NCBI GenBank assembly: GCA_947259105.1
Contig: CAMYKU010000003.1
Coordinates: 1 to 64,000 of the forward strand
DNA from: an uncultured Alphaproteobacteria bacterium
GTDB lineage: Bacteria; Pseudomonadota; Alphaproteobacteria; UBA8366; JADFVY01
Direction of reading: 5' to 3'
DNA: 64,000 nucleotides
Position numbers and translations under genes: made by a program
The notes under the pieces: model-generated
The model's database searches: none
Seen by the model: the letters and a program-made list of their open reading frames with translations, nothing else
What the model was told of the DNA's origin: nothing
Part shown: positions 1-64,000 of the stretch, in pieces
Numbering within the stretch: position 1 is the stretch's first letter
Layout of the letters: each line of letters starts with the position of its first letter

Positions 1-366
1 ATCTTCATCGTGCCGCCGTCGATCACGTTTCTGAGTTATCTCGAGATCACCGGCGGCCAGCTCGATTTCTTCTCGCGCAGCCTGTTCTACGTGACCATGT
101 TCCTGACCGCGGTCCTGCTTTACATCGCCCGGGATTTCCTGAAATGGCCGTTCTCCGCCGCATGGTGGGCCTTCACCTTTCCATTGGTCGCCATGGCGTC
201 GGCTTCCGTCACCTATTATGCCGCGGCGCCCGGCATCGTTGCCCGCATACTCGCGCTTGCCGCCATCGCGCTGACCACCTTCATCGTCGCCCTTGTGGCA
301 TACCGGACCCTCCGCGGCCTGCTGTCCGGCGCCGGATTCGGCGGTCCCGCCGCGCCGAAGGGGTGA
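1..366 (+). CDS. C-terminal fragment of a TDT/SLAC1-TehA-like membrane transporter (5' end outside window)
   Basis: Frame open from base 1; hydrophobic C-terminus '...SRSLFYVTMFLTAVLLYIARDFLKWPFSAAWWAFTFPLVAMASASVTYY' resembles TehA/SLAC1 C-termini. Confidence 0.7.
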   Translation: MFIVPPSITFLSYLEITGGQLDFFSRSLFYVTMFLTAVLLYIARDFLKWPFSAAWWAFTFPLVAMASASVTYYAAAPGIVARILALAAIALTTFIVALVAYRTLRGLLSGAGFGGPAAPKG

Positions 367-382
367 GAGACGGGGGAAACTG

Positions 383-546
383 CGGCGCCGGCTGCCGCCG
401 GCAGGTAAATACGCGCCACCCCCTCCCCAACCCTCCCCCATCAAGGGGGAGGGGGTATTCTCCGCGCAATTTAAGCCCTCCCCCTTGATGGGGGAGGGTT
501 GGGTGGGGGTGACCAAAATGCGTCTTGCCGGCGACAGCCGGCGCCG
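383..546. repeat. Long imperfect inverted-repeat intergenic element, copy 1
   Basis: Outer arms cggcgccggctgccgccggcag / cttgccggcgacagccggcgccg and inner arms caccccctccccaaccctcccccatcaaggggga / tcccccttgatgggggagggttgggtgggggtg are complementary. Confidence 0.8.
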
Positions 547-583
547 AAGAAACCGGAGCCACGAGATTCACAGGCTCCCAGAG

Positions 584-1516
584 TCAAAACGCGACCTGGT
601 CGCCGCCCTTGAGGCTCAGGATCTCGCGCGCCTCGTCGGGCGTCGCGACCCCGAGGCCCAGCCCCTCGATGATGCTGCGGGCCATCTTCACCTGCTCGGC
701 GTTCGACTTCGCAAGCTTGCCGCGGCCGGCCCACAGGCTGTCCTCCAGCCCGACGCGGATATTGCCGCCCATGGCCGCCGCCTGCGCCGCGATGCGCAGC
801 TGGCTGGCCCCGGCGCCCAGCACCGACCAGCGGTAGTCGGACCCGAACAGCCTGTCCGCCGTCCGCTTCATGTGGATCACGTCTTCCGGGTGCGTGCCGA
901 TACCGCCCAGGATGCCGAACACCGACTGCACGAAGAACGGCGGCTTGACCAGCCCGCGGCCGGCGAAATGCGCCAGGTTGTAGAGATGCGCGATGTCGTA
1001 GCACTCGAACTCGAAGCGGGTGCCGTTCTCGTAGCAGGTCTCCAGGATGTACTCGATGTCCTTGAAGCTGTTGCGGAACACGAGATCCCGCGTCGCTTCC
1101 AGGTGTTCGCGCTCCCACTGGTGCTTGAACTCCTTGTACTTGTCGAGCAGCGGGTAGAGCCCGAAATTGATCGACCCCATGTTGAGCGAGGCGACCTCGG
1201 GCTTGAACTGGGCGGCCGGCAGGACGCGCTCCTCGACCCGCATGTACGGGCTGCCGCCGGTGGTGATGTTGATGGCGGCGCTGGTGCCCTGCTTGATGCG
1301 CGGCAGGAACCGGCCGAACGCCTCCGGTGTCTGGTCGGGTTTCCCCGAATCCGGGTCGCGGGCATGGAGATGCAGGATGGCGGCGCCCGCCTCGGCGGCG
1401 GCGATCGCCTCGGCGGCGATCTCGTCGGGCGTCACCGGCAGGTGTGGCGACATCGTCGGGGTGTGGATCGAGCCGGTGATGGCGCAGGTGATGACGACCT
1501 TTCCCTGGGCGGACAT
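584..1516 (-). CDS. BKACE family protein (DUF849; 3-keto-5-aminohexanoate cleavage enzyme-like)
   Basis: MSAQGKVVITCAITGSIHTPTMSPHLPVTPDEIAAEAIAAAEAGAAILHLHARDP is the typical BKACE N-terminus. Confidence 0.92.
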   Translation of the reverse strand: MSAQGKVVITCAITGSIHTPTMSPHLPVTPDEIAAEAIAAAEAGAAILHLHARDPDSGKPDQTPEAFGRFLPRIKQGTSAAINITTGGSPYMRVEERVLPAAQFKPEVASLNMGSINFGLYPLLDKYKEFKHQWEREHLEATRDLVFRNSFKDIEYILETCYENGTRFEFECYDIAHLYNLAHFAGRGLVKPPFFVQSVFGILGGIGTHPEDVIHMKRTADRLFGSDYRWSVLGAGASQLRIAAQAAAMGGNIRVGLEDSLWAGRGKLAKSNAEQVKMARSIIEGLGLGVATPDEAREILSLKGGDQVAF

Positions 1517-1568
1517 GCTCGGTGCCTCCTTCGCCTTATGGTTCGCGCGGCCTCCCGGCCGACCTGCG

Positions 1569-2876
1569 TCAATACGGGTTGGCGATCGGCAGCTCCTGGG
1601 CCGGGAACAGCGTGATCACCCGGCAGCCGTCATTGGTGACCACGACCTCCTCCTCGATGCGCGCCGCCGACATGCCGTCCGTGGCCGGGCAGTAGGTCTC
1701 CAGCGCGAACACCATGCCTTCCTTGATCTCCATCGGATCGTCGAACGAGACCAGGCGGGAGATGATCGGCCGTTCGTGCAGCGCGACCCCCAGGCCATGG
1801 CCGAACTGCAGGGCGAAGGCCTCCATCTCGTCGGTGAACCCGAACTCCTCCGCCTTCGGCCAGACGGCGGCGACCTGGTCGGTGCCGACCCCGGGCCGGA
1901 TCAGCGCGATCGACGCATCGATCCATTCGCGCGCCTGCTTGTAGGCGTCGTTCTGGGCCGGCGTCGCCTTGCCGATGTTGAAGGTGCGGTAATAGCAGGT
2001 CCGGTAGCCCATATAGGCCTGGATGATGTCGAAGAAGGCCTGGTCGCCGGGGCGCAGCACGCGGTCGGTGAAGTTGTGCGGATGCGGGCTGCAGCGCTCG
2101 CCCGACACCGCGTTGATCGCCTCGACGTCGTCGGAGCCCAGCTCGTAGAGCATCTTGTTGGCCTTGGCCACGAGGTCGGATTCGCGCACGCCGGGCTTCA
2201 TCTCCTCGAACATCATGTGGTAGGTGCCGTCGACCATCGACGCCGCCACGTTCAGCAGCATGATCTCGTCCATGCTCTTGATCTCGCGGGCGTCCAGCAT
2301 GACCTGCTGGCCGTCGCGGACCTCGAGATTCTGCTTCTGCAGCTCGAACATCATCGGCGGCTCGACGATGTCGATGCCGAGCGGCTGGTCGGCGACCCCG
2401 GCCTCGACCAGCATCGCCTTGATCTCCTTGGCCGCCTTCTCCATCAGGCCGGCGTCCGGCGGCACCGTGCCGCGCAGGCCCAGCATGCCGGCATGGCAGC
2501 AGCTCTGCGGCAGCCATGGCGCATGCAGGCGGTGGTGCGCCGCGGCCGAGCCGAAATCCCAGACATGCGGGTCCATGTCGCCGGCCAGCAGGCAGTAGCG
2601 GGCGATCTTGTCGCGCGACCACTCGCCGATGGTGGTGCTGGAGATGTACCGGATGTTGTTGTTGTCGAAGCACAGCAGCGCGCCGAGATCGGAATTCTGC
2701 ATTGCCTGGCGGGTGCGGGCCAGACGGTAGTTGTGCAGGCGGCGGAAATTCACCCGCTCCTCGAAGTCGACCGCCGAGTTGCCCGGCGAGGGGATGGCGC
2801 GGCTCCAGTTGTAGCCGGGGTTGATGTCCTCCGGCTTGATGATCGTCGGTTCGCTCAGTCTCGCCTTGTCGTTCAT
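1569..2876 (-). CDS. M24 family metallopeptidase-like protein (Xaa-Pro aminopeptidase/creatinase fold)
   Basis: FFDIIQAYMGYRTCYYRTFNIG, GHGLGVALHERP, FALETYCP and IEEEVVVT motifs; start chosen at MNDKARLSEP. Confidence 0.85.
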   Translation of the reverse strand: MNDKARLSEPTIIKPEDINPGYNWSRAIPSPGNSAVDFEERVNFRRLHNYRLARTRQAMQNSDLGALLCFDNNNIRYISSTTIGEWSRDKIARYCLLAGDMDPHVWDFGSAAAHHRLHAPWLPQSCCHAGMLGLRGTVPPDAGLMEKAAKEIKAMLVEAGVADQPLGIDIVEPPMMFELQKQNLEVRDGQQVMLDAREIKSMDEIMLLNVAASMVDGTYHMMFEEMKPGVRESDLVAKANKMLYELGSDDVEAINAVSGERCSPHPHNFTDRVLRPGDQAFFDIIQAYMGYRTCYYRTFNIGKATPAQNDAYKQAREWIDASIALIRPGVGTDQVAAVWPKAEEFGFTDEMEAFALQFGHGLGVALHERPIISRLVSFDDPMEIKEGMVFALETYCPATDGMSAARIEEEVVVTNDGCRVITLFPAQELPIANPY

Positions 2877-2950
2877 GACTCCGTCCTCCCGGTTTCGTCC
2901 ATTATACCCGTGTTCGCGGCGCCGCGAAGGCCCGTCGAAATTCCGTGCGC

Positions 2951-4033
2951 TCAGGCGCCCCCGCCGGCCAGTTTCTCTTCCATCCAGTCGGCGACCAGCG
3001 GGCGGTACTTGTAGGCGATGTTGTTGCAGACGTGGTTGCCGTCCGGATACTCGACCCATTCGGCAAGCGGCCCCGCCATCTCGGCGACCTTGCGCGCGTC
3101 GGCGACCGGAAAGATGCGGTCGCGCCCGCCGTGGACGACGAGGACCGGGCAGTCCGGCAGGGTTACGCCGCGCAGCGAGAAGGCGCGCGCCCGCGCCGCG
3201 GTGTCATCCATCGTCTCGCCGCCGAGCGCGAAGCCCATATTGGCGCGATAGACCTCGGGCAGGTCGTCCCAGATGGCGCCGAGATCGAAGAAGCCGTTCA
3301 TGCTGGCGACCGCGGCGATCTCCGGCACCGCGGCGGCGGCCTGCAGCGCGAGGTGGCCGCCGAACGCCATGCCCATGACGCCAATGCGGCAATCGAGCCC
3401 GTGCGTTTTGCGCAGCGCGTCCAGAACCGCGGCCAGCACCGACCCCCATTCGGCGCGCAGGTGGTGGTCCTTGCGTCCCTCGCCCTGGCCCGGCCCGTCG
3501 AAGCTGAAGGTGGCGAGGCCACGGGCAAGGAAATGCGCCTCCATGCTGCCGAATTCCTCTTTCGTCGAATCGGAGCCCGGCACCAGGATGACAAGCGGCG
3601 CCGCGGCATCTGCCGGGCGGCGCAGGTAGCCCTTCAGGAGGCCGCCCTCGAACGGCGCCGAAACCGCCTCCGCCGGCGGCTGCAGCAGCGGGGCGGCGCG
3701 GGCGTAGGCGGCCACCTTGCGGTCCGCCGCCGCCCATTTCTGTGTCAGGTCGTCGAAGAACATGAACTGGCCGAAATGGTAGAACAGCGCCGCCCGCCGG
3801 TAGGCCTCGCCGGCCGTCACCAGGCGCCCCGCGCCCTCCGCCGCCTCGCCCATCGCGAGGTGCCGGGCGCCCTCTGCGGACCAGGTCCTGCACCAGTTCG
3901 GCCATTCGCCGGTCTCCTCGATGAGGCGCACGATGTCGCCATGCGTGAGGCCCGCCACCATCATGCGCGGCAGCCAGTGCCCGACGACCTGCTGCAACCT
4001 CGTGGACTGCGGTTCGGCATTCATCTCGGTCAT
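2951..4033 (-). CDS. Alpha/beta hydrolase (2,6-dihydroxypseudooxynicotine hydrolase/FrsA-like); nucleophile Ser replaced by Ala
   Basis: VPGSDSTKEEFGSMEAHFLARGLATFSFDGPGQGEG; nucleophile elbow reads GMAFGG; VHGGRDRIFP and DGNHVCNN supply Asp and His. Confidence 0.85.
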   Translation of the reverse strand: MTEMNAEPQSTRLQQVVGHWLPRMMVAGLTHGDIVRLIEETGEWPNWCRTWSAEGARHLAMGEAAEGAGRLVTAGEAYRRAALFYHFGQFMFFDDLTQKWAAADRKVAAYARAAPLLQPPAEAVSAPFEGGLLKGYLRRPADAAAPLVILVPGSDSTKEEFGSMEAHFLARGLATFSFDGPGQGEGRKDHHLRAEWGSVLAAVLDALRKTHGLDCRIGVMGMAFGGHLALQAAAAVPEIAAVASMNGFFDLGAIWDDLPEVYRANMGFALGGETMDDTAARARAFSLRGVTLPDCPVLVVHGGRDRIFPVADARKVAEMAGPLAEWVEYPDGNHVCNNIAYKYRPLVADWMEEKLAGGGA

Positions 4034-5112
4034 CCTCCGTCAGCGGGGACCGCCCGCAGCTGTTCGGCCATCCAGTCCGCCGTCAGCGCATCGTAGCAGT
4101 GCCGCCGATTATTGGCGTTGTGGCCGCCCCGCTCGACGACGAGGAAGCGCGTCGGCCCGCGCGCCTCCTCGGCGATGCGCGCCGTCGATTCGGGCGGAAC
4201 GATGGTATCGTCGTCGCCGGTCACCAGGAACAGCGGGCAGGTGATCCTGGACGCCACCCCCTCGAGGGACAGCTGTCTGGACGCCTCCTCGGCCTCCGCC
4301 ATGGTCGCGCTGCCGGAACGCTGCCGGAACGCGGCCATGGTCATCGGCGTGGACTTCGCCCAGCCGTCGTGCCTGTTGTATGGCCCCGAAAGCCCGATGC
4401 AGGCCTTGATGCGTTTCTCGAAGGCGGCGGCGCGCGGCGCGTAATAGCCGCCGAGACTGACCCCCCAGATGCCGATCCGCGCGTGATCGAGGTCGGGACG
4501 GGTCTCGATGAAGTCCACGACCGCGGTGACCGCCACCTCGTAATCGCCGCGGATGACGAAATCGTACTCGCCCTCGCCCTGGCCCGGGCCGTCGAAGGCC
4601 AGCGTCGCGATGCCGCGGCGCAGGAAGCCGGCCTCGTTGGTGCCCATTTCCTCCTTCGCCGAGTCGAGGCCGGCGCACATGATCATCACCGGCGGCCGCT
4701 TGACGCCGCGCGGCTTCCGCAAGACCCCATACAGCGCCTTGCCCTCGTATGGGATTTCCACCCGCTCGCCGGGCGGGTCGAGGTAGGGCAGCGCCAGCGT
4801 ATGGCACGCCACCGCCTTCCCGTGCGCTTCCTTGAGCTGAACCATGTCGTCGACGAAGAGAAACTTGGCGAAGTGATAGAGAACGGCCGCCCGCTGCAGA
4901 TGCTCGCCCGCACTTATGCCATGACCGTCCGCCAGCGCCTGCCGCCCGGCTTCTTCGTGCTCCGCGGCGCGCGCCGACCATGCCCGGCACCAGTCGTCCC
5001 AGCGCTCGAGCCCGCCGGTCACCTCCTGGAAGTCCGAGAGGGGCACGCCGTTGACGACAAAACGGCCGGCCCATTTGGCGATCGCGATGTCGATCAGTCG
5101 GTCTCTGGCCAT
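4030..5112 (-). CDS. Alpha/beta hydrolase, paralog of downstream gene, intact GVSLGG
   Basis: AGLDSAKEEMGTNEAGFLRRGIATLAFDGPGQGEG and IGIWGVSLGGYY; overlaps next gene by 4 bp (ATGA). Confidence 0.88.
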   Translation of the reverse strand: MARDRLIDIAIAKWAGRFVVNGVPLSDFQEVTGGLERWDDWCRAWSARAAEHEEAGRQALADGHGISAGEHLQRAAVLYHFAKFLFVDDMVQLKEAHGKAVACHTLALPYLDPPGERVEIPYEGKALYGVLRKPRGVKRPPVMIMCAGLDSAKEEMGTNEAGFLRRGIATLAFDGPGQGEGEYDFVIRGDYEVAVTAVVDFIETRPDLDHARIGIWGVSLGGYYAPRAAAFEKRIKACIGLSGPYNRHDGWAKSTPMTMAAFRQRSGSATMAEAEEASRQLSLEGVASRITCPLFLVTGDDDTIVPPESTARIAEEARGPTRFLVVERGGHNANNRRHCYDALTADWMAEQLRAVPADGG

Positions 5113-5164
5113 CTCCGGTCTCCCTGTTCCTCACTGTCTTTAGATAATTCGGCCTGCCGCTTGT

Positions 5165-5349
5165 TTTGCGCCGCCTGCGGCGGCAGGGCATATCGCGTCC
5201 ACCCCCTCCCCAACCCCTCCCCCGCCAGCGGGAGAGGGGCTTTGATTTTCCCGGCCGGAGTACGACATTCAGCCCCTCTCCCGCCTGGGCGGGGGAGGGG
5301 TTGGGGAGGGGGTGGGAAAACCAACGACTCGCCGGCAAGGCCGGCGCCG
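5165..5349. repeat. Long imperfect inverted-repeat intergenic element, copy 2
   Basis: caccccctccccaacccctcccccgccagcgggagaggggct ... agcccctctcccgcctgggcgggggaggggttggggagggggtg; ends in ggccggcgccgaa like copy 1. Confidence 0.75.
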
Positions 5350-5401
5350 AACAAGCAGTTGCCGAAGTTTCGACGACTTCTCAATTGCAGGATCCCGTAT
5401 T

Positions 5402-6175
5402 TCACGTGACACCCGGCGGCTCCGCTTTCGGCTTGCCGCCGATGCCTTCGTATTGTTCGGACAGCCGCGATCCGAAATAGAAGGCGGCGGCGCAGGACGG
5501 CCGCGCCCGCATCCGCGCATACCAGTCGACGACGGCGGGGCGGTCCGCCCACAGGCGGCCGAGTCCCAGATCGTCGGCGCGGTCGATCAGCGGCAGCATG
5601 CAGAAATCGGCCAGCGTGATCCGGCCGCCGGCCAGCCATTCCTGATCGCGCAGCGACGCCTCCATGCGGGACGCGGTGAGGGAAACCCGTTCCTCGGCCT
5701 CGTCCAGCGTCTCCCGGCTGAAGCCGGTGCGGGCGAACTTGCGGAAGAAATGCTTGCGCAGCGGCTTGGCGGCCGCGATGCGCTCGAACTCCGCCGCGTC
5801 CATTTCCCTGAAGTGTTTGGCGAACGCCTGGTTGTAGGACGGGTAGCGCACCGCCGGGGTCGGCACCTCGTCGATGAAACGCTGCCAGATCCGCATGCGC
5901 GCGCGCCCGGCCGGATCGGCCGGCGTCAGCCCGGTCTCCGGAAACACCTCGTCGAGATACTCGACGATCACGGACGATTCGATGATCACCTCGCCGTCGT
6001 GGATCAGCGCCGGCACCACGCCGTTCGGGTTGATCTTCAGGTAGTCCTCCTTCAGCTGGTCGCCGGCGAACAGCCTGAGCCGGTGGTCGGCGAAGTCCAG
6101 GCCCTTCTCGTGCAGCACCAGCCGGACTTTCTGGCTGCAGGTCGACTGCGCCGCGTTGTACAGCTCAAGGGTCAT
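5402..6175 (-). CDS. Glutathione S-transferase family protein
   Basis: MTLELYNAAQSTCSQKVRLVLHEKGLDFADHRL...NPNGVVPALIHDGEVIIESSVIVEYLDE. Confidence 0.92.
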   Translation of the reverse strand: MTLELYNAAQSTCSQKVRLVLHEKGLDFADHRLRLFAGDQLKEDYLKINPNGVVPALIHDGEVIIESSVIVEYLDEVFPETGLTPADPAGRARMRIWQRFIDEVPTPAVRYPSYNQAFAKHFREMDAAEFERIAAAKPLRKHFFRKFARTGFSRETLDEAEERVSLTASRMEASLRDQEWLAGGRITLADFCMLPLIDRADDLGLGRLWADRPAVVDWYARMRARPSCAAAFYFGSRLSEQYEGIGGKPKAEPPGVT

Positions 6176-6203
6176 GCCGCCCTCCTCCGCGGGCCCTGTC
6201 CCG

Positions 6204-7145
6204 CTAATCCTCAAGTCCGGTCGGAACCTCGACATCCTCCGGCTTCAGCTCGAGGTTCGAGGCCTTGGCCTGCAGCTCCAGGAGCGTCGCGAAGTCGATG
6301 TCGGTATAGCCGTTGCCGATCAGCGCCTGGATGATCTCGCGGGTCGTCGAGGCGACCTGCATCGGCACCTCGAACTTGCGCGCCGCGGACAACCCGAGAT
6401 CCATGTCCTTGCGCAGCAGCTGCGGCGTGAACGTCGTGGTGTAGTCGAGCTTGACCAGGGCCGGCGCCTTGTACTGCGTGAACATCGAGCCCATGACGCT
6501 CTTGTTGATGAACTCCAGCATCGCATGGCGCGGCACGCCGGCCTTCTCCGCCAGCACGGTGATCTCGACCAGCGACTGGATGACGACGCCAAGGAAGACG
6601 TTGTGGCAGATCTTGCAGAAGCGGGCCAGCTCGCCCTCGCCGACATAGCTGACGCCGCGGCCGAGGCATTCCAGATACCCCACCACCTCGTCATAGGTCT
6701 CCTTCGGTCCCGAGGCGACGATGCTCAGCTTGCCGGCCTTTACCACCTTGCCGTTGCCGCTGACCGGTGCGGCGAGGAAGGCGGCGCCGACCTTGCCGAC
6801 GTCGGCGCGCGCCTGGGCCGAGGCGTCTTCCGAGACGCTGGTGCAGTCGATGAAGATCTTCGGCGGCCCACCGCTTCCCGAAAGCACCCCGTTCGGCCCG
6901 GAGATTACCTCCAGCAGGTCGTCCGACGTCGCCACCATGGTCATGATGATATCGCGGCCCGCGAGGTCCGCGGGCGTATCGACGATGGACGCTCCGGCGG
7001 CGGTCAGGGGTTCGGCCTTGCTGCGTGTGCGGTTGTACACCGCGATGTCGCAGCCGGCCTTGGCCAGGCGTTCGGCCATCGGATAGCCCATCCGGCCGGC
7101 GCCGATCCAGCCGATGCTGTGTCCTTTAGGGTCGAAGTCTGTCAT
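6204..7145 (-). CDS. NAD(P)-dependent oxidoreductase, 3-hydroxyisobutyrate dehydrogenase family
   Basis: HSIGWIGAGRMGYPMAERLAKAGCDIAVYNRTRSKAEPL Rossmann motif; CKICHNVFLG motif. Confidence 0.9.
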   Translation of the reverse strand: MTDFDPKGHSIGWIGAGRMGYPMAERLAKAGCDIAVYNRTRSKAEPLTAAGASIVDTPADLAGRDIIMTMVATSDDLLEVISGPNGVLSGSGGPPKIFIDCTSVSEDASAQARADVGKVGAAFLAAPVSGNGKVVKAGKLSIVASGPKETYDEVVGYLECLGRGVSYVGEGELARFCKICHNVFLGVVIQSLVEITVLAEKAGVPRHAMLEFINKSVMGSMFTQYKAPALVKLDYTTTFTPQLLRKDMDLGLSAARKFEVPMQVASTTREIIQALIGNGYTDIDFATLLELQAKASNLELKPEDVEVPTGLED

Positions 7146-7189
7146 CGATTTCCATCCTGCGTTTCTGGAAGAATCCTTGAATGAAGCCG

Positions 7190-8227
7190 TCAGTCCCAAT
7201 CGAGAATTCGCGGCAGCCTGCCCCTTCTGCGCAGCGTGCCGACGATCCCGTTCGGGAAGAACATCAGGGCCAGGATCATGATGATGCCGGTCCCGAGAAT
7301 GTTGATCTGGCTGGCGCCGAACTGGCTGACGAAAAACTCGTTGAAGGCGATCAGCAGCACCGTGCCGACGACCGGGCCGGCCACCGTGCCCTTGCCGCCG
7401 AGGATGCACATCAGCACCATGTTGGCGGCGACCAGGATGATCAGGAAGATGTTGGGGCGGATGTAGGTCATGTACTCGCCCCAGATCGCCCCCGCCGTGC
7501 CGACGAAGAACGCGCTGATCGCGAACGCCAGGATCTTGTAGAAGCGCGTGTCGATGCCGGCGCTTTCGGCCTTGATCTCGTCCTGCGAGATCGCCCGCAG
7601 GCCGAGCCCGAATTTCGAATGCCGTATGGCGTACGATGCGACCAGGCTGGCCACCGCGATGACCAGCATCGCATAGTAGTAGGGGATCTTGACGTACTGC
7701 ACCGGCAGCTCCATCCGCGGCAGGCTGATCCCGTTGGAGCCGCCGACGAAATCCCAGTTGTCGAACAGGATCCGCGCCACCATCAGCAGTGCGATCGACG
7801 AGATGATGAAGGCCGGCCCCCGGACCCGCAGGGTAATGAATCCGACGCAGAAGCCGACGGCCATCGCGACCACGCCGGCCAGCGGCGCGGTCAGGAACGA
7901 CGAGATGCCGTAGCTGGCCAGCAGCATGCCGGAGACATAGCCGCCGATGCAGAAGAACACGTTGTGCCCGATCGAGATATAGCCCGCAAAGCCGCCGAGG
8001 ATGTTCCAGCCCGAGGTCATCGCGACGTACATGAACGCGTACAGCATCAGGTGCAGGGGATAGTTCCAGTTCCCTCCGGTCAGTTGCACCAGCGGAAACA
8101 GCGCGAGGGCGGCCAGTATGACCAGCAGTGCCGGCCATGAGCCGCCACGGCGGCGGGTGCCGGCAAGAGCCGCGTTGTACGCATCGCGCTCGGCGAGGAC
8201 GGTGTCGATGTTTTGCCGGTCGGTCAT
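7190..8227 (-). CDS. Branched-chain amino acid-type ABC transporter permease (LivM-like)
   Basis: Multi-TM; LGLRAISQDEIKAESAGIDTRFYKILAFAISAFFVGTAGAIWG and GGKGTVAGPVVGTVLL motifs. Confidence 0.93.
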   Translation of the reverse strand: MTDRQNIDTVLAERDAYNAALAGTRRRGGSWPALLVILAALALFPLVQLTGGNWNYPLHLMLYAFMYVAMTSGWNILGGFAGYISIGHNVFFCIGGYVSGMLLASYGISSFLTAPLAGVVAMAVGFCVGFITLRVRGPAFIISSIALLMVARILFDNWDFVGGSNGISLPRMELPVQYVKIPYYYAMLVIAVASLVASYAIRHSKFGLGLRAISQDEIKAESAGIDTRFYKILAFAISAFFVGTAGAIWGEYMTYIRPNIFLIILVAANMVLMCILGGKGTVAGPVVGTVLLIAFNEFFVSQFGASQINILGTGIIMILALMFFPNGIVGTLRRRGRLPRILDWD

Positions 8228-8234
8228 CCCGGGC

Positions 8235-9107
8235 CTACTCCATCTTCTCGCCGAACAGGCCCTGCGGGCGCACCAGCAGAATCAGGAACAGCGCCAGGTA
8301 GAAGGTCATCATCGACCAGGTCGAGCCGAAATAGGAGCCAACGAACGCGGACACGATCGCCAGCAGGAACGCGCCGACCACGGCGCCCATCAGGCGTCCC
8401 ATGCCGCCGAGCACGATCAGCGACATCAGGAGCGCGATCCATTCCCAGTGGCGCGCCGGGAAGAAGCTGAAGATGAAGCTGATCAGCGCGCCCGAGGCGC
8501 CGGCGAGGCCGATGCCGATGCCGAAGGTTATGGTCGAGACCAGGCCGACATTGACGCCCAGCAGCTGGGCCGCCTCGCGGTTCTGGGTGGTCGCCCGGAT
8601 CGCGTATCCGAAGCGCGTGAACTTGAGGAAGGCGACCAGCGCGCCGATCAGGGCGATGCTGATCAGCCCGGCGTAGAACTGGCCCTTCGGCAGGAAGAGG
8701 TCTCCCAGCATGACGGCTTCCACCGCATAGGACGGCGAGGTGATGCGCTGGATATTGCCGAACAGGACGCCGAGCAGGCCATCGAACGACAGCGCCACCG
8801 CGAAGGTGAGGAGCACGGTCATCTCCGAGTATTTCGCGCTGCTCGCCTCGCGCTCGAAGATCAGCTTGTAGACGACGATGCCAAGGCAGAACAACGCGAT
8901 CATGGCGATCGGCATCGAGAGGATCGGATCGAGCCCGACCAGCGTGAACAGCCAGTAGCTGATGTAGGCGCCGATAATGATGAAGACCGGGTGGGCGAGG
9001 TTGATGATCTTCATGACGCCGAAGATCAGCGTCAACCCCGATGCCATGAGGGCGTAGACGCCGCCGAGCACGGCCCCGATCAGCAGGATCTGCAGGATAT
9101 CAGTCAT
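8235..9107 (-). CDS. Branched-chain amino acid-type ABC transporter permease (LivH-like)
   Basis: LLIGAVLGGVYALMASGLTLIFGVMKIINLAHPVF; FGYAIRATTQNREAAQLLGVN. Confidence 0.94.
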   Translation of the reverse strand: MTDILQILLIGAVLGGVYALMASGLTLIFGVMKIINLAHPVFIIIGAYISYWLFTLVGLDPILSMPIAMIALFCLGIVVYKLIFEREASSAKYSEMTVLLTFAVALSFDGLLGVLFGNIQRITSPSYAVEAVMLGDLFLPKGQFYAGLISIALIGALVAFLKFTRFGYAIRATTQNREAAQLLGVNVGLVSTITFGIGIGLAGASGALISFIFSFFPARHWEWIALLMSLIVLGGMGRLMGAVVGAFLLAIVSAFVGSYFGSTWSMMTFYLALFLILLVRPQGLFGEKME

Positions 9108-9847
9108 CACGCCGCGCCCGCGCGTTTGCCGAGGTAGAGCTCGCGAATGCGCGGATCCTCGAGAATGCCATCCGCCGGCCCCTCGAACATCGTCCTGCCG
9201 AGGTCGAGAACGCATCCGAGGTCCGCGTTGGACAGGCCGACCACGGCGTTCTGTTCGACGATGATGACCGTGATCCCCTTGTCCTTGAGCAGCCGGATGA
9301 TGTCGAAGACCTGGCTGACGATCCGCGGCGCCAGGCCGAGTGACGGCTCGTCCAGCATGACGATGCGCGGGCGCAGGACCAGGGTCCGGCCCATCGTCAG
9401 CATCTGCTGTTCGCCGCCGGACAGGGATTTGGCGCGCTGGCCGCCGCGTTCGCGCAACACCGGGAACGCCTCCAGCACCTCGTCGAGACGGCGATCCAGA
9501 TCGGCCCTGTCGGTGATGATGTAACCGCCCATCCGCAGGTTTTCGCGCACGCTCATGTCCGGGAACAGGGCGCGCTCCTGGGGCACGAAGCAGATGCCGC
9601 GCCGCAGGATCTCGTCCGGCCGCAGCCCGGCGATCGATTCGCCGTCGAACACCACCTCGCCGGCGCGGGCCGGCAGCAGCCCGGAGACCACCTTCAGCAA
9701 CGTCGACTTGCCGGCGCCGTTCGGTCCGATGATGCAGTGGGTGCGTCCTTCCTCGACGGTGATCCCGGCGCCGTTCAGGATCGCCGGCCCGCGGCCGTAA
9801 CCGGCGACCACGTCGCGCACTTCCAGGAGAGCAGTGGATTCAGGCAT
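9107..9847 (-). CDS. ABC transporter ATP-binding protein (LivF-like)
   Basis: Walker A GPNGAGKST, signature LSGGEQQML, Walker B IVMLDEPSLGL; stop overlaps the livH-like start. Confidence 0.95.
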   Translation of the reverse strand: MPESTALLEVRDVVAGYGRGPAILNGAGITVEEGRTHCIIGPNGAGKSTLLKVVSGLLPARAGEVVFDGESIAGLRPDEILRRGICFVPQERALFPDMSVRENLRMGGYIITDRADLDRRLDEVLEAFPVLRERGGQRAKSLSGGEQQMLTMGRTLVLRPRIVMLDEPSLGLAPRIVSQVFDIIRLLKDKGITVIIVEQNAVVGLSNADLGCVLDLGRTMFEGPADGILEDPRIRELYLGKRAGAA

Positions 9848-10580
9848 CTGCGCTCTGCGCCCCCAGATAGGCGTCGAGCACCCGCCGGTCGGCCTGGATG
9901 GCATCCGGCTCGCCCTCGGCGATCACCGAGCCGTACGCCATCACCACCACCTTGTGGCTGATGCTCATCACCAGCTCTATGTTGTGTTCGACGATGAGCA
10001 CCGTGAGGCCGCCGCGGTTGAGCTCCTGGATATGGCCGACGATGGCCTCCAGGAGGGTCGGGTTGACGCCGCCGGCGGGCTCGTCCAGCAGGATGATCTT
10101 CGGCTCCGACATCAGCAAGGCGGCGAAATCCATCAGCTTCTTCTGGCCGAAGGAAAGGTTGCGCGCTTCCTCGTGGGCGAGGCGCGTAATGCCGACGAAA
10201 TCGAGGAGCTCCATCGCCCGCGCCTCCTCGGCGCTGCCGATGGCCTTGCGGAACAGGCCGCCTATGCCTGTGACCCGGGACTGCACGATCAGGTTTTCCA
10301 GCACCGTCAGATCCTCGAGAGTGCGGGTGATCTGGAAGGTGCGGCTCATTCCGCGCCTTGTGATCTGGTGCGGGCGCAGGGAATCGATCCGCTTTCCCTC
10401 GAGCCAGACCTCGCCCGAATCCGAGGCCAGCGTGCCGCTGATCAGGTTGAAGACGGTCGTTTTGCCGGCGCCGTTCGGGCCGATCAACGCCGTGATCGAA
10501 CCCTCGTCCACCGCGAACGAGCAGTCGTTCACCGCGTGGATGCCGCCAAAGGATTTGCTCAGACGGCGAACCTCGAACAT
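9840..10580 (-). CDS. ABC transporter ATP-binding protein (LivG-like)
   Basis: GPNGAGKTTVFNLISG, LSFGQKKLMDFAALLM, IILLDEPAGGVNP. Confidence 0.95.
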   Translation of the reverse strand: MFEVRRLSKSFGGIHAVNDCSFAVDEGSITALIGPNGAGKTTVFNLISGTLASDSGEVWLEGKRIDSLRPHQITRRGMSRTFQITRTLEDLTVLENLIVQSRVTGIGGLFRKAIGSAEEARAMELLDFVGITRLAHEEARNLSFGQKKLMDFAALLMSEPKIILLDEPAGGVNPTLLEAIVGHIQELNRGGLTVLIVEHNIELVMSISHKVVVMAYGSVIAEGEPDAIQADRRVLDAYLGAQSADA

Positions 10581-10681
10581 GCCCTCAACCCTATGGACCC
10601 GCAAGGAATACGAACGGCCGGACAGGCCACCGGACCCGGCGCGCCGCGATCCGACCGGACCGCGGCGTCCGGATTACCGGC

Positions 10682-11968
10682 TCACCACTGAGGCTTCGGA
10701 TAGAGGATCGGCGACGTGCCCTCGAACTCATCCGTCGGATAGATGAATCTGAGCTCCCCGCCCTGCCACTGGGTCATCAGATGCGACTTGTCGACCGGCA
10801 GGCCAACGTCGTCCCAGTGGAACGGGCCGAGGATGGTTCTGACCGGATCGGCCGCAGTCCGCGCGTGCATCCAGTCGGCGATCTTCTTGTTGTCGGTCGA
10901 GCCGGCGCCCCTTATCGCCTGTTCCATGCCCTGGCACAGGGCAAACGGGATCGCGCCGTCCTCGTCCGGCTCGGCGCCGTACCTGGCCTTGAAGGCGGCG
11001 ATGAAGTCCTTGTTCCCGAAGGGCTTGCCCGAGAGGACGCCCTTCCAGCCCGCGGCCGGGTGCCAACTCGAATGCACCATGATGCCCTCGGACGCCTTGC
11101 CGACGCTGTCGAGGTACTCGTTCTGGGTGCCCTGGCTCATATAAATCGCCTTGGGCTGGTATTTGAGCGTCTGCAGGGCGCGGGTCAGCTGCACCGCCTC
11201 TTCCGCCGAGGCGGTCAGCGCCACCAGGAATTCGGCGTTGCTGCGCTTGATCGAATTGGCCAGCGTCACCCAGTCCGAGAAGCCCTCTTCCGGCCATTTC
11301 TCGTTGAGCACCACCTTCATGCCGAGATTGGCGAGGTTTCCGGGCGCCAGGTTGGCGACGACCTTGCCGCTGCCCGGGAGCTTGACCTCGCTGCCGAGCA
11401 GGCCGGCCGCGATGCCATTGGCGAAGAAGTCGTCGGCCCGCACGATCGCGACCGTCTTCGGCATCTTGGATGTGTCCACGAGGTCCGTGAGCGTGCGCTG
11501 CACCGTCTTGCCGATGTACTCGGCCGCGTTCTGCTGGAAGTAGAACAGGTTCTTGTGGCCGATGCTGTAGATCCTGAGCGCGCCGCCCGAGGGGATCGGG
11601 TTCACCATGCCGTAGCGTTCGGTGATCGCGCTGACCGGGAAGGTCAGCTTGCTCGAGAAGGTGCCGAAGATCACGTCGACCTTGTCGACGTTGATCATGC
11701 GCTCGTACTGGCTGATCGCGGTTTCGGTGTCGGAGCGGTTGTCGCTGACGATCAGGTCGATTTTGCGCCCGAGAATGCCGCCATTGTCGTTGATCATGCC
11801 GACGCAAAGCTCGTAACCGACCTTGTGCTTGTCGCCGGTCACCGAGAACCCGCCGGTCAGCGGCAGCGAGGCGCCGACCTTGATCGGCTCCGCCGCGAAG
11901 GCCGCGCCCGAGATCGCCGAGACAACGAGCGTCGCGGCCGCAAGAAACGGTATGAGTCTGTGTTTCAT
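10682..11968 (-). CDS. ABC transporter substrate-binding protein (Leu/Ile/Val-binding family)
   Basis: Signal peptide MKHRLIPFLAAATLVVSAISGAAFAAEPIKVGASLPLTGGFSVTGDKHKVGYELCVGMINDNGGILG. Confidence 0.92.
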   Translation of the reverse strand: MKHRLIPFLAAATLVVSAISGAAFAAEPIKVGASLPLTGGFSVTGDKHKVGYELCVGMINDNGGILGRKIDLIVSDNRSDTETAISQYERMINVDKVDVIFGTFSSKLTFPVSAITERYGMVNPIPSGGALRIYSIGHKNLFYFQQNAAEYIGKTVQRTLTDLVDTSKMPKTVAIVRADDFFANGIAAGLLGSEVKLPGSGKVVANLAPGNLANLGMKVVLNEKWPEEGFSDWVTLANSIKRSNAEFLVALTASAEEAVQLTRALQTLKYQPKAIYMSQGTQNEYLDSVGKASEGIMVHSSWHPAAGWKGVLSGKPFGNKDFIAAFKARYGAEPDEDGAIPFALCQGMEQAIRGAGSTDNKKIADWMHARTAADPVRTILGPFHWDDVGLPVDKSHLMTQWQGGELRFIYPTDEFEGTSPILYPKPQW

Positions 11969-12050
11969 CCTGTCCTCCCAGTACAACATGCAATGACACG
12001 GGTGGTCCCGTATTTTCTTGGAACTTTCTGGTGTCGAAAACGCCCGCCGG

Positions 12051-12138
12051 AACCGACCGAAAGCCTTCCCAAAACCGGCTAAAAGCCTTTCCGCGATCAG
12101 CCAAAGGCCATCTCACAACCGGCTAAAAGCCTTTTCGC
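12051..12138. repeat. Four contiguous 22-bp imperfect direct repeats in the livK-lacI divergent intergenic region
   Basis: aaccgaccgaaagccttcccaa / aaccggctaaaagcctttccgc / gatcagccaaaggccatctcac / aaccggctaaaagccttttcgc. Confidence 0.8.
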
Positions 12139-12148
12139 AATCGTTTGC
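12137..12148. promoter_or_regulatory. Candidate LacI-family operator GCAATCGTTTGC
   Basis: GCAAnCGnTTGC centre typical of LacI-family operators, located between the divergent transporter and lacI-family gene. Confidence 0.55.
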
Positions 12149-12302
12149 ACGTGCTAGGCTGAAAATACTGCCGCCGCGCGCGCCAAGTCAAGCGCTTTGT
12201 CCCGTTCTCCGGGTTTCCATTACTGCGGACGGGTGGGCCGAAAACCGGCCGGGGGTGCTGTCCTGCCGGCAGCCATCCGGTTCAATGTCGAGTGCCGCGT
12301 TT

Positions 12303-13352
12303 ATGGTCGATAGATCCCAACGAGCAACCGCCCGCAAGGCAACGACGCTCAAGCAACTGGCGGCACATGTCGGTGTCCATGTCTCGACGGTGTCGCGCGC
12401 GCTCAACCCGGAGACTAGGAACCTGATCGGGCCGGAGGTCGCAAAAAGGGTTCTCGCCGCCGCCAACGAACTGGGCTACGTGCCGAATTCGATGGCCGCC
12501 GCATTGCGCACGGGCCAGTCGCGGACCGTCGGTATCCTGATTCCGGATCTGATGAATCCCGTTTTTCCGCCCTTTATCCGCGGTATCCAGGATACGCTCG
12601 ACGGCGCCGGCTACACCGCAATCATTGCCAATTCCGACGGCGACAAGGATTACGAACGTGTCATCGTGCAGAAGATGCAGGCGCGGTTCGTGGCCGGCCT
12701 GATCATGGCGACCGCCCTTTACCGGGACGATCCCGCGGTCGGGGAATGCATCGAAAAGGGCATCCCCGTCGTGCTCATCAACCGGGGCGTCGACAACCGG
12801 GAGATCAGCGCCGTGGTCAGTGACGACGGGGCCGGGATCGCCGCCGCCGTCGAACATCTGGTGCGGCTCGGGCACCGGCGGATCGCCCATGCGGCGGGCC
12901 CGCCGGAGACATACACCGGCATGATGCGGCGCCGGGCGTTCCTGAACGCGATGCAGGCCAGCGGCCTGCCGGCGGACGAGGACCTGATCGTCTTCGCATC
13001 CGGCTATACGGTTCCGGCCGGGCGGGAGGCTCTCGCCGCGCTGCTGGAGCGCGGCAAGCCCTTCTCGGCGCTGATCGCCGCCAACGATCAGCTCGCCCTG
13101 GGCGCCCTGGACGGCCTGGCCGAGGCGGGGTTGCGGGTGCCGCGCGACGTCTCGCTGGTCGGCTTCAACGACATGCCGCTGGTCGACCGCATCGATCCGC
13201 CGCTGACCACACTGCGCATACAGCATTATGAAATGGGTGCGGAGGCGGCGCGCATCCTGCTCGACGAACTGGCGGACCCGCAGCGCGACCGCCGCACCGT
13301 GATGCTGGAGCCGCAACTGATCGTGCGCGGCTCGACGGCCCCGGCCACCTGA
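12303..13352 (+). CDS. LacI family transcriptional regulator
   Basis: N-terminal HTH TLKQLAAHVGVHVSTVSRALNPETRNLIGPEVAKRVLAAANELGYVPN and LacI periplasmic-binding-like core; alternative in-frame start 12285. Confidence 0.94.
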   Translation: MVDRSQRATARKATTLKQLAAHVGVHVSTVSRALNPETRNLIGPEVAKRVLAAANELGYVPNSMAAALRTGQSRTVGILIPDLMNPVFPPFIRGIQDTLDGAGYTAIIANSDGDKDYERVIVQKMQARFVAGLIMATALYRDDPAVGECIEKGIPVVLINRGVDNREISAVVSDDGAGIAAAVEHLVRLGHRRIAHAAGPPETYTGMMRRRAFLNAMQASGLPADEDLIVFASGYTVPAGREALAALLERGKPFSALIAANDQLALGALDGLAEAGLRVPRDVSLVGFNDMPLVDRIDPPLTTLRIQHYEMGAEAARILLDELADPQRDRRTVMLEPQLIVRGSTAPAT

Positions 13353-13567
13353 CCGAATCCGGTCGCCGGGAACGGCCGGCCGCGACGGGTGGGCGGCCGA
13401 CGGCCGGTCCCGCCTTTCAGGACACGTTTGCCGCGCCAACGGGCAACAGCCCTGCGCGAGCGGCGTGTATCGCCCGCCGCCGCCGTAAAGAATTTCTTAA
13501 TACTAAGGAATAATTTACGAGCCCCTACGTTTTACAGTTACGTGTTTGGGCAAAATCGGCGGACCCG

Positions 13568-13759
13568 ATGAAGTATCTCACGATGTTCTTCGCTTCGTTA
13601 CGGATGGTGAAAGCGCCAGACAGCGGCCATTTCGCGCATGATTTGGAGCGCTGGACGACACGGATCGACGAGCTTTGTCCCGAAGACACGGCCGGCCGGT
13701 TCACGGCCGAGGACTCGTACGAAGAGACCCGCACCGTCACGGTGCCGAAGGCCGCCTGA
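13568..13759 (+). CDS. Small hypothetical protein (63 aa)
   Basis: MKYLTMFFASLRMVKAPDSGHFAHDLERWTTRIDELCPEDTAGRF...; AT-rich upstream region and strong terminator downstream. Confidence 0.45.
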   Translation: MKYLTMFFASLRMVKAPDSGHFAHDLERWTTRIDELCPEDTAGRFTAEDSYEETRTVTVPKAA

Positions 13760-13824
13760 AGCAGGCCACGGCTCGTGGTGGATGCAGGCGCGACGAACCC
13801 GGAAATGGGCGCCCGTCGCGCCAC

Positions 13825-13861
13825 GCCAGGCGCCCGGGTAGGGGGCGCCTGGCACCCTTTT
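13825..13861 (+). terminator. Rho-independent-like terminator
   Basis: GCCAGGCGCCC-gggtagg-GGGCGCCTGGC followed by accctttt. Confidence 0.75.
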
Positions 13862-14048
13862 CCGGCCAATTCACAGCGCCCCCGGACCGTTGCGTGGCGA
13901 TCACCACACTAGCTTCCTCCGATCACAAACGCGGTGTTCGCAAGTCGCCGGCCGTCGTCTCGAATTGACAATCCTGCCGCCGCGGCGGGATAATTCCTGC
14001 GCACCGCGGCGGACCGGACGCCTTTGGCCGCGGCGCAAGGAGGAATGG

Positions 14049-14705
14049 ATGTATCTCGGCCTCGACGACGTACGGCCCGCGGTGGTCGCCATCGACCTGC
14101 ATCGCGGGCACATGGATATGGACGTGGCGACCCTGCCGGCGCCGCCCGAGGTGGCGGCGCGGGTGGTCGCCGCGAACCTCGCCTTCAACAATCGTTGCCG
14201 TCCGCTCGGCATCCCGATAATCCATGTCGTCTCGCAGTATCGCGATTCGGCCGAGACCGCGGGCAATCCGTACTGGAAGACCAAGGTGGATCGCGCCGGC
14301 GACACGCGGGCGAACCAGTTCCGCCACAACCTCGCCGGCAGCCCCGGCACCGAGATCATGCCCGGGCTGTTCGCCGAGGGCGACCTGGTGATCGACACCA
14401 AGAAGCGCAAGGACTGCTTTTATGCGACCGACCTTGATTTCATGCTGCGGGCGCGCGGCGTCAACGTGCTGCTGCTGACCGGGGTGAACACCAACAGCTG
14501 CGTGCTGTGCACGGCGGCGTCGGCGAACACGCTGGACTACCTGCCGATCGTCGTGGAGGACTGCGTCGGCTCGATGGACGGCGAGGACCGGCATGAGGCG
14601 GCGCTCGTGTGCATCCGCACCGCGCTCGGCTTCGCGATGCCCCAGGACGCGGTCTTCGCGGCGCTGGCCGCCAATGGCGTTGGCGCCGGGGCGGCGGCGG
14701 AATAG
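14049..14705 (+). CDS. Cysteine hydrolase, isochorismatase family
   Basis: PAVVAIDLHRGHMD, DLVIDTKKRKDCF, LLLTGVNTNSCVLCTAASA match the D-K-C triad of the family. Confidence 0.9.
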   Translation: MYLGLDDVRPAVVAIDLHRGHMDMDVATLPAPPEVAARVVAANLAFNNRCRPLGIPIIHVVSQYRDSAETAGNPYWKTKVDRAGDTRANQFRHNLAGSPGTEIMPGLFAEGDLVIDTKKRKDCFYATDLDFMLRARGVNVLLLTGVNTNSCVLCTAASANTLDYLPIVVEDCVGSMDGEDRHEAALVCIRTALGFAMPQDAVFAALAANGVGAGAAAE

Positions 14706-14797
14706 GGGCCCCGAAAACCGCAGAAAACGCCGGTGCATGGGGTTGTTTCGCCCGGTTCGGGTGGCGGCCCTCGTGTTGGCGTGGGAGGCACACAGAG

Positions 14798-15937
14798 ATG
14801 ATCCCCAGAGAAGCATTGCACCGGGCGACGGCAGCCCTCGTCATCGCATCCCTGCCGTTCGCGACAGCCTGCGTCGCCGCCGAGACCTACCCTTCGGAGC
14901 ATTACAATTTGCGTCTCGTGACCGTCGCCGGCGGGCTCGAACATCCATGGTCGCTCGCCTGGCTGCCGGACGGCCGCATGCTCGTCACCGAGCGCGAGGG
15001 GCGCCTGCGCATCGTCACCGCCGACGGCGAAGTCTCGGCGCCGGTCGAAGGGTTGCCCGAGATCGCCGTGACCGGCCAGGGCGGTCTGCTCGACATTCTC
15101 GTCGCGCCGGACTTCGCAACCAGCCGGACGATTTATTTCTCCTTCTCCGAACCGGGCGAGGGCGGCCAGGGCACCGCCGTTGCGGCCGCCGAGCTTGACG
15201 GCGCGCGGCTCGCCAACCTCAGGATCCTGTTCCGCCAGCTCCCGAAGAGCGGCGGCGGCCGGCATTTCGGCTCGCGGCTGGTGCTGGCGCGCGACGGGAC
15301 GCTGTTCGTCACCGTCGGCGAGCGCGGCGAGGCCGAGCGCGCTCAGGACACCACGGTCAACCGCGGCCAGGTGGTGCGCATCCACACCGACGGAAGCATC
15401 CCCCGCGACAACCCGTTCGTCGGCCGCGCCGGCTACCGGCCCGAGATCTGGTCGTACGGTCACCGCAACCCGCAAGGCGCGGCGCTCCATCCGGAGACCG
15501 GCGAGCTCTGGATCAACGAGCACGGCGCCCGCGGCGGCGACGAGGTCAACATCCCGCGGGGCGGGCGCAACTACGGCTGGCCGGTCATCGCCTACGGTCG
15601 CCATTACTGGGGCGGAGAAATCGGCGAGGGCACGCACAAGGGGGGGATGGAGCAGCCGGTGCACTACTGGGACCCGTCGATCGCCCCGTCCGGCATGGCG
15701 TTCTATACCGGCGACAAATTTCCGGCATGGCGGGGCAATCTGCTGGTCGGCGCGCTCAAGTACCAGCTCGTCGCGCGGCTCGTGCTCGACGGCGAGACCG
15801 TCGTCGCCGAGGAGCGCATCCTCGAGGAGCTGGGCGAACGCATCCGCGACATCCGCCAGGGACCAGATGGATATGTCTACCTGCTGACCGACGATAGCGG
15901 CGGCCGTATCCTGCGCCTCGAGCCCGCGGGCGGTTGA
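14798..15937 (+). CDS. PQQ-dependent sugar dehydrogenase (glucose/sorbosone dehydrogenase family, YliI/Asd-like)
   Basis: LEHPWSLAWLPDGRMLVTEREGRLRIV; GGRHFGSRLVLARDGTLFVTVGERG; SYGHRNPQGAALHPETGELWINEHGARGGDEVN. Confidence 0.93.
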   Translation: MIPREALHRATAALVIASLPFATACVAAETYPSEHYNLRLVTVAGGLEHPWSLAWLPDGRMLVTEREGRLRIVTADGEVSAPVEGLPEIAVTGQGGLLDILVAPDFATSRTIYFSFSEPGEGGQGTAVAAAELDGARLANLRILFRQLPKSGGGRHFGSRLVLARDGTLFVTVGERGEAERAQDTTVNRGQVVRIHTDGSIPRDNPFVGRAGYRPEIWSYGHRNPQGAALHPETGELWINEHGARGGDEVNIPRGGRNYGWPVIAYGRHYWGGEIGEGTHKGGMEQPVHYWDPSIAPSGMAFYTGDKFPAWRGNLLVGALKYQLVARLVLDGETVVAEERILEELGERIRDIRQGPDGYVYLLTDDSGGRILRLEPAGG

Positions 15938-16185
15938 ATGGCCGGCGCCGAATCCATTTGGATAGCGCTCCAGGCAGGGTATCTGCCGAGGGGCCCGGGA
16001 CCGGGTGCACACCGTGACGGCTGTTGGTTGAAGTCGCCGCCACGGCGTGCGGTCCCGTGGGCAATTGGGAAGAAGGACCGTCGATGACGCCGAAGAGGAC
16101 CCTGCCAGGCACCGCATCGGCCTCATCCATGGCGGCCAGACTGGCAGATTGCCGGCCGAAACGCATTGACATGCGTCAACGGGAT

Positions 16186-16413
16186 CTACGATTTGCGCTC
16201 GGATCGTTGCCGCACGGGACCCTCTGTGACTTCGGCAATGTCGGATCGCCCGGTCAGGCAGACCGGGCACACGCAGCCGCTGGCGCCGGTGCGGATGATC
16301 ATCGCCTCGTAATCGAAGTCGCGGTCGACCTTCAGGCACCAGCAATCGGCCGATCCGTCGCAGTTGAAGCCGCGCCCGCAATTGGGGCAACGGGTGCGCT
16401 GCGGCGTCGTCAT
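16186..16413 (-). CDS. Cysteine-rich CWC family protein
   Basis: RCPNCGRGFNCDGSADCWCLKV...GCVCPVCL. Confidence 0.75.
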   Translation of the reverse strand: MTTPQRTRCPNCGRGFNCDGSADCWCLKVDRDFDYEAMIIRTGASGCVCPVCLTGRSDIAEVTEGPVRQRSERKS

Positions 16414-16423
16414 GGCCGGCCGG

Positions 16424-16951
16424 TCACGCGCCGGCAGTGCCGTCGAACCGCCCCATCACCACCTCGGTGAACAGCGCGTTGACCAGCACGGCCCGCAGTG
16501 CCGCCTCCTCGGACACCTTCTCCGGGTCAAGCGATCCGTCCTCGCGCATCCGCACCGCCGTCTCGCGCGCCGCCAGAACCACCGGGTCCAGATGGCTGGC
16601 CGCCGAACCCGCTATGAACCGGACCAGCTTGTCGGCGGCCTTCATGGCGTCCAGATATTCGAGATCGCCCTCGTTCTGCAGGACGCCGACCCGGTCTTTC
16701 ATGTGATCGACGCCGGCGCCCGATGCGTCGCCAAGCGCGTGCAACACCGCATCGGCGGCGGCGATCGGTTCCAGATCGTCGCCGTGCCGTCCCTGTGTCA
16801 GTTGCAGGGCCGCGCAGAGCAGGAATCCGAGCACATAGGCGTCATCCCAGAACCCGCTCGCCGGCGGAATCGCCTTCATCCGGTCGTCGACGAAGACTGC
16901 GATCACCTCGTCCGCGGTTTCCCGCGCCTGCGCTTCGATCGATTCGCTCAT
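16424..16951 (-). CDS. Hypothetical protein
   Basis: Continuous ORF MSESIEAQARETADEVIAVFVDDRMKAIPPASGF..., no family recognised. Confidence 0.6.
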   Translation of the reverse strand: MSESIEAQARETADEVIAVFVDDRMKAIPPASGFWDDAYVLGFLLCAALQLTQGRHGDDLEPIAAADAVLHALGDASGAGVDHMKDRVGVLQNEGDLEYLDAMKAADKLVRFIAGSAASHLDPVVLAARETAVRMREDGSLDPEKVSEEAALRAVLVNALFTEVVMGRFDGTAGA

Positions 16952-17059
16952 CGCGGCCTCGCTTTCGTTCGCGACCTGATTACCATCGGCGGGCGGCGAT
17001 TGCACGCCCGACCGGCGCCCGCCGCGGGACCGGTTTGCGATCCCGCGAGGACACGGGTG

Positions 17060-17797
17060 CTAACTGGACACCGTCCCGAACACGCGCTGCAGCAGTTGCG
17101 TCGTGCGCTTGGCCGGATCGTGCCGGATCGCCGCCTCCTCCTTGCCGACATAGTGGAACAGCCCGTCCAGGCTCTTGCCGACCGTATAGCGCGTCAGGTC
17201 GGCCTTGACATCGGGCACGAAGGGCACGGCCTTGTAATTCGCCATCATCCGGTCGTAGGAGCGGATCGCCCCGACCTCATTCATCGAATCCAGAACGATC
17301 GGCGTGAAGCGTTGGGTCAGCGGGGTCGTCATCTTTCCGCGGAAATACCGTGTCGCGGCGTCGTCCGGGCCCTGCCAGATCGTGCGCACGTCCTGCAGGG
17401 TCATCTCGGTGATCGCCTGCCAGAACACCGCCTTGGCTTCCGGCGCCGCGCGCTCGGCGGCCCGGTTCAGCTTCAACTCCAGATCCGCGGTCAGCTTGTT
17501 CAGGCCGATCCTGGTCAGCACGTCATGGACCTTGTCCAGGTCGCCGGGCAGTGGAATACGGATCGCGGGATCCGCATAGTAGCCGTCCAGCGTTCCGACC
17601 TGGGCGACGACACGCTCTGTCCCGATCTTCAGGGCCTCCTTAAGCCCGGCGCCGATCTCGCCGTCAGTGAGCGGACTGCCCAGCCCGGCGCTGTCCAGCA
17701 CCGATTGCAGGTTCAGCGTCCCGCCACCCAGCGTCGTCTGGCAGCCCGCCAGTGCGGCGCCCGACAGCATCATGATAAAGCTCCGTCGACCGATCAT
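17060..17797 (-). CDS. DUF4197-like lipoprotein
   Basis: Lipobox LAGCQTTLGG; GLKEALKIGTERVVAQVGTLDGYYADPAIRIPLP. Confidence 0.8.
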   Translation of the reverse strand: MIGRRSFIMMLSGAALAGCQTTLGGGTLNLQSVLDSAGLGSPLTDGEIGAGLKEALKIGTERVVAQVGTLDGYYADPAIRIPLPGDLDKVHDVLTRIGLNKLTADLELKLNRAAERAAPEAKAVFWQAITEMTLQDVRTIWQGPDDAATRYFRGKMTTPLTQRFTPIVLDSMNEVGAIRSYDRMMANYKAVPFVPDVKADLTRYTVGKSLDGLFHYVGKEEAAIRHDPAKRTTQLLQRVFGTVSS

Positions 17798-17921
17798 CGT
17801 CGTCTCCCGCTGCTCGAACCTGCCGAATGATAACGGCAAACCCTTGCCTGCAGGTAAAGAGCCGGACAGCGGGATCAGGCGCAACGGCCGGCGTCCGGGC
17901 GGCGACAGCGAACACGTAGGT

Positions 17922-18344
17922 TCAGTATGGTCGCGGCTGGTCGAGGCAATCGTTGCCTTCGACGGTGTGGCCCACGATATAGCCGTCCCTGTCGATTTCG
18001 AAATTCGTCACGCATGCGTACCGGAGTGTCGTAACGGGTGTTTGGCGGGTGATCGGAACGACCACCTTCTCGCCGTCGACAACCCGCGTCTCGGTGACCG
18101 TGTAGAGCTCGCCGCCCTGTCTTTCCGTACGGCTCCGGCGCCATGTCAGAATGCGGTTTCCATTCCTCATGTCGTAGACGGCGTCCGGCGCACCCCATTT
18201 GAGAGCCAACTTACGGTCCGTCATGCCGATCCAGTCGTCCAGCCCGGCCGCCGGCTCGTCGCCGCCGTCGTCCGGCCCGCCGCATCCGGCAGCCGCCAGC
18301 ACGAGGAGAAATCCCGACAGAATGGCGACCGTACGAAAAGTCAT
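17922..18344 (-). CDS. Hypothetical lipoprotein
   Basis: MTFRTVAILSGFLLVLAAAGCGGPDDGG lipobox; GMTDRKLALKWGAPDAVYDMRNGNRILTW. Confidence 0.65.
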   Translation of the reverse strand: MTFRTVAILSGFLLVLAAAGCGGPDDGGDEPAAGLDDWIGMTDRKLALKWGAPDAVYDMRNGNRILTWRRSRTERQGGELYTVTETRVVDGEKVVVPITRQTPVTTLRYACVTNFEIDRDGYIVGHTVEGNDCLDQPRPY

Positions 18345-18469
18345 CGCGTCCTCAAAATCACAACCGCCAGCAACATCGCACGAATTGCCTTGCACGTCAC
18401 GCCACTAGGACTCCCTTCATAATTGCGTGTTACACAGGATCGCGAGGACCACGAAATGGAGAATTCAGG

Positions 18470-19273
18470 ATGAAGGAGCGCGACCGCCCCGGCGCCTTTC
18501 CGTCGGCCCGGCAGGACGAGCAGGCCGCCCGGCACATCAGGGAGACGCCGCAGACGCGGTCGCCCAGCTACCGGCTGGCTTTCGCCGATCCGGAATTCCT
18601 TCTGCGCGAGGATCTGCGGCCGGTGCGCCTGCAGCTGGAGCTCCTGAAGCCGGAACTCGCGCTGCAGGAAGCGGACATCGTCTCGACGATCGTGGTCTTC
18701 GGCAGCGCCCGCACGCCGCCGCGCGAGCACCCGTCGGCCGACGAACGCATGCGCGACTACGAGGAGGCGCGGCGGTTCGCCCGGCTGATAAGCGAACGCG
18801 AGATCAACAACGGGTTGCGCAGCGTCATCGTCACCGGTGGCGGGCCGGGCATCATGGAGGCCGCCAATCGCGGGGCGCGCGAGGCCGGCGCCCGCACCAT
18901 CGGGCTGAATATTGTGCTGCCGCATGAGCAGGCGCCGAATCCCTACATCACGCCGGAACTCAGTTTCCAGTTCCATTATTTCGCGATCCGCAAGATGCAT
19001 TTCCTGATGCGCGCGCGGGCGCTGGTGTGTTTTCCCGGCGGCTTCGGGACGCTGGACGAGTTGTTCGAGACGCTGACCCTGATCCAGACCGGCAAGATCG
19101 AGCCGATCCCCGTGCTGCTGTTCCGCGAGGCCTGGTGGCGGCGCATCGTGAATTTCGACGCGATGGCCGAGGCCGGCATGATCGCGCCCAAGGATCTCGA
19201 GATCTTCCAGTTCGTCGAAAGCGCAGACGACGCCTGCGACCTGGTCGACGCGTTCTACGACGCGGAGAAGTGA
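18470..19273 (+). CDS. LOG family protein (TIGR00730-type Rossmann fold)
   Basis: VTGGGPGIMEAANRGAREAG and ALVCFPGGFGTLDELFETLTLIQTGK: GGG.GxM and PGGxGTxxE motifs. Confidence 0.93.
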   Translation: MKERDRPGAFPSARQDEQAARHIRETPQTRSPSYRLAFADPEFLLREDLRPVRLQLELLKPELALQEADIVSTIVVFGSARTPPREHPSADERMRDYEEARRFARLISEREINNGLRSVIVTGGGPGIMEAANRGAREAGARTIGLNIVLPHEQAPNPYITPELSFQFHYFAIRKMHFLMRARALVCFPGGFGTLDELFETLTLIQTGKIEPIPVLLFREAWWRRIVNFDAMAEAGMIAPKDLEIFQFVESADDACDLVDAFYDAEK

Positions 19274-19782
19274 GCGCCGGCGCCGCCGGTCCGGATCGCG
19301 TGGGCGGCCGTCCGTCCGTCCGCCGCCGGCTGAAAGACCACCGAAATTTCGCTGAACGCTTCGCGTGCGCTCTCGGCACTCTGGTGAGCCTGCAGATCGA
19401 AGGAATCGAACCCGCAGCGGGCCATGGCGAACAACTGGTCGCGCAGGACCTGGCCGGTGGCGCGAATCTCGCCCCGGTAGCCGTGCCGCTCGCGGAGCAG
19501 TCGCGCGGTGGTGAAGTGGCGGCCATCGTTGAGATTCGGGAAGTCGAGTGCGATCAGGTCGAGCCGCTCGAGATCGCCGGCCAGGCCCTCCAGCGTCTCG
19601 TGGCTGGCGAGCCGCACGCCGACCGCGACATTGCGGCGGACAAGGTCGTTGCGCCCCGACCGCCAGCGCGCCAGCGAAACCATGGTAGGCGCATATTCCG
19701 GCAAGGGTTCGCCATCGTCGATGCGGGTCCAGACATCGATATCGGTCGCCGGTTGTCCTTCGATGAGCCGAATGATCTGCAT
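19255..19782 (-). CDS. DUF934 domain-containing protein (sulfite-reductase associated)
   Basis: LERLDLIALDFPNLNDGRHFTTARLLRERHGYRGEIRATGQVLRDQLFAMARCGFDSFDL; directly downstream of cysI-like gene. Confidence 0.88.
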   Translation of the reverse strand: MQIIRLIEGQPATDIDVWTRIDDGEPLPEYAPTMVSLARWRSGRNDLVRRNVAVGVRLASHETLEGLAGDLERLDLIALDFPNLNDGRHFTTARLLRERHGYRGEIRATGQVLRDQLFAMARCGFDSFDLQAHQSAESAREAFSEISVVFQPAADGRTAAHAIRTGGAGAHFSAS

Positions 19783-19808
19783 GGTTCGCTCTCCGCTTGT
19801 TGCGCCGG

Positions 19809-21464
19809 TCATGGCTGTTTGTAGAGGGCGCGCCGGAAGGGGTCCTGTCCGACCCGCCGCACCGTGTCGAGGAAGCGTTCGCTGTCTTCGCGCTGGCCGA
19901 GATAGGTGATCAGGATCGTCTCGACCGCGTCGACGACGTCCTCCGCGCCGAACCCCGGTCCGATGATTCGTCCGACCGCGGCGTCTTCGGCCGAGGATCC
20001 GCCGAGCGTGACCTGGTACGATTCGGCACCGCCTTTCTCAAGCCCGAGAATGCCGATATGGCCGACATGGTGGTGGCTGCACGAGTTGACGCAGCCGGAG
20101 ATGTTGATCGACAGCTGGTCGAGGTCGTACTGCTCGTCGAGGGCGGCCAGCCGTTCGCTGAGTCGCTGCGCGACCGGGATCGAGCGCGCGGTCGCAAGGC
20201 CGCAGTAGTCCATCCCGGGGCACGCGATGATGTCGGTGGCGCGCGACAGGTTCGGTGTCGCCAGGTCGAGCGCATCCAGCGCCCGCCACAAATCGTGCAG
20301 CCGGTCCTGCGGTACATGGGCGAGCACCAGATTCTGCCGGTGCGTCACGCGGATCTCGCCGAGGCTGTAGGCATCGGCCAGTGACGCGACGGCGTCCATC
20401 TGCGCGGCGGTCAGATCGCCGGGGACGCCGCCGATGGGCTTGAGCGATATCGTTACCGCCGCATAGCCGGGCTGCTTGTGCGGGAAGAGATTGGCTTTCG
20501 CCCAGCGCGCGAAGGCACTGTCTTCAAGACGCTTCGCCTCGAATTCGCGGCTACGGCCCGGCATGTCGGCGTATGGCGGCGCCCGGAAATGCGACTGCAT
20601 GCGGGCGATTCCGGCCGTCTCCAGCCGCAGCCCGGGCCCGCTGGTCAGGGTCCATTCGGCCTCGACGAGGTCCCGGAACCTCTCTATGCCGAGCGTCGAA
20701 ACGAGGATCTTGATTCGCGACTTGTAGAGGTTGTCGCGCCGTCCCTCGACGTTGTAGACCCGCAGGACCGCCTCGAGATAGCCGAGCAGATGCTCCTTGG
20801 GGAGGAACCCGCGCAGCAGCTGGGCGATCATCGGCGTGCGGCCGAGTCCGCCGCCGACCCAGATTTCGAACCCGATCGCACCGTCGATGCCGCGAACGAG
20901 CCTGACGCCGATGTCGTGGACACGCATCGCCGAGCGGTCGCTCGCCGACCCCGTCACCGCCACCTTGAACTTGCGCGGCAGAAACGAGAATTCGGGGTGG
21001 TTCGTGGACCACTGGCGAATGATCTCCGCCCATGGCCGCGGGTCCTCGATCTCGTCGGCGGCAACCCCGGCGAACTGGTCTGTGGTGATATTGCGGATGC
21101 AGTTGCCGCTGGTCTGGACCGCATGCATCTCGACCGCGGCCAGGTCGTTCAGAATGTCCGGGGCGTCCTTCAGGCTGATCCAGTTGAACTGGATATTCTG
21201 CCGTGTCGTGAAGTGGCCGTAGCCGCGGTCGTAGCGCCGCGCGATCCGGGCGAGGGCGCGAAGCTGGTCCGCGCTCACCAGCCCGTAGGGAATGGCGACC
21301 CGCAGCATGTACGCATGAAGCTGCAGATAAAGCCCGTTGCGCAGGCGCAGCGGCTTGAATTCATCCTCGGACAGCTCGTTGGCCAGCCGCCGCCGTACCT
21401 GCTCGCGGAACTGGGCCGTACGCTGTGCAACGAAGGTCCGGTCCAGCGTGTCATACGCGTACAT
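19809..21464 (-). CDS. cysI: Nitrite/sulfite reductase hemoprotein (CysI-type)
   Basis: GHFTTRQNIQFNWISL; QTSGNCIRNITTDQFAG; INISGCVNSCSHHHVGHIGILGL siroheme/4Fe-4S motifs. Confidence 0.92.
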   Translation of the reverse strand: MYAYDTLDRTFVAQRTAQFREQVRRRLANELSEDEFKPLRLRNGLYLQLHAYMLRVAIPYGLVSADQLRALARIARRYDRGYGHFTTRQNIQFNWISLKDAPDILNDLAAVEMHAVQTSGNCIRNITTDQFAGVAADEIEDPRPWAEIIRQWSTNHPEFSFLPRKFKVAVTGSASDRSAMRVHDIGVRLVRGIDGAIGFEIWVGGGLGRTPMIAQLLRGFLPKEHLLGYLEAVLRVYNVEGRRDNLYKSRIKILVSTLGIERFRDLVEAEWTLTSGPGLRLETAGIARMQSHFRAPPYADMPGRSREFEAKRLEDSAFARWAKANLFPHKQPGYAAVTISLKPIGGVPGDLTAAQMDAVASLADAYSLGEIRVTHRQNLVLAHVPQDRLHDLWRALDALDLATPNLSRATDIIACPGMDYCGLATARSIPVAQRLSERLAALDEQYDLDQLSINISGCVNSCSHHHVGHIGILGLEKGGAESYQVTLGGSSAEDAAVGRIIGPGFGAEDVVDAVETILITYLGQREDSERFLDTVRRVGQDPFRRALYKQP

Positions 21465-21476
21465 GATGCATCTCCA

Positions 21477-21764
21477 TCAGTGCAGCGCCACCGTCGGCCC
21501 GCCGGCGCGGATTCGCTCGCGCAGGTGGGTCGGCAGAAATCTTCGGGAAGCCGTATTTTGCTCGACCTCGACCTCGACCTCGTAAGGACCGATGACGACT
21601 CCCGCCGCCTCGTCAGTGCGGGCGCCTGACAGCAACCGGGCGACCGTCTTGTCGTCGTCGCTCGCCGCCGCACGGTCGATCTCCTCGCGCCAGCGTCCGG
21701 CAGCGTCGCGCCAGACGACGACGCCGTCGATCAGCCGGTTGGCGGTGATTACGCGTCTTGGCAC
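21477..21764 (-). CDS. DUF2849 domain-containing protein
   Basis: MPRRVITANRLIDGVVVWRDAAGRW...VIGPYEVEVEVE, adjacent to cysI. Confidence 0.85.
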   Translation of the reverse strand: MPRRVITANRLIDGVVVWRDAAGRWREEIDRAAASDDDKTVARLLSGARTDEAAGVVIGPYEVEVEVEQNTASRRFLPTHLRERIRAGGPTVALH

Positions 21765-21800
21765 GGTAACCCTCTCTCAGGCCGTTCCGGCCGTGCAAAT

Positions 21801-21819
21801 ATACGATGAATTATCGTAT
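21801..21819. promoter_or_regulatory. Inverted repeat ATACGAT-gaatt-ATCGTAT upstream of the DUF2849-cysI-DUF934 operon
   Basis: 7-bp perfect arms, 5-bp spacer, 37 bp upstream of the operon's first ATG. Confidence 0.6.
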
Positions 21820-21935
21820 AACAGATCTTATCTCATTTGTATATTGTTAATTAATATTAAAAACAAAATTTAACTGTAAAATAGGTCCACCGAGCGACCG
21901 GGACAGAACGACGGCTCCGTATCGAACCGCCTGGA

Positions 21936-24602
21936 TCAGACCGTGACGGCGCTCTCCGGTGCCGATGGCGGGAAGACGTATCGTCGATAGACCCAGGCAA
22001 TACCCAGAATGAATAACATCAGCCCGAATAGTGAAGCGACCAACCAAAGGCCGCGCATCTCGGAAATATCGAAGACGGTCTTGCCCACTGCCAGGATGAC
22101 AACGACGAGCGAAGCATAACGCACCCGCGTGCTCTGCCGCCATACGCCGGCCGCCAGCAGGAGAACGGCATAAAGCAGCCAGAAGACGGAATATGCCCAC
22201 CATTCCGCATCGGTGGTCCAGCCGGCGTCGAGGTAACTGCCGTGGAACGCGTGGCGAACCTCCATGTTGATCCAGACGAATGCCAGGACCAGCCCGCTGA
22301 TCCCGGCGATCGCCGGCGCCGACGGATGCCCCTGCCGTTCGGATTCGATCCGGATAGCGAGGGCGAATACCGCCGGTACGGCGTAGGCCAGAAGCAATAC
22401 ATTCGCGAACCACCAGGACCCCACGGGATCGCCGGTAAGTAACGGATTCAGGCCCAGGAGGTGACCCATCGCGAGGTGGCCGGCGGCAAGCAGTGCAAGG
22501 ATCTGCCAGCCCCAGACCGCCACCACGCGGGGCTTCTCGGCGCGGCACTGCCACAGCAGCGCGACCGAGATGGTCAGCCAGGCAATGGTCCGGAGACTCG
22601 CTTCGAGCAGGCTGTCGCCGGGCAGGAACCGCCCGCCCTCGATGATATCGGCGATCTCCAGGGTGCAGAACAGCGTCAGGAACGCAAGCGCGCCGGCCTC
22701 CAGCGCCAGCACCAGCCGATCGTCCGCCGACCGCCGGAACAACCTGGACGCCGCATAGAACGCTATGGTCGGGATGCCGTAACCGTAGAGCATCCAGTTG
22801 AGACCCGGTGTCGACCCCAGCCCGTAGTCGAACACCTCGTAATTGAACACGAGCCGGATCAGGATGCTGCTGGCAAGCAGCAGCGCTACGATGCGAAGCG
22901 CCTGGACCTTTGTCTTCTCGTATATCCAGCCCAGCGCAGGAAGTTGCAGCGCAAGGGCTACCGTGAGCCACGCATTCTCCAGCGCCATAGTCATTGCCAG
23001 GGTGACCGATGCGACGACGCCGACCGCATAGGCCGCCACGGCGCCCTCCATGCCGGCGACGCCGCGCTGTCTCGAGACCCACATCGTCGCACCAAGGTTC
23101 AACGCCGCCAGGGCCAAGCCCATGCCGGCCCATGCAAGGTCCACCTCGAATCCCCGGATCCGGGCAAAAACGACAGCCAGAGCCACGAGGGGCACGCCGG
23201 CTGAGACAGCAGCCCAAAGCCCAGGCCGCGCCGCGCCCCGCAGCATCCCGAAACCCGCCACGCCAAACAACGCCGCATAGCCCGAGGCGGCCATCACGAA
23301 GGGCACGAGACCCGGCGGCAGGGTCGCGAGGATGTCGATCTCCCCCGGCCAGTACGGCAGATCCCAGGTCACCAAGACGACGGCGACGATGGTCGCCGCG
23401 CCGACGGCCAGCAGATCGAAGGTCACATCGCGCCGTCCGGCGATCATCAGGAACGTACCCAGCAGGCCAGCCGAGACCACCGACCCCGTCTGGAAATCAT
23501 CGACCCAGACCAGCAGCAGGGATAGCAGCAGCGTGGCCGCCGATGCGCTCCACGCCAGGATCGCCGGTCGTGGCAGCCCGTCGAACAGATTGGACAAGGT
23601 GATCGGGGCCTTATGCGGCGCAAGTCCGGCCGGGACGTATATGAATAACGCCGCAACCGCCGTGAGATAGGCACCGACGGCCGGCGCGCCCAGGTCGAGT
23701 GCCGGCTGCTCCACCATCCAGATGACGGGCCAGATCGCGGCGCCCGCGAGGGTGCACCAGGCGAGCCAGCCCCAGCCCTTGTAACGCAGGACCCCCAACG
23801 CCGCCGCGCTGACCGCCAGCAGGTAGGGAAACAGCTTGTAAGCCGACGGATTGCCCGTATGGACGAGAAACGGCACCAGGAACCCGCCCAGTATGCCCAG
23901 CGCCGCGACAAGCGGGCCGTAAAGGATCGACAGGGCGATTGCCAGACCCCAGACAATGAACATCAGCCCGAATGCCACTTCCGGTATCAACAGGTGGAAG
24001 AGGGCGTAGGCCGCGTAGATACTGAAATACAGGCAAGACACGCCGACCGCGACCAGCGCTGCCGGGATGAGCGACGGTTTGATGACGGCCGCCGCGCGCT
24101 CCCACGGGTGCCGGCGCAGGACCTCGCCGGCCGTAATGAATATGAGCCCGAGACCCGCGCCGATGATGCACTGGCCGGCCGGACCGAGCCAACCCATTTC
24201 GACCGAATAATCGTAGAGATAGGCGATACCCAGGAAGCCGGCGATCGCGGCTAGTGGAACCAGCCAGCGCGATACAAACCGTTCCTCCAGCCCTTCCTTC
24301 TTCGCGACCGCCGCTGCGGCGGCCGGCGGTGGCGCCGGTTGGGGCGGTTCCGCGACGGTCCGCTGCGGCGGCGCGGCGCGTTCGGGCACGGGCGGAGGTG
24401 CGGCTGGCGTTGCCGGCCGGCTCTCCGGCGGCGGCGCGGCGGCGCCCGAAACCCGGCCCTGCAAGTCGCGCAGCAGCCGGTTGGCGTGCGCAAGGTCGGA
24501 TCGAAGGTCGCTGATCTTGACCAGCGCGACGATCGCCATAATCGGCGACGCGATGAGCAGGCCGCCGAATCCCAGCAGCATCAGGATGAACACGAATTCC
24601 AT
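21936..24602 (-). CDS. DUF2339 domain-containing multi-pass membrane protein
   Basis: Very long multi-TM protein; Pro/Ala-rich linker then LEERFVSRWLVPLAAIAGFLGIAYLYDYSVEMGWLGPAGQ. Confidence 0.88.
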   Translation of the reverse strand: MEFVFILMLLGFGGLLIASPIMAIVALVKISDLRSDLAHANRLLRDLQGRVSGAAAPPPESRPATPAAPPPVPERAAPPQRTVAEPPQPAPPPAAAAAVAKKEGLEERFVSRWLVPLAAIAGFLGIAYLYDYSVEMGWLGPAGQCIIGAGLGLIFITAGEVLRRHPWERAAAVIKPSLIPAALVAVGVSCLYFSIYAAYALFHLLIPEVAFGLMFIVWGLAIALSILYGPLVAALGILGGFLVPFLVHTGNPSAYKLFPYLLAVSAAALGVLRYKGWGWLAWCTLAGAAIWPVIWMVEQPALDLGAPAVGAYLTAVAALFIYVPAGLAPHKAPITLSNLFDGLPRPAILAWSASAATLLLSLLLVWVDDFQTGSVVSAGLLGTFLMIAGRRDVTFDLLAVGAATIVAVVLVTWDLPYWPGEIDILATLPPGLVPFVMAASGYAALFGVAGFGMLRGAARPGLWAAVSAGVPLVALAVVFARIRGFEVDLAWAGMGLALAALNLGATMWVSRQRGVAGMEGAVAAYAVGVVASVTLAMTMALENAWLTVALALQLPALGWIYEKTKVQALRIVALLLASSILIRLVFNYEVFDYGLGSTPGLNWMLYGYGIPTIAFYAASRLFRRSADDRLVLALEAGALAFLTLFCTLEIADIIEGGRFLPGDSLLEASLRTIAWLTISVALLWQCRAEKPRVVAVWGWQILALLAAGHLAMGHLLGLNPLLTGDPVGSWWFANVLLLAYAVPAVFALAIRIESERQGHPSAPAIAGISGLVLAFVWINMEVRHAFHGSYLDAGWTTDAEWWAYSVFWLLYAVLLLAAGVWRQSTRVRYASLVVVILAVGKTVFDISEMRGLWLVASLFGLMLFILGIAWVYRRYVFPPSAPESAVTV

Positions 24603-24830
24603 GGTCCGTAACCTTTTCCGCGCCTGTGCAAGGCGAACGACCGGACAAGTTATGCAGACAAATATGAAATGCAAAGTTAACCGGGTTTCCGATGCCTGGA
24701 GAGGGGGTCGGCCGGAGCCGGCAGGTCACGCCGTGACCCGCCTGTACCGGTTGGCCTGCGTCTTCGCAATCTGGTAAGAGATTGACGTTAGGATCGGCGC
24801 CGGCTTTGGGCGGAAACGGCAGAGGACGGG

Positions 24831-26003
24831 ATGCTGGCCTTCGAGAAGGAAGAATATCTCGAGCGTATCGAGAACACGAAACTGCGGATGATGCAGTTCG
24901 GGCTCGACGTGCTGCTCGTCGCCGATCCCGCAAACATGAATTACCTGACCGGCTATGACGGCTGGTCCTTCTATACGCCCCAGGTGGTGGTAGTCGCGCT
25001 GGCGCAGGACGAGCCGATCTGCGTGGTGCGGGGCATCGACTTGAACGGCGCGAAGGTCACGACCTTCCTCGACGAGAGCAGCCTGATCGGATACCCGGAC
25101 GAGTACGTCCAGAACAAACGCATGCACCCGATGGATTTCGTCGCCGAGGTGCTGGAGGCGCGCGGCCTCGCGCGCGGGGCCATCGGGGTAGAGATGGATG
25201 CCTACTATTTCACCGCCGCCTGCGCCGAGGCGCTGCATCAGAGCCTGCCCAACGCGACCTTCAAGAACGCCTACACGCTGGTGAACTGGATACGGATGAT
25301 CAAGTCGCCGCAGGAGCTTGCATACATGCGGCAGGCGGCGCGAATCCTCGAGAAAGTGATGGCGGTGGCGATCGACGCGGTTACGCCGGGCACGCGCCAG
25401 TGCGACGCCGCGGCCGAGATCCTCGCCGCACAGGCCCGCGGAACGGCAGAGTTCGGGGGCGAATACACGGCCATCGTGCCGATGCTGCCGACCGGGATCG
25501 GGACCTCGACCCCGCACCTGACGTGGTCGGACAAACCCTTCGTCTCAGGCGAGGCGACGATCCTGGAGCTCGCCGGCTGCCGCATGCGGTATCACTGCCC
25601 GCAGGCGCGCACGGTCTTTCTCGGCACACCGCCAAAGAACCTGACCGATACCGCAAAGGTCGTCCTGGAGGGGCTGAACGCCGTCGTCGGGTCGGCGCGG
25701 CCCGGCCTGACCTGCGAGGAGGTCGAGGGCGTGTGGCGCGGCGTCATCGCCAAAGCCGGCATCGTCAAAGAGTCACGGATTGGCTATTCCTGCGGCCTGA
25801 ATTACCCGCCGGACTGGGGTGAGCACACGATCAGCCTGCGGCCCGGCGACAAGACCGTGCTGCAGCCCGACATGACGATCCACGTCATCCCCGGCATCTG
25901 GCAGGACGACTGGGGCATCGAGATCAGCGAGTGCATTCACCTTACCGAAAAGGGCGCCGAGCCGCTTGCCAGAACGCCGCGGGAACTGATCGTCAAGGCA
26001 TGA
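24831..26003 (+). CDS. M24 family protein, ectoine hydrolase DoeA-like
   Basis: DPANMNYLTGYDGWSFYTPQ; GYPDEYVQNKRMHPMDF; GYSCGLNYPPDWGEHTISLRPGDKTVLQPDMTIHVIPGIWQDDWGIEISE match DoeA/EutD-type sequences from memory. Confidence 0.8.
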   Translation: MLAFEKEEYLERIENTKLRMMQFGLDVLLVADPANMNYLTGYDGWSFYTPQVVVVALAQDEPICVVRGIDLNGAKVTTFLDESSLIGYPDEYVQNKRMHPMDFVAEVLEARGLARGAIGVEMDAYYFTAACAEALHQSLPNATFKNAYTLVNWIRMIKSPQELAYMRQAARILEKVMAVAIDAVTPGTRQCDAAAEILAAQARGTAEFGGEYTAIVPMLPTGIGTSTPHLTWSDKPFVSGEATILELAGCRMRYHCPQARTVFLGTPPKNLTDTAKVVLEGLNAVVGSARPGLTCEEVEGVWRGVIAKAGIVKESRIGYSCGLNYPPDWGEHTISLRPGDKTVLQPDMTIHVIPGIWQDDWGIEISECIHLTEKGAEPLARTPRELIVKA

Positions 26004-26075
26004 TGCGGGAACGCGCAGCTGCGATCCGCGGTTCCGGTCCCGCGACAATGCCCCGAATTCAGAATGTAAGTCTGG

Positions 26076-26558
26076 TTACCGCGCGCCGCCCCGGTCCGAA
26101 ATCGGCTTTGCATAGGCCAGTTCCACGTCCCACGGGAAGAGGATCCAGGTGTCCTGGCTGACCTCGGTGATGAACGTGTCGACCAGGGGGCGTCCGGCGG
26201 GCTTCGCATAGATCGTGGCGAAATGCGCCTTGGGCAGCATGTCCCGCACGATCTTCGCGGTGGTCCCGGTGTCGACCAGATCGTCGACGATCAGCCAGCC
26301 TTCGCCGTCGCTGTCCAGACCCTTCAAAACCGTTGTCGCGCCCTGGTCCTTGTGGTCGTATGATGCGATGCAGACCGTATCCACCAGGCGGACGTCGAGT
26401 TCCCTGGCGACGATGGCTGCCGGGACGAGGCCGCCGCGGGTGATCGCGACGATTCCCTTGAACGGCCCCTGCTCGTGCAGACGCCAGGCCAGCGCCCGCG
26501 CATACCGGTGCAGTTCGTCCCACGAGACGGGAAATTCCATTTGTGCCGCATCGCTCAT
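26076..26558 (-). CDS. gpt: Xanthine-guanine phosphoribosyltransferase
   Basis: [64 protein letters not shown] motif. Confidence 0.93.
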
Positions 26559-26733
26559 GGTCGGGTATCCTGTTTGCCGCGCGTTGTGTGCGTTCTAGCG
26601 GATACACCCTGCTGCGGCAACGGCGATGCGTGGCATCTGCGGCGTATTGGCGTTTTCTTAACGATTTCATGCACGTAATAGGTTCTGCAAGAGCTTAACG
26701 GATGGCGAGTCCGTGCCGTTTGAGGACACTGTT

Positions 26734-29031
26734 ATGACCAGACAAGGAATTCCGCAACGTCTGAAGATCGCCGCTTCAGCCAGCGCCTTGCTGGCGCTTG
26801 CAGGCTGCCTGAGCAGCAGCAACGACCCCCCGCCCCCTTTCGGGAACAACCTGCCCACTCCGGATCCGCTGGCAGGCGCCCAGCCTGCGACGAATTTCGA
26901 GACGGTGGAATTCTTCGCCAACTATGGCCTTGACCAGATCGGCGCGCAGGATGTTTACGCCAAAGGCGCTTATGGCGGCGGCGTTGTCGTCGCCGTGATC
27001 GATACCGGCATCGAAGCGACCCATAGCGACCTTGACGCCAATATTTCAGGAGACAGCATCGATATTGCCGGTGGCGGGACAAGCATCGGGAGCGGCGGGA
27101 CGATTGCCGATGACGACGGGCATGGCACGCATGTCGCGGGCACCATCGCGGCGGAGAAGAACGGCGTTGGAATGCACGGCGTCGCCTTCGACGCTACGAT
27201 TCTCGCGATCCGGGCCGACACGCCCAGCGCTCCCGGGAGTTTCACGGTCGCCGACGTCATCGCGGGGCTGGATTATGCAGCGGGGAAGGCCCACGTGATC
27301 AATTTGAGCCTCGGCGGACCGTCGCCGCTCGGCCCCGCCTTTGAACGGTCTTTGCGCAGCGCGATGAGCGCCGGCGCAATCGTTGTTGCCGCCACCGGCA
27401 ATGACGGCGTCACCCAACCGGGCTATCCGGCGATATATGCCGGTAACCCGCGCGTCAACGGCAGCGGCCAGTTGATTGCCGTGGGCGCGGTCGACAATAC
27501 CGGCACTATTGCCACCTTTTCGAACCAATGCGGCGTGGCCATGAATTTTTGCCTCGTTGCCCCTGGCGTTGATATCCTCTCAACCGTTCCCGGCAACGGT
27601 CTGGCGGTCTATTCCGGCACCTCGATGGCGACGCCCCATGTTTCCGGTGCGGCGGCGCTTCTGATCCAGGCCTGGCCGATGACGGCCCCGGGGGACATCG
27701 TGCAGATCTTGCTGACGACGGCGACCGATCTGGGGGCGCCGGGCGTCGATACAATCTACGGCCACGGGCTTCTGAACCTTGGCGCGGCGATCGCGCCGCT
27801 GGGGGTCCTGGCGATCCCGCTGACCGATTCGGCGACGGGCGAGACCGTAATGCTGGCAGGCACGGTGCTGTCGCTGGGCCCGGCGTTCGGTGACGCGCTG
27901 GGTGGTTCGAGGCTTCTCGGAGAGGCGTTCGCGCTGGATGACTACGACCGCAACTATGCGGCCGGGCTCGACGGGCATGTCATCCGCGCGGAACGGAGCT
28001 TTGGCCTTCAGGCCTTGATGAGCGGCGGCGGCATCGAGTCGATCGAGTCCGCCCTGCCGAACGGCGCGACGGTGTCCATGGGCGTGACCGACCGGGACAC
28101 GACTGACTCCGCCGCGCGCTGGACCGGCATGGCGGCCGACGTCGCGCCGGAGCGGCAACTGCGCGGTATGAACCTCTCGGTGGCGGGGAGCGATGGTACC
28201 GCCTACCGTTTCGGATACGGCATAACGCCGGAACAGCACCTTCCCGGTACGGCGGCCGCCGCCGCCGCAAGCCTGTTCTGGATGCCGGGCGACCTGCTCG
28301 GCCCGCAGCATGCGCTGGTCGGTGCGGGCGCGGCGTTCTCGGCCAGCCGGGAGGTCGGCGGGGGCAATGTGATTACCCTGGGCCTGGTCGAAGAAGGCGG
28401 TGCGCAGGACGGTGCGGCTGGCGACGCGCGGATCGGAGAGATCGTATTTGCCCACCGGTTCGCGGGCGGCGCCGTCCTGACGGCGGGATTCTCCAGCGTG
28501 GACGAGCAGAGCGGCTTCCTGGGCAGCGAGGCCGGCGGCGGCCTCGCTGTCGAAGGGGCCGATAGCCGGTTCTACGTGTTGGGCGGCCGCGTTCCCCTCG
28601 GCGCCGGCGTGGAACTTCTGGGCAGCTACACGCTGGGCCAGACCGACATGACGGCGGATGGAACCAGCCTCCTGAGCGACTGGAGCGGTGCCCGTGCAGA
28701 CGCGTTCGGGGTTGGCATCGTCAAGCGCGACATTTTCGGCACCAACGGCCGGATCGGGTTCCTGGCAGGGCAGCCGCTTCGCGTGAACGCGGCTTCGGCC
28801 AGGCTGACCGTGCCGGTCGACTACCAGATCGACAAGACGGTGGTGCAGGGGTCGGAGCGCGTCTCGCTGGTCCCGACCGGCCGCGAGATCGACCTGCAAC
28901 TGGCCTATGACACGTCTGTCGGTGCACGAGGCAGTGTCTCCGGCTGGCTGATGATGCAGGTGGAGCCGGGCCACGACGCGGATGCGGCGCCGGCATATGG
29001 CGTCGGGCTGCGTTTCAAGACCGCGTTCTGA
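26734..29031 (+). CDS. S8 (subtilisin-like) serine peptidase, lipoprotein with C-terminal autotransporter-like region
   Basis: VIDTGIEATH, DGHGTHVAGTIAA, YSGTSMATPHVSGAAALL catalytic motifs; lipobox LLALAGC; C-terminus ends GVGLRFKTAF (Phe-terminal beta-barrel-like). Confidence 0.9.
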   Translation: MTRQGIPQRLKIAASASALLALAGCLSSSNDPPPPFGNNLPTPDPLAGAQPATNFETVEFFANYGLDQIGAQDVYAKGAYGGGVVVAVIDTGIEATHSDLDANISGDSIDIAGGGTSIGSGGTIADDDGHGTHVAGTIAAEKNGVGMHGVAFDATILAIRADTPSAPGSFTVADVIAGLDYAAGKAHVINLSLGGPSPLGPAFERSLRSAMSAGAIVVAATGNDGVTQPGYPAIYAGNPRVNGSGQLIAVGAVDNTGTIATFSNQCGVAMNFCLVAPGVDILSTVPGNGLAVYSGTSMATPHVSGAAALLIQAWPMTAPGDIVQILLTTATDLGAPGVDTIYGHGLLNLGAAIAPLGVLAIPLTDSATGETVMLAGTVLSLGPAFGDALGGSRLLGEAFALDDYDRNYAAGLDGHVIRAERSFGLQALMSGGGIESIESALPNGATVSMGVTDRDTTDSAARWTGMAADVAPERQLRGMNLSVAGSDGTAYRFGYGITPEQHLPGTAAAAAASLFWMPGDLLGPQHALVGAGAAFSASREVGGGNVITLGLVEEGGAQDGAAGDARIGEIVFAHRFAGGAVLTAGFSSVDEQSGFLGSEAGGGLAVEGADSRFYVLGGRVPLGAGVELLGSYTLGQTDMTADGTSLLSDWSGARADAFGVGIVKRDIFGTNGRIGFLAGQPLRVNAASARLTVPVDYQIDKTVVQGSERVSLVPTGREIDLQLAYDTSVGARGSVSGWLMMQVEPGHDADAAPAYGVGLRFKTAF

Positions 29032-29276
29032 GGACACCGATCGTCCGCCGGGCCGGCGCTGCACGAAGCGGCGAACGGCCCGGGTTGCATGCCGACGGCG
29101 CGGATCGATCAACGGGATGTGATGGTTCGCCGAAGCGCGCAGCTTGACTTCCAAATTCGATTATTACAATCTTCTAATGAAATAGCGCGCCAAGATACCG
29201 GGCATTCCGGCGGCGCCCCGGGTTCCGACCGCATGCGTGGTGCGCGGGGGACCAACTGGAAGAAGGAAACGCGACG

Positions 29277-29771
29277 ATGTCGGAACAAAACAACGCCAAG
29301 AGCATGTCGATCATCGTGACCAAGGGTTCGCTCGACTGGGCCTACCCGCCGTTCATTCTCGGTACGACGGCTGCCGCAATGGGCATGGACGTGACGATGT
29401 TCTTCACATTTTACGGTCTCGCCCTGTTGAAGAAGAAGCTCGACCTGCAGATCACGCCGCTGGGCAATGCCGCCATGGAAATGCCGATGATGGGCGGCCA
29501 TATGACGATGCCGAACGTGATGGCCATGGTGCCCGGCGTCGACCGGGCCGCGACCGTCATGATGAAGAACCTTATCAAGAAGAAGGGCGTGGCGTCGATC
29601 GAAGACCTGCGCGAGGCCGCCGTGGAGTCGGACATCCGCATGATTGCCTGCCAGATGACGCTGGACCTGTTCGAGTACAGGCGCGAGGACCTGATCGAGG
29701 GTCACGAACTGGGCGGTGCCGCGACCTACATCGAAGGGGCGACCAAATCCGATATCAACCTGTTCATCTGA
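29277..29771 (+). CDS. DsrE/DsrF/DrsH-like family protein
   Basis: SIIVTKGSLDWAYPPFILGTTAAAMGMDVTMFFTFYGLALLKK; IACQMTLDLFEYRREDLIEG. Confidence 0.9.
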   Translation: MSEQNNAKSMSIIVTKGSLDWAYPPFILGTTAAAMGMDVTMFFTFYGLALLKKKLDLQITPLGNAAMEMPMMGGHMTMPNVMAMVPGVDRAATVMMKNLIKKKGVASIEDLREAAVESDIRMIACQMTLDLFEYRREDLIEGHELGGAATYIEGATKSDINLFI

Positions 29772-29826
29772 GGCGGCAAGGGGCAGCCTCTCGAGACGCG
29801 ACGCAATCAGGAAGGAGAGATTTGAA

Positions 29827-30054
29827 ATGGCCGATCAGGTGCTCGACGCGAAGGGGCTGAACTGTCCCTTGCCAATCCTCAAGGCGAAGAAGGCATTGAA
29901 GGACGTGCCCGCCGGAGGCACGCTGGAGATCCAATCGACGGATCCGGGTTCAGTCGCGGATTTTGAGGCATTTTGCCGCACGACCGGGAACGAACTTCTG
30001 GAGTCGAAGACCGAAGACGGCGTTTACGTCTTCCTCGTAAAACACACGGCCTGA
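29827..30054 (+). CDS. tusA: TusA family sulfurtransferase
   Basis: VLDAKGLNCPLPILKAKKALKDVPAGGTLEIQSTDPGSVADFEAFCRTTGNELL: CPxP motif. Confidence 0.95.
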   Translation: MADQVLDAKGLNCPLPILKAKKALKDVPAGGTLEIQSTDPGSVADFEAFCRTTGNELLESKTEDGVYVFLVKHTA

Positions 30055-30095
30055 CTGGCTTACGGACACGGCTGCAGACCTGACAGGATGCCGGT

Positions 30096-30132
30096 CGGCC
30101 CGGGGCGTTTTCGCTCCGGGCCGATTTCGTTG
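30096..30132 (+). terminator. Rho-independent-like terminator after tusA
   Basis: CGGCCCGGGGCG-tttt-CGCTCCGGGCCG then atttcgttgt. Confidence 0.65.
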
Positions 30133-30241
30133 TGCGCGGAGCATTTCAGGTATTTTAAAAGAAAACCATAATATAAATGTGGTTTATGGCCGCCACGCCT
30201 GCCCGACAAAGAGAAAGAAATTCGTCTAGGAAATAATAGAC

Positions 30242-30388
30242 ATGAAGAAGCAGAATTCAGAATTTGTAAATTTCTACGAAGATCAATTCGGCCTTAATAC
30301 GAATTCTGTATTTAAGAATATAAATGTGTGTATTGCGACAATGATGATGGAATTATATTTAGGGGCGTGCATTTGGTTTCGCACGTAA
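30242..30388 (+). CDS. Possible 48-aa small protein in AT-rich island
   Basis: Read from sequence: MKKQNSEFVNFYEDQFGLNTNSVFKNINVCIATMMMELYLGACIWFRT*; below the 60-aa cutoff of the supplied ORF list. Confidence 0.3.
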   Translation: MKKQNSEFVNFYEDQFGLNTNSVFKNINVCIATMMMELYLGACIWFRT

Positions 30389-30613
30389 CTAGCTGGAGTT
30401 TACCGATAAACCACAGAATATCTTTTGCACAATACATTAGATGATGTTAATTTAGAGTTCGATAACAAAGTGCATTCGCATTCGATGGTGGACGCAAACC
30501 AGGACAGGGGGGTGCGTCTGGTGCTTCCGTCGGTAAGCCAGGGCAGAGGGCCGTGGGCGGGAACTCCGGGGCAATTCAACTTGGCAACCCGCTCTTCATT
30601 CTCAGGAGGGAAC

Positions 30614-31840
30614 ATGAAAAAGGCACTGTACAGCTGCGCGGCGGGAGTGACTGCCGCCGCGGTTCTCGCTTCCGCGCCGGCGCAGGCGACGGAGGGGTAT
30701 TTTTCGCATGGTCTCGGCGCCGTGAACAAGTCGTTGGCCGGGGCCGGCGTGGCGACCGGCTTCGACCCCATGTCGCAGGCGACCAACCCCGCGGCGCTGA
30801 CCCAGGTCGACCCGCAGTTCACGATTGATTTCTCGCTGTTCAGCCCGGTCCGTGAGGCGGACGTGGCAGGCAACAACGTCTTCCCTGGCATCCACGAGAG
30901 CGACAACGAGTACTTCCTGATCCCGTCGATGGCCGGTGCATACGAGATCGATGCGGTATCGTCCTGGGGCTGGGCGATCTACGGCAATGGCGGCATGAAC
31001 ACCACCTATCCGCCCATCGGCCCGTTCGGCAGTACCGCCAAGACCGGTGTCGATCTGTCCCAGCTGTTCTTCCAGGGCACCTACGCGCGCGACGTCGGCG
31101 GCGGGGTCTCGATCGGTATCGGGCCGATCCTTGCGGCACAGCGATTCAAGGCTTACGGCATCAGCGCATTCGGCCCGTTTTCCTCGGATGATACCAAGCT
31201 GAGCAATAACGGCTATGACTGGGCCTACGGACTCGGCGGCCGGTTCGGCCTGCAGTGGGAGATCGTGCCCGCCCTCCGCTTCGGCGCCTCCTACCAAATG
31301 CGCACCTATATGACCGAGTTCGACAAGTACAAGGGGCTGTTCGCCGAACAGGGCGATTTCGACATCCCGCCGGCGCTGCAGGCCGGGTTCGCCTGGGAGG
31401 CGACGCCTGGCGTCGTCCTGCTCGCCGACTGGAAGCGCATCTGGTACAGCGACGTGGAGTCGGTCGGCAATCCTTTTGCATCGCCGGGGCAGCTCGGCGA
31501 CGACGGCGGGCCGGGATTCGGCTGGGAGGATATCGACGCCTTCAAGTTCGGCGTGCAGTGGCAGACGACCCCGACGATCGCGTTGCGCGCCGGGTTCGCC
31601 ATCAACGACAATCCGATTACGTCGTCCGAGGTTCTGTTCAACGTGCTTGCGCCGGGCGTGCAGGAACAGCACTACGCCGCCGGCCTCACCTGGCAGCACA
31701 CCCCCACCAGCGCGTTCAATTTCGGCGCCATGTATTCGCCGAGCACCAGCGTCACCGGGCCAAATCCCTTTGGTGGCGGCGACATAAAGATCGAAATGTA
31801 TCAGTGGGAGCTCACGGCCGGCTGGACGTGGACCTTCTGA
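30614..31840 (+). CDS. OMPP1/FadL/TodX-like outer membrane transporter
   Basis: Signal peptide then ATEGYFSHGLGAVNKSLAGAGVATGFDPMSQATNPAALTQV; C-terminal aromatic TAGWTWTF; AGGAGGG Shine-Dalgarno. Confidence 0.9.
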   Translation: MKKALYSCAAGVTAAAVLASAPAQATEGYFSHGLGAVNKSLAGAGVATGFDPMSQATNPAALTQVDPQFTIDFSLFSPVREADVAGNNVFPGIHESDNEYFLIPSMAGAYEIDAVSSWGWAIYGNGGMNTTYPPIGPFGSTAKTGVDLSQLFFQGTYARDVGGGVSIGIGPILAAQRFKAYGISAFGPFSSDDTKLSNNGYDWAYGLGGRFGLQWEIVPALRFGASYQMRTYMTEFDKYKGLFAEQGDFDIPPALQAGFAWEATPGVVLLADWKRIWYSDVESVGNPFASPGQLGDDGGPGFGWEDIDAFKFGVQWQTTPTIALRAGFAINDNPITSSEVLFNVLAPGVQEQHYAAGLTWQHTPTSAFNFGAMYSPSTSVTGPNPFGGGDIKIEMYQWELTAGWTWTF

Positions 31841-31861
31841 CGGGAATATCTGTGATCCCGC

Positions 31862-31898
31862 GGAAAGGGCCGGGTGGCAACACCCGGCCCTTTTCCTT
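31862..31898 (+). terminator. Rho-independent terminator after fadL-like gene
   Basis: GGAAAGGGCCGGGTG-gcaa-CACCCGGCCCTTTTCC. Confidence 0.85.
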
Positions 31899-32066
31899 TG
31901 TCTGCGCTGCAGGCGCCGTCAAGGGCGCGAGCCCGTGACATTTGAAACAATGTCGGCACGGGATCGCAAAAAAAGATTCGCAGGCCAGGGATTGATTCGG
32001 GGTGGCTGCGGCGTTTCCTCTTCAACAACGAATAATAAATTGTGTTTGTCACGTCGGGAGGAGACG

Positions 32067-32441
32067 GTGCGAAAGATCAAGATCACGATCGGACCGGTCG
32101 AGTTGCACGCGAAGCTGCTCGATACGCCCGCCGGGAACGCGATATTCGGTTCGCTGCCGTTCCTGTCGATGGCGCGGGTCGCGGACAGCGCGGTGACGTT
32201 TTCCGCGCCCGGCCTTGTGCCGGCGCATTCGGGGCCGCCGGCCATGGGCCGGCCCGGGGATTTCGTCCTCTGCGGCCGGAGCGGGACCTGCGGCATCGAT
32301 TTCGGGAACCTGCCGTTTACTCGCATCAGGCGCCGCGGGCCGCGCCGCTCGGGCGACGTCTGGGCACGTGCGATGGGCGACATTGCGGCGCTGAAACATG
32401 TCATCGACGGCGACCGTGTGGCGGTGCAGGGCGTCGACTGA
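32067..32441 (+). CDS. Cyclophilin-like fold protein (TM1367/PF04126-like)
   Basis: GTG start after ggaggag SD; (M)RKIKITIGPVELHAKLLDTPAGNAIFGSLPFLSMARVADSAVTFSAPG. Confidence 0.72.
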   Translation: MRKIKITIGPVELHAKLLDTPAGNAIFGSLPFLSMARVADSAVTFSAPGLVPAHSGPPAMGRPGDFVLCGRSGTCGIDFGNLPFTRIRRRGPRRSGDVWARAMGDIAALKHVIDGDRVAVQGVD

Positions 32442-32731
32442 GCCGACCCGACAGAGTCCCGCCGCCAGAGTGTTATCCCGTTAAGTTCGCGCCGCACCGC
32501 CGGCCCGCCTGTTTCCCTCCGCTTTTGCCTGCAGCAGTTTGAGTGCAACCATGGCCGGCCCCGGGATTTGGTTCGCCCGCGGCCCCGCATTGCCCCGATC
32601 TGGGAGAGCCATTGCGGGTACGAGGGAATTATCACCGACCAAAGCAGATAGTGCGATACCCTGAATCACTCTGCCTGTGAAGCGTCGCCGACACCGAAAA
32701 TCCGTTGGCGGGATCGGCGCCCGTGTTGTAT

Positions 32732-32747
32732 ATTAGAGATATCTAAT
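32732..32747. promoter_or_regulatory. Inverted repeat ATTAGA-gata-TCTAAT upstream of osmC-like gene
   Basis: Perfect 6-bp arms about 25 bp before the ATG. Confidence 0.4.
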
Positions 32748-32771
32748 TATTTCCATATCAGGAGGACACCG

Positions 32772-33197
32772 ATGGCAACGATGGCACGCGTGAAATGGAT
32801 CGAAGGGTCCCGTTTCGTTGGCGAGTCGCAAAGCGGCCATGCCGTTGTCATGCAGGGCCTTCCCGGAGAGGGGGAACCGTCCGTGGGCATCCGCCCGATG
32901 GAGATGCTGCTGCTCGGCATGGGCGGCTGCACGTCGATCGATGTCGTGATGATCCTGCAGAAGGCGCGCGAAAAGGTGACCGACGTCGTCGTCGAGATCG
33001 AGGGCGAGCGCGCCGACAACGTGCCGAAGGTCTACGAGCGCATTCACGCGCACTACGTCGTTACCGGGCACGGCCTCAAGTCATCGGCGGTCGAACGCGC
33101 GATCAAGCTGTCGGCGGAAAAATACTGTTCGGCGACGATCATGCTGGCCGCGACCGCCACCGTCACGCACGATTTCGAGATCGTCGAGGCGGAGTAA
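32772..33197 (+). CDS. OsmC family protein
   Basis: SVGIRPMEMLLLGMGGCTSIDVVMILQKARE; AIKLSAEKYCSATIML paired Cys motifs. Confidence 0.93.
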   Translation: MATMARVKWIEGSRFVGESQSGHAVVMQGLPGEGEPSVGIRPMEMLLLGMGGCTSIDVVMILQKAREKVTDVVVEIEGERADNVPKVYERIHAHYVVTGHGLKSSAVERAIKLSAEKYCSATIMLAATATVTHDFEIVEAE

Positions 33198-33202
33198 GGC
33201 CG

Positions 33203-33835
33203 TCATTCGCCGGGCAGATAACGGAAATGCCCGCTGATCGGATAGTCGAACAGCATGTCCTCCAGTTGCGGGCCGCGGCCTATGTTATGGGCGATCAGCG
33301 GCCGCCTGCCGTCCCATGAGCGCCGGTCGGTGACGACGCCGATATGCGGCAGGTTGCCGGGCAGGCGCCAGGTGACGAGGTGTCCCGGCGCATAATCGTC
33401 CGGGTCCCGGGTGACCGGAAACGACTGGCCGTGCCGCGTGAAGAAGGTTTCCAGGTTCGGTACCCGCCGGTGGTCGATATTGCGGTCCGGCCGCTCGAGG
33501 CCCCAGATCTTCGGGTATGCGGCGAAACCCCGCGTCATATCCTCATGGACCTCCTTTTGAAGGTCGATGCCGAGTCCCGACCGGTAGGCGCGGATCACCA
33601 CATCTGTGCACACGCCGATATCGTCGGGCACGTCGCCGCCGGGATAGGCCAGCGTCCGATAGGAGCCATCATAGGTGACCCGGTGCCCGGCGCGTTCGAT
33701 CGCGGCCTCGACCAGCCTTTGGGCAGCCGGCAGCGATTGCTGCTGGGTCCATGCGGCGCGTGGCGCAAACGTGAGGCACGCCAGCAGCAGCACGGCTCCG
33801 CCCACCCGAATTCCCGCAGCCATCGGTTCCTCCAT
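33203..33835 (-). CDS. DUF1287 domain-containing secreted protein
   Basis: VTYDGSYRTLAYPGGDVPDDIGVCTDVVIRAYRSGLGIDLQKEVHEDM; NIDHRRVPNLETFFTRHG. Confidence 0.88.
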   Translation of the reverse strand: MEEPMAAGIRVGGAVLLLACLTFAPRAAWTQQQSLPAAQRLVEAAIERAGHRVTYDGSYRTLAYPGGDVPDDIGVCTDVVIRAYRSGLGIDLQKEVHEDMTRGFAAYPKIWGLERPDRNIDHRRVPNLETFFTRHGQSFPVTRDPDDYAPGHLVTWRLPGNLPHIGVVTDRRSWDGRRPLIAHNIGRGPQLEDMLFDYPISGHFRYLPGE

Positions 33836-33924
33836 AATAAACGGCGACGGCCGACCCGCCCCGATGCGCGGATACTGGACCATAATATTCTGACGAAAAA
33901 GGGGCGGAACCGCGATCGGCTGCT

Positions 33925-34395
33925 TTAAACGGGTACGAGGCCGCGCTTTTCCAGATATCGCTGGTGATGTTCCCCGGCGCGCCAGAATTCGCCGGCCGGG
34001 ACGATGTCGGTGACGATCGGCGCCTGATGACGGCCCGAATCCTCGAGTGCCCGTTTCGAATTTCGGGCGGCGCGATCCTGCGCCTCATCGTGCACGAAAA
34101 TGACCGAACGGAAGGCACTGCCGATATCGGGCCCCTGGCGGTCGCGCTGCGTCGGATCGTGGATATTCCAGAATGCGCTCAGCAGCTCGCCATAGGTCAG
34201 GTCGTCAGCGTCGTATTCGACGCGCACCACTTCCGCGTGTCCGGTCGCCCCGGAGCCGACCTGCCGAAACGTCGGGTTCGCCACGTGGCCGCCCATGAAT
34301 CCGACTTCCGTGGCGACGACCCCCGGAATGAGCCGAATCGCAGCTTCGACGCCCCAAAACCGTCCGGCAGCGAAGGTCGCGGTGGCCATGTTCAT
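33925..34395 (-). CDS. MsrA-like (peptide-methionine sulfoxide reductase family) protein lacking the catalytic cysteine
   Basis: MATATFAAGRFWGVEAAIRLIPGVVATEVGFMGGH...TGHAEVVRVEYD; GCFWG is GRFWG; no Cys in the protein. Confidence 0.88.
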   Translation of the reverse strand: MNMATATFAAGRFWGVEAAIRLIPGVVATEVGFMGGHVANPTFRQVGSGATGHAEVVRVEYDADDLTYGELLSAFWNIHDPTQRDRQGPDIGSAFRSVIFVHDEAQDRAARNSKRALEDSGRHQAPIVTDIVPAGEFWRAGEHHQRYLEKRGLVPV

Positions 34396-34509
34396 GTTCT
34401 CCTGTGCCTCATCAAGGGATGGTATCACGATATTCCGGTTCGGCAACGGTTGAACGTCGGGGTGCGGATTCGCGTTGGAGGATTTCGTCCCTGTGATCGC
34501 CCGTCGCGT

Positions 34510-35400
34510 TCATTCCCGCTCGCAATTCGCGGCGCGCTCCATGGCGGCGCAGACAGCCGACTGGTCTTCATCGCCGTGGCCCTGGGCAACCGCCGCGTAG
34601 TAAGTCTGCAGGGCCGCGTGATAGATCGGTGTCGGGACGAGATGGCGTGCGGCGTGCTCGGCGATCAGCCGCGAGTCCTTGAGTGGGATGGAAAAATTCA
34701 TGCCTTCCCTGCTGTAGTCGTTCTCCGCCATCAGGGCGCCGCGCACCTCGAACATGGCGGAAGACGAACCGCTGCCGCTGATCACCTCATGGATCATCTT
34801 CGGGTCGAGTCCCGATTTCATGCCGAGCACCATGACCTCCGCCGCGATGCTGTTGTGGACCAGGTTCAGGATGTTGCCGCAGAGCTTCATCTTCATGCCG
34901 CAACCGAATTCCCCGACATGGTAGCTGCGCCTCGTAAACAGGCCGACGATCGCCTCGACCCGCTCCCACGCCGCCTTGTCGCCGCTGCCGAACGCGGTGA
35001 GCTTGCGCTCCAGCGCCATGATGCGGTTGCCGCTGACCGGACAGTCCAGCAGGATCTTGCCCGCTTCAGCCAGCGCGTCGCGCGCCTTTTCCTTGTCCGC
35101 GATCGAGAAGGTGGACAGCTCGACGACGACCTGGTCCGGCTGTCCGCCATGCGCCAGCCCGTCCGGCCCCGACACGACATCGTGCAGGGCCTCGGCGGTC
35201 GGCAGGCAGAGGAAGACCACATCGGCCCGGTCCGCGGTTTCGCGTGGCGTTGCGGCGGACTCGCCCCCCGCATCCTGCAATTCGGCGGTCTTGCCTGTGT
35301 CAATGTCGCAACCGACGACCCGGCAGCCGCCCGCGACGAGATGGCCCGCGATAGCCGAGCCCAGTACGCCAAGCCCGATGAATCCGACTGTTTCGCTCAT
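34510..35400 (-). CDS. NAD(P)-dependent oxidoreductase, beta-hydroxyacid dehydrogenase family
   Basis: VGFIGLGVLGSAIAGHLVAGGCRVVGCDID; DCPVSGNRIMALERKL; GMKMKLCGNIL. Confidence 0.9.
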   Translation of the reverse strand: MSETVGFIGLGVLGSAIAGHLVAGGCRVVGCDIDTGKTAELQDAGGESAATPRETADRADVVFLCLPTAEALHDVVSGPDGLAHGGQPDQVVVELSTFSIADKEKARDALAEAGKILLDCPVSGNRIMALERKLTAFGSGDKAAWERVEAIVGLFTRRSYHVGEFGCGMKMKLCGNILNLVHNSIAAEVMVLGMKSGLDPKMIHEVISGSGSSSAMFEVRGALMAENDYSREGMNFSIPLKDSRLIAEHAARHLVPTPIYHAALQTYYAAVAQGHGDEDQSAVCAAMERAANCERE

Positions 35401-35580
35401 CTGCGTGTTCTCCGTTCGTCGCCGAGTGTAGCGGTTGTTTCCGCCGCGGCAAGCGATCTGCCCGTGTGCGGGCATGGCCCTCGGTTTTTCTGGTTAGGAC
35501 ACCGATTGATGGAAATTTAACATACCGGCTGGTAAAGGTATGTGTGGCGCTTGCGTCGGCCGGAATAACGGAGTTGGAAC

Positions 35581-36141
35581 GTGCGAAACCGAATCGTTGC
35601 TGCAGGTCGTACCGGTATTGTCGTCCTTGGCGTGGCGGCGCTTGCCGCCTGCAGCAGCCCCAAGGTCAGCGACTCTCTGTATCGCGACAGCGAGGTCGGC
35701 ACGTCGAAGCGGATCGTCCGGTGCCGCGTGCTGGAGGTCCGCGAAGTCGCGATCCGCGGCGACGACGCACCCGAAAAGGGCGAGGCGATCGGCGCCATCG
35801 TCGGCGGCCTCGTCGGCGCCATACTGGGCAGCCAGATCGGCCAGGGCGCAGGCCAGGAAATTGCCGTCCAGACCGCCGTGACGGTCGGCGCGGTGGCCGG
35901 CGGCGGCGCCGGGCGCCAGGCCGCCGACAAATTGAGCGAACGGCCCGGTATCGAATACTCGATCATCCTCGACGACGGTGAGGAACTGACGCTGGTCCAG
36001 GACCTTCTAGAGAGCGACCGCGTCGTCCAGCCCGACGAAACCTGCCGCCTGCAAATCGAGAGCAACGGCATGAACCGCGTGCTGCCCGCCGAACACCTGC
36101 CCGACCAGATCAACGCGCCGAAGACGACGACGGTTCAGTAA
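35581..36141 (+). CDS. Glycine-zipper 2TM outer-membrane lipoprotein (SlyB/Pcp-like)
   Basis: GTG start; lipobox LAACSS; GEAIGAIVGGLVGAILGSQIGQGAGQ glycine zipper. Confidence 0.85.
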   Translation: MRNRIVAAGRTGIVVLGVAALAACSSPKVSDSLYRDSEVGTSKRIVRCRVLEVREVAIRGDDAPEKGEAIGAIVGGLVGAILGSQIGQGAGQEIAVQTAVTVGAVAGGGAGRQAADKLSERPGIEYSIILDDGEELTLVQDLLESDRVVQPDETCRLQIESNGMNRVLPAEHLPDQINAPKTTTVQ

Positions 36142-36252
36142 ATGCGTCTCCACCGCCGCCGGTGACCCCGGGTTCCAGCCGCCGCTTTGCGACCTATATC
36201 TGTATCCCGGACGGATATGGCGACCATACCAACGACAGCGAAAGGCGGCATC

Positions 36253-36900
36253 ATGGCGGACAGTGCGAGCGACAACAACCCGACGGTCGAATGCGCGGAA
36301 AACGGACCCTACATCGTGAAGAGCTGTGACCGGCTGACCGACGCCGCCGGCGGTGCCATCGCAACCAAGAGCCTGATGGCGCTGTGCCGCTGCGGCGCCT
36401 CGGCGAACAAGCCGTTCTGTGATGGAACGCACGCCAAGATCGGATTTTCCGGCGAACGCCTTTCCGACGCCTCGAACGACCGGCGCGACCCATACGTGGG
36501 CAAGGCGCTCACCATCCACGACAACCGGGCGGCCTGCGCCCATGCTGGGGTGTGTACCGACACGCTGGCCAGCGTCTGGCGCATGGGAGAGGAGCCCTGG
36601 ATCGACCCCGACGGCGCGGCGGCCGAGGCGATCATAGAGGTGATCCGCGCCTGCCCGTCGGGCGCGCTCAGCTATTCGATCGATGGCGAGGCGGCAGCGG
36701 CGCCGCAGGAGAGCCCCGCAATCAGGGTCTCGAAGGACGGCCCCTATCACGTGACCGGCGGCGTAGGCTTGGCCGACGCGCCCTGGGCCGAGGGAGTCTC
36801 GCGCGATCACTATGCGCTGTGCCGCTGCGGCGCGTCGAAGAACAAGCCGTTCTGCGACGGCTCGCACTGGGATATCGGATTCAAGGACGGGGGCGGGTAA
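36253..36900 (+). CDS. CDGSH iron-sulfur protein with central divergent 4Fe-4S region (CDGSH-Fer4-CDGSH)
   Basis: Two CRCGAS.NKPFCDG[TS]H motifs flanking CAHAGVCTDTL...IRACPSGALSY. Confidence 0.9.
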   Translation: MADSASDNNPTVECAENGPYIVKSCDRLTDAAGGAIATKSLMALCRCGASANKPFCDGTHAKIGFSGERLSDASNDRRDPYVGKALTIHDNRAACAHAGVCTDTLASVWRMGEEPWIDPDGAAAEAIIEVIRACPSGALSYSIDGEAAAAPQESPAIRVSKDGPYHVTGGVGLADAPWAEGVSRDHYALCRCGASKNKPFCDGSHWDIGFKDGGG

Positions 36901-36957
36901 TCGGCCCCGTTACTGTCCGGGGAGGACCAATCCGCCCGCTGGCCGGCACGACCCGCT

Positions 36958-37662
36958 CTATATCCGCTGGTCTTCCGGCGCACGGTAGAGGGCGAATACG
37001 CGGAAGGGTGCATGCTCCGGAACCCGCCGGTCGGTGACCCCGCAGTATTCCCGGGCATCGGCCGCCGACGGGAACAACCCGAACTCATTGACCCGGTCTT
37101 TCCAGCCCCGGCTCAACTGCCGCATCTCGCTGGAAGCACTGCCGCAATTGCTGAGACCGCTGATCCAGCCGAAATCGCATACGTCATGGCCAAGAAAAAC
37201 CCAGTCGCCGGGGCGGCTCTGGATGGGAACCTCCGTGTCGAAACCGGGCCATGGCGCGATATCGGATTCAGGCGTTGTGTCACCGACCATCTCCACTGCA
37301 ACCGGCACGCCGCATGCGCCAGCCGAAGCATGTTCACGGAAAACCGCCAGCATCTCGTCCCGTTCCGGCCACAGATCCATAAACGCGTCGTAACGCTTGT
37401 TAACGGGTTCTGCGACAATGGTTGGGGGACGATCGGGCCACCAATCTTCAACCCCCGGCACCTTTACTTCATCCGGACTTTCAAAAATCGACGGCCACAC
37501 CATCGTGTCGAAAGACAATGGCCATTCGGTTTCCGGGCGCAGCAAATAATGTTCGCGGCGGTCGCTTGTCCAATACCCCGGAAGGTATGCATCGGCGCAA
37601 AGCCGAATATCGTAACCTAGCGGGAGCGCTGGCAAGAAACCTACTCCGCGGCTTTGGGCCAT
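36958..37662 (-). CDS. Hypothetical protein, start overlapping the 3' end of the upstream transketolase-like gene
   Basis: MAQSRGVGFLPALPLGYDIRLCADAYLPGYWTSDRREHYLLRPETEWPLSFDTMVWPS...; high complexity protein sequence, no family recognised. Confidence 0.6.
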   Translation of the reverse strand: MAQSRGVGFLPALPLGYDIRLCADAYLPGYWTSDRREHYLLRPETEWPLSFDTMVWPSIFESPDEVKVPGVEDWWPDRPPTIVAEPVNKRYDAFMDLWPERDEMLAVFREHASAGACGVPVAVEMVGDTTPESDIAPWPGFDTEVPIQSRPGDWVFLGHDVCDFGWISGLSNCGSASSEMRQLSRGWKDRVNEFGLFPSAADAREYCGVTDRRVPEHAPFRVFALYRAPEDQRI

Positions 37663-40049
37663 GCGCGGCCGCCCTTGCGCCCGAGCAGCGCCGCGGCGCA
37701 GGCGTCGAGGATGGCGTCGGCGTCGATGCGGTAGGTATGGAACAGATCGGGCAGGCTGCCCGACTGGCCGAAATGCTCCACGCCCAGCGGTTTGATGCGG
37801 TGCCCCAGAACGCTGCCGATCCATGATAGCGCTTCCGGGTGGCCGTCGGTCACGGTCACGATGCCGGCGTCCGGGGCAAGCGGCTCCAGCAACCGTTCGA
37901 CATGGCTGCGGACGCCCGGGCCCTCGCCATGCTGGCGGGCGCGTTCCGCCGCATGCCATCCGGCCCCAAGGCGGTCGGCCGAGGTCACCGCCAGCAGCCC
38001 GGCGCCCGGCGCCTCCGCGGCAAGCTGCTCCCAGGCCGCCAGCGCCTCGGGCGCGACGGCGCCGGTATAGGCGATGGCGATCTCGGCGCCGGGATCCGGT
38101 TCGCGGATCCAGTAGCCGCCGGCGACGACGCCGCGTTGCGCCGCGGCGTCGAGTTGCCGTTGCGGCTGTTCGAGCGGCCGAGTCGAGAGTCGCAAATAGA
38201 CCGCGCCGCCCTCGACGTCGCGCAGCCACTCGATCTCGGACTGGCCGGCGCCGTCCCGCTGCACGTAGTCGAACGCCCATTTCATGAGGATCGCCAGCTC
38301 GTCGGCATAAGACGGCTCGAAGGCCGCCAGCCCGTCCTGCGCGATCCCGATCAGTGGCGTTCCGACTGACTGGTGCGCCCCCCCTTCCGGCGCCAGCGCG
38401 ATGCCGGACGGCGTGCCGGCGACGATGAAGCGCGCATCCATGTAGCAGGCGTAGTTCAGCGCATCGAGCCCGCGCGCGACGAACGGGTCGTACAGCGTGC
38501 CCACCGGAATCAACCGCGCGCCGAACAGCCGGTCGGCGATCCCCGCTGCGGCCAGCAACAGGAACAGATTGTTCTCGGCGATGCCCAGCTCGATATGCTG
38601 GCCGGCGGGCCCCTGGTCCCATTTGAGCGGCGAGGCGATCGACTGCTCGCGGAAGGCGTCGGGGCGGTCCTCGCGGTGGAACACGCCGCGCTGGTTGATC
38701 CAGCCCGCAAGGTTGGTCGAGATCGCGACGTCGGGCGAGGTGGTGACGATACGCCGCGCAAGATCGCCCTGCGTTTTGCCGAGTTCGTTCAGGATGTTGC
38801 CGAAGGCGTCCTGGGTCGACAGGGTCCTGGCCCTGGGTGGCGCGATTGCCGAAACGTCGGCCATGGCGGGCGGCGCCGGTTCCGGCCGCTGCGCGAACGG
38901 CACCCGCTTGAGGAAGGCGCGGGTCTTCTCATCGGCGATCTCCATGCCGGCGAACGGCTCCCACTCCTGGCCATGCGGGACGTTGTGCAGCGCCCGGAAG
39001 GCGTCCATCTGGTCCGGCGTCATCAGCCCCGCGTGGTTGTCCTTGTGGCCCGCAAGCGGCAGCGCGTGACCCTTGATGGTGTATGCGATGAAGCAGTGCG
39101 GCCGGTCGTCCGCGACGCCGTGGAAGGCCTCAAGCACGCTCTCCATGTCGTGCCCGCCCAGATTGGTCATCAGGCGGTGCAGCGACGTATCGTCATGTCC
39201 GTCGAGCATTTCCTTCAGCCCGGAGGTGTCGGCAAGGTCGCGCTTCAGCCGCTCGCGCCAGGCGCCGCCGCCCTTGAAGGTCAGTGCCGAATAATGCTGG
39301 TTGGGACAATCGTCGATCCACTGTCGAAGGGCTTCGCCCGCGGGTCCTTCAAACGCCGCCTCCAGGCGCTTGCCGTATTTCAGGTTCACCACCGTCCAGC
39401 CGACCGAGCCGAAGAAGTCGCGGATCCTGCCGAACAGGTGATCGTTCACCACGCCGTCGAGCGAATGGCGGTTGTAGTCGATCACCCACCACAGGTTCCG
39501 CACGTCATGCTTCCAGCCCTCCAGCAGCGCCTCGAACACATTGCCTTCGTCCAGCTCCGCATCGCCCATCACCGCCACCATGCGGCCGGGCGCGCCGGTA
39601 TCGCCGGTCAGCCTGTGCAGGCGGACGTAATCCTGGACCAGCGAGGCGAACAGCGTGACCCCGACGCCGAGCCCGACCGAGCCCGTGGAAAAATCCACGT
39701 CGTCCGAATCCTTGGTGCGCGACGGGTAGGACTGGGCGCCGCCCAGCGCCCGGAAGGTCTCCAGATTTTCGCGGCTCTGCCGGCCTAGCAGGTACTGGAT
39801 CGCATGGAATACGGGGGAGGCATGTGGCTTCACCGCCACCCGGTCCCGCGGCCGCAGCACGTCGAGGTAGAGCGCCGTCAGAAGCGTCGTTGCCGAGGCG
39901 CAGGACGACTGGTGGCCGCCGACCTTCAGACCGTCGGAACTGGGGCGGATATGGTTGGCGTTGTGGATGGTCCAGCACGCGAGCCAGAGAATGCGCTTCT
40001 CGAGCGCCTCGAGAATCGCCACATTGCTCTTGCCGGGCATGTTCGTCAT
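37641..40049 (-). CDS. Transketolase / AceE-like (homodimeric pyruvate dehydrogenase E1-type) protein
   Basis: KVGGHQSSCASATTLLTALYLDVLRPRDRVAVKPHASPVFHAIQYLLG; VMGDAELDEGNVFEALLEGWKHDVRNLWWVIDYNRHSLDG. Confidence 0.88.
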   Translation of the reverse strand: MTNMPGKSNVAILEALEKRILWLACWTIHNANHIRPSSDGLKVGGHQSSCASATTLLTALYLDVLRPRDRVAVKPHASPVFHAIQYLLGRQSRENLETFRALGGAQSYPSRTKDSDDVDFSTGSVGLGVGVTLFASLVQDYVRLHRLTGDTGAPGRMVAVMGDAELDEGNVFEALLEGWKHDVRNLWWVIDYNRHSLDGVVNDHLFGRIRDFFGSVGWTVVNLKYGKRLEAAFEGPAGEALRQWIDDCPNQHYSALTFKGGGAWRERLKRDLADTSGLKEMLDGHDDTSLHRLMTNLGGHDMESVLEAFHGVADDRPHCFIAYTIKGHALPLAGHKDNHAGLMTPDQMDAFRALHNVPHGQEWEPFAGMEIADEKTRAFLKRVPFAQRPEPAPPAMADVSAIAPPRARTLSTQDAFGNILNELGKTQGDLARRIVTTSPDVAISTNLAGWINQRGVFHREDRPDAFREQSIASPLKWDQGPAGQHIELGIAENNLFLLLAAAGIADRLFGARLIPVGTLYDPFVARGLDALNYACYMDARFIVAGTPSGIALAPEGGAHQSVGTPLIGIAQDGLAAFEPSYADELAILMKWAFDYVQRDGAGQSEIEWLRDVEGGAVYLRLSTRPLEQPQRQLDAAAQRGVVAGGYWIREPDPGAEIAIAYTGAVAPEALAAWEQLAAEAPGAGLLAVTSADRLGAGWHAAERARQHGEGPGVRSHVERLLEPLAPDAGIVTVTDGHPEALSWIGSVLGHRIKPLGVEHFGQSGSLPDLFHTYRIDADAILDACAAALLGRKGGRAWPKAAE

Positions 40050-40150
40050 GCAGCCGATAATGCCGATTCAGGCGCGCTAGTAAAGAGAGCCTGACGACAA
40101 TCGCCCGTTCGGTATGATTCATAGCAGACGCTGCGGCGGCATCCGCATGC

Positions 40151-40954
40151 CTAGAACGTGAATCGGACCCCCAGCGACCAGTCGTCGAACTTGATCTCCC
40201 GTAGCTCATCGGTCTCGAAAAGGTCCGAATAGCGATCCGCGGCCAACCTGAAATAACGGGTTTCCAGGGTCACCATCGCTCCCGGCGACAGTCGGTAACC
40301 GATCCCCGCGATCGCCTGCCACGACAGCGCGTAAATATCGTCGTCGAAGAATTGCGGAAAGGGTTCGCCATGTTGCGCGCGGTTCCCGTCCAGGGTATAG
40401 CCCTTGGCGATGATTTGCGATATGCCGGCGCCGACGCCGATATAGGGGGTGAATCGCGTCTGCGTGTGGAAATCCACCAGCACGTTGAACATCGCGCTTC
40501 CGACTTCCAACGACCCGACGACCGGAACAGTCTCAAACCCGAGCGTAACGGAGTCCGGCCTGTCACTGAGCGCATCCCATGGCGAGTTGATCTCACCATC
40601 TTCATGTCTACGGTAGATTCCTTCCACCTCGAATCGCAGGTCGGCCACGCTGTCGGGATAGGCCATGGTGTACCCGATCGATGCGCCGACGACGTAACCG
40701 TAATTCATCTCGAGCGAACGACGTTCGAGGTGATCATTGAGCCCGAGGAACAGAACGTTGGGGGGAGTTGCGTTGTCGTATGTCGGGTCGAATCCTCCCC
40801 ACGACCAGATCGCAAGGTTGCGCACCTGCGAGAGGCCACCGCGCACGCCCCAGTATAGCCCGCTATCGGATTCGTAGATTTCCTTTGCCTGCGCCACAGG
40901 CGTGCCGAGGGAAAACAAGACGAGTCCCAAAAGAAATGCGCGCAAACTCTTCAT
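40151..40954 (-). CDS. Outer membrane beta-barrel protein
   Basis: Signal peptide; FTPYIGVGAGISQIIAKGYTLDG; LSPGAMVTLETRYFRL; C-terminal WSLGVRFTF. Confidence 0.82.
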   Translation of the reverse strand: MKSLRAFLLGLVLFSLGTPVAQAKEIYESDSGLYWGVRGGLSQVRNLAIWSWGGFDPTYDNATPPNVLFLGLNDHLERRSLEMNYGYVVGASIGYTMAYPDSVADLRFEVEGIYRRHEDGEINSPWDALSDRPDSVTLGFETVPVVGSLEVGSAMFNVLVDFHTQTRFTPYIGVGAGISQIIAKGYTLDGNRAQHGEPFPQFFDDDIYALSWQAIAGIGYRLSPGAMVTLETRYFRLAADRYSDLFETDELREIKFDDWSLGVRFTF

Positions 40955-41337
40955 TGAATGGTTCCTGCTGTTTCCAGCGGTGTAGCCGACCCGATGTTGC
41001 GTATCTAACAGCCCTAAGGTTGACGAATTGTAAATTCGGCGAAATTACCGGGTTCTTTTGCCGAGAATCAGAGGCAAATCACGGGGTGCCTGAAGGCACC
41101 CTGGCATTTGATCCCTTGACCACGATGCGCGAGGGCTGATCTTTTCCACCCCCGGGAGGTGTACCGGGCGGATTCGTCTGGGCGGCGCTCGTCAACCCGA
41201 AACTCTGCTTTACTGCGACCGCAACCGGGCATGATCGACCCCGCCCGCAGTTTAACGTTGCATTAACGCGACATGTCGATAGTGCCTTACGCGGCGCATG
41301 CAACGAGCGTTACGATGCAAATGAGAAGGGTCTTGCC

Positions 41338-41862
41338 ATGCGGTTCATGTTCGGCGCGCCGATTGCGTTCCTGGCCCCTGCGGTGGGCTATATGCTCAAC
41401 TGGATCACGGCCTGGGTCGTCAAGGGCGTCCCCAACATCGCGACCACGTACTGGCCGGCGAACATCTTCTGCGCCAGCAACGGCAAGATCACGCTGTATT
41501 GCGGCCGCTCGCCGGGCGACCTGGAATATTTCATGCTGATCTTCTTCTTCGTCGCCTGCATCATCGGCTGGGAATCGATCCGGATCCTCATGCCCAATGC
41601 GCATGGCCCCGGGGAAATCGAGGCGCGCAAGTCGCTCGGCACGACGATCAGGCGGATTATTGCCTGGAGCATCGTCGTCCTGCCCAGCCTCATCCTGGCG
41701 CCGCATATCTACCTGACCCTCGAGGCCATGCCGGCGGCGTTCAGCTATTACGGTTGGGGCACGGAAACCCTTGTCGATTTCCTGCGCAGCTGGATCGCCG
41801 GCGCCAGCTTCATGCTGCTCTACGCCGTCGCACGCCGCGGCGGCAGCACCGGGTTCGCCTGA
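41338..41862 (+). CDS. Hypothetical multi-pass membrane protein
   Basis: Four hydrophobic stretches in MRFMFGAPIAFLAPAVGYMLNWITAW...; no family recognised. Confidence 0.6.
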   Translation: MRFMFGAPIAFLAPAVGYMLNWITAWVVKGVPNIATTYWPANIFCASNGKITLYCGRSPGDLEYFMLIFFFVACIIGWESIRILMPNAHGPGEIEARKSLGTTIRRIIAWSIVVLPSLILAPHIYLTLEAMPAAFSYYGWGTETLVDFLRSWIAGASFMLLYAVARRGGSTGFA

Positions 41863-41992
41863 ACGGGCCCCGCGCCGTGAGTCGCGCCGCGGGTTGCGCC
41901 CGGGCGCCGGCCTGACCTGACATCTTGCCCCGAACCGCCGCCCGTGGCAGGTTCCTGCTCCTGTCCGTCTATCTTCTGGAAGGAAATTATCG

Positions 41993-43816
41993 ATGCGGCT
42001 CCTGGCCTTCGACAACGATGGTGTTCCGACAATCGCCGTGCGGCGCGGCGATGAGGTCGTCGACCTGTCCGTCGCCGCGCCGGACCTGCCGCGCGACATC
42101 CCCGGGCTGCTGGGCCTGGGCGAGGGGGTCATGGAGCAGGTCGCTGCTATCGTCCTCGACCCTCCGGCGGACTCGGTGCGCCCGGGCGAGGGGATTCGTT
42201 ACGTACCGGCGGTCTGGAATGCGCCCAAATACCTCTGCTGCGGGCTGAACTACGCCGAACACGCCAAGGAGGGCGGGCGCGAGCCGCCGGAACATCCCTC
42301 GCTGTTCGTCCGCTATGCACAGTCGCTGGTCGGCCACGACGAGCCACTGGTCAAGCCGTGGATTTCGGACAAGTTCGACTACGAGGGCGAACTCGCCGCG
42401 GTGATCGGCAAGCCGGGGCGGCATGTCGCGCTGGAGGACGCGCTGTCCCACGTCGCCTTCTACTCGGTGTTGATGGACGGATCGGTGCGCGACTTCCAGC
42501 GCCTCGGCACGCAATGGACGCTGGGCAAGAACTTCGACCGTTCGGGCTCGTTCGGACCCGATCTTGTGACACCCAACGAGCTGCCGGCGGGCGCCTCGGG
42601 CCTGCGCCTGGTGACCCGCGTCAACGGTACGGTCGTGCAGAACGACACCACCGACACGATGCTGTTTCCGGTCGCGGACCTGATCCACCGCTGGTCGAAG
42701 GCGATGACGCTGCAGCCCGGCGACGTGATCGCCACCGGCACGCCGTCGGGCGTCGGCTATGCCCGCACGCCGCCCTTGTTCCTGAAGGCCGGCGATGTCT
42801 GCGAGGTCGAGGTCGAGGGCGTCTGCCGGCTCAGCAACCCGGTGATCGACGAGGATGCGGGATCCGCCGCCCGAAAGCCCGCCGCCGTGCCGGAATCGGC
42901 GCCTGCACCGGCCGTGATCCGTTCGCAGCCCGTCGCTGCGCCCGGCGCCACGTCCGAAGCGCCGAAGGCGGCCGTGACGCCGTCCGGCGATTCCCGCATC
43001 GAATCCCATTACACGCAGCCGGCGCTGAGCACATCGATCCTGGCGGCGTTGCGCGAGGACGGCAAGGATCCGGACAACCTCAAGCCCCACGACGTCATGG
43101 GGCTGGGCGAGATGCATGTGCGCGCGCATGAGGCGACGCGCGAACTCGCCATGCAGCTCGGCCTCAATCACGAGAAGAAGGTGCTCGATGTCGGCTGCGG
43201 CGTCGGCAGCCCGTCGCGTTTCATGGCCCTGCAGTATGGCTGCCGGATCACCGGCGTCGACATCACCGATGCCTTCATCGAGGCCGCCGGCATGCTGGCG
43301 GAACGGGTGAAGCTGGGCGACTACCTGGCCTACAGGAAGGCCGACGCGCTCGACCTGCCGTTCGGGGACGCCAGCTTCGATGTGGTGGTCAGCCAGCACG
43401 TGCAGATGAACATCGAGGACAAGGCGCGCTTCTATGCCGAGATCTTCCGGGTGCTGAAACCCGGCGGCCGCCTCGGGATCTACGACGTGGTCGCGGGCGA
43501 GGGTGGCGAGCCCTTCTATCCCGTGCCCTGGGCCGCCGATGCGACGATCAGCTTCCTTGTGAAGCCGCACGCGCTGCGCGCCGATATCGAGGGCGCCGGT
43601 TTCGAGATCGCGTCGTGGCAGGACACCACGGCCGCCGGGTTGATCTGGTTCGAGGAACAGCGCCGTCGTGAGGCGGAGCCGGGCCACGAGGCCTCGCTGC
43701 TCGGCCCGGAACTGTTCCTCGGCTCCGACTGGTACGAAATCATCGCCAATCTCTACCGCAGCCTCGCCGGCGATTGCGTCGCAGTCATCGAAGCGGTGTG
43801 CGGGAAGCCGGCGTGA
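41993..43816 (+). CDS. Bifunctional fusion: fumarylacetoacetate hydrolase (FAH) domain + SAM-dependent methyltransferase domain
   Basis: FAH: YLCCGLNYAEHAKEGG, FDYEGELAAVIGK, TGTPSGVGYARTP; linker PAAVPESAPAPAVIRSQPVAAPGATSEAPKAAVTPSG; MTase: VLDVGCGVGSPSRFMALQYGCRITGVDITDAFIEAA. Confidence 0.93.
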   Translation: MRLLAFDNDGVPTIAVRRGDEVVDLSVAAPDLPRDIPGLLGLGEGVMEQVAAIVLDPPADSVRPGEGIRYVPAVWNAPKYLCCGLNYAEHAKEGGREPPEHPSLFVRYAQSLVGHDEPLVKPWISDKFDYEGELAAVIGKPGRHVALEDALSHVAFYSVLMDGSVRDFQRLGTQWTLGKNFDRSGSFGPDLVTPNELPAGASGLRLVTRVNGTVVQNDTTDTMLFPVADLIHRWSKAMTLQPGDVIATGTPSGVGYARTPPLFLKAGDVCEVEVEGVCRLSNPVIDEDAGSAARKPAAVPESAPAPAVIRSQPVAAPGATSEAPKAAVTPSGDSRIESHYTQPALSTSILAALREDGKDPDNLKPHDVMGLGEMHVRAHEATRELAMQLGLNHEKKVLDVGCGVGSPSRFMALQYGCRITGVDITDAFIEAAGMLAERVKLGDYLAYRKADALDLPFGDASFDVVVSQHVQMNIEDKARFYAEIFRVLKPGGRLGIYDVVAGEGGEPFYPVPWAADATISFLVKPHALRADIEGAGFEIASWQDTTAAGLIWFEEQRRREAEPGHEASLLGPELFLGSDWYEIIANLYRSLAGDCVAVIEAVCGKPA

Positions 43817-43858
43817 GCAGGTGCAGGCCGGAGCCGATTCCACGTAAGGGACAATGCG

Positions 43859-44638
43859 CTAGACGGCGCCGTCCTCAAACAACCGGGAAAGCCGGTCGGC
43901 GGCCTTCCGCAAGGCTGGGAGTTGTGCCTTTGCGGCCTCCAGCGTCAATCTCTGGGTCGGGCCGTGCATCGCAAGAGTGGCGGTTAGTCGCCCCTTGCCG
44001 TCGCGCACCGGCACGGCGACGGCGACCATGCCTTCGAGGAATTCTTCATTGTCGTCGCCGAACCCGTTATCGCGGGTTCGCTCGAGCATCGTCTCGAGCG
44101 CTGCGGGATCGCTGACCGTATTGGGGGTGTGGGGCTCCAGTACCAGATTGGCGATGACCTGCCTGCGCCGGGCCGGCGGAAGGCTGCTCAGGAACATCTT
44201 TCCGCTGGCCGTACAATGCAGGGGTACGCGGGTGCCGACCGGAAGCTGGAGCCGCAGCGGCCAACGCGCTTCCACCCGGTCGATATAACGCATGGCGTTA
44301 CCGTCCGGGACATTGATGTTGCAGGTCTCACCAACGGTTTCCGCCAGTTCTTCCAGAATCGCATGCAGCGCCGCACGCTCCCCGCCGGCGCCGGCGATTA
44401 CGTCGAGCGCCATGCCGCGCAGCTTCGGTCCGGCGGTAAGGCCTTTGCCGTCGATGCTGCGCTGCAGGTAGCCTTCGTTCTCCAGCATCGTGCAGAGCCG
44501 GTGGATGGTCGGCTTTGGCAGGCCCAAATCGGCGTTCAGTCCGGTCGGCGTGAGCGGCCGGCCGGCCTCCGCGACCTTTCCCAGGATGGCCAGGCTGCGC
44601 CGTATGGACGAGCCCTTGCTTCGGCGCATCGTGGTCAT
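43859..44638 (-). CDS. IclR family transcriptional regulator
   Basis: SIRRSLAILGKVAEAGRPLTPTGLNADLGLPKPTIHRLCTMLENEGYL HTH; LPVGTRVPLHCTASGKMFLSSL. Confidence 0.94.
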   Translation of the reverse strand: MTTMRRSKGSSIRRSLAILGKVAEAGRPLTPTGLNADLGLPKPTIHRLCTMLENEGYLQRSIDGKGLTAGPKLRGMALDVIAGAGGERAALHAILEELAETVGETCNINVPDGNAMRYIDRVEARWPLRLQLPVGTRVPLHCTASGKMFLSSLPPARRRQVIANLVLEPHTPNTVSDPAALETMLERTRDNGFGDDNEEFLEGMVAVAVPVRDGKGRLTATLAMHGPTQRLTLEAAKAQLPALRKAADRLSRLFEDGAV

Positions 44639-44654
44639 GCCGTTGTATTCCCCT

Positions 44655-46019
44655 CTATTGCACCTGGAAGACCCCGGCGCCGGCATGCACCAGCAGCATC
44701 GTCGACAAAGGCGGCCACAGTGCAATGATGAGCCAGGCCCCGATCAGGGCGAAAAGATATGGCATGGTGTAGCGCAACAGCCGCAGGTACGGAATGCCGG
44801 TGATGCCGCTCGCGACATAAAGGTTCAGCCCGTAGGGCGGGGTAATAAAGCCGATCGCGTCTCCGACCAGGAAGACCACGGCGAAATGGATCGGGTCGAC
44901 ACCGATATTGGCGGCGATCGGCGCCAGGATCGGGGCCAGGATGATCGTATTCGGCAGGCTTTCCAGGATCGTGCCGGCGATCAGCACCAGCGCCATGCAG
45001 GCGAACAGTATGGCGTAGTAGCCGCCAAGCGCGCCCAGCATGTCCGTCACGAAGACCTTGGCGCCGAGCAGTGAGAGGATCTGCTGCATAACCACCGAAA
45101 CGGCGATAAGCGGCGCCAGCAATCCGGTGATCTGGCCCGACCGCAGCACGATGCGTGGAAGCTGGAAGGGCGAGAATCCAGGGATAACGATGGTCTCTGC
45201 AACAAAGGATCCGCCGCCGCTCCCGCCGAGCATATTGTGGATCGGCCGCATGACGATGCCGACGATCAGGCAGAATCCCGCGGTCACGCCGGCCGCCTCG
45301 GTCGGCGAGAACTTGCCGGCGTAGATGCCCCAGATCACCAGCCCGATGGCGAAGAAGCCGAGCCAGGCGCCGAGCGCCGCGCGCATGATCCTGACCGGGT
45401 CGATCCGGATCAGGTGGCCCCAGCCGTTGCGGTTGGCGACGTACCAGCAGGTCACCTGCATCGCGATCACCATCAGCAGCCCGGGCAGCAGGCCGCCGAT
45501 GAACAGATCGCTGATCGACAGGTTCATCAGGAATCCGTACACGATGAAGATGATGCTCGGCGGGATGATGATGCCGACGGTACCGCCGGCGGCGACCGTG
45601 GCGGCGGCGAAGTGCTTGTCGTAGCCGCCCTTGGTCATCTCGGGATACATGATCGAGCCGATGGTCGCCGTCGTCGCCGAGTTGGAGCCGGAGATCGCCG
45701 CGAACAGCCCACACGCCCCGAGCGAGGCCATGGCGAGGCCGCCGCGCATCCATCCTAGGATCGAGTACGCGAAATCGGACAGCCGCCTGGCGATCCCCGC
45801 GGCGTTGATCAAATCGCCGGTCAGGATAAACAGAGGCAGCGCCAGCAGGCCGTAGAAGTTAAGCCCCTCGTACAGGGTCACCCCGACATTGGCGAGGGTG
45901 AAGTCGATCACCAGGCTGACGCCGATCACCCAGAAGCCGATGACCAGGAAGATCGGCACGCCGAGAATGAACAGGACGGTGACGCCGATGCTGATGAGTG
46001 CGATAAGCAGGCCATCCAT
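44655..46019 (-). CDS. TRAP transporter large permease (DctM-like)
   Basis: LPLFILTGDLINAAGIARRLSDFA; ISGSNSATTATIGSIMYPEM; FITPPYGLNLYVASGITG. Confidence 0.94.
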   Translation of the reverse strand: MDGLLIALISIGVTVLFILGVPIFLVIGFWVIGVSLVIDFTLANVGVTLYEGLNFYGLLALPLFILTGDLINAAGIARRLSDFAYSILGWMRGGLAMASLGACGLFAAISGSNSATTATIGSIMYPEMTKGGYDKHFAAATVAAGGTVGIIIPPSIIFIVYGFLMNLSISDLFIGGLLPGLLMVIAMQVTCWYVANRNGWGHLIRIDPVRIMRAALGAWLGFFAIGLVIWGIYAGKFSPTEAAGVTAGFCLIVGIVMRPIHNMLGGSGGGSFVAETIVIPGFSPFQLPRIVLRSGQITGLLAPLIAVSVVMQQILSLLGAKVFVTDMLGALGGYYAILFACMALVLIAGTILESLPNTIILAPILAPIAANIGVDPIHFAVVFLVGDAIGFITPPYGLNLYVASGITGIPYLRLLRYTMPYLFALIGAWLIIALWPPLSTMLLVHAGAGVFQVQ

Positions 46020-46030
46020 GATCCAGCCCC

Positions 46031-46555
46031 CTAATCGCCGAGCATAGAGGTCTGAATGGTGAAGGATTCACCGCGGCGGTAGGTTCGCCAATCCTCCGAC
46101 AAATTCTGCAATGCCCGAACAACGAGCAGAATCCAGGCGACCGGCGTGGCGAGGTAGAACCACCACTGCATCACGTCGTCGGTGCCCTGCACGATCGAGA
46201 AGTTGTCGTATGAGAGCCGGACCTGCTCGATGGAAAAGACCACCACAATCGCCGCGAACACGATCCACAGCACGGCGTCGAGGCACAGACAGGCGAACTG
46301 CGCGTTGTAGGGCAGGCGGACGCGCAGTTCGTCGAACCGCAGGTGGGTCCGGATCTTCACATTGTAGGCGGCGCCCATCCAGGTTACCCAGAGGAACAGG
46401 TAAATCGGAATCGTCGTGCTCCAGGCGGCCTGCTGGTTGAACAGGAAACGGCGGATTACCTCGACGAAGATGATCCCCGCCATGGTCGTGTAGCAGATCA
46501 GGATAACGATCTTCTCGATGTTGCCATCGATCCATTTGAGAAGCGAAAGCGCCAT
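46031..46555 (-). CDS. TRAP transporter small permease (DctQ-like)
   Basis: Four TM; FLFNQQAAWSTTIPIYLFLWVTWMGAAYNVKIRTHLRFD. Confidence 0.9.
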   Translation of the reverse strand: MALSLLKWIDGNIEKIVILICYTTMAGIIFVEVIRRFLFNQQAAWSTTIPIYLFLWVTWMGAAYNVKIRTHLRFDELRVRLPYNAQFACLCLDAVLWIVFAAIVVVFSIEQVRLSYDNFSIVQGTDDVMQWWFYLATPVAWILLVVRALQNLSEDWRTYRRGESFTIQTSMLGD

Positions 46556-46677
46556 ATCATCTTCCCCCCTGTTCTTGCCGGACTTGGGTCACGCGCCCTG
46601 CCGGCACGCGCCATCCATTGTGCAAAACGGAATAGTCGGGGGCGCGGACGATGCCCGCACCCCCGGTCCGGAGGAAA

Positions 46678-47910
46678 TCAGGCGCCCTTCCACCAGCGGC
46701 GCGGTTCGACATTCTCAGCCAGCGTATCCTTCGGAATCTCGCGGGCGATGTCGAATATCTCCTTGTAGGTGTCGATGCCGCCGGCCCAACCGTTAAGCCG
46801 CTCGCGCCACTGTTCCCATTCCGCCGGATGGAACTCGGGCGAGCACATCTCCTCGGCTTTCCTGATCTCGGCGTCGGACAGTTCGGCGACGCGGACATCG
46901 TTCTGGGCGAAGATGGTATTCGGCTTTTGCGGGTTCGAGGCGCCGACGGTGTTGACCAGCGCGGCCTCGTTGGCCGCCTGCACGTGGACCTGGGAGAGAT
47001 AGGCGGATTCCATCACCGCGTCCTGCAGCTGTCCGCCCAGCTTGTCGAACACGCTGGCGTTCATCGCCGTGTGTTCGGTGCCGCAGAAGAACTTGAGGTC
47101 CACGCATTGCGAGACCACCGGCGACATGTTGGCGTAGGCCACCGCGGACATCCAGGTTTCGGCGCCGTCGATCAGGCCCTGTTTCAGGCCGTCCAGAGTC
47201 TCTTCCCAGGCGATCGGCACGGGGTTCAGCTTCATCAGGTTCATGGCGATGCGGCCGAGCTGCGTGCCGGTCACGCGGTTCTTGGTGCCGGCCAGCTGAT
47301 CGACGCTGGTGACCGTGGGCTTGTCCTTCCATTTCAGGCCAAGCTGGATGCCGCGCAGTTCCGCATGGGTGAACAGGAACTGTATGCCATGCCGCTTGCG
47401 CATCGGCTCACGCAGGATCTGCTCGCTCTTCGGGTGGTACATGAAATAGTACTGCGCCGCCCTGCCGGGGAACATGTAGGCATAGTCCAGCACGTTCAGA
47501 TAGGGCGCGCCGCCGGCCGAATTCTGGGTCGAAGCGGCGTAGATATCCACGATACCCTGCTGCGTCTTCTTCACGCAGTTGAGCTGGCCGCAGATCTGGT
47601 TGTTGCCGATGAATTCGATCCGGATCGCGCCGTCGGTACGTTCCTCCAGGTCGTTCACGAACTGCAGGCAACCGGCACGCTCGATCAGCAGATTGCGCTC
47701 GTTGAAGCCCGCCGCGCCGAACTTCAGGGTGAATTTCGGCTCCTTCGAAAGGCGTTTCGTATAGGTGGAATTTGCCGCCTCCGCGAGGCGGGGCAACGTA
47801 ACGGCGCCGGCCAGGCCGCCTGCCGCCAACAGTGTCGAACTCCAGCCATAGGTGGCCGCGAGCCGGAACAGGTCGCGGCGTGAGACCGCGCTGAGTGTTT
47901 CCTTGAGCAT
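46678..47910 (-). CDS. TRAP transporter substrate-binding protein (DctP-like)
   Basis: SRRDLFRLAATYGWSSTLLAAGGLAG Tat-like leader; LNPVPIAWEETLDGLKQGLIDGAETWMSA. Confidence 0.9.
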   Translation of the reverse strand: MLKETLSAVSRRDLFRLAATYGWSSTLLAAGGLAGAVTLPRLAEAANSTYTKRLSKEPKFTLKFGAAGFNERNLLIERAGCLQFVNDLEERTDGAIRIEFIGNNQICGQLNCVKKTQQGIVDIYAASTQNSAGGAPYLNVLDYAYMFPGRAAQYYFMYHPKSEQILREPMRKRHGIQFLFTHAELRGIQLGLKWKDKPTVTSVDQLAGTKNRVTGTQLGRIAMNLMKLNPVPIAWEETLDGLKQGLIDGAETWMSAVAYANMSPVVSQCVDLKFFCGTEHTAMNASVFDKLGGQLQDAVMESAYLSQVHVQAANEAALVNTVGASNPQKPNTIFAQNDVRVAELSDAEIRKAEEMCSPEFHPAEWEQWRERLNGWAGGIDTYKEIFDIAREIPKDTLAENVEPRRWWKGA

Positions 47911-48004
47911 GATGTCCTCTCCCTTGGACGTTAGCCTCAACCGATTGCGGGGGACCGCTATACCGGCCCTTGTTTTTTGGATTACGATAGTCTCGATAAA
48001 TGAG

Positions 48005-48018
48005 ATGATCAGTATCAT
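48005..48018. promoter_or_regulatory. Inverted repeat ATGAT-cagt-ATCAT in the divergent TRAP/GMC promoter region
   Basis: Perfect 5-bp arms within an AT-rich intergenic segment. Confidence 0.35.
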
Positions 48019-48143
48019 TATTGCATCAAGTTTTTGTCTGTGCAAGTATCAATGGTTTCGGGGGCAAAACGTGAAATTTAATTACCCGGATTCCCGAAGA
48101 TTCGAGACAGCAGGGAGGATGCCCGCGACGGGCAAGGCAATCG

Positions 48144-49751
48144 GTGAATTCCGCTGAAACCTTCGATTACATCATCGTCGGCGCGGGCTCGGCCGGGTGC
48201 GTTCTGGCGAACCGGCTGTCGGCCGATCCGAAAACCCGTGTCCTGCTCCTGGAGGCCGGCGGGCGGGACTGGAACCCCTGGATCCATGTGCCGGTCGGTT
48301 ATTTCAAGACCATGCACAACCCGGCGACCGACTGGTGCTATCTGACCGAGCCCGATCCGGGCCTGAACGGGCGCAGCCTGCAATGGCCCCGCGGCAAGGT
48401 TCTGGGCGGCTCCAGCTCGATCAACGGGCTGCTCTACATCCGCGGCCAGCCGCAGGACTACGACCGCTGGCGCCAACTCGGCAATGCCGGCTGGTCCTAC
48501 GAGGACGTGCTGCCCTATTTCCGTAAATCCGAGGACTATCAGCACGGCGAGAGCGAATTTCACGGCGTCGGGGGGCCGATCGCCGTTTCCGGGGTGCGCA
48601 TCCACCGCAAACTGTGCGACGTGTTCATCGAGGCGGCGGAGGAAGTCGGCATCCCGCGCAACGACGATTTCAGCGGCGCCGCCCAGGAGGGGGCCGGATA
48701 CTTCCATCAGACCTGCCGCAACGGCCGCCGCTGCAGCACCGCGGTCGGCTATCTCAATCCCGTCAAGGGCCGCAGCAACCTGACGATCCTGACCCACGCG
48801 CTGGTGCAGCGGGTCCTGTTCGACGGGCGCCGCGCCAGCGGCATTGCCTGGACGATCGATGGGAAGCGCCACGACGCGCACTGCCGCGGCGAAATCATCC
48901 TGTCCGCCGGCGCGATCGGCTCGCCGCAGATCCTGATGCTGTCGGGCGTCGGACCGGCCGGACATCTGAAGGACACCGGAATCGAGCCGCTCCACGACCT
49001 GCCCGGCGTCGGCCGGAACCTCCAGGATCACCTGCAGATCCGCTCGGTCTTCAAGACGAAGGAACCGATCACGCTGAACGACGAGGTCAACAACCCGGTC
49101 CGCAAGATGCTGATGGGGATCGAGTACCTGCTGTTCCGGACCGGGCCGCTGACCATCGCGGCAAGCCAGGTCTGCGTGTTCACGAAAACCTCGCCGGACC
49201 TGGAGACGCCGGACATCCAGTTCCACATCCAGCCGCTCAGCGCCGACAAGCCGGGCGACGGACCGCACCGGTTCTCCGCCTTCACCGCCTCGGTCTGCCA
49301 ATTGCGTCCGGAAAGCCGTGGCCGGATCGAGCTCAAATCCGGCGACCCCGCCGCCCACCCGGCGATCCACCCGAATTATCTTTCCACCCCCTATGACCGG
49401 CAGATCGCCGTCGAGGCCATCAAGGTGACGCGGAAGATCGCCGGCACCAGGGCACTCGGCTCGCTGATCTCGGGCGAGCACGAGCCCGGCGCGGATGTGC
49501 GGACGGACGAGGACCTGCTCGAATACGCCCGCAACCGCAGCCAGACGATCTACCATCCGGTCGGCACCTGCAAGATGGGGTCCGACGCCATGGCGGTGGT
49601 CGATGACCGGCTTCGACTGCACGGGATCGGCGGGCTGCGCGTCGTCGACGCCTCGATCATGCCCAACCTCGTTTCCGGCAATACCAACGCGCCGGCCATC
49701 ATGATCGGCGAAAAGGCGTCCGATATGATCCTGGAAGATGCGAAATCCTGA
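48144..49751 (+). CDS. GMC family oxidoreductase (choline dehydrogenase-like)
   Basis: FDYIIVGAGSAGCVLANRLSADPKTRVLLLEAG; WPRGKVLGGSSSINGLLYIRGQPQDYD; VDASIMPNLVSGNTNAPAIMIGEKASDMI. Confidence 0.95.
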   Translation: MNSAETFDYIIVGAGSAGCVLANRLSADPKTRVLLLEAGGRDWNPWIHVPVGYFKTMHNPATDWCYLTEPDPGLNGRSLQWPRGKVLGGSSSINGLLYIRGQPQDYDRWRQLGNAGWSYEDVLPYFRKSEDYQHGESEFHGVGGPIAVSGVRIHRKLCDVFIEAAEEVGIPRNDDFSGAAQEGAGYFHQTCRNGRRCSTAVGYLNPVKGRSNLTILTHALVQRVLFDGRRASGIAWTIDGKRHDAHCRGEIILSAGAIGSPQILMLSGVGPAGHLKDTGIEPLHDLPGVGRNLQDHLQIRSVFKTKEPITLNDEVNNPVRKMLMGIEYLLFRTGPLTIAASQVCVFTKTSPDLETPDIQFHIQPLSADKPGDGPHRFSAFTASVCQLRPESRGRIELKSGDPAAHPAIHPNYLSTPYDRQIAVEAIKVTRKIAGTRALGSLISGEHEPGADVRTDEDLLEYARNRSQTIYHPVGTCKMGSDAMAVVDDRLRLHGIGGLRVVDASIMPNLVSGNTNAPAIMIGEKASDMILEDAKS

Positions 49752-49838
49752 TTCTTCCTGTTGCCAGCCCACAGGAAGGCGCGTTTATTGTCCGCGGTAC
49801 CGTGCCGGCCGCGCCGTCCCCCAGCAACGGAGAAACCC

Positions 49839-51149
49839 ATGGGCTGCTGTCATCACTATTTCGCCGCGACCGAGGGCGGGGAGGACGTCTTCTCGGTCGA
49901 CGTCTCGTCGATCGCCTATGGGCCCGGCGCGCTGCGCGAGGCGGGCGAGCAGGCGAAGGCGCTGGGCATCGGGCGCATCGCGCTGTTCACCGACAAGCGG
50001 CTGGCGGCGCTGGAGCATGTGGCGATCGTCCGCAAATCGCTGCAGGACGCCGGCATCGATATCGCCTTCTTTGACGAGGCCAGGGTCGAGCCGACCGACC
50101 AGTCCTTCCAGGCCGCCACCCGCTTCGCCGAGAAGGCGAAGGTCGACGGCTTCATCTCGGTCGGCGGCGGCTCGGTGATCGACACCGCCAAGGCGGCCAG
50201 CCTGTACGCGACGTACCCGGCCGATTTTCTCGCCTACGTCAACGCGCCGGTCGGCGAGGGCCGGCCGGTGCCGGGCAAGCTCAAACCCCACATCGCCTGT
50301 CCGACGACCTCGGGCACCGGTTCGGAATGCACCGGCATCGCGGTATTCGATTTGCTTTCGATGAAGGCCAAGACCGGCATTGCGTCGCGCCACCTGCGCC
50401 CGACCCTGGCGCTGATCGACCCGCTGACGACACATACGCTGCCGGCGAACGTGGTCGCCTGCAGCGCCTTCGACGTGCTTAGCCACGCCCTGGAATCGTA
50501 CACGTCCATGCCGTTTACGCACCGTACGCGTTCGCGTACGCCGGCCGAGCGGCCGATGAGCCAGGGCGCCAATCCATGGTCCGACCTCGGCTGCCGCGAG
50601 GCGCTGCGGCTGGCCGGCAGGTACATGGTCCGCGCGGTGGCCGACGCCGCCGACCACGAGGCGCGCGAGCAGCTGATGTGGGCCTCGACCCTGGCCGGCA
50701 TCGCCTTCGGCAATTCCGGCGTCCACGTGCCGCACGGCATGGCCTATGCGGTGGCCGGTCTGGTCAGGGATTACCGCCCCGAGGGCTACCCGGACGACGA
50801 GCCGATCATCCCGCACGGCATGAGCGTCATCGTCAACGCGCCGTCGGTGTTCCGGCACACCGCGGCGGCCTGCCCCGAGCGGCACCTGGAAGGCGCCGAG
50901 TGCCTGGGCGCGGACGTGCGCGGCGCGGGCGAGGGGGACGCCGGCGAGGTCGTCGGCGCGCGCATCGTCGAGCTGATGAAACCGACCGGCATCCCCAACG
51001 GCATCGCCGGCGTCGGCTACGGCGAAGCCGACATCGAGGCGCTGATCCAGGGCACCCTGCCGCAGCAGCGCCTCTTGAAGAACGCCCCGATGGAGATCGG
51101 CGCCGAACATCTGCACACCATGTTCGAAGGGGCGCTGAGCTACTGGTAG
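49839..51149 (+). CDS. Iron-containing alcohol dehydrogenase, hydroxyacid-oxoacid transhydrogenase (ADHFE1)-like
   Basis: [88 protein letters not shown]. Confidence 0.88.
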
Positions 51150-51164
51150 GCGCGCGGTGCCGGC

Positions 51165-51614
51165 ATGGCGGATTTCGAGTACGAACCGGGAGAGACCGAG
51201 ACGCTCCGGCATGCGCCGGTATGGGTCGACCTATGCGTCGTCGCGGCGATCCTGCTGATCGAGTTCGCGGTCGTCGCCACGGCCTCGGGCGAGATGACGG
51301 CGGAGCCGATGCGCTACGAGCAGACGACGCTCGCCGTTGTCATCGTCACCGCCCTGTTCGCCGGGGCCTGCCTGCAGTTCGTGATCCTGGTCATGCCGCC
51401 GCTGGTCGAGGTCACCGACCGCCGGATCGTGCTGCGCCGGCGGCTCGGCTGGGACGACCCCGAGACGTTGCGGCTCGACGAAGTCGAGGACATCCGCCAG
51501 CAGGGCTGGCGGCTGGTCGTCAGCGGCGGCGGAACGACCCTCGGGTTCTTCTGCCCGCCGGCCTTCGCGCGGCGCATCCGTGCCGCCATCGACCGGGCGA
51601 AGATGGCAGCGTGA
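51165..51614 (+). CDS. LEPGE/TDRR-module membrane protein 1 (bacterial PH-like)
   Basis: YEPGETETLRHAP ... TM ... VEVTDRRIVLRRRLGWDDPETLRLDEVEDIRQQG. Confidence 0.7.
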   Translation: MADFEYEPGETETLRHAPVWVDLCVVAAILLIEFAVVATASGEMTAEPMRYEQTTLAVVIVTALFAGACLQFVILVMPPLVEVTDRRIVLRRRLGWDDPETLRLDEVEDIRQQGWRLVVSGGGTTLGFFCPPAFARRIRAAIDRAKMAA

Positions 51615-51950
51615 CGGGCGTACACCGCGTCCCGATAGACAGCGCGATAGCTGGTTTTGCAGACACCGTTAACTATTCCCGTTAATCCCGCGCAAACCTC
51701 GATCTGTCATGCTGCCCCCGGCTGTAACCGAAGGGGGACGGGCCATGCCGGGCATTGGCGATATTCTGGAGCCGGGGGAGCGGGTCGTGTTGCGCGTACC
51801 CGTCTTGCCCCTCTGGCAGCCCGCCTTGATGACGTTCACTGGCTTGATCCTCGCATTGCCGGCTGCTTCACGTCTGGCGGCCGATTCCGGGGATTTTGGT
51901 TTCGACATTGCTCACGCCGCTGCAGGCGGCTTCATGCTGGTCGCCATTCC
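51540..51950 (+). repeat. Direct repeat copy A (3' end of module gene 1, intergenic, 5' end of module gene 2)
   Basis: Aligns by eye to 53585-53996 at an offset of ~2046 bp; first 90 nt of the MPGIGDILEPGE... ORF differ at 2 positions. Confidence 0.85.
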
Positions 51951-52242
51951 GTTTTCGATAGTCCCGGTCTTTTTCCTGGCCGCCCTTGCCGCGAAGACCC
52001 TCTTCGGGCTGGAATGGCTGCGGCGACATCTGTCCGTCGTGCTGGACCGGGACCGTTGGTCGGGCCGCACCACCGCGCTGCGGAGCAGCGGCCGGCTGGC
52101 CCGGTTGCTCCCCTGTTACTTCAAAACCTGCGCGCGCTGGCTAAGCGTTGCGCCCCTGTTGGAGCCCCAACCCGACCTCCGCGCCGGCGCAACGCCAGAG
52201 ATGGCTGTCCGATCCCTGAAACTGGCGGAGGGCGCGGAATGA
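51745..52242 (+). CDS. Chimeric LEPGE-module membrane protein 2 (unrelated C-terminal half)
   Basis: MPGIGDILEPGERVVLRVPVLPLWQPALMT shared with 53791 ORF; no TDRRLL half, instead ...LFGLEWLRRHLSVVLDRDRWSGRTTALRSSG. Confidence 0.6.
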   Translation: MPGIGDILEPGERVVLRVPVLPLWQPALMTFTGLILALPAASRLAADSGDFGFDIAHAAAGGFMLVAIPFSIVPVFFLAALAAKTLFGLEWLRRHLSVVLDRDRWSGRTTALRSSGRLARLLPCYFKTCARWLSVAPLLEPQPDLRAGATPEMAVRSLKLAEGAE

Positions 52243-53210
52243 GCAAGCTCGACAAACTGATCCCGCCCAGCGAGACCGTGCTGTGGCGCTGGCCCGCGCC
52301 GCGGAAGGTTTCGGACACGCTCGGCTGGCTCGCCTTCTATGCGGTTGGCGCCGTCGCGGGCTGGGTGGTCTGGGTGGATTTTTTCGCCGACGATCTCTGG
52401 TCCGGCGCGGCCTTGTCCCTGGCCACGCCCGCGGCAATCGGCGCGGCCGGCAAGGCGTTCGGCGTTTTGCTCTGGGAGCCGCACGCCATCGCCGTGACCG
52501 GCCAGCGCATCGCCATAGTGGCCGGGCGCGTCCTGCGCCGCACGGAGACGGTGTACCGCGACGCCATCCACACGGCCTCCCTTTACGAGGACAACACGCT
52601 GGTCCTGCATAGCCGGTATGCGGAAGTGCTGCGCCTGGCCGACCTGGATAAGGAAAAGGCGATCGAATTTATCGACTTTCTGGACGTGCCGACCGCCGTG
52701 TGGCGCAAGCGCAAGCCGGGCGAGCCGGTCCGCGCGATCCGCCGGAAGACGCTGGCGGCCACGCTGCTTCTCATGGCGGGCCTTGCGGGCGGGGCCGTCG
52801 CCCTGGCCGGCCCCTGGAATATCGCGGTTACGGCTGTGTCGGGCTTCCAGTACCTGTCCGGCCTGGCCACACGCCCCGGCGCCGTTGCGCTGACGCTTGC
52901 CGGCAGCGGGGCCGCGCTGTTCGCGCTGTGGGTGGCGCAGATGATGCTGCACGACCTTGCGGCCGTGGTGGTCGCGCGCTACAGGGCCTCGCCGGAGGTG
53001 CTGCGCGAGCTAATCTGCAGCGCCGGCGACCCGCTCTGGCTCGGCTGGCCCCGCGACCCGAAGAAGGCCGCAATAGTCTCGGACACCGTCGAATTTCTCA
53101 ACGATTGGGCGAAAATCCTCGGCGCCCGTCCCGTCGAGCCGATCCCGCTCGAGCCCGAATACCGGGAGTCCAGAACCGAAGCCGCGAAGAACGCGGAGGT
53201 CGCGGAATGA
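52239..53210 (+). CDS. Divergent LEPGE-like membrane protein 3 (323 aa)
   Basis: LIPPSETVLWRWPAPRKVSDTLGWLAFYAVG...IAVTGQRIAIVAGRVLRRTETVYRDAIHTASLYEDNTLVLH; ATGA overlap with upstream ORF. Confidence 0.7.
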   Translation: MSKLDKLIPPSETVLWRWPAPRKVSDTLGWLAFYAVGAVAGWVVWVDFFADDLWSGAALSLATPAAIGAAGKAFGVLLWEPHAIAVTGQRIAIVAGRVLRRTETVYRDAIHTASLYEDNTLVLHSRYAEVLRLADLDKEKAIEFIDFLDVPTAVWRKRKPGEPVRAIRRKTLAATLLLMAGLAGGAVALAGPWNIAVTAVSGFQYLSGLATRPGAVALTLAGSGAALFALWVAQMMLHDLAAVVVARYRASPEVLRELICSAGDPLWLGWPRDPKKAAIVSDTVEFLNDWAKILGARPVEPIPLEPEYRESRTEAAKNAEVAE

Positions 53211-53497
53211 GCAAGAGCATTGCCAATGTTGCCGTAGCCGTTCTGGCGCTGGCCGGTTGCGGGACGCTGGCCAATACCTTCGAAGAGGAGCCGGGGAACA
53301 GGATCTATGTCGGATTGCGGGCTGATCTTGGCGCCATCGGCCATGGCGGCCTCCTCGACCTGCCGTTCTACTTCGTGCTCGATACGATCCTGCTGCCCTA
53401 CACGATCCCGAAGACCATCGCGAACCGCTCGGCGGTTGAAAGTGTTGGGAAGCCGGAAGACATGAAGCCCGCGGACGGTATCGGGGAGCAGGAATAG
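53207..53497 (+). CDS. YceK/YidQ-like lipoprotein
   Basis: LALAGCGTLANTFEEEPGNRIYVGLRADLGAIGHGGLLDLPFYFVLDTILLPYTIPKTI; ATGA overlap with upstream ORF. Confidence 0.82.
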   Translation: MSKSIANVAVAVLALAGCGTLANTFEEEPGNRIYVGLRADLGAIGHGGLLDLPFYFVLDTILLPYTIPKTIANRSAVESVGKPEDMKPADGIGEQE

Positions 53498-53503
53498 ACA
53501 CCC

Positions 53504-53659
53504 GTGCCGTGGCTTGGCGGGCATCTTGAAGCCGGGGCGCGGGTTCGGTGGCGCTATACCCGGATGAACCGCTGGCTGGTGCCCCTGGGGTTTTCCTGCC
53601 CGCCGGCCTTCGCGCCGCGCATCCGCGCCGCCATCGACCGGGCGAAAGCGATGCTGTAA
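53504..53659 (+). pseudogene. Decayed/internally deleted LEPGE-module remnant
   Basis: Frame reads VPWLGGHLEAGARVRWRYTRMNRWLVPLGFSCPPAFAPRIRAAIDRAKAML*: N-terminal module motif joined to the C-terminal motif of ORF 51165 (FFCPPAFARRIRAAIDRAK). Confidence 0.7.
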
Positions 53660-53996
53660 CAGCAACGAATCCCGAAGTCTGAGGCCGCCCGATAGCGGGC
53701 GTTCGCAGCCCCCGTTGACCATCCCCGTTAATCCCGCGCAAACCTTGACCTGCGATGCTGTTCCCGGCTGCAACCGACGGGGGGAGGGCCATGCCGGGCA
53801 TTGGCGATATTCTGGAGCCGGGGGAGCGGGTCGTGTTGCGCGTACCCGTCTTGCCCCTCTGGCAGCCCGCGTTGATGACAATCACCGGGTTGATCCTCGC
53901 ACTGCCCGCTGCTTCACGTCTGGCAGCCGGTTCGGGGGATTTCGTTGTCGACATTGCTCTCGCCGCTGCAGGCGTTTTCATGCTTGTTGTCGCGGT
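53585..53996 (+). repeat. Direct repeat copy B
   Basis: See copy A at 51540-51950. Confidence 0.85.
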
Positions 53997-54237
53997 ACCC
54001 ATTTACCGCACATCCAGAATCTGCATGTTGCTGGTGACCGACCGGCGCCTGCTGCAGCGCCAGGGCAACGAGAAATATGAAGAGATATCCTTGGCGGCGG
54101 TCGACGCGGTCAAACCCTACCGGCTCGGCGACGGGCTGTTTGTGGCCGCCCAGGACCAGAAGATCGTCGTCCCTTGCAAGGAAAAGACCGCCGCCCGCAT
54201 CCGCGAGGCCATCGCCCGCGCCAAGGGAGCAGCGTGA
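53791..54237 (+). CDS. LEPGE/TDRR-module membrane protein 4
   Basis: MPGIGDILEPGERVVLR...MLLVTDRRLLQRQGNEKYEEISLAAVDAVKPYRLGDGLFV. Confidence 0.78.
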   Translation: MPGIGDILEPGERVVLRVPVLPLWQPALMTITGLILALPAASRLAAGSGDFVVDIALAAAGVFMLVVAVPIYRTSRICMLLVTDRRLLQRQGNEKYEEISLAAVDAVKPYRLGDGLFVAAQDQKIVVPCKEKTAARIREAIARAKGAA

Positions 54238-55157
54238 TGGCGCGGCTGACGGACATGCTGGAGCCGGGGGAAACGGTGCGGTACCGCGCCGCCATGCCGC
54301 GGGAGGCGGTGTGGATAGTGGTCCTATGGGCTATTTTGGTGGGCGGCATGGCCGCGGATAAGATGTACCGGTATCCGCTCGAAGAACCGGGCGATATCCT
54401 TTTTGTTCTGGGCGTCTTTTTTCTGCCGGCGTTTATCGTCCCGGCTGCCATCGGTCTTGCGATCATGTGGCCTCGCTTTCCGGCATGGGCGATCACCGAC
54501 CGGCGGATCATCGCCCTCGGCGGGCTGTTGCGAAACCGGCGGCAGGATATCGCGCTGGCCGAGATCGAGGAGGCGCGGTTCGCGGACCAGCAACTGATCC
54601 TCGAAGGTGGCGGCCGAACCCTGAAAATAAGGGCGGTGAGAATTCCGGCGCACGTTCTGACCCGATCGCTTGGACGGTGGTTCCCGGACACGGGTAGACC
54701 GAAACTGCGGCTCGGCCGCATCCTGGAGCCGGGAGAGGCGGTTCTGCTGCGTGACCCCGCGCTCCGGTGGGCCCTTCTGCCGGCGGCTATGGTCGCGTTC
54801 GGGGGCTATATGCTGGTGGGTGGACTCTGGTTACTCGCTACCGGGGGCGAGGTTGATTTTTTTGACATCTCCGTCGGTATGGATTTCATCCTGATCGCCG
54901 GATGGGGGATCGTCGACGTGCGCGCGCATACCTTCTGGGGGTTCATGGTGACCGACCGGCGCCTGTTGCGAGGGCTGGCGCACGATCCGGCGCTCTACGA
55001 GGAATTCCCGCTGGCGGCTGTAGAGGCGGTCCCGCCCGCCACGTTCGGCGACCGCCTGTTCGTGACGCTGCGCGGCCAGCAGGTGCAGCTTCCGGCGAAA
55101 GGCAAGGCCGCCGCCCACATCCGCGAGGCGATCGAGGCGGCAAAGGGGGCGGCGTGA
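54237..55157 (+). CDS. Two-module LEPGE/TDRR membrane protein 5
   Basis: LEPGETVRYR...AITDRRIIALGGLLRNRRQDIALAEIEEARF and LEPGEAVLLR...MVTDRRLLRGLAHDPALYEEFPLAAVEAV; TGATG overlap. Confidence 0.8.
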   Translation: MARLTDMLEPGETVRYRAAMPREAVWIVVLWAILVGGMAADKMYRYPLEEPGDILFVLGVFFLPAFIVPAAIGLAIMWPRFPAWAITDRRIIALGGLLRNRRQDIALAEIEEARFADQQLILEGGGRTLKIRAVRIPAHVLTRSLGRWFPDTGRPKLRLGRILEPGEAVLLRDPALRWALLPAAMVAFGGYMLVGGLWLLATGGEVDFFDISVGMDFILIAGWGIVDVRAHTFWGFMVTDRRLLRGLAHDPALYEEFPLAAVEAVPPATFGDRLFVTLRGQQVQLPAKGKAAAHIREAIEAAKGAA

Positions 55158-55615
55158 TGGCTTGGTTTGGGCCGAAACTGGAGCCAGGCGAGCGGGTGGT
55201 GCTGCGGCACTGGCCGGAGCGTTTCGTATACGGTCTTGGCGCCCTGATCGCCGCGATGGATGTCGGCTCGCTCTTCGCCGTTGACCGGTACGTGGCGCGC
55301 AGCGGCGCGCCGGGCGGGCAGGAGCTGATGCTCTTCGCAATTGGAGCCGTGGTCCTGAGCCTTGCGCTGCTACCGCTTATGGTCTGGTTCCTCCGACTCG
55401 CCGTGGTCACGGACCGGCGGCTCCTGGTGCGCAACGAGATGTCCTGGTCCAATTCGAGACAGATCCGTCTCCACGAGATCGAGGACGCCTATCAGGAAGA
55501 CGGACGGTTCCATATCCGCGGCGCCGGCCGGACCCTGGAATTCCCCTGTCTGCCGGGTTTGGCCCGCCCGCTCCTGAAGGCACTAAGCCGCGAGCCGGAA
55601 GTGGGGCTGCCATGA
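55157..55615 (+). CDS. LEPGE/TDRR-module membrane protein 6
   Basis: MAWFGPKLEPGERVVLRHWP...AVVTDRRLLVRNEMSWSNSRQIRLHEIEDAYQEDGRFHI; TGATG overlap. Confidence 0.8.
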   Translation: MAWFGPKLEPGERVVLRHWPERFVYGLGALIAAMDVGSLFAVDRYVARSGAPGGQELMLFAIGAVVLSLALLPLMVWFLRLAVVTDRRLLVRNEMSWSNSRQIRLHEIEDAYQEDGRFHIRGAGRTLEFPCLPGLARPLLKALSREPEVGLP

Positions 55616-56541
55616 ACGGTCGGTTCAGGCGCGTGCTGGAGCCGGGGGAGCGGATTCTGGTGCGCTCGACGGACGGCAAGACGACCTGGTATCTGGCCGG
55701 GGCGTTCCTGCTGATCCTCGCCGCGGGGTGGCTCCGCGGCGTCTGGGGGGTCGATTTCCTCGGGTTCGAGTTCTGGTATGCAACCCTGTTCCCGCTGACC
55801 TTCGCACCGCCGATCGTCGGCCTGGCCTGGTTGTGGACCCGGTGGAAATGGGTGGTCACCGACCGCAGGGTGCTGAAGGGTTACGGTCTGTTCTCGTCCG
55901 AGATCGCCGAAATGCGGCACGAGACTGTCGAGGACGTCCGGCTGGACGACAGGACGTTGACTGTCCATGGCCGCGACTATCGGTGGGACTTCCCGATTTC
56001 CCGCAACTTCTGCCGCGCGGAGGTCCTGTACGACCTGTTCGGCGACCGCTTCGGCGATGCTGGCCTGCCCGCGAAACCGCTCGTCGAGATGCTCGAGCCC
56101 GGCGAGACCGTCCTGCATCGCGCCTCCCCCCTCGTCACCGATCTCCTGCCATGGGCGGTCCTGCTGATTGGGCCGATCCTGTTGTTCGCCGTGACCGTAT
56201 TGACCGTATGGCCGGAGACGCTGGGGAGTTGGTATTCCATCCCGGCTGTTGCATTGGGCCCGTACGCGTTGCTGCTGGCGGATGTGGTCGCCGCCTGGCG
56301 CCGGCGCGGCTGGCAGACGGTGCTGACCGACCGGCGGTTGTTGCGGCGGCGCCCCGAGGCGCCGTCGCGTTGCGATCCCGTTCCCATCGACGCGGTCACC
56401 GAGGCCTACTGGGATTCCAAGGGATGGGAACTGGTCCTCGTCAGCCCCGCTCGCCGCGACACTGTTTTTTGCCTGCCCTGGAGCGCCCGCCGCATCCTCG
56501 ATGCCCTCGAACGCAACGACCGCGGCGAGGCGTTGGCGTGA
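55612..56541 (+). CDS. Two-module LEPGE/TDRR membrane protein 7
   Basis: LEPGERILVRS...VVTDRRVLKGYGLFSSEIAEMRHETVEDVRLDD and LEPGETVLHRA...VLTDRRLLRRRPEAPSRCDPVPIDAVTEAYWD; ATGA overlap. Confidence 0.8.
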   Translation: MNGRFRRVLEPGERILVRSTDGKTTWYLAGAFLLILAAGWLRGVWGVDFLGFEFWYATLFPLTFAPPIVGLAWLWTRWKWVVTDRRVLKGYGLFSSEIAEMRHETVEDVRLDDRTLTVHGRDYRWDFPISRNFCRAEVLYDLFGDRFGDAGLPAKPLVEMLEPGETVLHRASPLVTDLLPWAVLLIGPILLFAVTVLTVWPETLGSWYSIPAVALGPYALLLADVVAAWRRRGWQTVLTDRRLLRRRPEAPSRCDPVPIDAVTEAYWDSKGWELVLVSPARRDTVFCLPWSARRILDALERNDRGEALA

Positions 56542-57023
56542 TGGCACGGCTTGACACCATGTTGGAGCCAGGCGAGCGGGTGGTGCTGCGTTCGCCGCTG
56601 CGGGCGCGCATGGACTGGCGGGGGAATGCCCGTTTGCTGGCCGTCCCAGTCGTCGTCTTTGCGGCGACCTACGCGACCGGCGTCGGCGATATGAAAAGTT
56701 GGGACTACTGGGGTTATATGGGCATGCTGGCGGCGGTCCCCATTCTGATCACTGTCCTGGGGGCGATTGCAGTCTTTGTCAGGAACCGTTACTGGCGCGT
56801 TGTCGTGACTGACCGGCGGGTCCTGGCCATGACGAATCGCCTCGGGCGAAAGCACATCGAAATGGATCGGAAGGCAATCCACACCGTAACGCGCGACACC
56901 GTCAGTCAGAGCCTCGTGTTCCAATTCGCCGGCCGGCAGGTGGCAGTGCCGTTTCCGCATCACGGGGAGGAAAACGAGGTCCTCGCCGCACTGGGCCGCG
57001 AACCGGCGGAGGCGCTGGCGTGA
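56541..57023 (+). CDS. LEPGE/TDRR-module membrane protein 8
   Basis: MARLDTMLEPGERVVLRSP...VVVTDRRVLAMTNRLGRKHIEMDRKAIHTVTRD; TGATG overlap. Confidence 0.8.
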   Translation: MARLDTMLEPGERVVLRSPLRARMDWRGNARLLAVPVVVFAATYATGVGDMKSWDYWGYMGMLAAVPILITVLGAIAVFVRNRYWRVVVTDRRVLAMTNRLGRKHIEMDRKAIHTVTRDTVSQSLVFQFAGRQVAVPFPHHGEENEVLAALGREPAEALA

Positions 57024-57469
57024 GCTGGTTCGGGCCGAAGCTGGAACCGGGGGAGCGGGTGGTCATCCGGCGTCCGGACCGCAGGGATGGCACGTTCTGG
57101 CAGGGTCTGATGGCGGTACTGCTTGTAGTCGAACTGGTTGTGTTCGTCGCGATGCACGAGGCCTTTGGGATCGGCCGGCGGGGAACAGGCGTCTTGCTGT
57201 TCGCCGTTTTTGCCCTAGTGGCGTTTGCGGCGACGCGCTGGCGGCTTATCGTTACGGACAGGCGGCTACTACACCGCCGCGGGCTGTTCCTGTCCCGAAT
57301 AGAGGAAATCCGATTGGACGAGATCGAGGACGTGCGCAGCGAGATGGGGGCGTTCGCCGAGCGCATCGTGATCCGCGCCAGATGCCGCGAGACGGTCGTC
57401 GCGATGGTCGGCGTCGACCCGGCACCCGTCGTCGCGGCGATTCGAGGTGCAGCGGAGGCTACGTCATGA
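57020..57469 (+). CDS. LEPGE/TDRR-module membrane protein 9
   Basis: GTG start overlapping upstream TGA; (M)SWFGPKLEPGERVVIRRP...LIVTDRRLLHRRGLFLSRIEEIRLDEIEDVRSE. Confidence 0.8.
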   Translation: MSWFGPKLEPGERVVIRRPDRRDGTFWQGLMAVLLVVELVVFVAMHEAFGIGRRGTGVLLFAVFALVAFAATRWRLIVTDRRLLHRRGLFLSRIEEIRLDEIEDVRSEMGAFAERIVIRARCRETVVAMVGVDPAPVVAAIRGAAEATS

Positions 57470-57514
57470 ACCAGTCGTCAAGGTACATGCCGAAAACCAT
57501 TGAAGGTGTTGCTG

Positions 57515-58576
57515 TCAACCCCGCGGCGGCGCTGTCGAGCCGCGCACGACGAGGCGCACCTCGACCCTTGTGCGGTGCCGGGCCGGCTTTCCCTCGATGC
57601 GGTTGACGAGGTAGTCGGCGGCGAGCGCGCCCATCTCGCCCGACGGCACGTGCATGGTGGTGAGGCCCGGCGGGATGTGGCTCGACAGCTCGGTGTCGTC
57701 GAAGCCGACGACCGACAGGTCGCCCGGCACGTCGAGGCCCATCGCTGCGGCCTCGAAGATTGCGCCGAAGGCGAGCAGGTCGTTGCCGCAGATCACCGCC
57801 GTGGGGCGCTCCTCCGGCGGTCCCGCCATCACCGCGCGCAGGCCGTCGCGACCCTCGCGCACGCCATAGGGCTCTTCGATCAGGCGGCCGTCGTCCAGCC
57901 GCAGGCCGCGCCGCGCCAACGCCTCGCGCACGCCGACGGCGCGCGCCGCCGCCCGGTCGTTGCCCTCGGCGATGCCGGCGATCATGGCGAACCGCGCGTG
58001 GCCCAGATCCAGCAGGTAGTCGGTCAGCCGCACCGCCGCCTCGACATTGTCGAAGCCGATGCAGGGATGCGCCGCGTCGCCCTCGTCGACCCAGGTGTTG
58101 ACATGCGGCACGCCGCGGGTCTCCAGCAGCACATAGAGCGACGGGTGGTGTTCCGTGCCCATCAGCATCAGCCCCTCGATGCCGCGCTCCAGCAGGTTCG
58201 TCGCCTGGCGCAGCTCCTTGTCCACCCGGTAGTCGGAGCCGGCGACCACCAGCGCGTAGCCGCGCTCGTTGAGCCGCGATTCGAGCCTCTGCACGCCGGT
58301 GGCGAAGATCGGGTTGTCGAGGGTCGGCACCACCGCGCCGATGGTGCGCGAGCGGCGCGACGCCAGGGCCCTTGCCGCCGCGTCCGGGACATAGCCCAGC
58401 TTGACGGCTGCGGCCCGGACCCTCTCGCGCATGTCGGCGCCGACCTTGTCGGGCGTATTCAGGGCCCGGCTCGCGGTCGCCGGCGACACGCCGGCCAGCG
58501 CCGCCACGTCGGACAGCTTGACCGATTGCGCCGATTCTTGAAATCGCTTTCTCTTCGTTCCCCGCTCCATGGTCAT
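57515..58576 (-). CDS. LacI family transcriptional regulator
   Basis: VKLSDVAALAGVSPATASRALNTPDKVGADMRERVRAAAVKLGYVPDAAARALASRRSRTIG. Confidence 0.95.
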   Translation of the reverse strand: MTMERGTKRKRFQESAQSVKLSDVAALAGVSPATASRALNTPDKVGADMRERVRAAAVKLGYVPDAAARALASRRSRTIGAVVPTLDNPIFATGVQRLESRLNERGYALVVAGSDYRVDKELRQATNLLERGIEGLMLMGTEHHPSLYVLLETRGVPHVNTWVDEGDAAHPCIGFDNVEAAVRLTDYLLDLGHARFAMIAGIAEGNDRAAARAVGVREALARRGLRLDDGRLIEEPYGVREGRDGLRAVMAGPPEERPTAVICGNDLLAFGAIFEAAAMGLDVPGDLSVVGFDDTELSSHIPPGLTTMHVPSGEMGALAADYLVNRIEGKPARHRTRVEVRLVVRGSTAPPRG

Positions 58577-58735
58577 AGCTTGCGCTGAAGCGCCGACGGG
58601 GGCAAGAAAATAAATATCATCAGAATATCAATTCTTTAGATGTAACATTCCTGATCCGTTCCCTCGCCACGTCGAATTTTAGGTTGACAGGGAACCACTG
58701 TATTCCGTTAACTTCACATAATAATTGAAAGCGCT

Positions 58736-58749
58736 TTCATTCATGCATT
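58736..58749. promoter_or_regulatory. Candidate LacI-family operator TGAAAGCGCTTTCA
   Basis: Perfect 14-bp palindrome in the intergenic region between the divergent lacI-family gene and the TRAP/HpsN-like operon; TTGACA at 58684-58689 upstream. Confidence 0.75.
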
Positions 58750-58802
58750 CCGATGAGCATGAGAGTGCGCCGCCCTTACGGGCATGAACCGGGAGGCCAC
58801 GC

Positions 58803-59075
58803 ATGACGCGGCCTGGACAGGACGAAACGGGCCATAGCAGACCTGCCGGGCGGCGGGGCGGCTGGTATCTGTCCGGCTTTATCGGCCTGTTCGGCCTGTT
58901 CACCCTCAATGTTCTTCTCGGCAAGGCCCGCATCCAGTTCGGCTGGGATGTGCCGTTCCTGCTGGGCGACGTTCCCGAATTCCTGCTGCTCCTCGTCGCG
59001 GCCGTCTTCCTGATGCTGGCGGCGCTGGGGCGTGAACAGAACCGGGACCGGGACCGGCCCGGCGACAACACCTGA
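58803..59075 (+). CDS. Small hypothetical membrane protein (90 aa)
   Basis: Two TM stretches; first gene after the LacI-type operator. Confidence 0.65.
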   Translation: MTRPGQDETGHSRPAGRRGGWYLSGFIGLFGLFTLNVLLGKARIQFGWDVPFLLGDVPEFLLLLVAAVFLMLAALGREQNRDRDRPGDNT

Positions 59076-59108
59076 CGACCAATGAAAGCCACCAGGGAGA
59101 GACCTATC

Positions 59109-60278
59109 ATGACCGACCGAAAAGACGACGACACCCGGCTGATCCGGCCAATGCAGCAAGAGGACCGGCGCGGCTTCATGCGCACGGTCGCAAAGTTCGG
59201 CTTCACCACGGCGGTGGTCGCGGCCGGCGCCGGAACGCTGGGCAAGCCCGCCGCGGCGCAGACCAGGGCCGAGGAGCAGGAGCGCCAGAAAACCGCAACG
59301 CACACGATGACGATCGGCACCGCGTACAAGATCGGCACGACGCGATCCTATCCGATCATGCAGCTGAACCTGAAGGAGAACATCCAGAATCTCACCAACG
59401 GCCAGGTCTATGTGAAGCTGGCCCCGGGCGGCTCGCTGGGCGTCGGCACCAAGCTGGTCGAGAAGGTCCAGGCCAACACCATCCAGGCGGCGCAGCATTC
59501 GCTCTCGAACTTCGCGCCCTTCGCGCCCGCGGTCGACCTGATCAACCTGCCCTACTGGTGCGGCGAGAACCAGCGCTTCGTGAACCTGGTGACATCCGGG
59601 GTGTGGGAGCAGGAGGTCAACAGCCGGGTCAAGGCCAAGGGCTTCAAGCCGCTGTTCTATTTCTGCATCGACCCGCGCACCGCGGCCAAGCGGCGCGGCC
59701 TCAGCGACGAGCCGTTCCGCACGCCGGCCGATCTGCAGGGCATCAAGTTCCGCGTGCCGGGCTCGAAGATCCTGCAGCAGTTCTACCGCCTGCTCGGCGC
59801 CAACCCGACGCCGGTGGCCTGGGGCGAAACCCCCTCGGCGATCAAGCAGGGCGTGGCGGACGCACTGGATCCGGCGGTCGAGGCGCTCTACGCGTTCGGT
59901 TTCAAGGATATCCTGTCGTGGGTCACCTTCAACCGCTCGGTGCCCGACAGCCAGGTCTATTCCTGTAATCTGGAATGGTTCAACGGCCTGCCCAAGGACG
60001 TGCGGGAGGGCATCGACTTCGCCAGCGAAGTCACCTTCCAGCAGAACCTGGCGCAGGTTCCCGCATCCCGCGCTTTCGCGATGGCCGAAATGGCCGCGGC
60101 CGGCGTCAAGTTCCATTCGCTGACCAAGGACGAGTACGCCGCCTGGGTCGAGACCGCGGGCCAGCAGCGCAAGGAATGGGACGATTGGAAAAAGGAACTC
60201 GGCGGCTCGATCGCGACCTTCGACAAGCTGTACGAGGCCGCCAACACGCAGAGCAAGTATATCGTCCACGACGTGTGA
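59109..60278 (+). CDS. TRAP transporter substrate-binding protein (DctP-like)
   Basis: Tat-like leader RRGFMRTVAKFGFTTAVVAAGAGTLGKPAAA; NPTPVAWGETPSAIKQGVADALDPAVEALYAFGFKD. Confidence 0.92.
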   Translation: MTDRKDDDTRLIRPMQQEDRRGFMRTVAKFGFTTAVVAAGAGTLGKPAAAQTRAEEQERQKTATHTMTIGTAYKIGTTRSYPIMQLNLKENIQNLTNGQVYVKLAPGGSLGVGTKLVEKVQANTIQAAQHSLSNFAPFAPAVDLINLPYWCGENQRFVNLVTSGVWEQEVNSRVKAKGFKPLFYFCIDPRTAAKRRGLSDEPFRTPADLQGIKFRVPGSKILQQFYRLLGANPTPVAWGETPSAIKQGVADALDPAVEALYAFGFKDILSWVTFNRSVPDSQVYSCNLEWFNGLPKDVREGIDFASEVTFQQNLAQVPASRAFAMAEMAAAGVKFHSLTKDEYAAWVETAGQQRKEWDDWKKELGGSIATFDKLYEAANTQSKYIVHDV

Positions 60279-60289
60279 TGTTGACGTTT

Positions 60290-60317
60290 CGGGGGCGGCG
60301 CAAGCGCGTCGCCCCCG
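60290..60317 (+). terminator. Intercistronic hairpin (attenuator/mRNA stabiliser-like) between dctP and dctQ
   Basis: CGGGGGCGgcgcaagcgcgtCGCCCCCG followed by tcttctgc. Confidence 0.55.
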
Positions 60318-60339
60318 TCTTCTGCAAAATGACCGGAAG

Positions 60340-60879
60340 ATGGACCGGAAGGTGGATGGCGTAATGCTCGATCTGTTGCGAAAGCTCGACCGGAACGGGG
60401 AGCGGGTGCTCCTGCTGGTCCTGTATGCCTTTATCGTCCTGGCCATTTTCATCGAGGTGGTGCGGCGGTTCGTGCTGCTCTATTCCTCGGTCTGGGGCGA
60501 GGAGACGGCGCGCTACGCGTTCATCTATCTGGTGTGGATCGGCGCCGCGGTGGCGGTCAGGGAGCGCGCCCATATCCGCATCGACGTGCTGTTGCATTAC
60601 CTGCCGCCGCGCGGCGTCGCGATCTTCTACCTGATCGGCGACGTGCTGACCGCGGTGCTCGCCTGTTTCGCCATCTACTGGTCGATGGATCCGGTGCTGG
60701 TGTCCTGGAAGTTCGGCAACGTGACCGACGGGCTGCGCATCGTGCGCGTCTGGTTCCTCGCCGCCGTGCCGCTCGGCTTTACCCTGGTGATGATCCGCCT
60801 CGTGCAGTCGATCGTCCGCGACATTGCGGATCTGCGGGCCGGCCGGCCGCCCTATACGGGCGAGAAGCTGTTCGATTAG
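60340..60879 (+). CDS. TRAP transporter small permease (DctQ-like)
   Basis: LYSSVWGEETARYAFIYLVWIGAAVAVRERAHIRIDVLLHYLP; likely start 60340 or 60364. Confidence 0.92.
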   Translation: MDRKVDGVMLDLLRKLDRNGERVLLLVLYAFIVLAIFIEVVRRFVLLYSSVWGEETARYAFIYLVWIGAAVAVRERAHIRIDVLLHYLPPRGVAIFYLIGDVLTAVLACFAIYWSMDPVLVSWKFGNVTDGLRIVRVWFLAAVPLGFTLVMIRLVQSIVRDIADLRAGRPPYTGEKLFD

Positions 60880-60892
60880 GAGCGCCGGGGCC

Positions 60893-62218
60893 ATGCACAA
60901 CCTTTACGGAATCCCCGAAGCCTCCACCGAGCTGGGCTGGGCGATCGGCCTGCCGCTGCTGCTCATGGTGCTGCTGTTCGCCATGGCGGTGCCGGTCTGG
61001 GTTTCTCTTGGCATCTGCGCGATCGTCCTGCTGGTCTCGACCGAGGTGCTGCCGCTGACCCTGTTCGGCGAGGCGCTGTTCTCGGGCATCGACGCCTTCG
61101 CCCTGATCGCCATCCCGCTGTTCATCCTGACCGGCGACGTGCTGGTGCGCTCCGGCCTGTCCAACAAGCTGCTGGACGTGGCGGAAGCGACGATGGGGAG
61201 TCTCCGCACCGGGCTCGGCACCTCCACCGTGCTCGGCTGCGGCTTCTTCGCCTGTATCTCGGGCTCAGACGCGGCGGGCGCCGCCGCCGTGGGACGCATC
61301 ACCGTCAAGCGCCTGACCGACAGCGGCTACCCGCTGCCTTATGCCTGCGCACTGGTCGCCTCGGGCGCCTGCACCGGCATTCTGATCCCGCCCTCGATTG
61401 CCTATATCATCATCGGCCTGGTGCTCGGCATTTCCGCCTCGACCCTGTTCCTGGCCGCGGCGGTGCCCGGGGTCATGATCATGGTTTCGATCATGATCAC
61501 CAATGTCATCATCAACCGGCGCAGGGGATACGAGCACAGCCGCGCCAGCTTCTCGTTCGCCCGCTGGGGCAGGGCGATGTGGGACGGCAAGTTCGCCCTG
61601 ATGATTCCGTTCATCATCCTCGGCGGCATCTATTCCGGCATCTTCACGCCCACCGAAGCGGCCGCCGTCGCCGTCGTCACCACGATCGCCATCGGCATGC
61701 TGCAGGGCACCCTGACACTGGCCGACTTCCCGAAGATGCTGGAAAGTTCGGCCAAGGTGAACGGTGTGATCGTGCCGATCATCGCCTTCGCGCTGCCGCT
61801 CGCGCAGGTGCTGGCCGCGCTTGAGGTGCCGCAGACCTTCGTCCAGGGTATCACCACGCTGACCGACAATCCGATCCTTGTCACCCTGATGATGCTGGGC
61901 ATCTTCATTGCGGCCGGGTGCGTCATGGAGACCACGCCGAACATCGTGATCCTGTCGCCGATCATGCTGCCGCTGGCGCAGGAGATCGGCATGAACGATA
62001 TTCAGTTCTGCATCTTCATGGTGACCTCGCTTGGCGTCGGCTTCATCACGCCGCCGCTGGGCCTCAACCTGTTCGTGCTGTCAGGGCTGACCAAGCAGTC
62101 GGTGCTCGGCATCGCGCGGCGCGCCGTGCCCTATGTGCTCTCCATGCTCATGGTGGTGCTGCTGCTCGCCTTCATTCCCGAAATCTCTTTATGGGCAATT
62201 CCGGAACACCTCCGTTAA
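60893..62218 (+). CDS. TRAP transporter large permease (DctM-like)
   Basis: IPLFILTGDVLVRSGLSNKLLDVAE; ISGSDAAGAAAVGRITVKRL; GFITPPLGLNLFVLSGLT. Confidence 0.95.
   Translation: MHNLYGIPEASTELGWAIGLPLLLMVLLFAMAVPVWVSLGICAIVLLVSTEVLPLTLFGEALFSGIDAFALIAIPLFILTGDVLVRSGLSNKLLDVAEATMGSLRTGLGTSTVLGCGFFACISGSDAAGAAAVGRITVKRLTDSGYPLPYACALVASGACTGILIPPSIAYIIIGLVLGISASTLFLAAAVPGVMIMVSIMITNVIINRRRGYEHSRASFSFARWGRAMWDGKFALMIPFIILGGIYSGIFTPTEAAAVAVVTTIAIGMLQGTLTLADFPKMLESSAKVNGVIVPIIAFALPLAQVLAALEVPQTFVQGITTLTDNPILVTLMMLGIFIAAGCVMETTPNIVILSPIMLPLAQEIGMNDIQFCIFMVTSLGVGFITPPLGLNLFVLSGLTKQSVLGIARRAVPYVLSMLMVVLLLAFIPEISLWAIPEHLR

Positions 62219-64000
<1,782 letters not shown>

Follow-up and report, generated by a model that had tools for sequence, protein, structure and literature searches.

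The array of related membrane-protein genes at positions 51165-57469 of the window, the window being the whole 64,000-nucleotide stretch of DNA analysed, which comes from an uncultured alphaproteobacterium, raises the question of what so many similar genes in one place might do: serve as subunits of one complex, act singly as members of a diversifying family, or persist as the products of repeated duplication. The array consists of nine complete modules, one half module (g2) and one divergent module (g3), and each module is ordered as LEPGE, two membrane helices, VTDRR and a beta-rich end. To our knowledge, membrane proteins of the bPH2 group, to which we assign these modules, are widespread and almost without assigned function. 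The features of the locus are as follows.

51165..51614, + strand: g1, single bPH2 module, 149 aa (HMM E 2e-29)
51666..51710, + strand: conserved leader/promoter-region block, copy 1, upstream of g2; common to the operons of G003, G004 and G005
51745..52242, + strand: g2, chimeric ORF with the N-half of a module and a tail of ~100 aa
52239..53210, + strand: g3, divergent module (HMM E 7e-8), second membrane pair and C-terminal extension
53207..53497, + strand: g4, DUF1375/YceK-like lipoprotein, lipobox LAGC, PF07119 match at about the cut-off
53583..53646, + strand: duplicated remnant of the g1 C-terminus, 92% identical to 51538-51601
53712..53756, + strand: conserved leader/promoter-region block, copy 2, upstream of g5
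53791..54237, + strand: g5, one complete module (HMM E 3e-35)
54237..55157, + strand: g6, two complete modules (HMM E 4e-35 and 2e-35)
55157..55615, + strand: g7, one complete module (HMM E 4e-38)
55612..56541, + strand: g8, two complete modules; orthologues 64% (G005) and 58% (G004) identical
56541..57023, + strand: g9, one complete module (HMM E 2e-35)
57020..57469, + strand: g10, one complete module (HMM E 7e-39); orthologue b4 in G005 (54%)
57515..58576, - strand: LacI-family regulator (Pfam), bordering the array and a landmark of the locus in relatives

The lipoprotein gene, the duplicated remnant of the g1 tail and the shared leader block had been overlooked in an earlier reading of this DNA. 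The ORF starts at 51165, 53791, 54237, 55157, 55612, 56541 and 57020 were verified. ORFs 54237 (g6) and 55612 (g8) contain two modules apiece, the number per gene from g5 to g10 being 1,2,1,2,1,1. A module HMM, for which the nine complete modules of the window made up 9 of the 23 training rows, recovered all nine (E <= 2.2e-29), and the same modules are interlinked by pairwise BLASTP alone at about 22-42% identity. These results agree with the original prediction, which had counted nine complete modules with two double ORFs and had described ORFs 51745 and 52239 as half or divergent versions: g2 holds only the N-half, and the module of g3 is still matched by the HMM. The first ~65 codons of g2 share 91% amino acid identity with g5 (ORF 53791), while for the remaining ~100 aa no homologue was found elsewhere in the genome. 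A segment of about 400 bp (51538-51941) is repeated at 53583-53987, leaving the remnant of the g1 tail.

The array modules belong, as divergent representatives, to the bacterial PH-domain superfamily (bPH_2/DUF304, YdbS-type). The resemblance to bPH2/YdbS-type proteins, at first a suggestion, proved to be real homology by profile-profile comparison, borderline Pfam scores, AlphaFold and Foldseek. With bPH_2 (PF03703), the best window proteins scored 21.3, 20.5 and 19.4 bits against the Pfam threshold of 22, the g8 reading frame reached 23.3 bits in the genome search, and 8 of the 23 modules gave matches at E <= 0.05. Comparison by hhalign with a canonical bPH_2 profile (5 proteins, 4 of them matching PF03703 with up to 57 bits) gave a probability of 98.5% and an E-value of 2.5e-15, against at most 2.4% for reversed and block-shuffled controls. 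The three invariant columns in the alignment of 23 modules, E12, T79 and R82, match, at the level of conservation and not of spatial contact, the buried Glu-Thr-Arg conserved in PHb domains as described for PF08000 (PMC2817789). The array modules are without the GRxxGYGxVxIxGxGG stretch, of which 4 of the 5 compared proteins have all or part.

AlphaFold predicted g10 as a strand, two helices, six strands and a C-terminal helix (pLDDT 86), a confident model of a membrane hairpin joined to a PH fold. The same arrangement, an N-terminal hairpin followed by the PH fold, was indicated by Foldseek and hydropathy, the top Foldseek matches being mostly PH-like domains including the bacterial 3dcx (probability 0.93-1.00, E 0.004 and up). 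No solved structure matched the module by sequence. Positive charges are few in the inter-helix loops and most frequent in the flanks. The model of a two-module protein (pTM 0.48) is too uncertain for module packing to be read from it. SepX/GlpR, SfLAP and UsfY, each an isolated sub-threshold match, were dropped as candidate families.

The genes are closely joined, with TGATG junctions at 54237, 55157 and 56541, ATGA at 55612, GTGA at 57020, and further ATGA junctions at 52239 and 53207. For these genes the overlapping junctions bear out the proposal of a co-translated paralogue array, but the membership of ORF 51165 in the unit is unproven. Since g1 begins 15 nt after the stop codon of the Fe-ADH gene, and single g1 orthologues lie behind Fe-ADH in the relatives G001 and G006, g1 is probably outside the co-translated unit and the array transcript. 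The core of the leader block occurs at only two sites in the whole genome, both within the array, which rules it out as a regulon box. The search for sigma-70-type promoters found none, and a structured RNA was rejected for want of a match in Rfam.

Between g3 and g5 lies the lipoprotein gene g4, whose translation carries a signal sequence with lipobox (MSKSIANVAVAVLALAGC). Its PF07119 score was 20.1 bits by hmmscan of the ORF and 20.6 in the genome search (cut-off 20.3), the orthologous proteins of G003 and G005 reach 29-32 bits, and the NCBIfam YceK model gave 28 bits against a cut-off of 123. The gene product of g4 resembles the DUF1375/YceK-YidQ lipoproteins in the PF07119 match at cut-off and in the lipobox, but it is divergent and is placed in a bPH2 locus. 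A gene of this type stands at the same locus in G002, G003 and G005. Of 7 genomes of the family, 4 contain DUF1375, in every case next to this LacI locus; the class sample of 395 genomes gave no match. In G002, however, no modules directly adjoin the lipoprotein gene, so the link between modules and lipoprotein may be one of position only. YceK has a role in outer-membrane integrity and interacts genetically with lptD (PMC3219608).

In relatives of the same family, the module count near this LacI/TRAP locus is 0, 1 or at least 8. G003 has one module only and G001 none beyond g1, while an array of the same type with orthologous members is found in two other genomes. No sampled genome outside the family gave more than 3 matches, and no relatives turned up when g8 alone was used for a genome scan. 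The phylogenetic tree supported the orthologous groups g8a-b2-a7 (100/100), g8b-b3 (100/99) and g10-b4 (99/98), with moderate support for g6a-a4, and the orthologous modules are collinear between genera. A three-module ORF is present only in G004, and modules without helices (a2 and b1') occur in relatives. Both flanks of the array are syntenic with G001 at 84-88% DNA identity, ruling out an assembly artefact.

The orthologues have diverged at dS 0.6-1.1 with pN/pS about 0.5, well below 1. For g8, dN was 0.25 as compared with 0.05-0.11 for dctM and LacI, amino-acid change being 2-5 times the rate of the neighbours, while dS of g8 was close to and slightly above theirs. Judged from these sequence comparisons, the array is an old, differentiated set that has frequently been lost, and not a recent amplification, because the order is kept between genera and dS of g8 is near that of its neighbours. 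Recent horizontal import is likewise not favoured, given the kept order of orthologues, the g8 dS and a GC content like that of the flanks; no relatives of the array were found in plasmid, phage and viral collections.

The architecture, including the modules, the bPH2 relationship, the gene overlaps, the order, the sequence constraint and the lipoprotein linkage, is well supported. As for function, our preferred reading, to which we give a probability of roughly 40%, is a hetero-oligomer of bPH2 proteins in the inner membrane that cooperates with the lipoprotein to maintain the envelope or in export. Each module would form a hairpin in the inner membrane with an attached PH fold, which probably faces the cytoplasm, as judged from the charges of loops and flanks; in some cases adjacent modules are joined into proteins of two or three modules. 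The diverged subunits would be co-translated, with one or two operons beginning at the common leader, and would probably assemble side by side. Together with the DUF1375/YceK-like lipoprotein, such a complex may help to maintain the envelope or to export a membrane-active compound, roles proposed because they have been reported for YdbS/YdbT-type proteins and YceK. It is doubtful, though conceivable, that the ~11 different modules form a large ring or pore, a new envelope machine, each position being taken by its own paralogue and the lipoprotein connecting to the outer membrane. Against this reading, the neighbours that could be recognised (TRAP, GMC, Fe-ADH and LacI genes) include no ABC transporter or peptide gene, and such a complex would be dispensable, because close relatives have one module at the locus or none beyond g1. 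Ranging from zero to ~11 modules near the same neighbours, with ordered orthologues and a lipoprotein partner, the locus could serve to test whether bPH2 proteins work as hetero-oligomers, and whether they connect the inner membrane with the upkeep of the outer one.

The original prediction had left the choice between a hetero-oligomeric and a diversifying set. According to the latter, the array would be a store of related receptors in the membrane, or of immunity proteins, under pressure to vary (from toxic peptides or phage, for instance), each acting alone, with recombination generating chimeras such as g2. The accelerated amino-acid change, the segmental duplication with its chimera and the patchy presence among genomes are in agreement with this possible but less probable explanation. 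Orthologues that stay in order across genera, however, are more in keeping with a differentiated set, possibly a hetero-oligomeric one, than with random diversification. In addition, pN/pS never exceeds 1, the mobile-element and viral collections hold no relatives, and defence-system models in PADLOC gave a single weak generic '2TM' match and nothing else, so an anti-phage system was rejected.

Rather unlikely is a mostly neutral expansion, in which tandem duplicates of a bPH2 gene were fixed by drift, share little function and are now decaying. Decay is visible in the g1 remnant, the half module of g2 and the helix-less a2 and b1' of relatives, as well as in the low module numbers of G003 and G001; nevertheless, nine modules keep intact frames and the invariant residues, pN/pS stays well below 1 at the observed dS, and leader, order and gene overlaps are retained.

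The least likely explanation is a complex dedicated to the export of, or immunity to, a peptide or lipid encoded at another locus; it would be a direct Gram-negative counterpart of DdE/DdF and YdbS/YdbT, and the YceK-like lipoprotein would be its partner in the outer membrane. This explanation draws on the presence of single- and multi-module proteins and the YdbT-like three-module ORF of G004 (six helices, three PH domains), but no transporter or precursor peptide gene was recognised near the array, and the sequence features of canonical bPH_2 proteins have been lost in part.

For the hetero-oligomer that we prefer, the known systems provide partial parallels. DdE and DdF, PH-domain proteins of YdbS/YdbT architecture, are required for the export of enterocin DD14 (PMC8657885), and ydbST belongs to the sigma-W regulon (PMC3498285). 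Like the array, YdbS/YdbT of Bacillus subtilis (COG3402/COG3428, bPH_2) and DdE/DdF have a membrane pair followed by a PH domain, and YdbS (one module) and YdbT (three modules) place single- and multi-module genes side by side. In contrast, YdbS/YdbT have four modules in two genes whereas the array has ~11 in nine; their pattern of a one- and a three-module protein in the same operon differs from the 1,2,1,2,1,1 of the window; YdbS/YdbT and DdE/DdF are tied to ABC transporters and bacteriocins or to sigma-W, the array to a YceK-like lipoprotein; and no one-to-one correspondence of genes is recognisable. Alphaproteobacterial single-gene bPH_2 proteins (for example L082, L083, L085 and L057) share the LxxxE start, two helices, VTDxR and the PH fold and are homologous by profile comparison, but they are single copies that keep the GRxxGYGxVxIxGxGG stretch. 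The protein family is known, and with paired bPH2 proteins and tandem trios existing elsewhere the idea of a system of unknown kind was not supported; ~11 ordered copies at one place appear to be undescribed, as the literature searched yielded no operon of comparable copy number. The tandem trios of long bPH proteins (L081 in G353, L054 in G005) likewise consist of tandem bPH membrane genes, but with only three copies, an extra membrane pair and a C-terminal extension they resemble g3, itself of the long type and 31% identical to L054, and not the other modules.

The reading frames of the predicted membrane-module array were all present at their positions (g1 51165, g2 51745, g3 52239, g5 53791, g6 54237, g7 55157, g8 55612, g9 56541 and g10 57020), and the TGATG, ATGA and GTGA overlaps between genes were likewise seen. 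Each module consists of an N-terminal LEPGE, two membrane helices, VTDRR and a beta-rich end. A profile was built on 23 modules, the nine complete ones of the window and 14 from relatives; the nine matched it at E ≤ 2.2e-29, with two modules each in g6 and g8, while g2 and g3, described originally as half or divergent versions, were found at about 1e-7. The further elements of the locus are as follows; the lipoprotein gene, the g1-tail remnant and the leader blocks had been overlooked in the original prediction.

51666-51710, leader block of 45 nt, before g2
53207-53497, lipoprotein gene g4 (PF07119 at its cut-off; lipobox LAGC)
53583-53646, remnant of a second g1 tail, 64 bp
53712-53756, leader block of 45 nt, before g5
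57515-58576, minus strand, LacI gene adjoining the array

The resemblance to bPH2-type proteins proposed in the original prediction was borne out by profile comparison. The commonest sub-threshold Pfam match of the modules was bPH_2, and the g8 frame exceeded the bPH_2 threshold in the genome search. A comparison profile was made from five canonical PH-domain proteins of Alphaproteobacteria, four of them PF03703 matches scoring up to 57 bits. The module profile aligned to it with 98.5% probability over 126 columns; one reversed and five block-shuffled control profiles gave 2.4% or less. Canonical bPH_2 members carry a GRxxGYG stretch that is missing from the array modules, which is probably why their Pfam scores are weak. 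The AlphaFold model of g10 was confident (mean pLDDT 86.4), with a short strand leading into two long helices, then six strands and a helix at the C terminus, and its top Foldseek PDB matches were mostly PH-like domains, including bacterial 3dcx, with high probability but E values of at least 0.004 over about 80 aligned columns. Positive charges number 0-2 in the inter-helix loops and lie mostly in the N- and C-terminal parts, which by the positive-inside rule of membrane topology suggests a cytoplasmic PH domain. Only E12, T79 and R82 are invariant across the 23 modules. For PHb domains, Xu et al. (PMC2817789) attach structural importance to a buried Glu that bonds with a Thr and an Arg (Glu31, Thr47 and Arg50 in PHb1). 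Compared by sequence position, the invariant residues of the modules may correspond to this trio: the Thr-Arg spacing is equal, but the membrane hairpin sits between Glu and Thr, with a strand ahead of the hairpin in the model. In two modules of relatives (a2 of L011 and b1' of L009) the hairpin alone is lost, and the PH part is kept, fused behind a complete module.

Since g1 starts 15 nt past the stop codon of the Fe-ADH gene, and is single-copy behind Fe-ADH in two relatives (G001 and G006), it fits better as a gene next to the array than as part of the array transcript. Segment 51538-51941 is repeated at 53583-53987, taking in the g1-tail remnant and the leader. The g2 frame is a chimera: codons 1-65 encode a stretch with 91% amino-acid identity to g5, and the C-terminal 100 or so residues (51940-52239) had no homologue in the window's genome or the other loci compared. 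The leader block CCGGTAACCATYCCCGTTAAYCCCCCGTCAACCCC, or a near variant, lies upstream of the leading operon gene in G003, G004 and G005 and, in two copies, in the window, and contains three GTTAA/GTCAA-like repeats spaced about 11 nt. Allowing up to three mismatches, its core occurs in the window's genome only before g2 and g5; it gave neither a sigma-70 nor an Rfam match.

The array is real and lineage-restricted. Among 44 genomes of the order, arrays were found only in the window's genome, G004 and G005. Beyond the family, no genome had more than three module matches in class and phylum samples of 395 and 399 genomes, partly overlapping and with up to nine candidates scored per genome; three were reached in a single genome, as a trio of long proteins resembling g3. 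This long type, to which g3 belongs, has a PH module, a second membrane pair and a C-terminal extension, and tandem trios of it lie at L081:5555-8327 (G353, another alphaproteobacterial family) and L054:3-2676 (G005, near a TRAP operon).

The named records at the LacI locus come from MAGs; among them, CP070634.1 (Rhodospirillales bacterium bin96) covers the same locus as G001. In G002 the genes next to LacI are Fe-ADH and the lipoprotein gene, with zero modules between them. The neighbours of LacI are Fe-ADH, g1 and an opposite-strand gene in G001, pepP, the lipoprotein gene and a single module in G003, and unrelated genes in one more MAG (L094). The array slot of G001, of the same genus, is taken by that single minus-strand gene (L048:8404-9509), which by eye resembles a GrdB-type reductase subunit. 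In G005, one contig carries pepP and two modules, and two contigs sharing about 83 identical end bases carry a module run followed by the lipoprotein gene, a further two modules and LacI. G004 has eight modules in four reading frames on a single contig, not placed relative to LacI, including one that lacks the membrane part and one truncated by the contig end.

In the module tree, the first g8 module pairs with b2 of G005 and a7 of G004 (100/100), the second with b3 (100/99) and g10 with b4 (99/98), both of G005, and, less firmly, the first g6 module with a4 of G004 (85/95); deeper forks are weakly supported. The order of tree-paired members is identical wherever two or more occur. Between the window's genome and G005, dS was 0.64 for g8 against 0.53-0.55 for LacI and dctM, which favours inheritance of the array from a shared ancestor, with losses afterwards, rather than a recent transfer; dS of the shorter g10 was 1.12. 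The dN of g8 was 0.25 against 0.05-0.11 for LacI and dctM, with pN/pS of about 0.5: sequence change is fast but constrained.

In Gram-positive bacteria, YdbS combines two helices with a single PHb2 domain, and YdbT six helices with three such domains (PMC8657885), a layout resembled by the three-module frame of G004. Enterocin DD14 export needs DdE and DdF, laid out like YdbS/YdbT (PMC8657885), PH-domain proteins are a recurring feature of leaderless-bacteriocin clusters (PMC11580447), and ydbST belongs to the sigma-W regulon (PMC3498285). E. coli YceK has a role in outer-membrane integrity and an aggravating interaction with lptD (PMC3219608). The simplest joint reading of array and lipoprotein would be that many bPH2 subunits and the lipoprotein form one envelope complex. 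This reading is kept conditional because the two-module structure model was uncertain (pTM 0.48), no cargo gene was recognised among the neighbours, and relatives can do without the array. The building block is a known kind of protein, and what is apparently new is the array of many copies. In keeping with the original prediction, no operon like it was found in the literature searched, which took in few subscription papers, and the array as such is therefore only provisionally taken as undescribed.

DUF1375, the subject of the search for g4-like lipoproteins, was present in four of seven genomes of the family, at the LacI locus in every case. It was found in 0 of 395 genomes of the class sample, where weak members could be missed because the window's own g4 also falls under the stricter E-value limit. 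The array locus is flanked on the left by a DctP solute-binding protein gene (46678-48045) and on the right by a complete TRAP transporter set (59082-62218).
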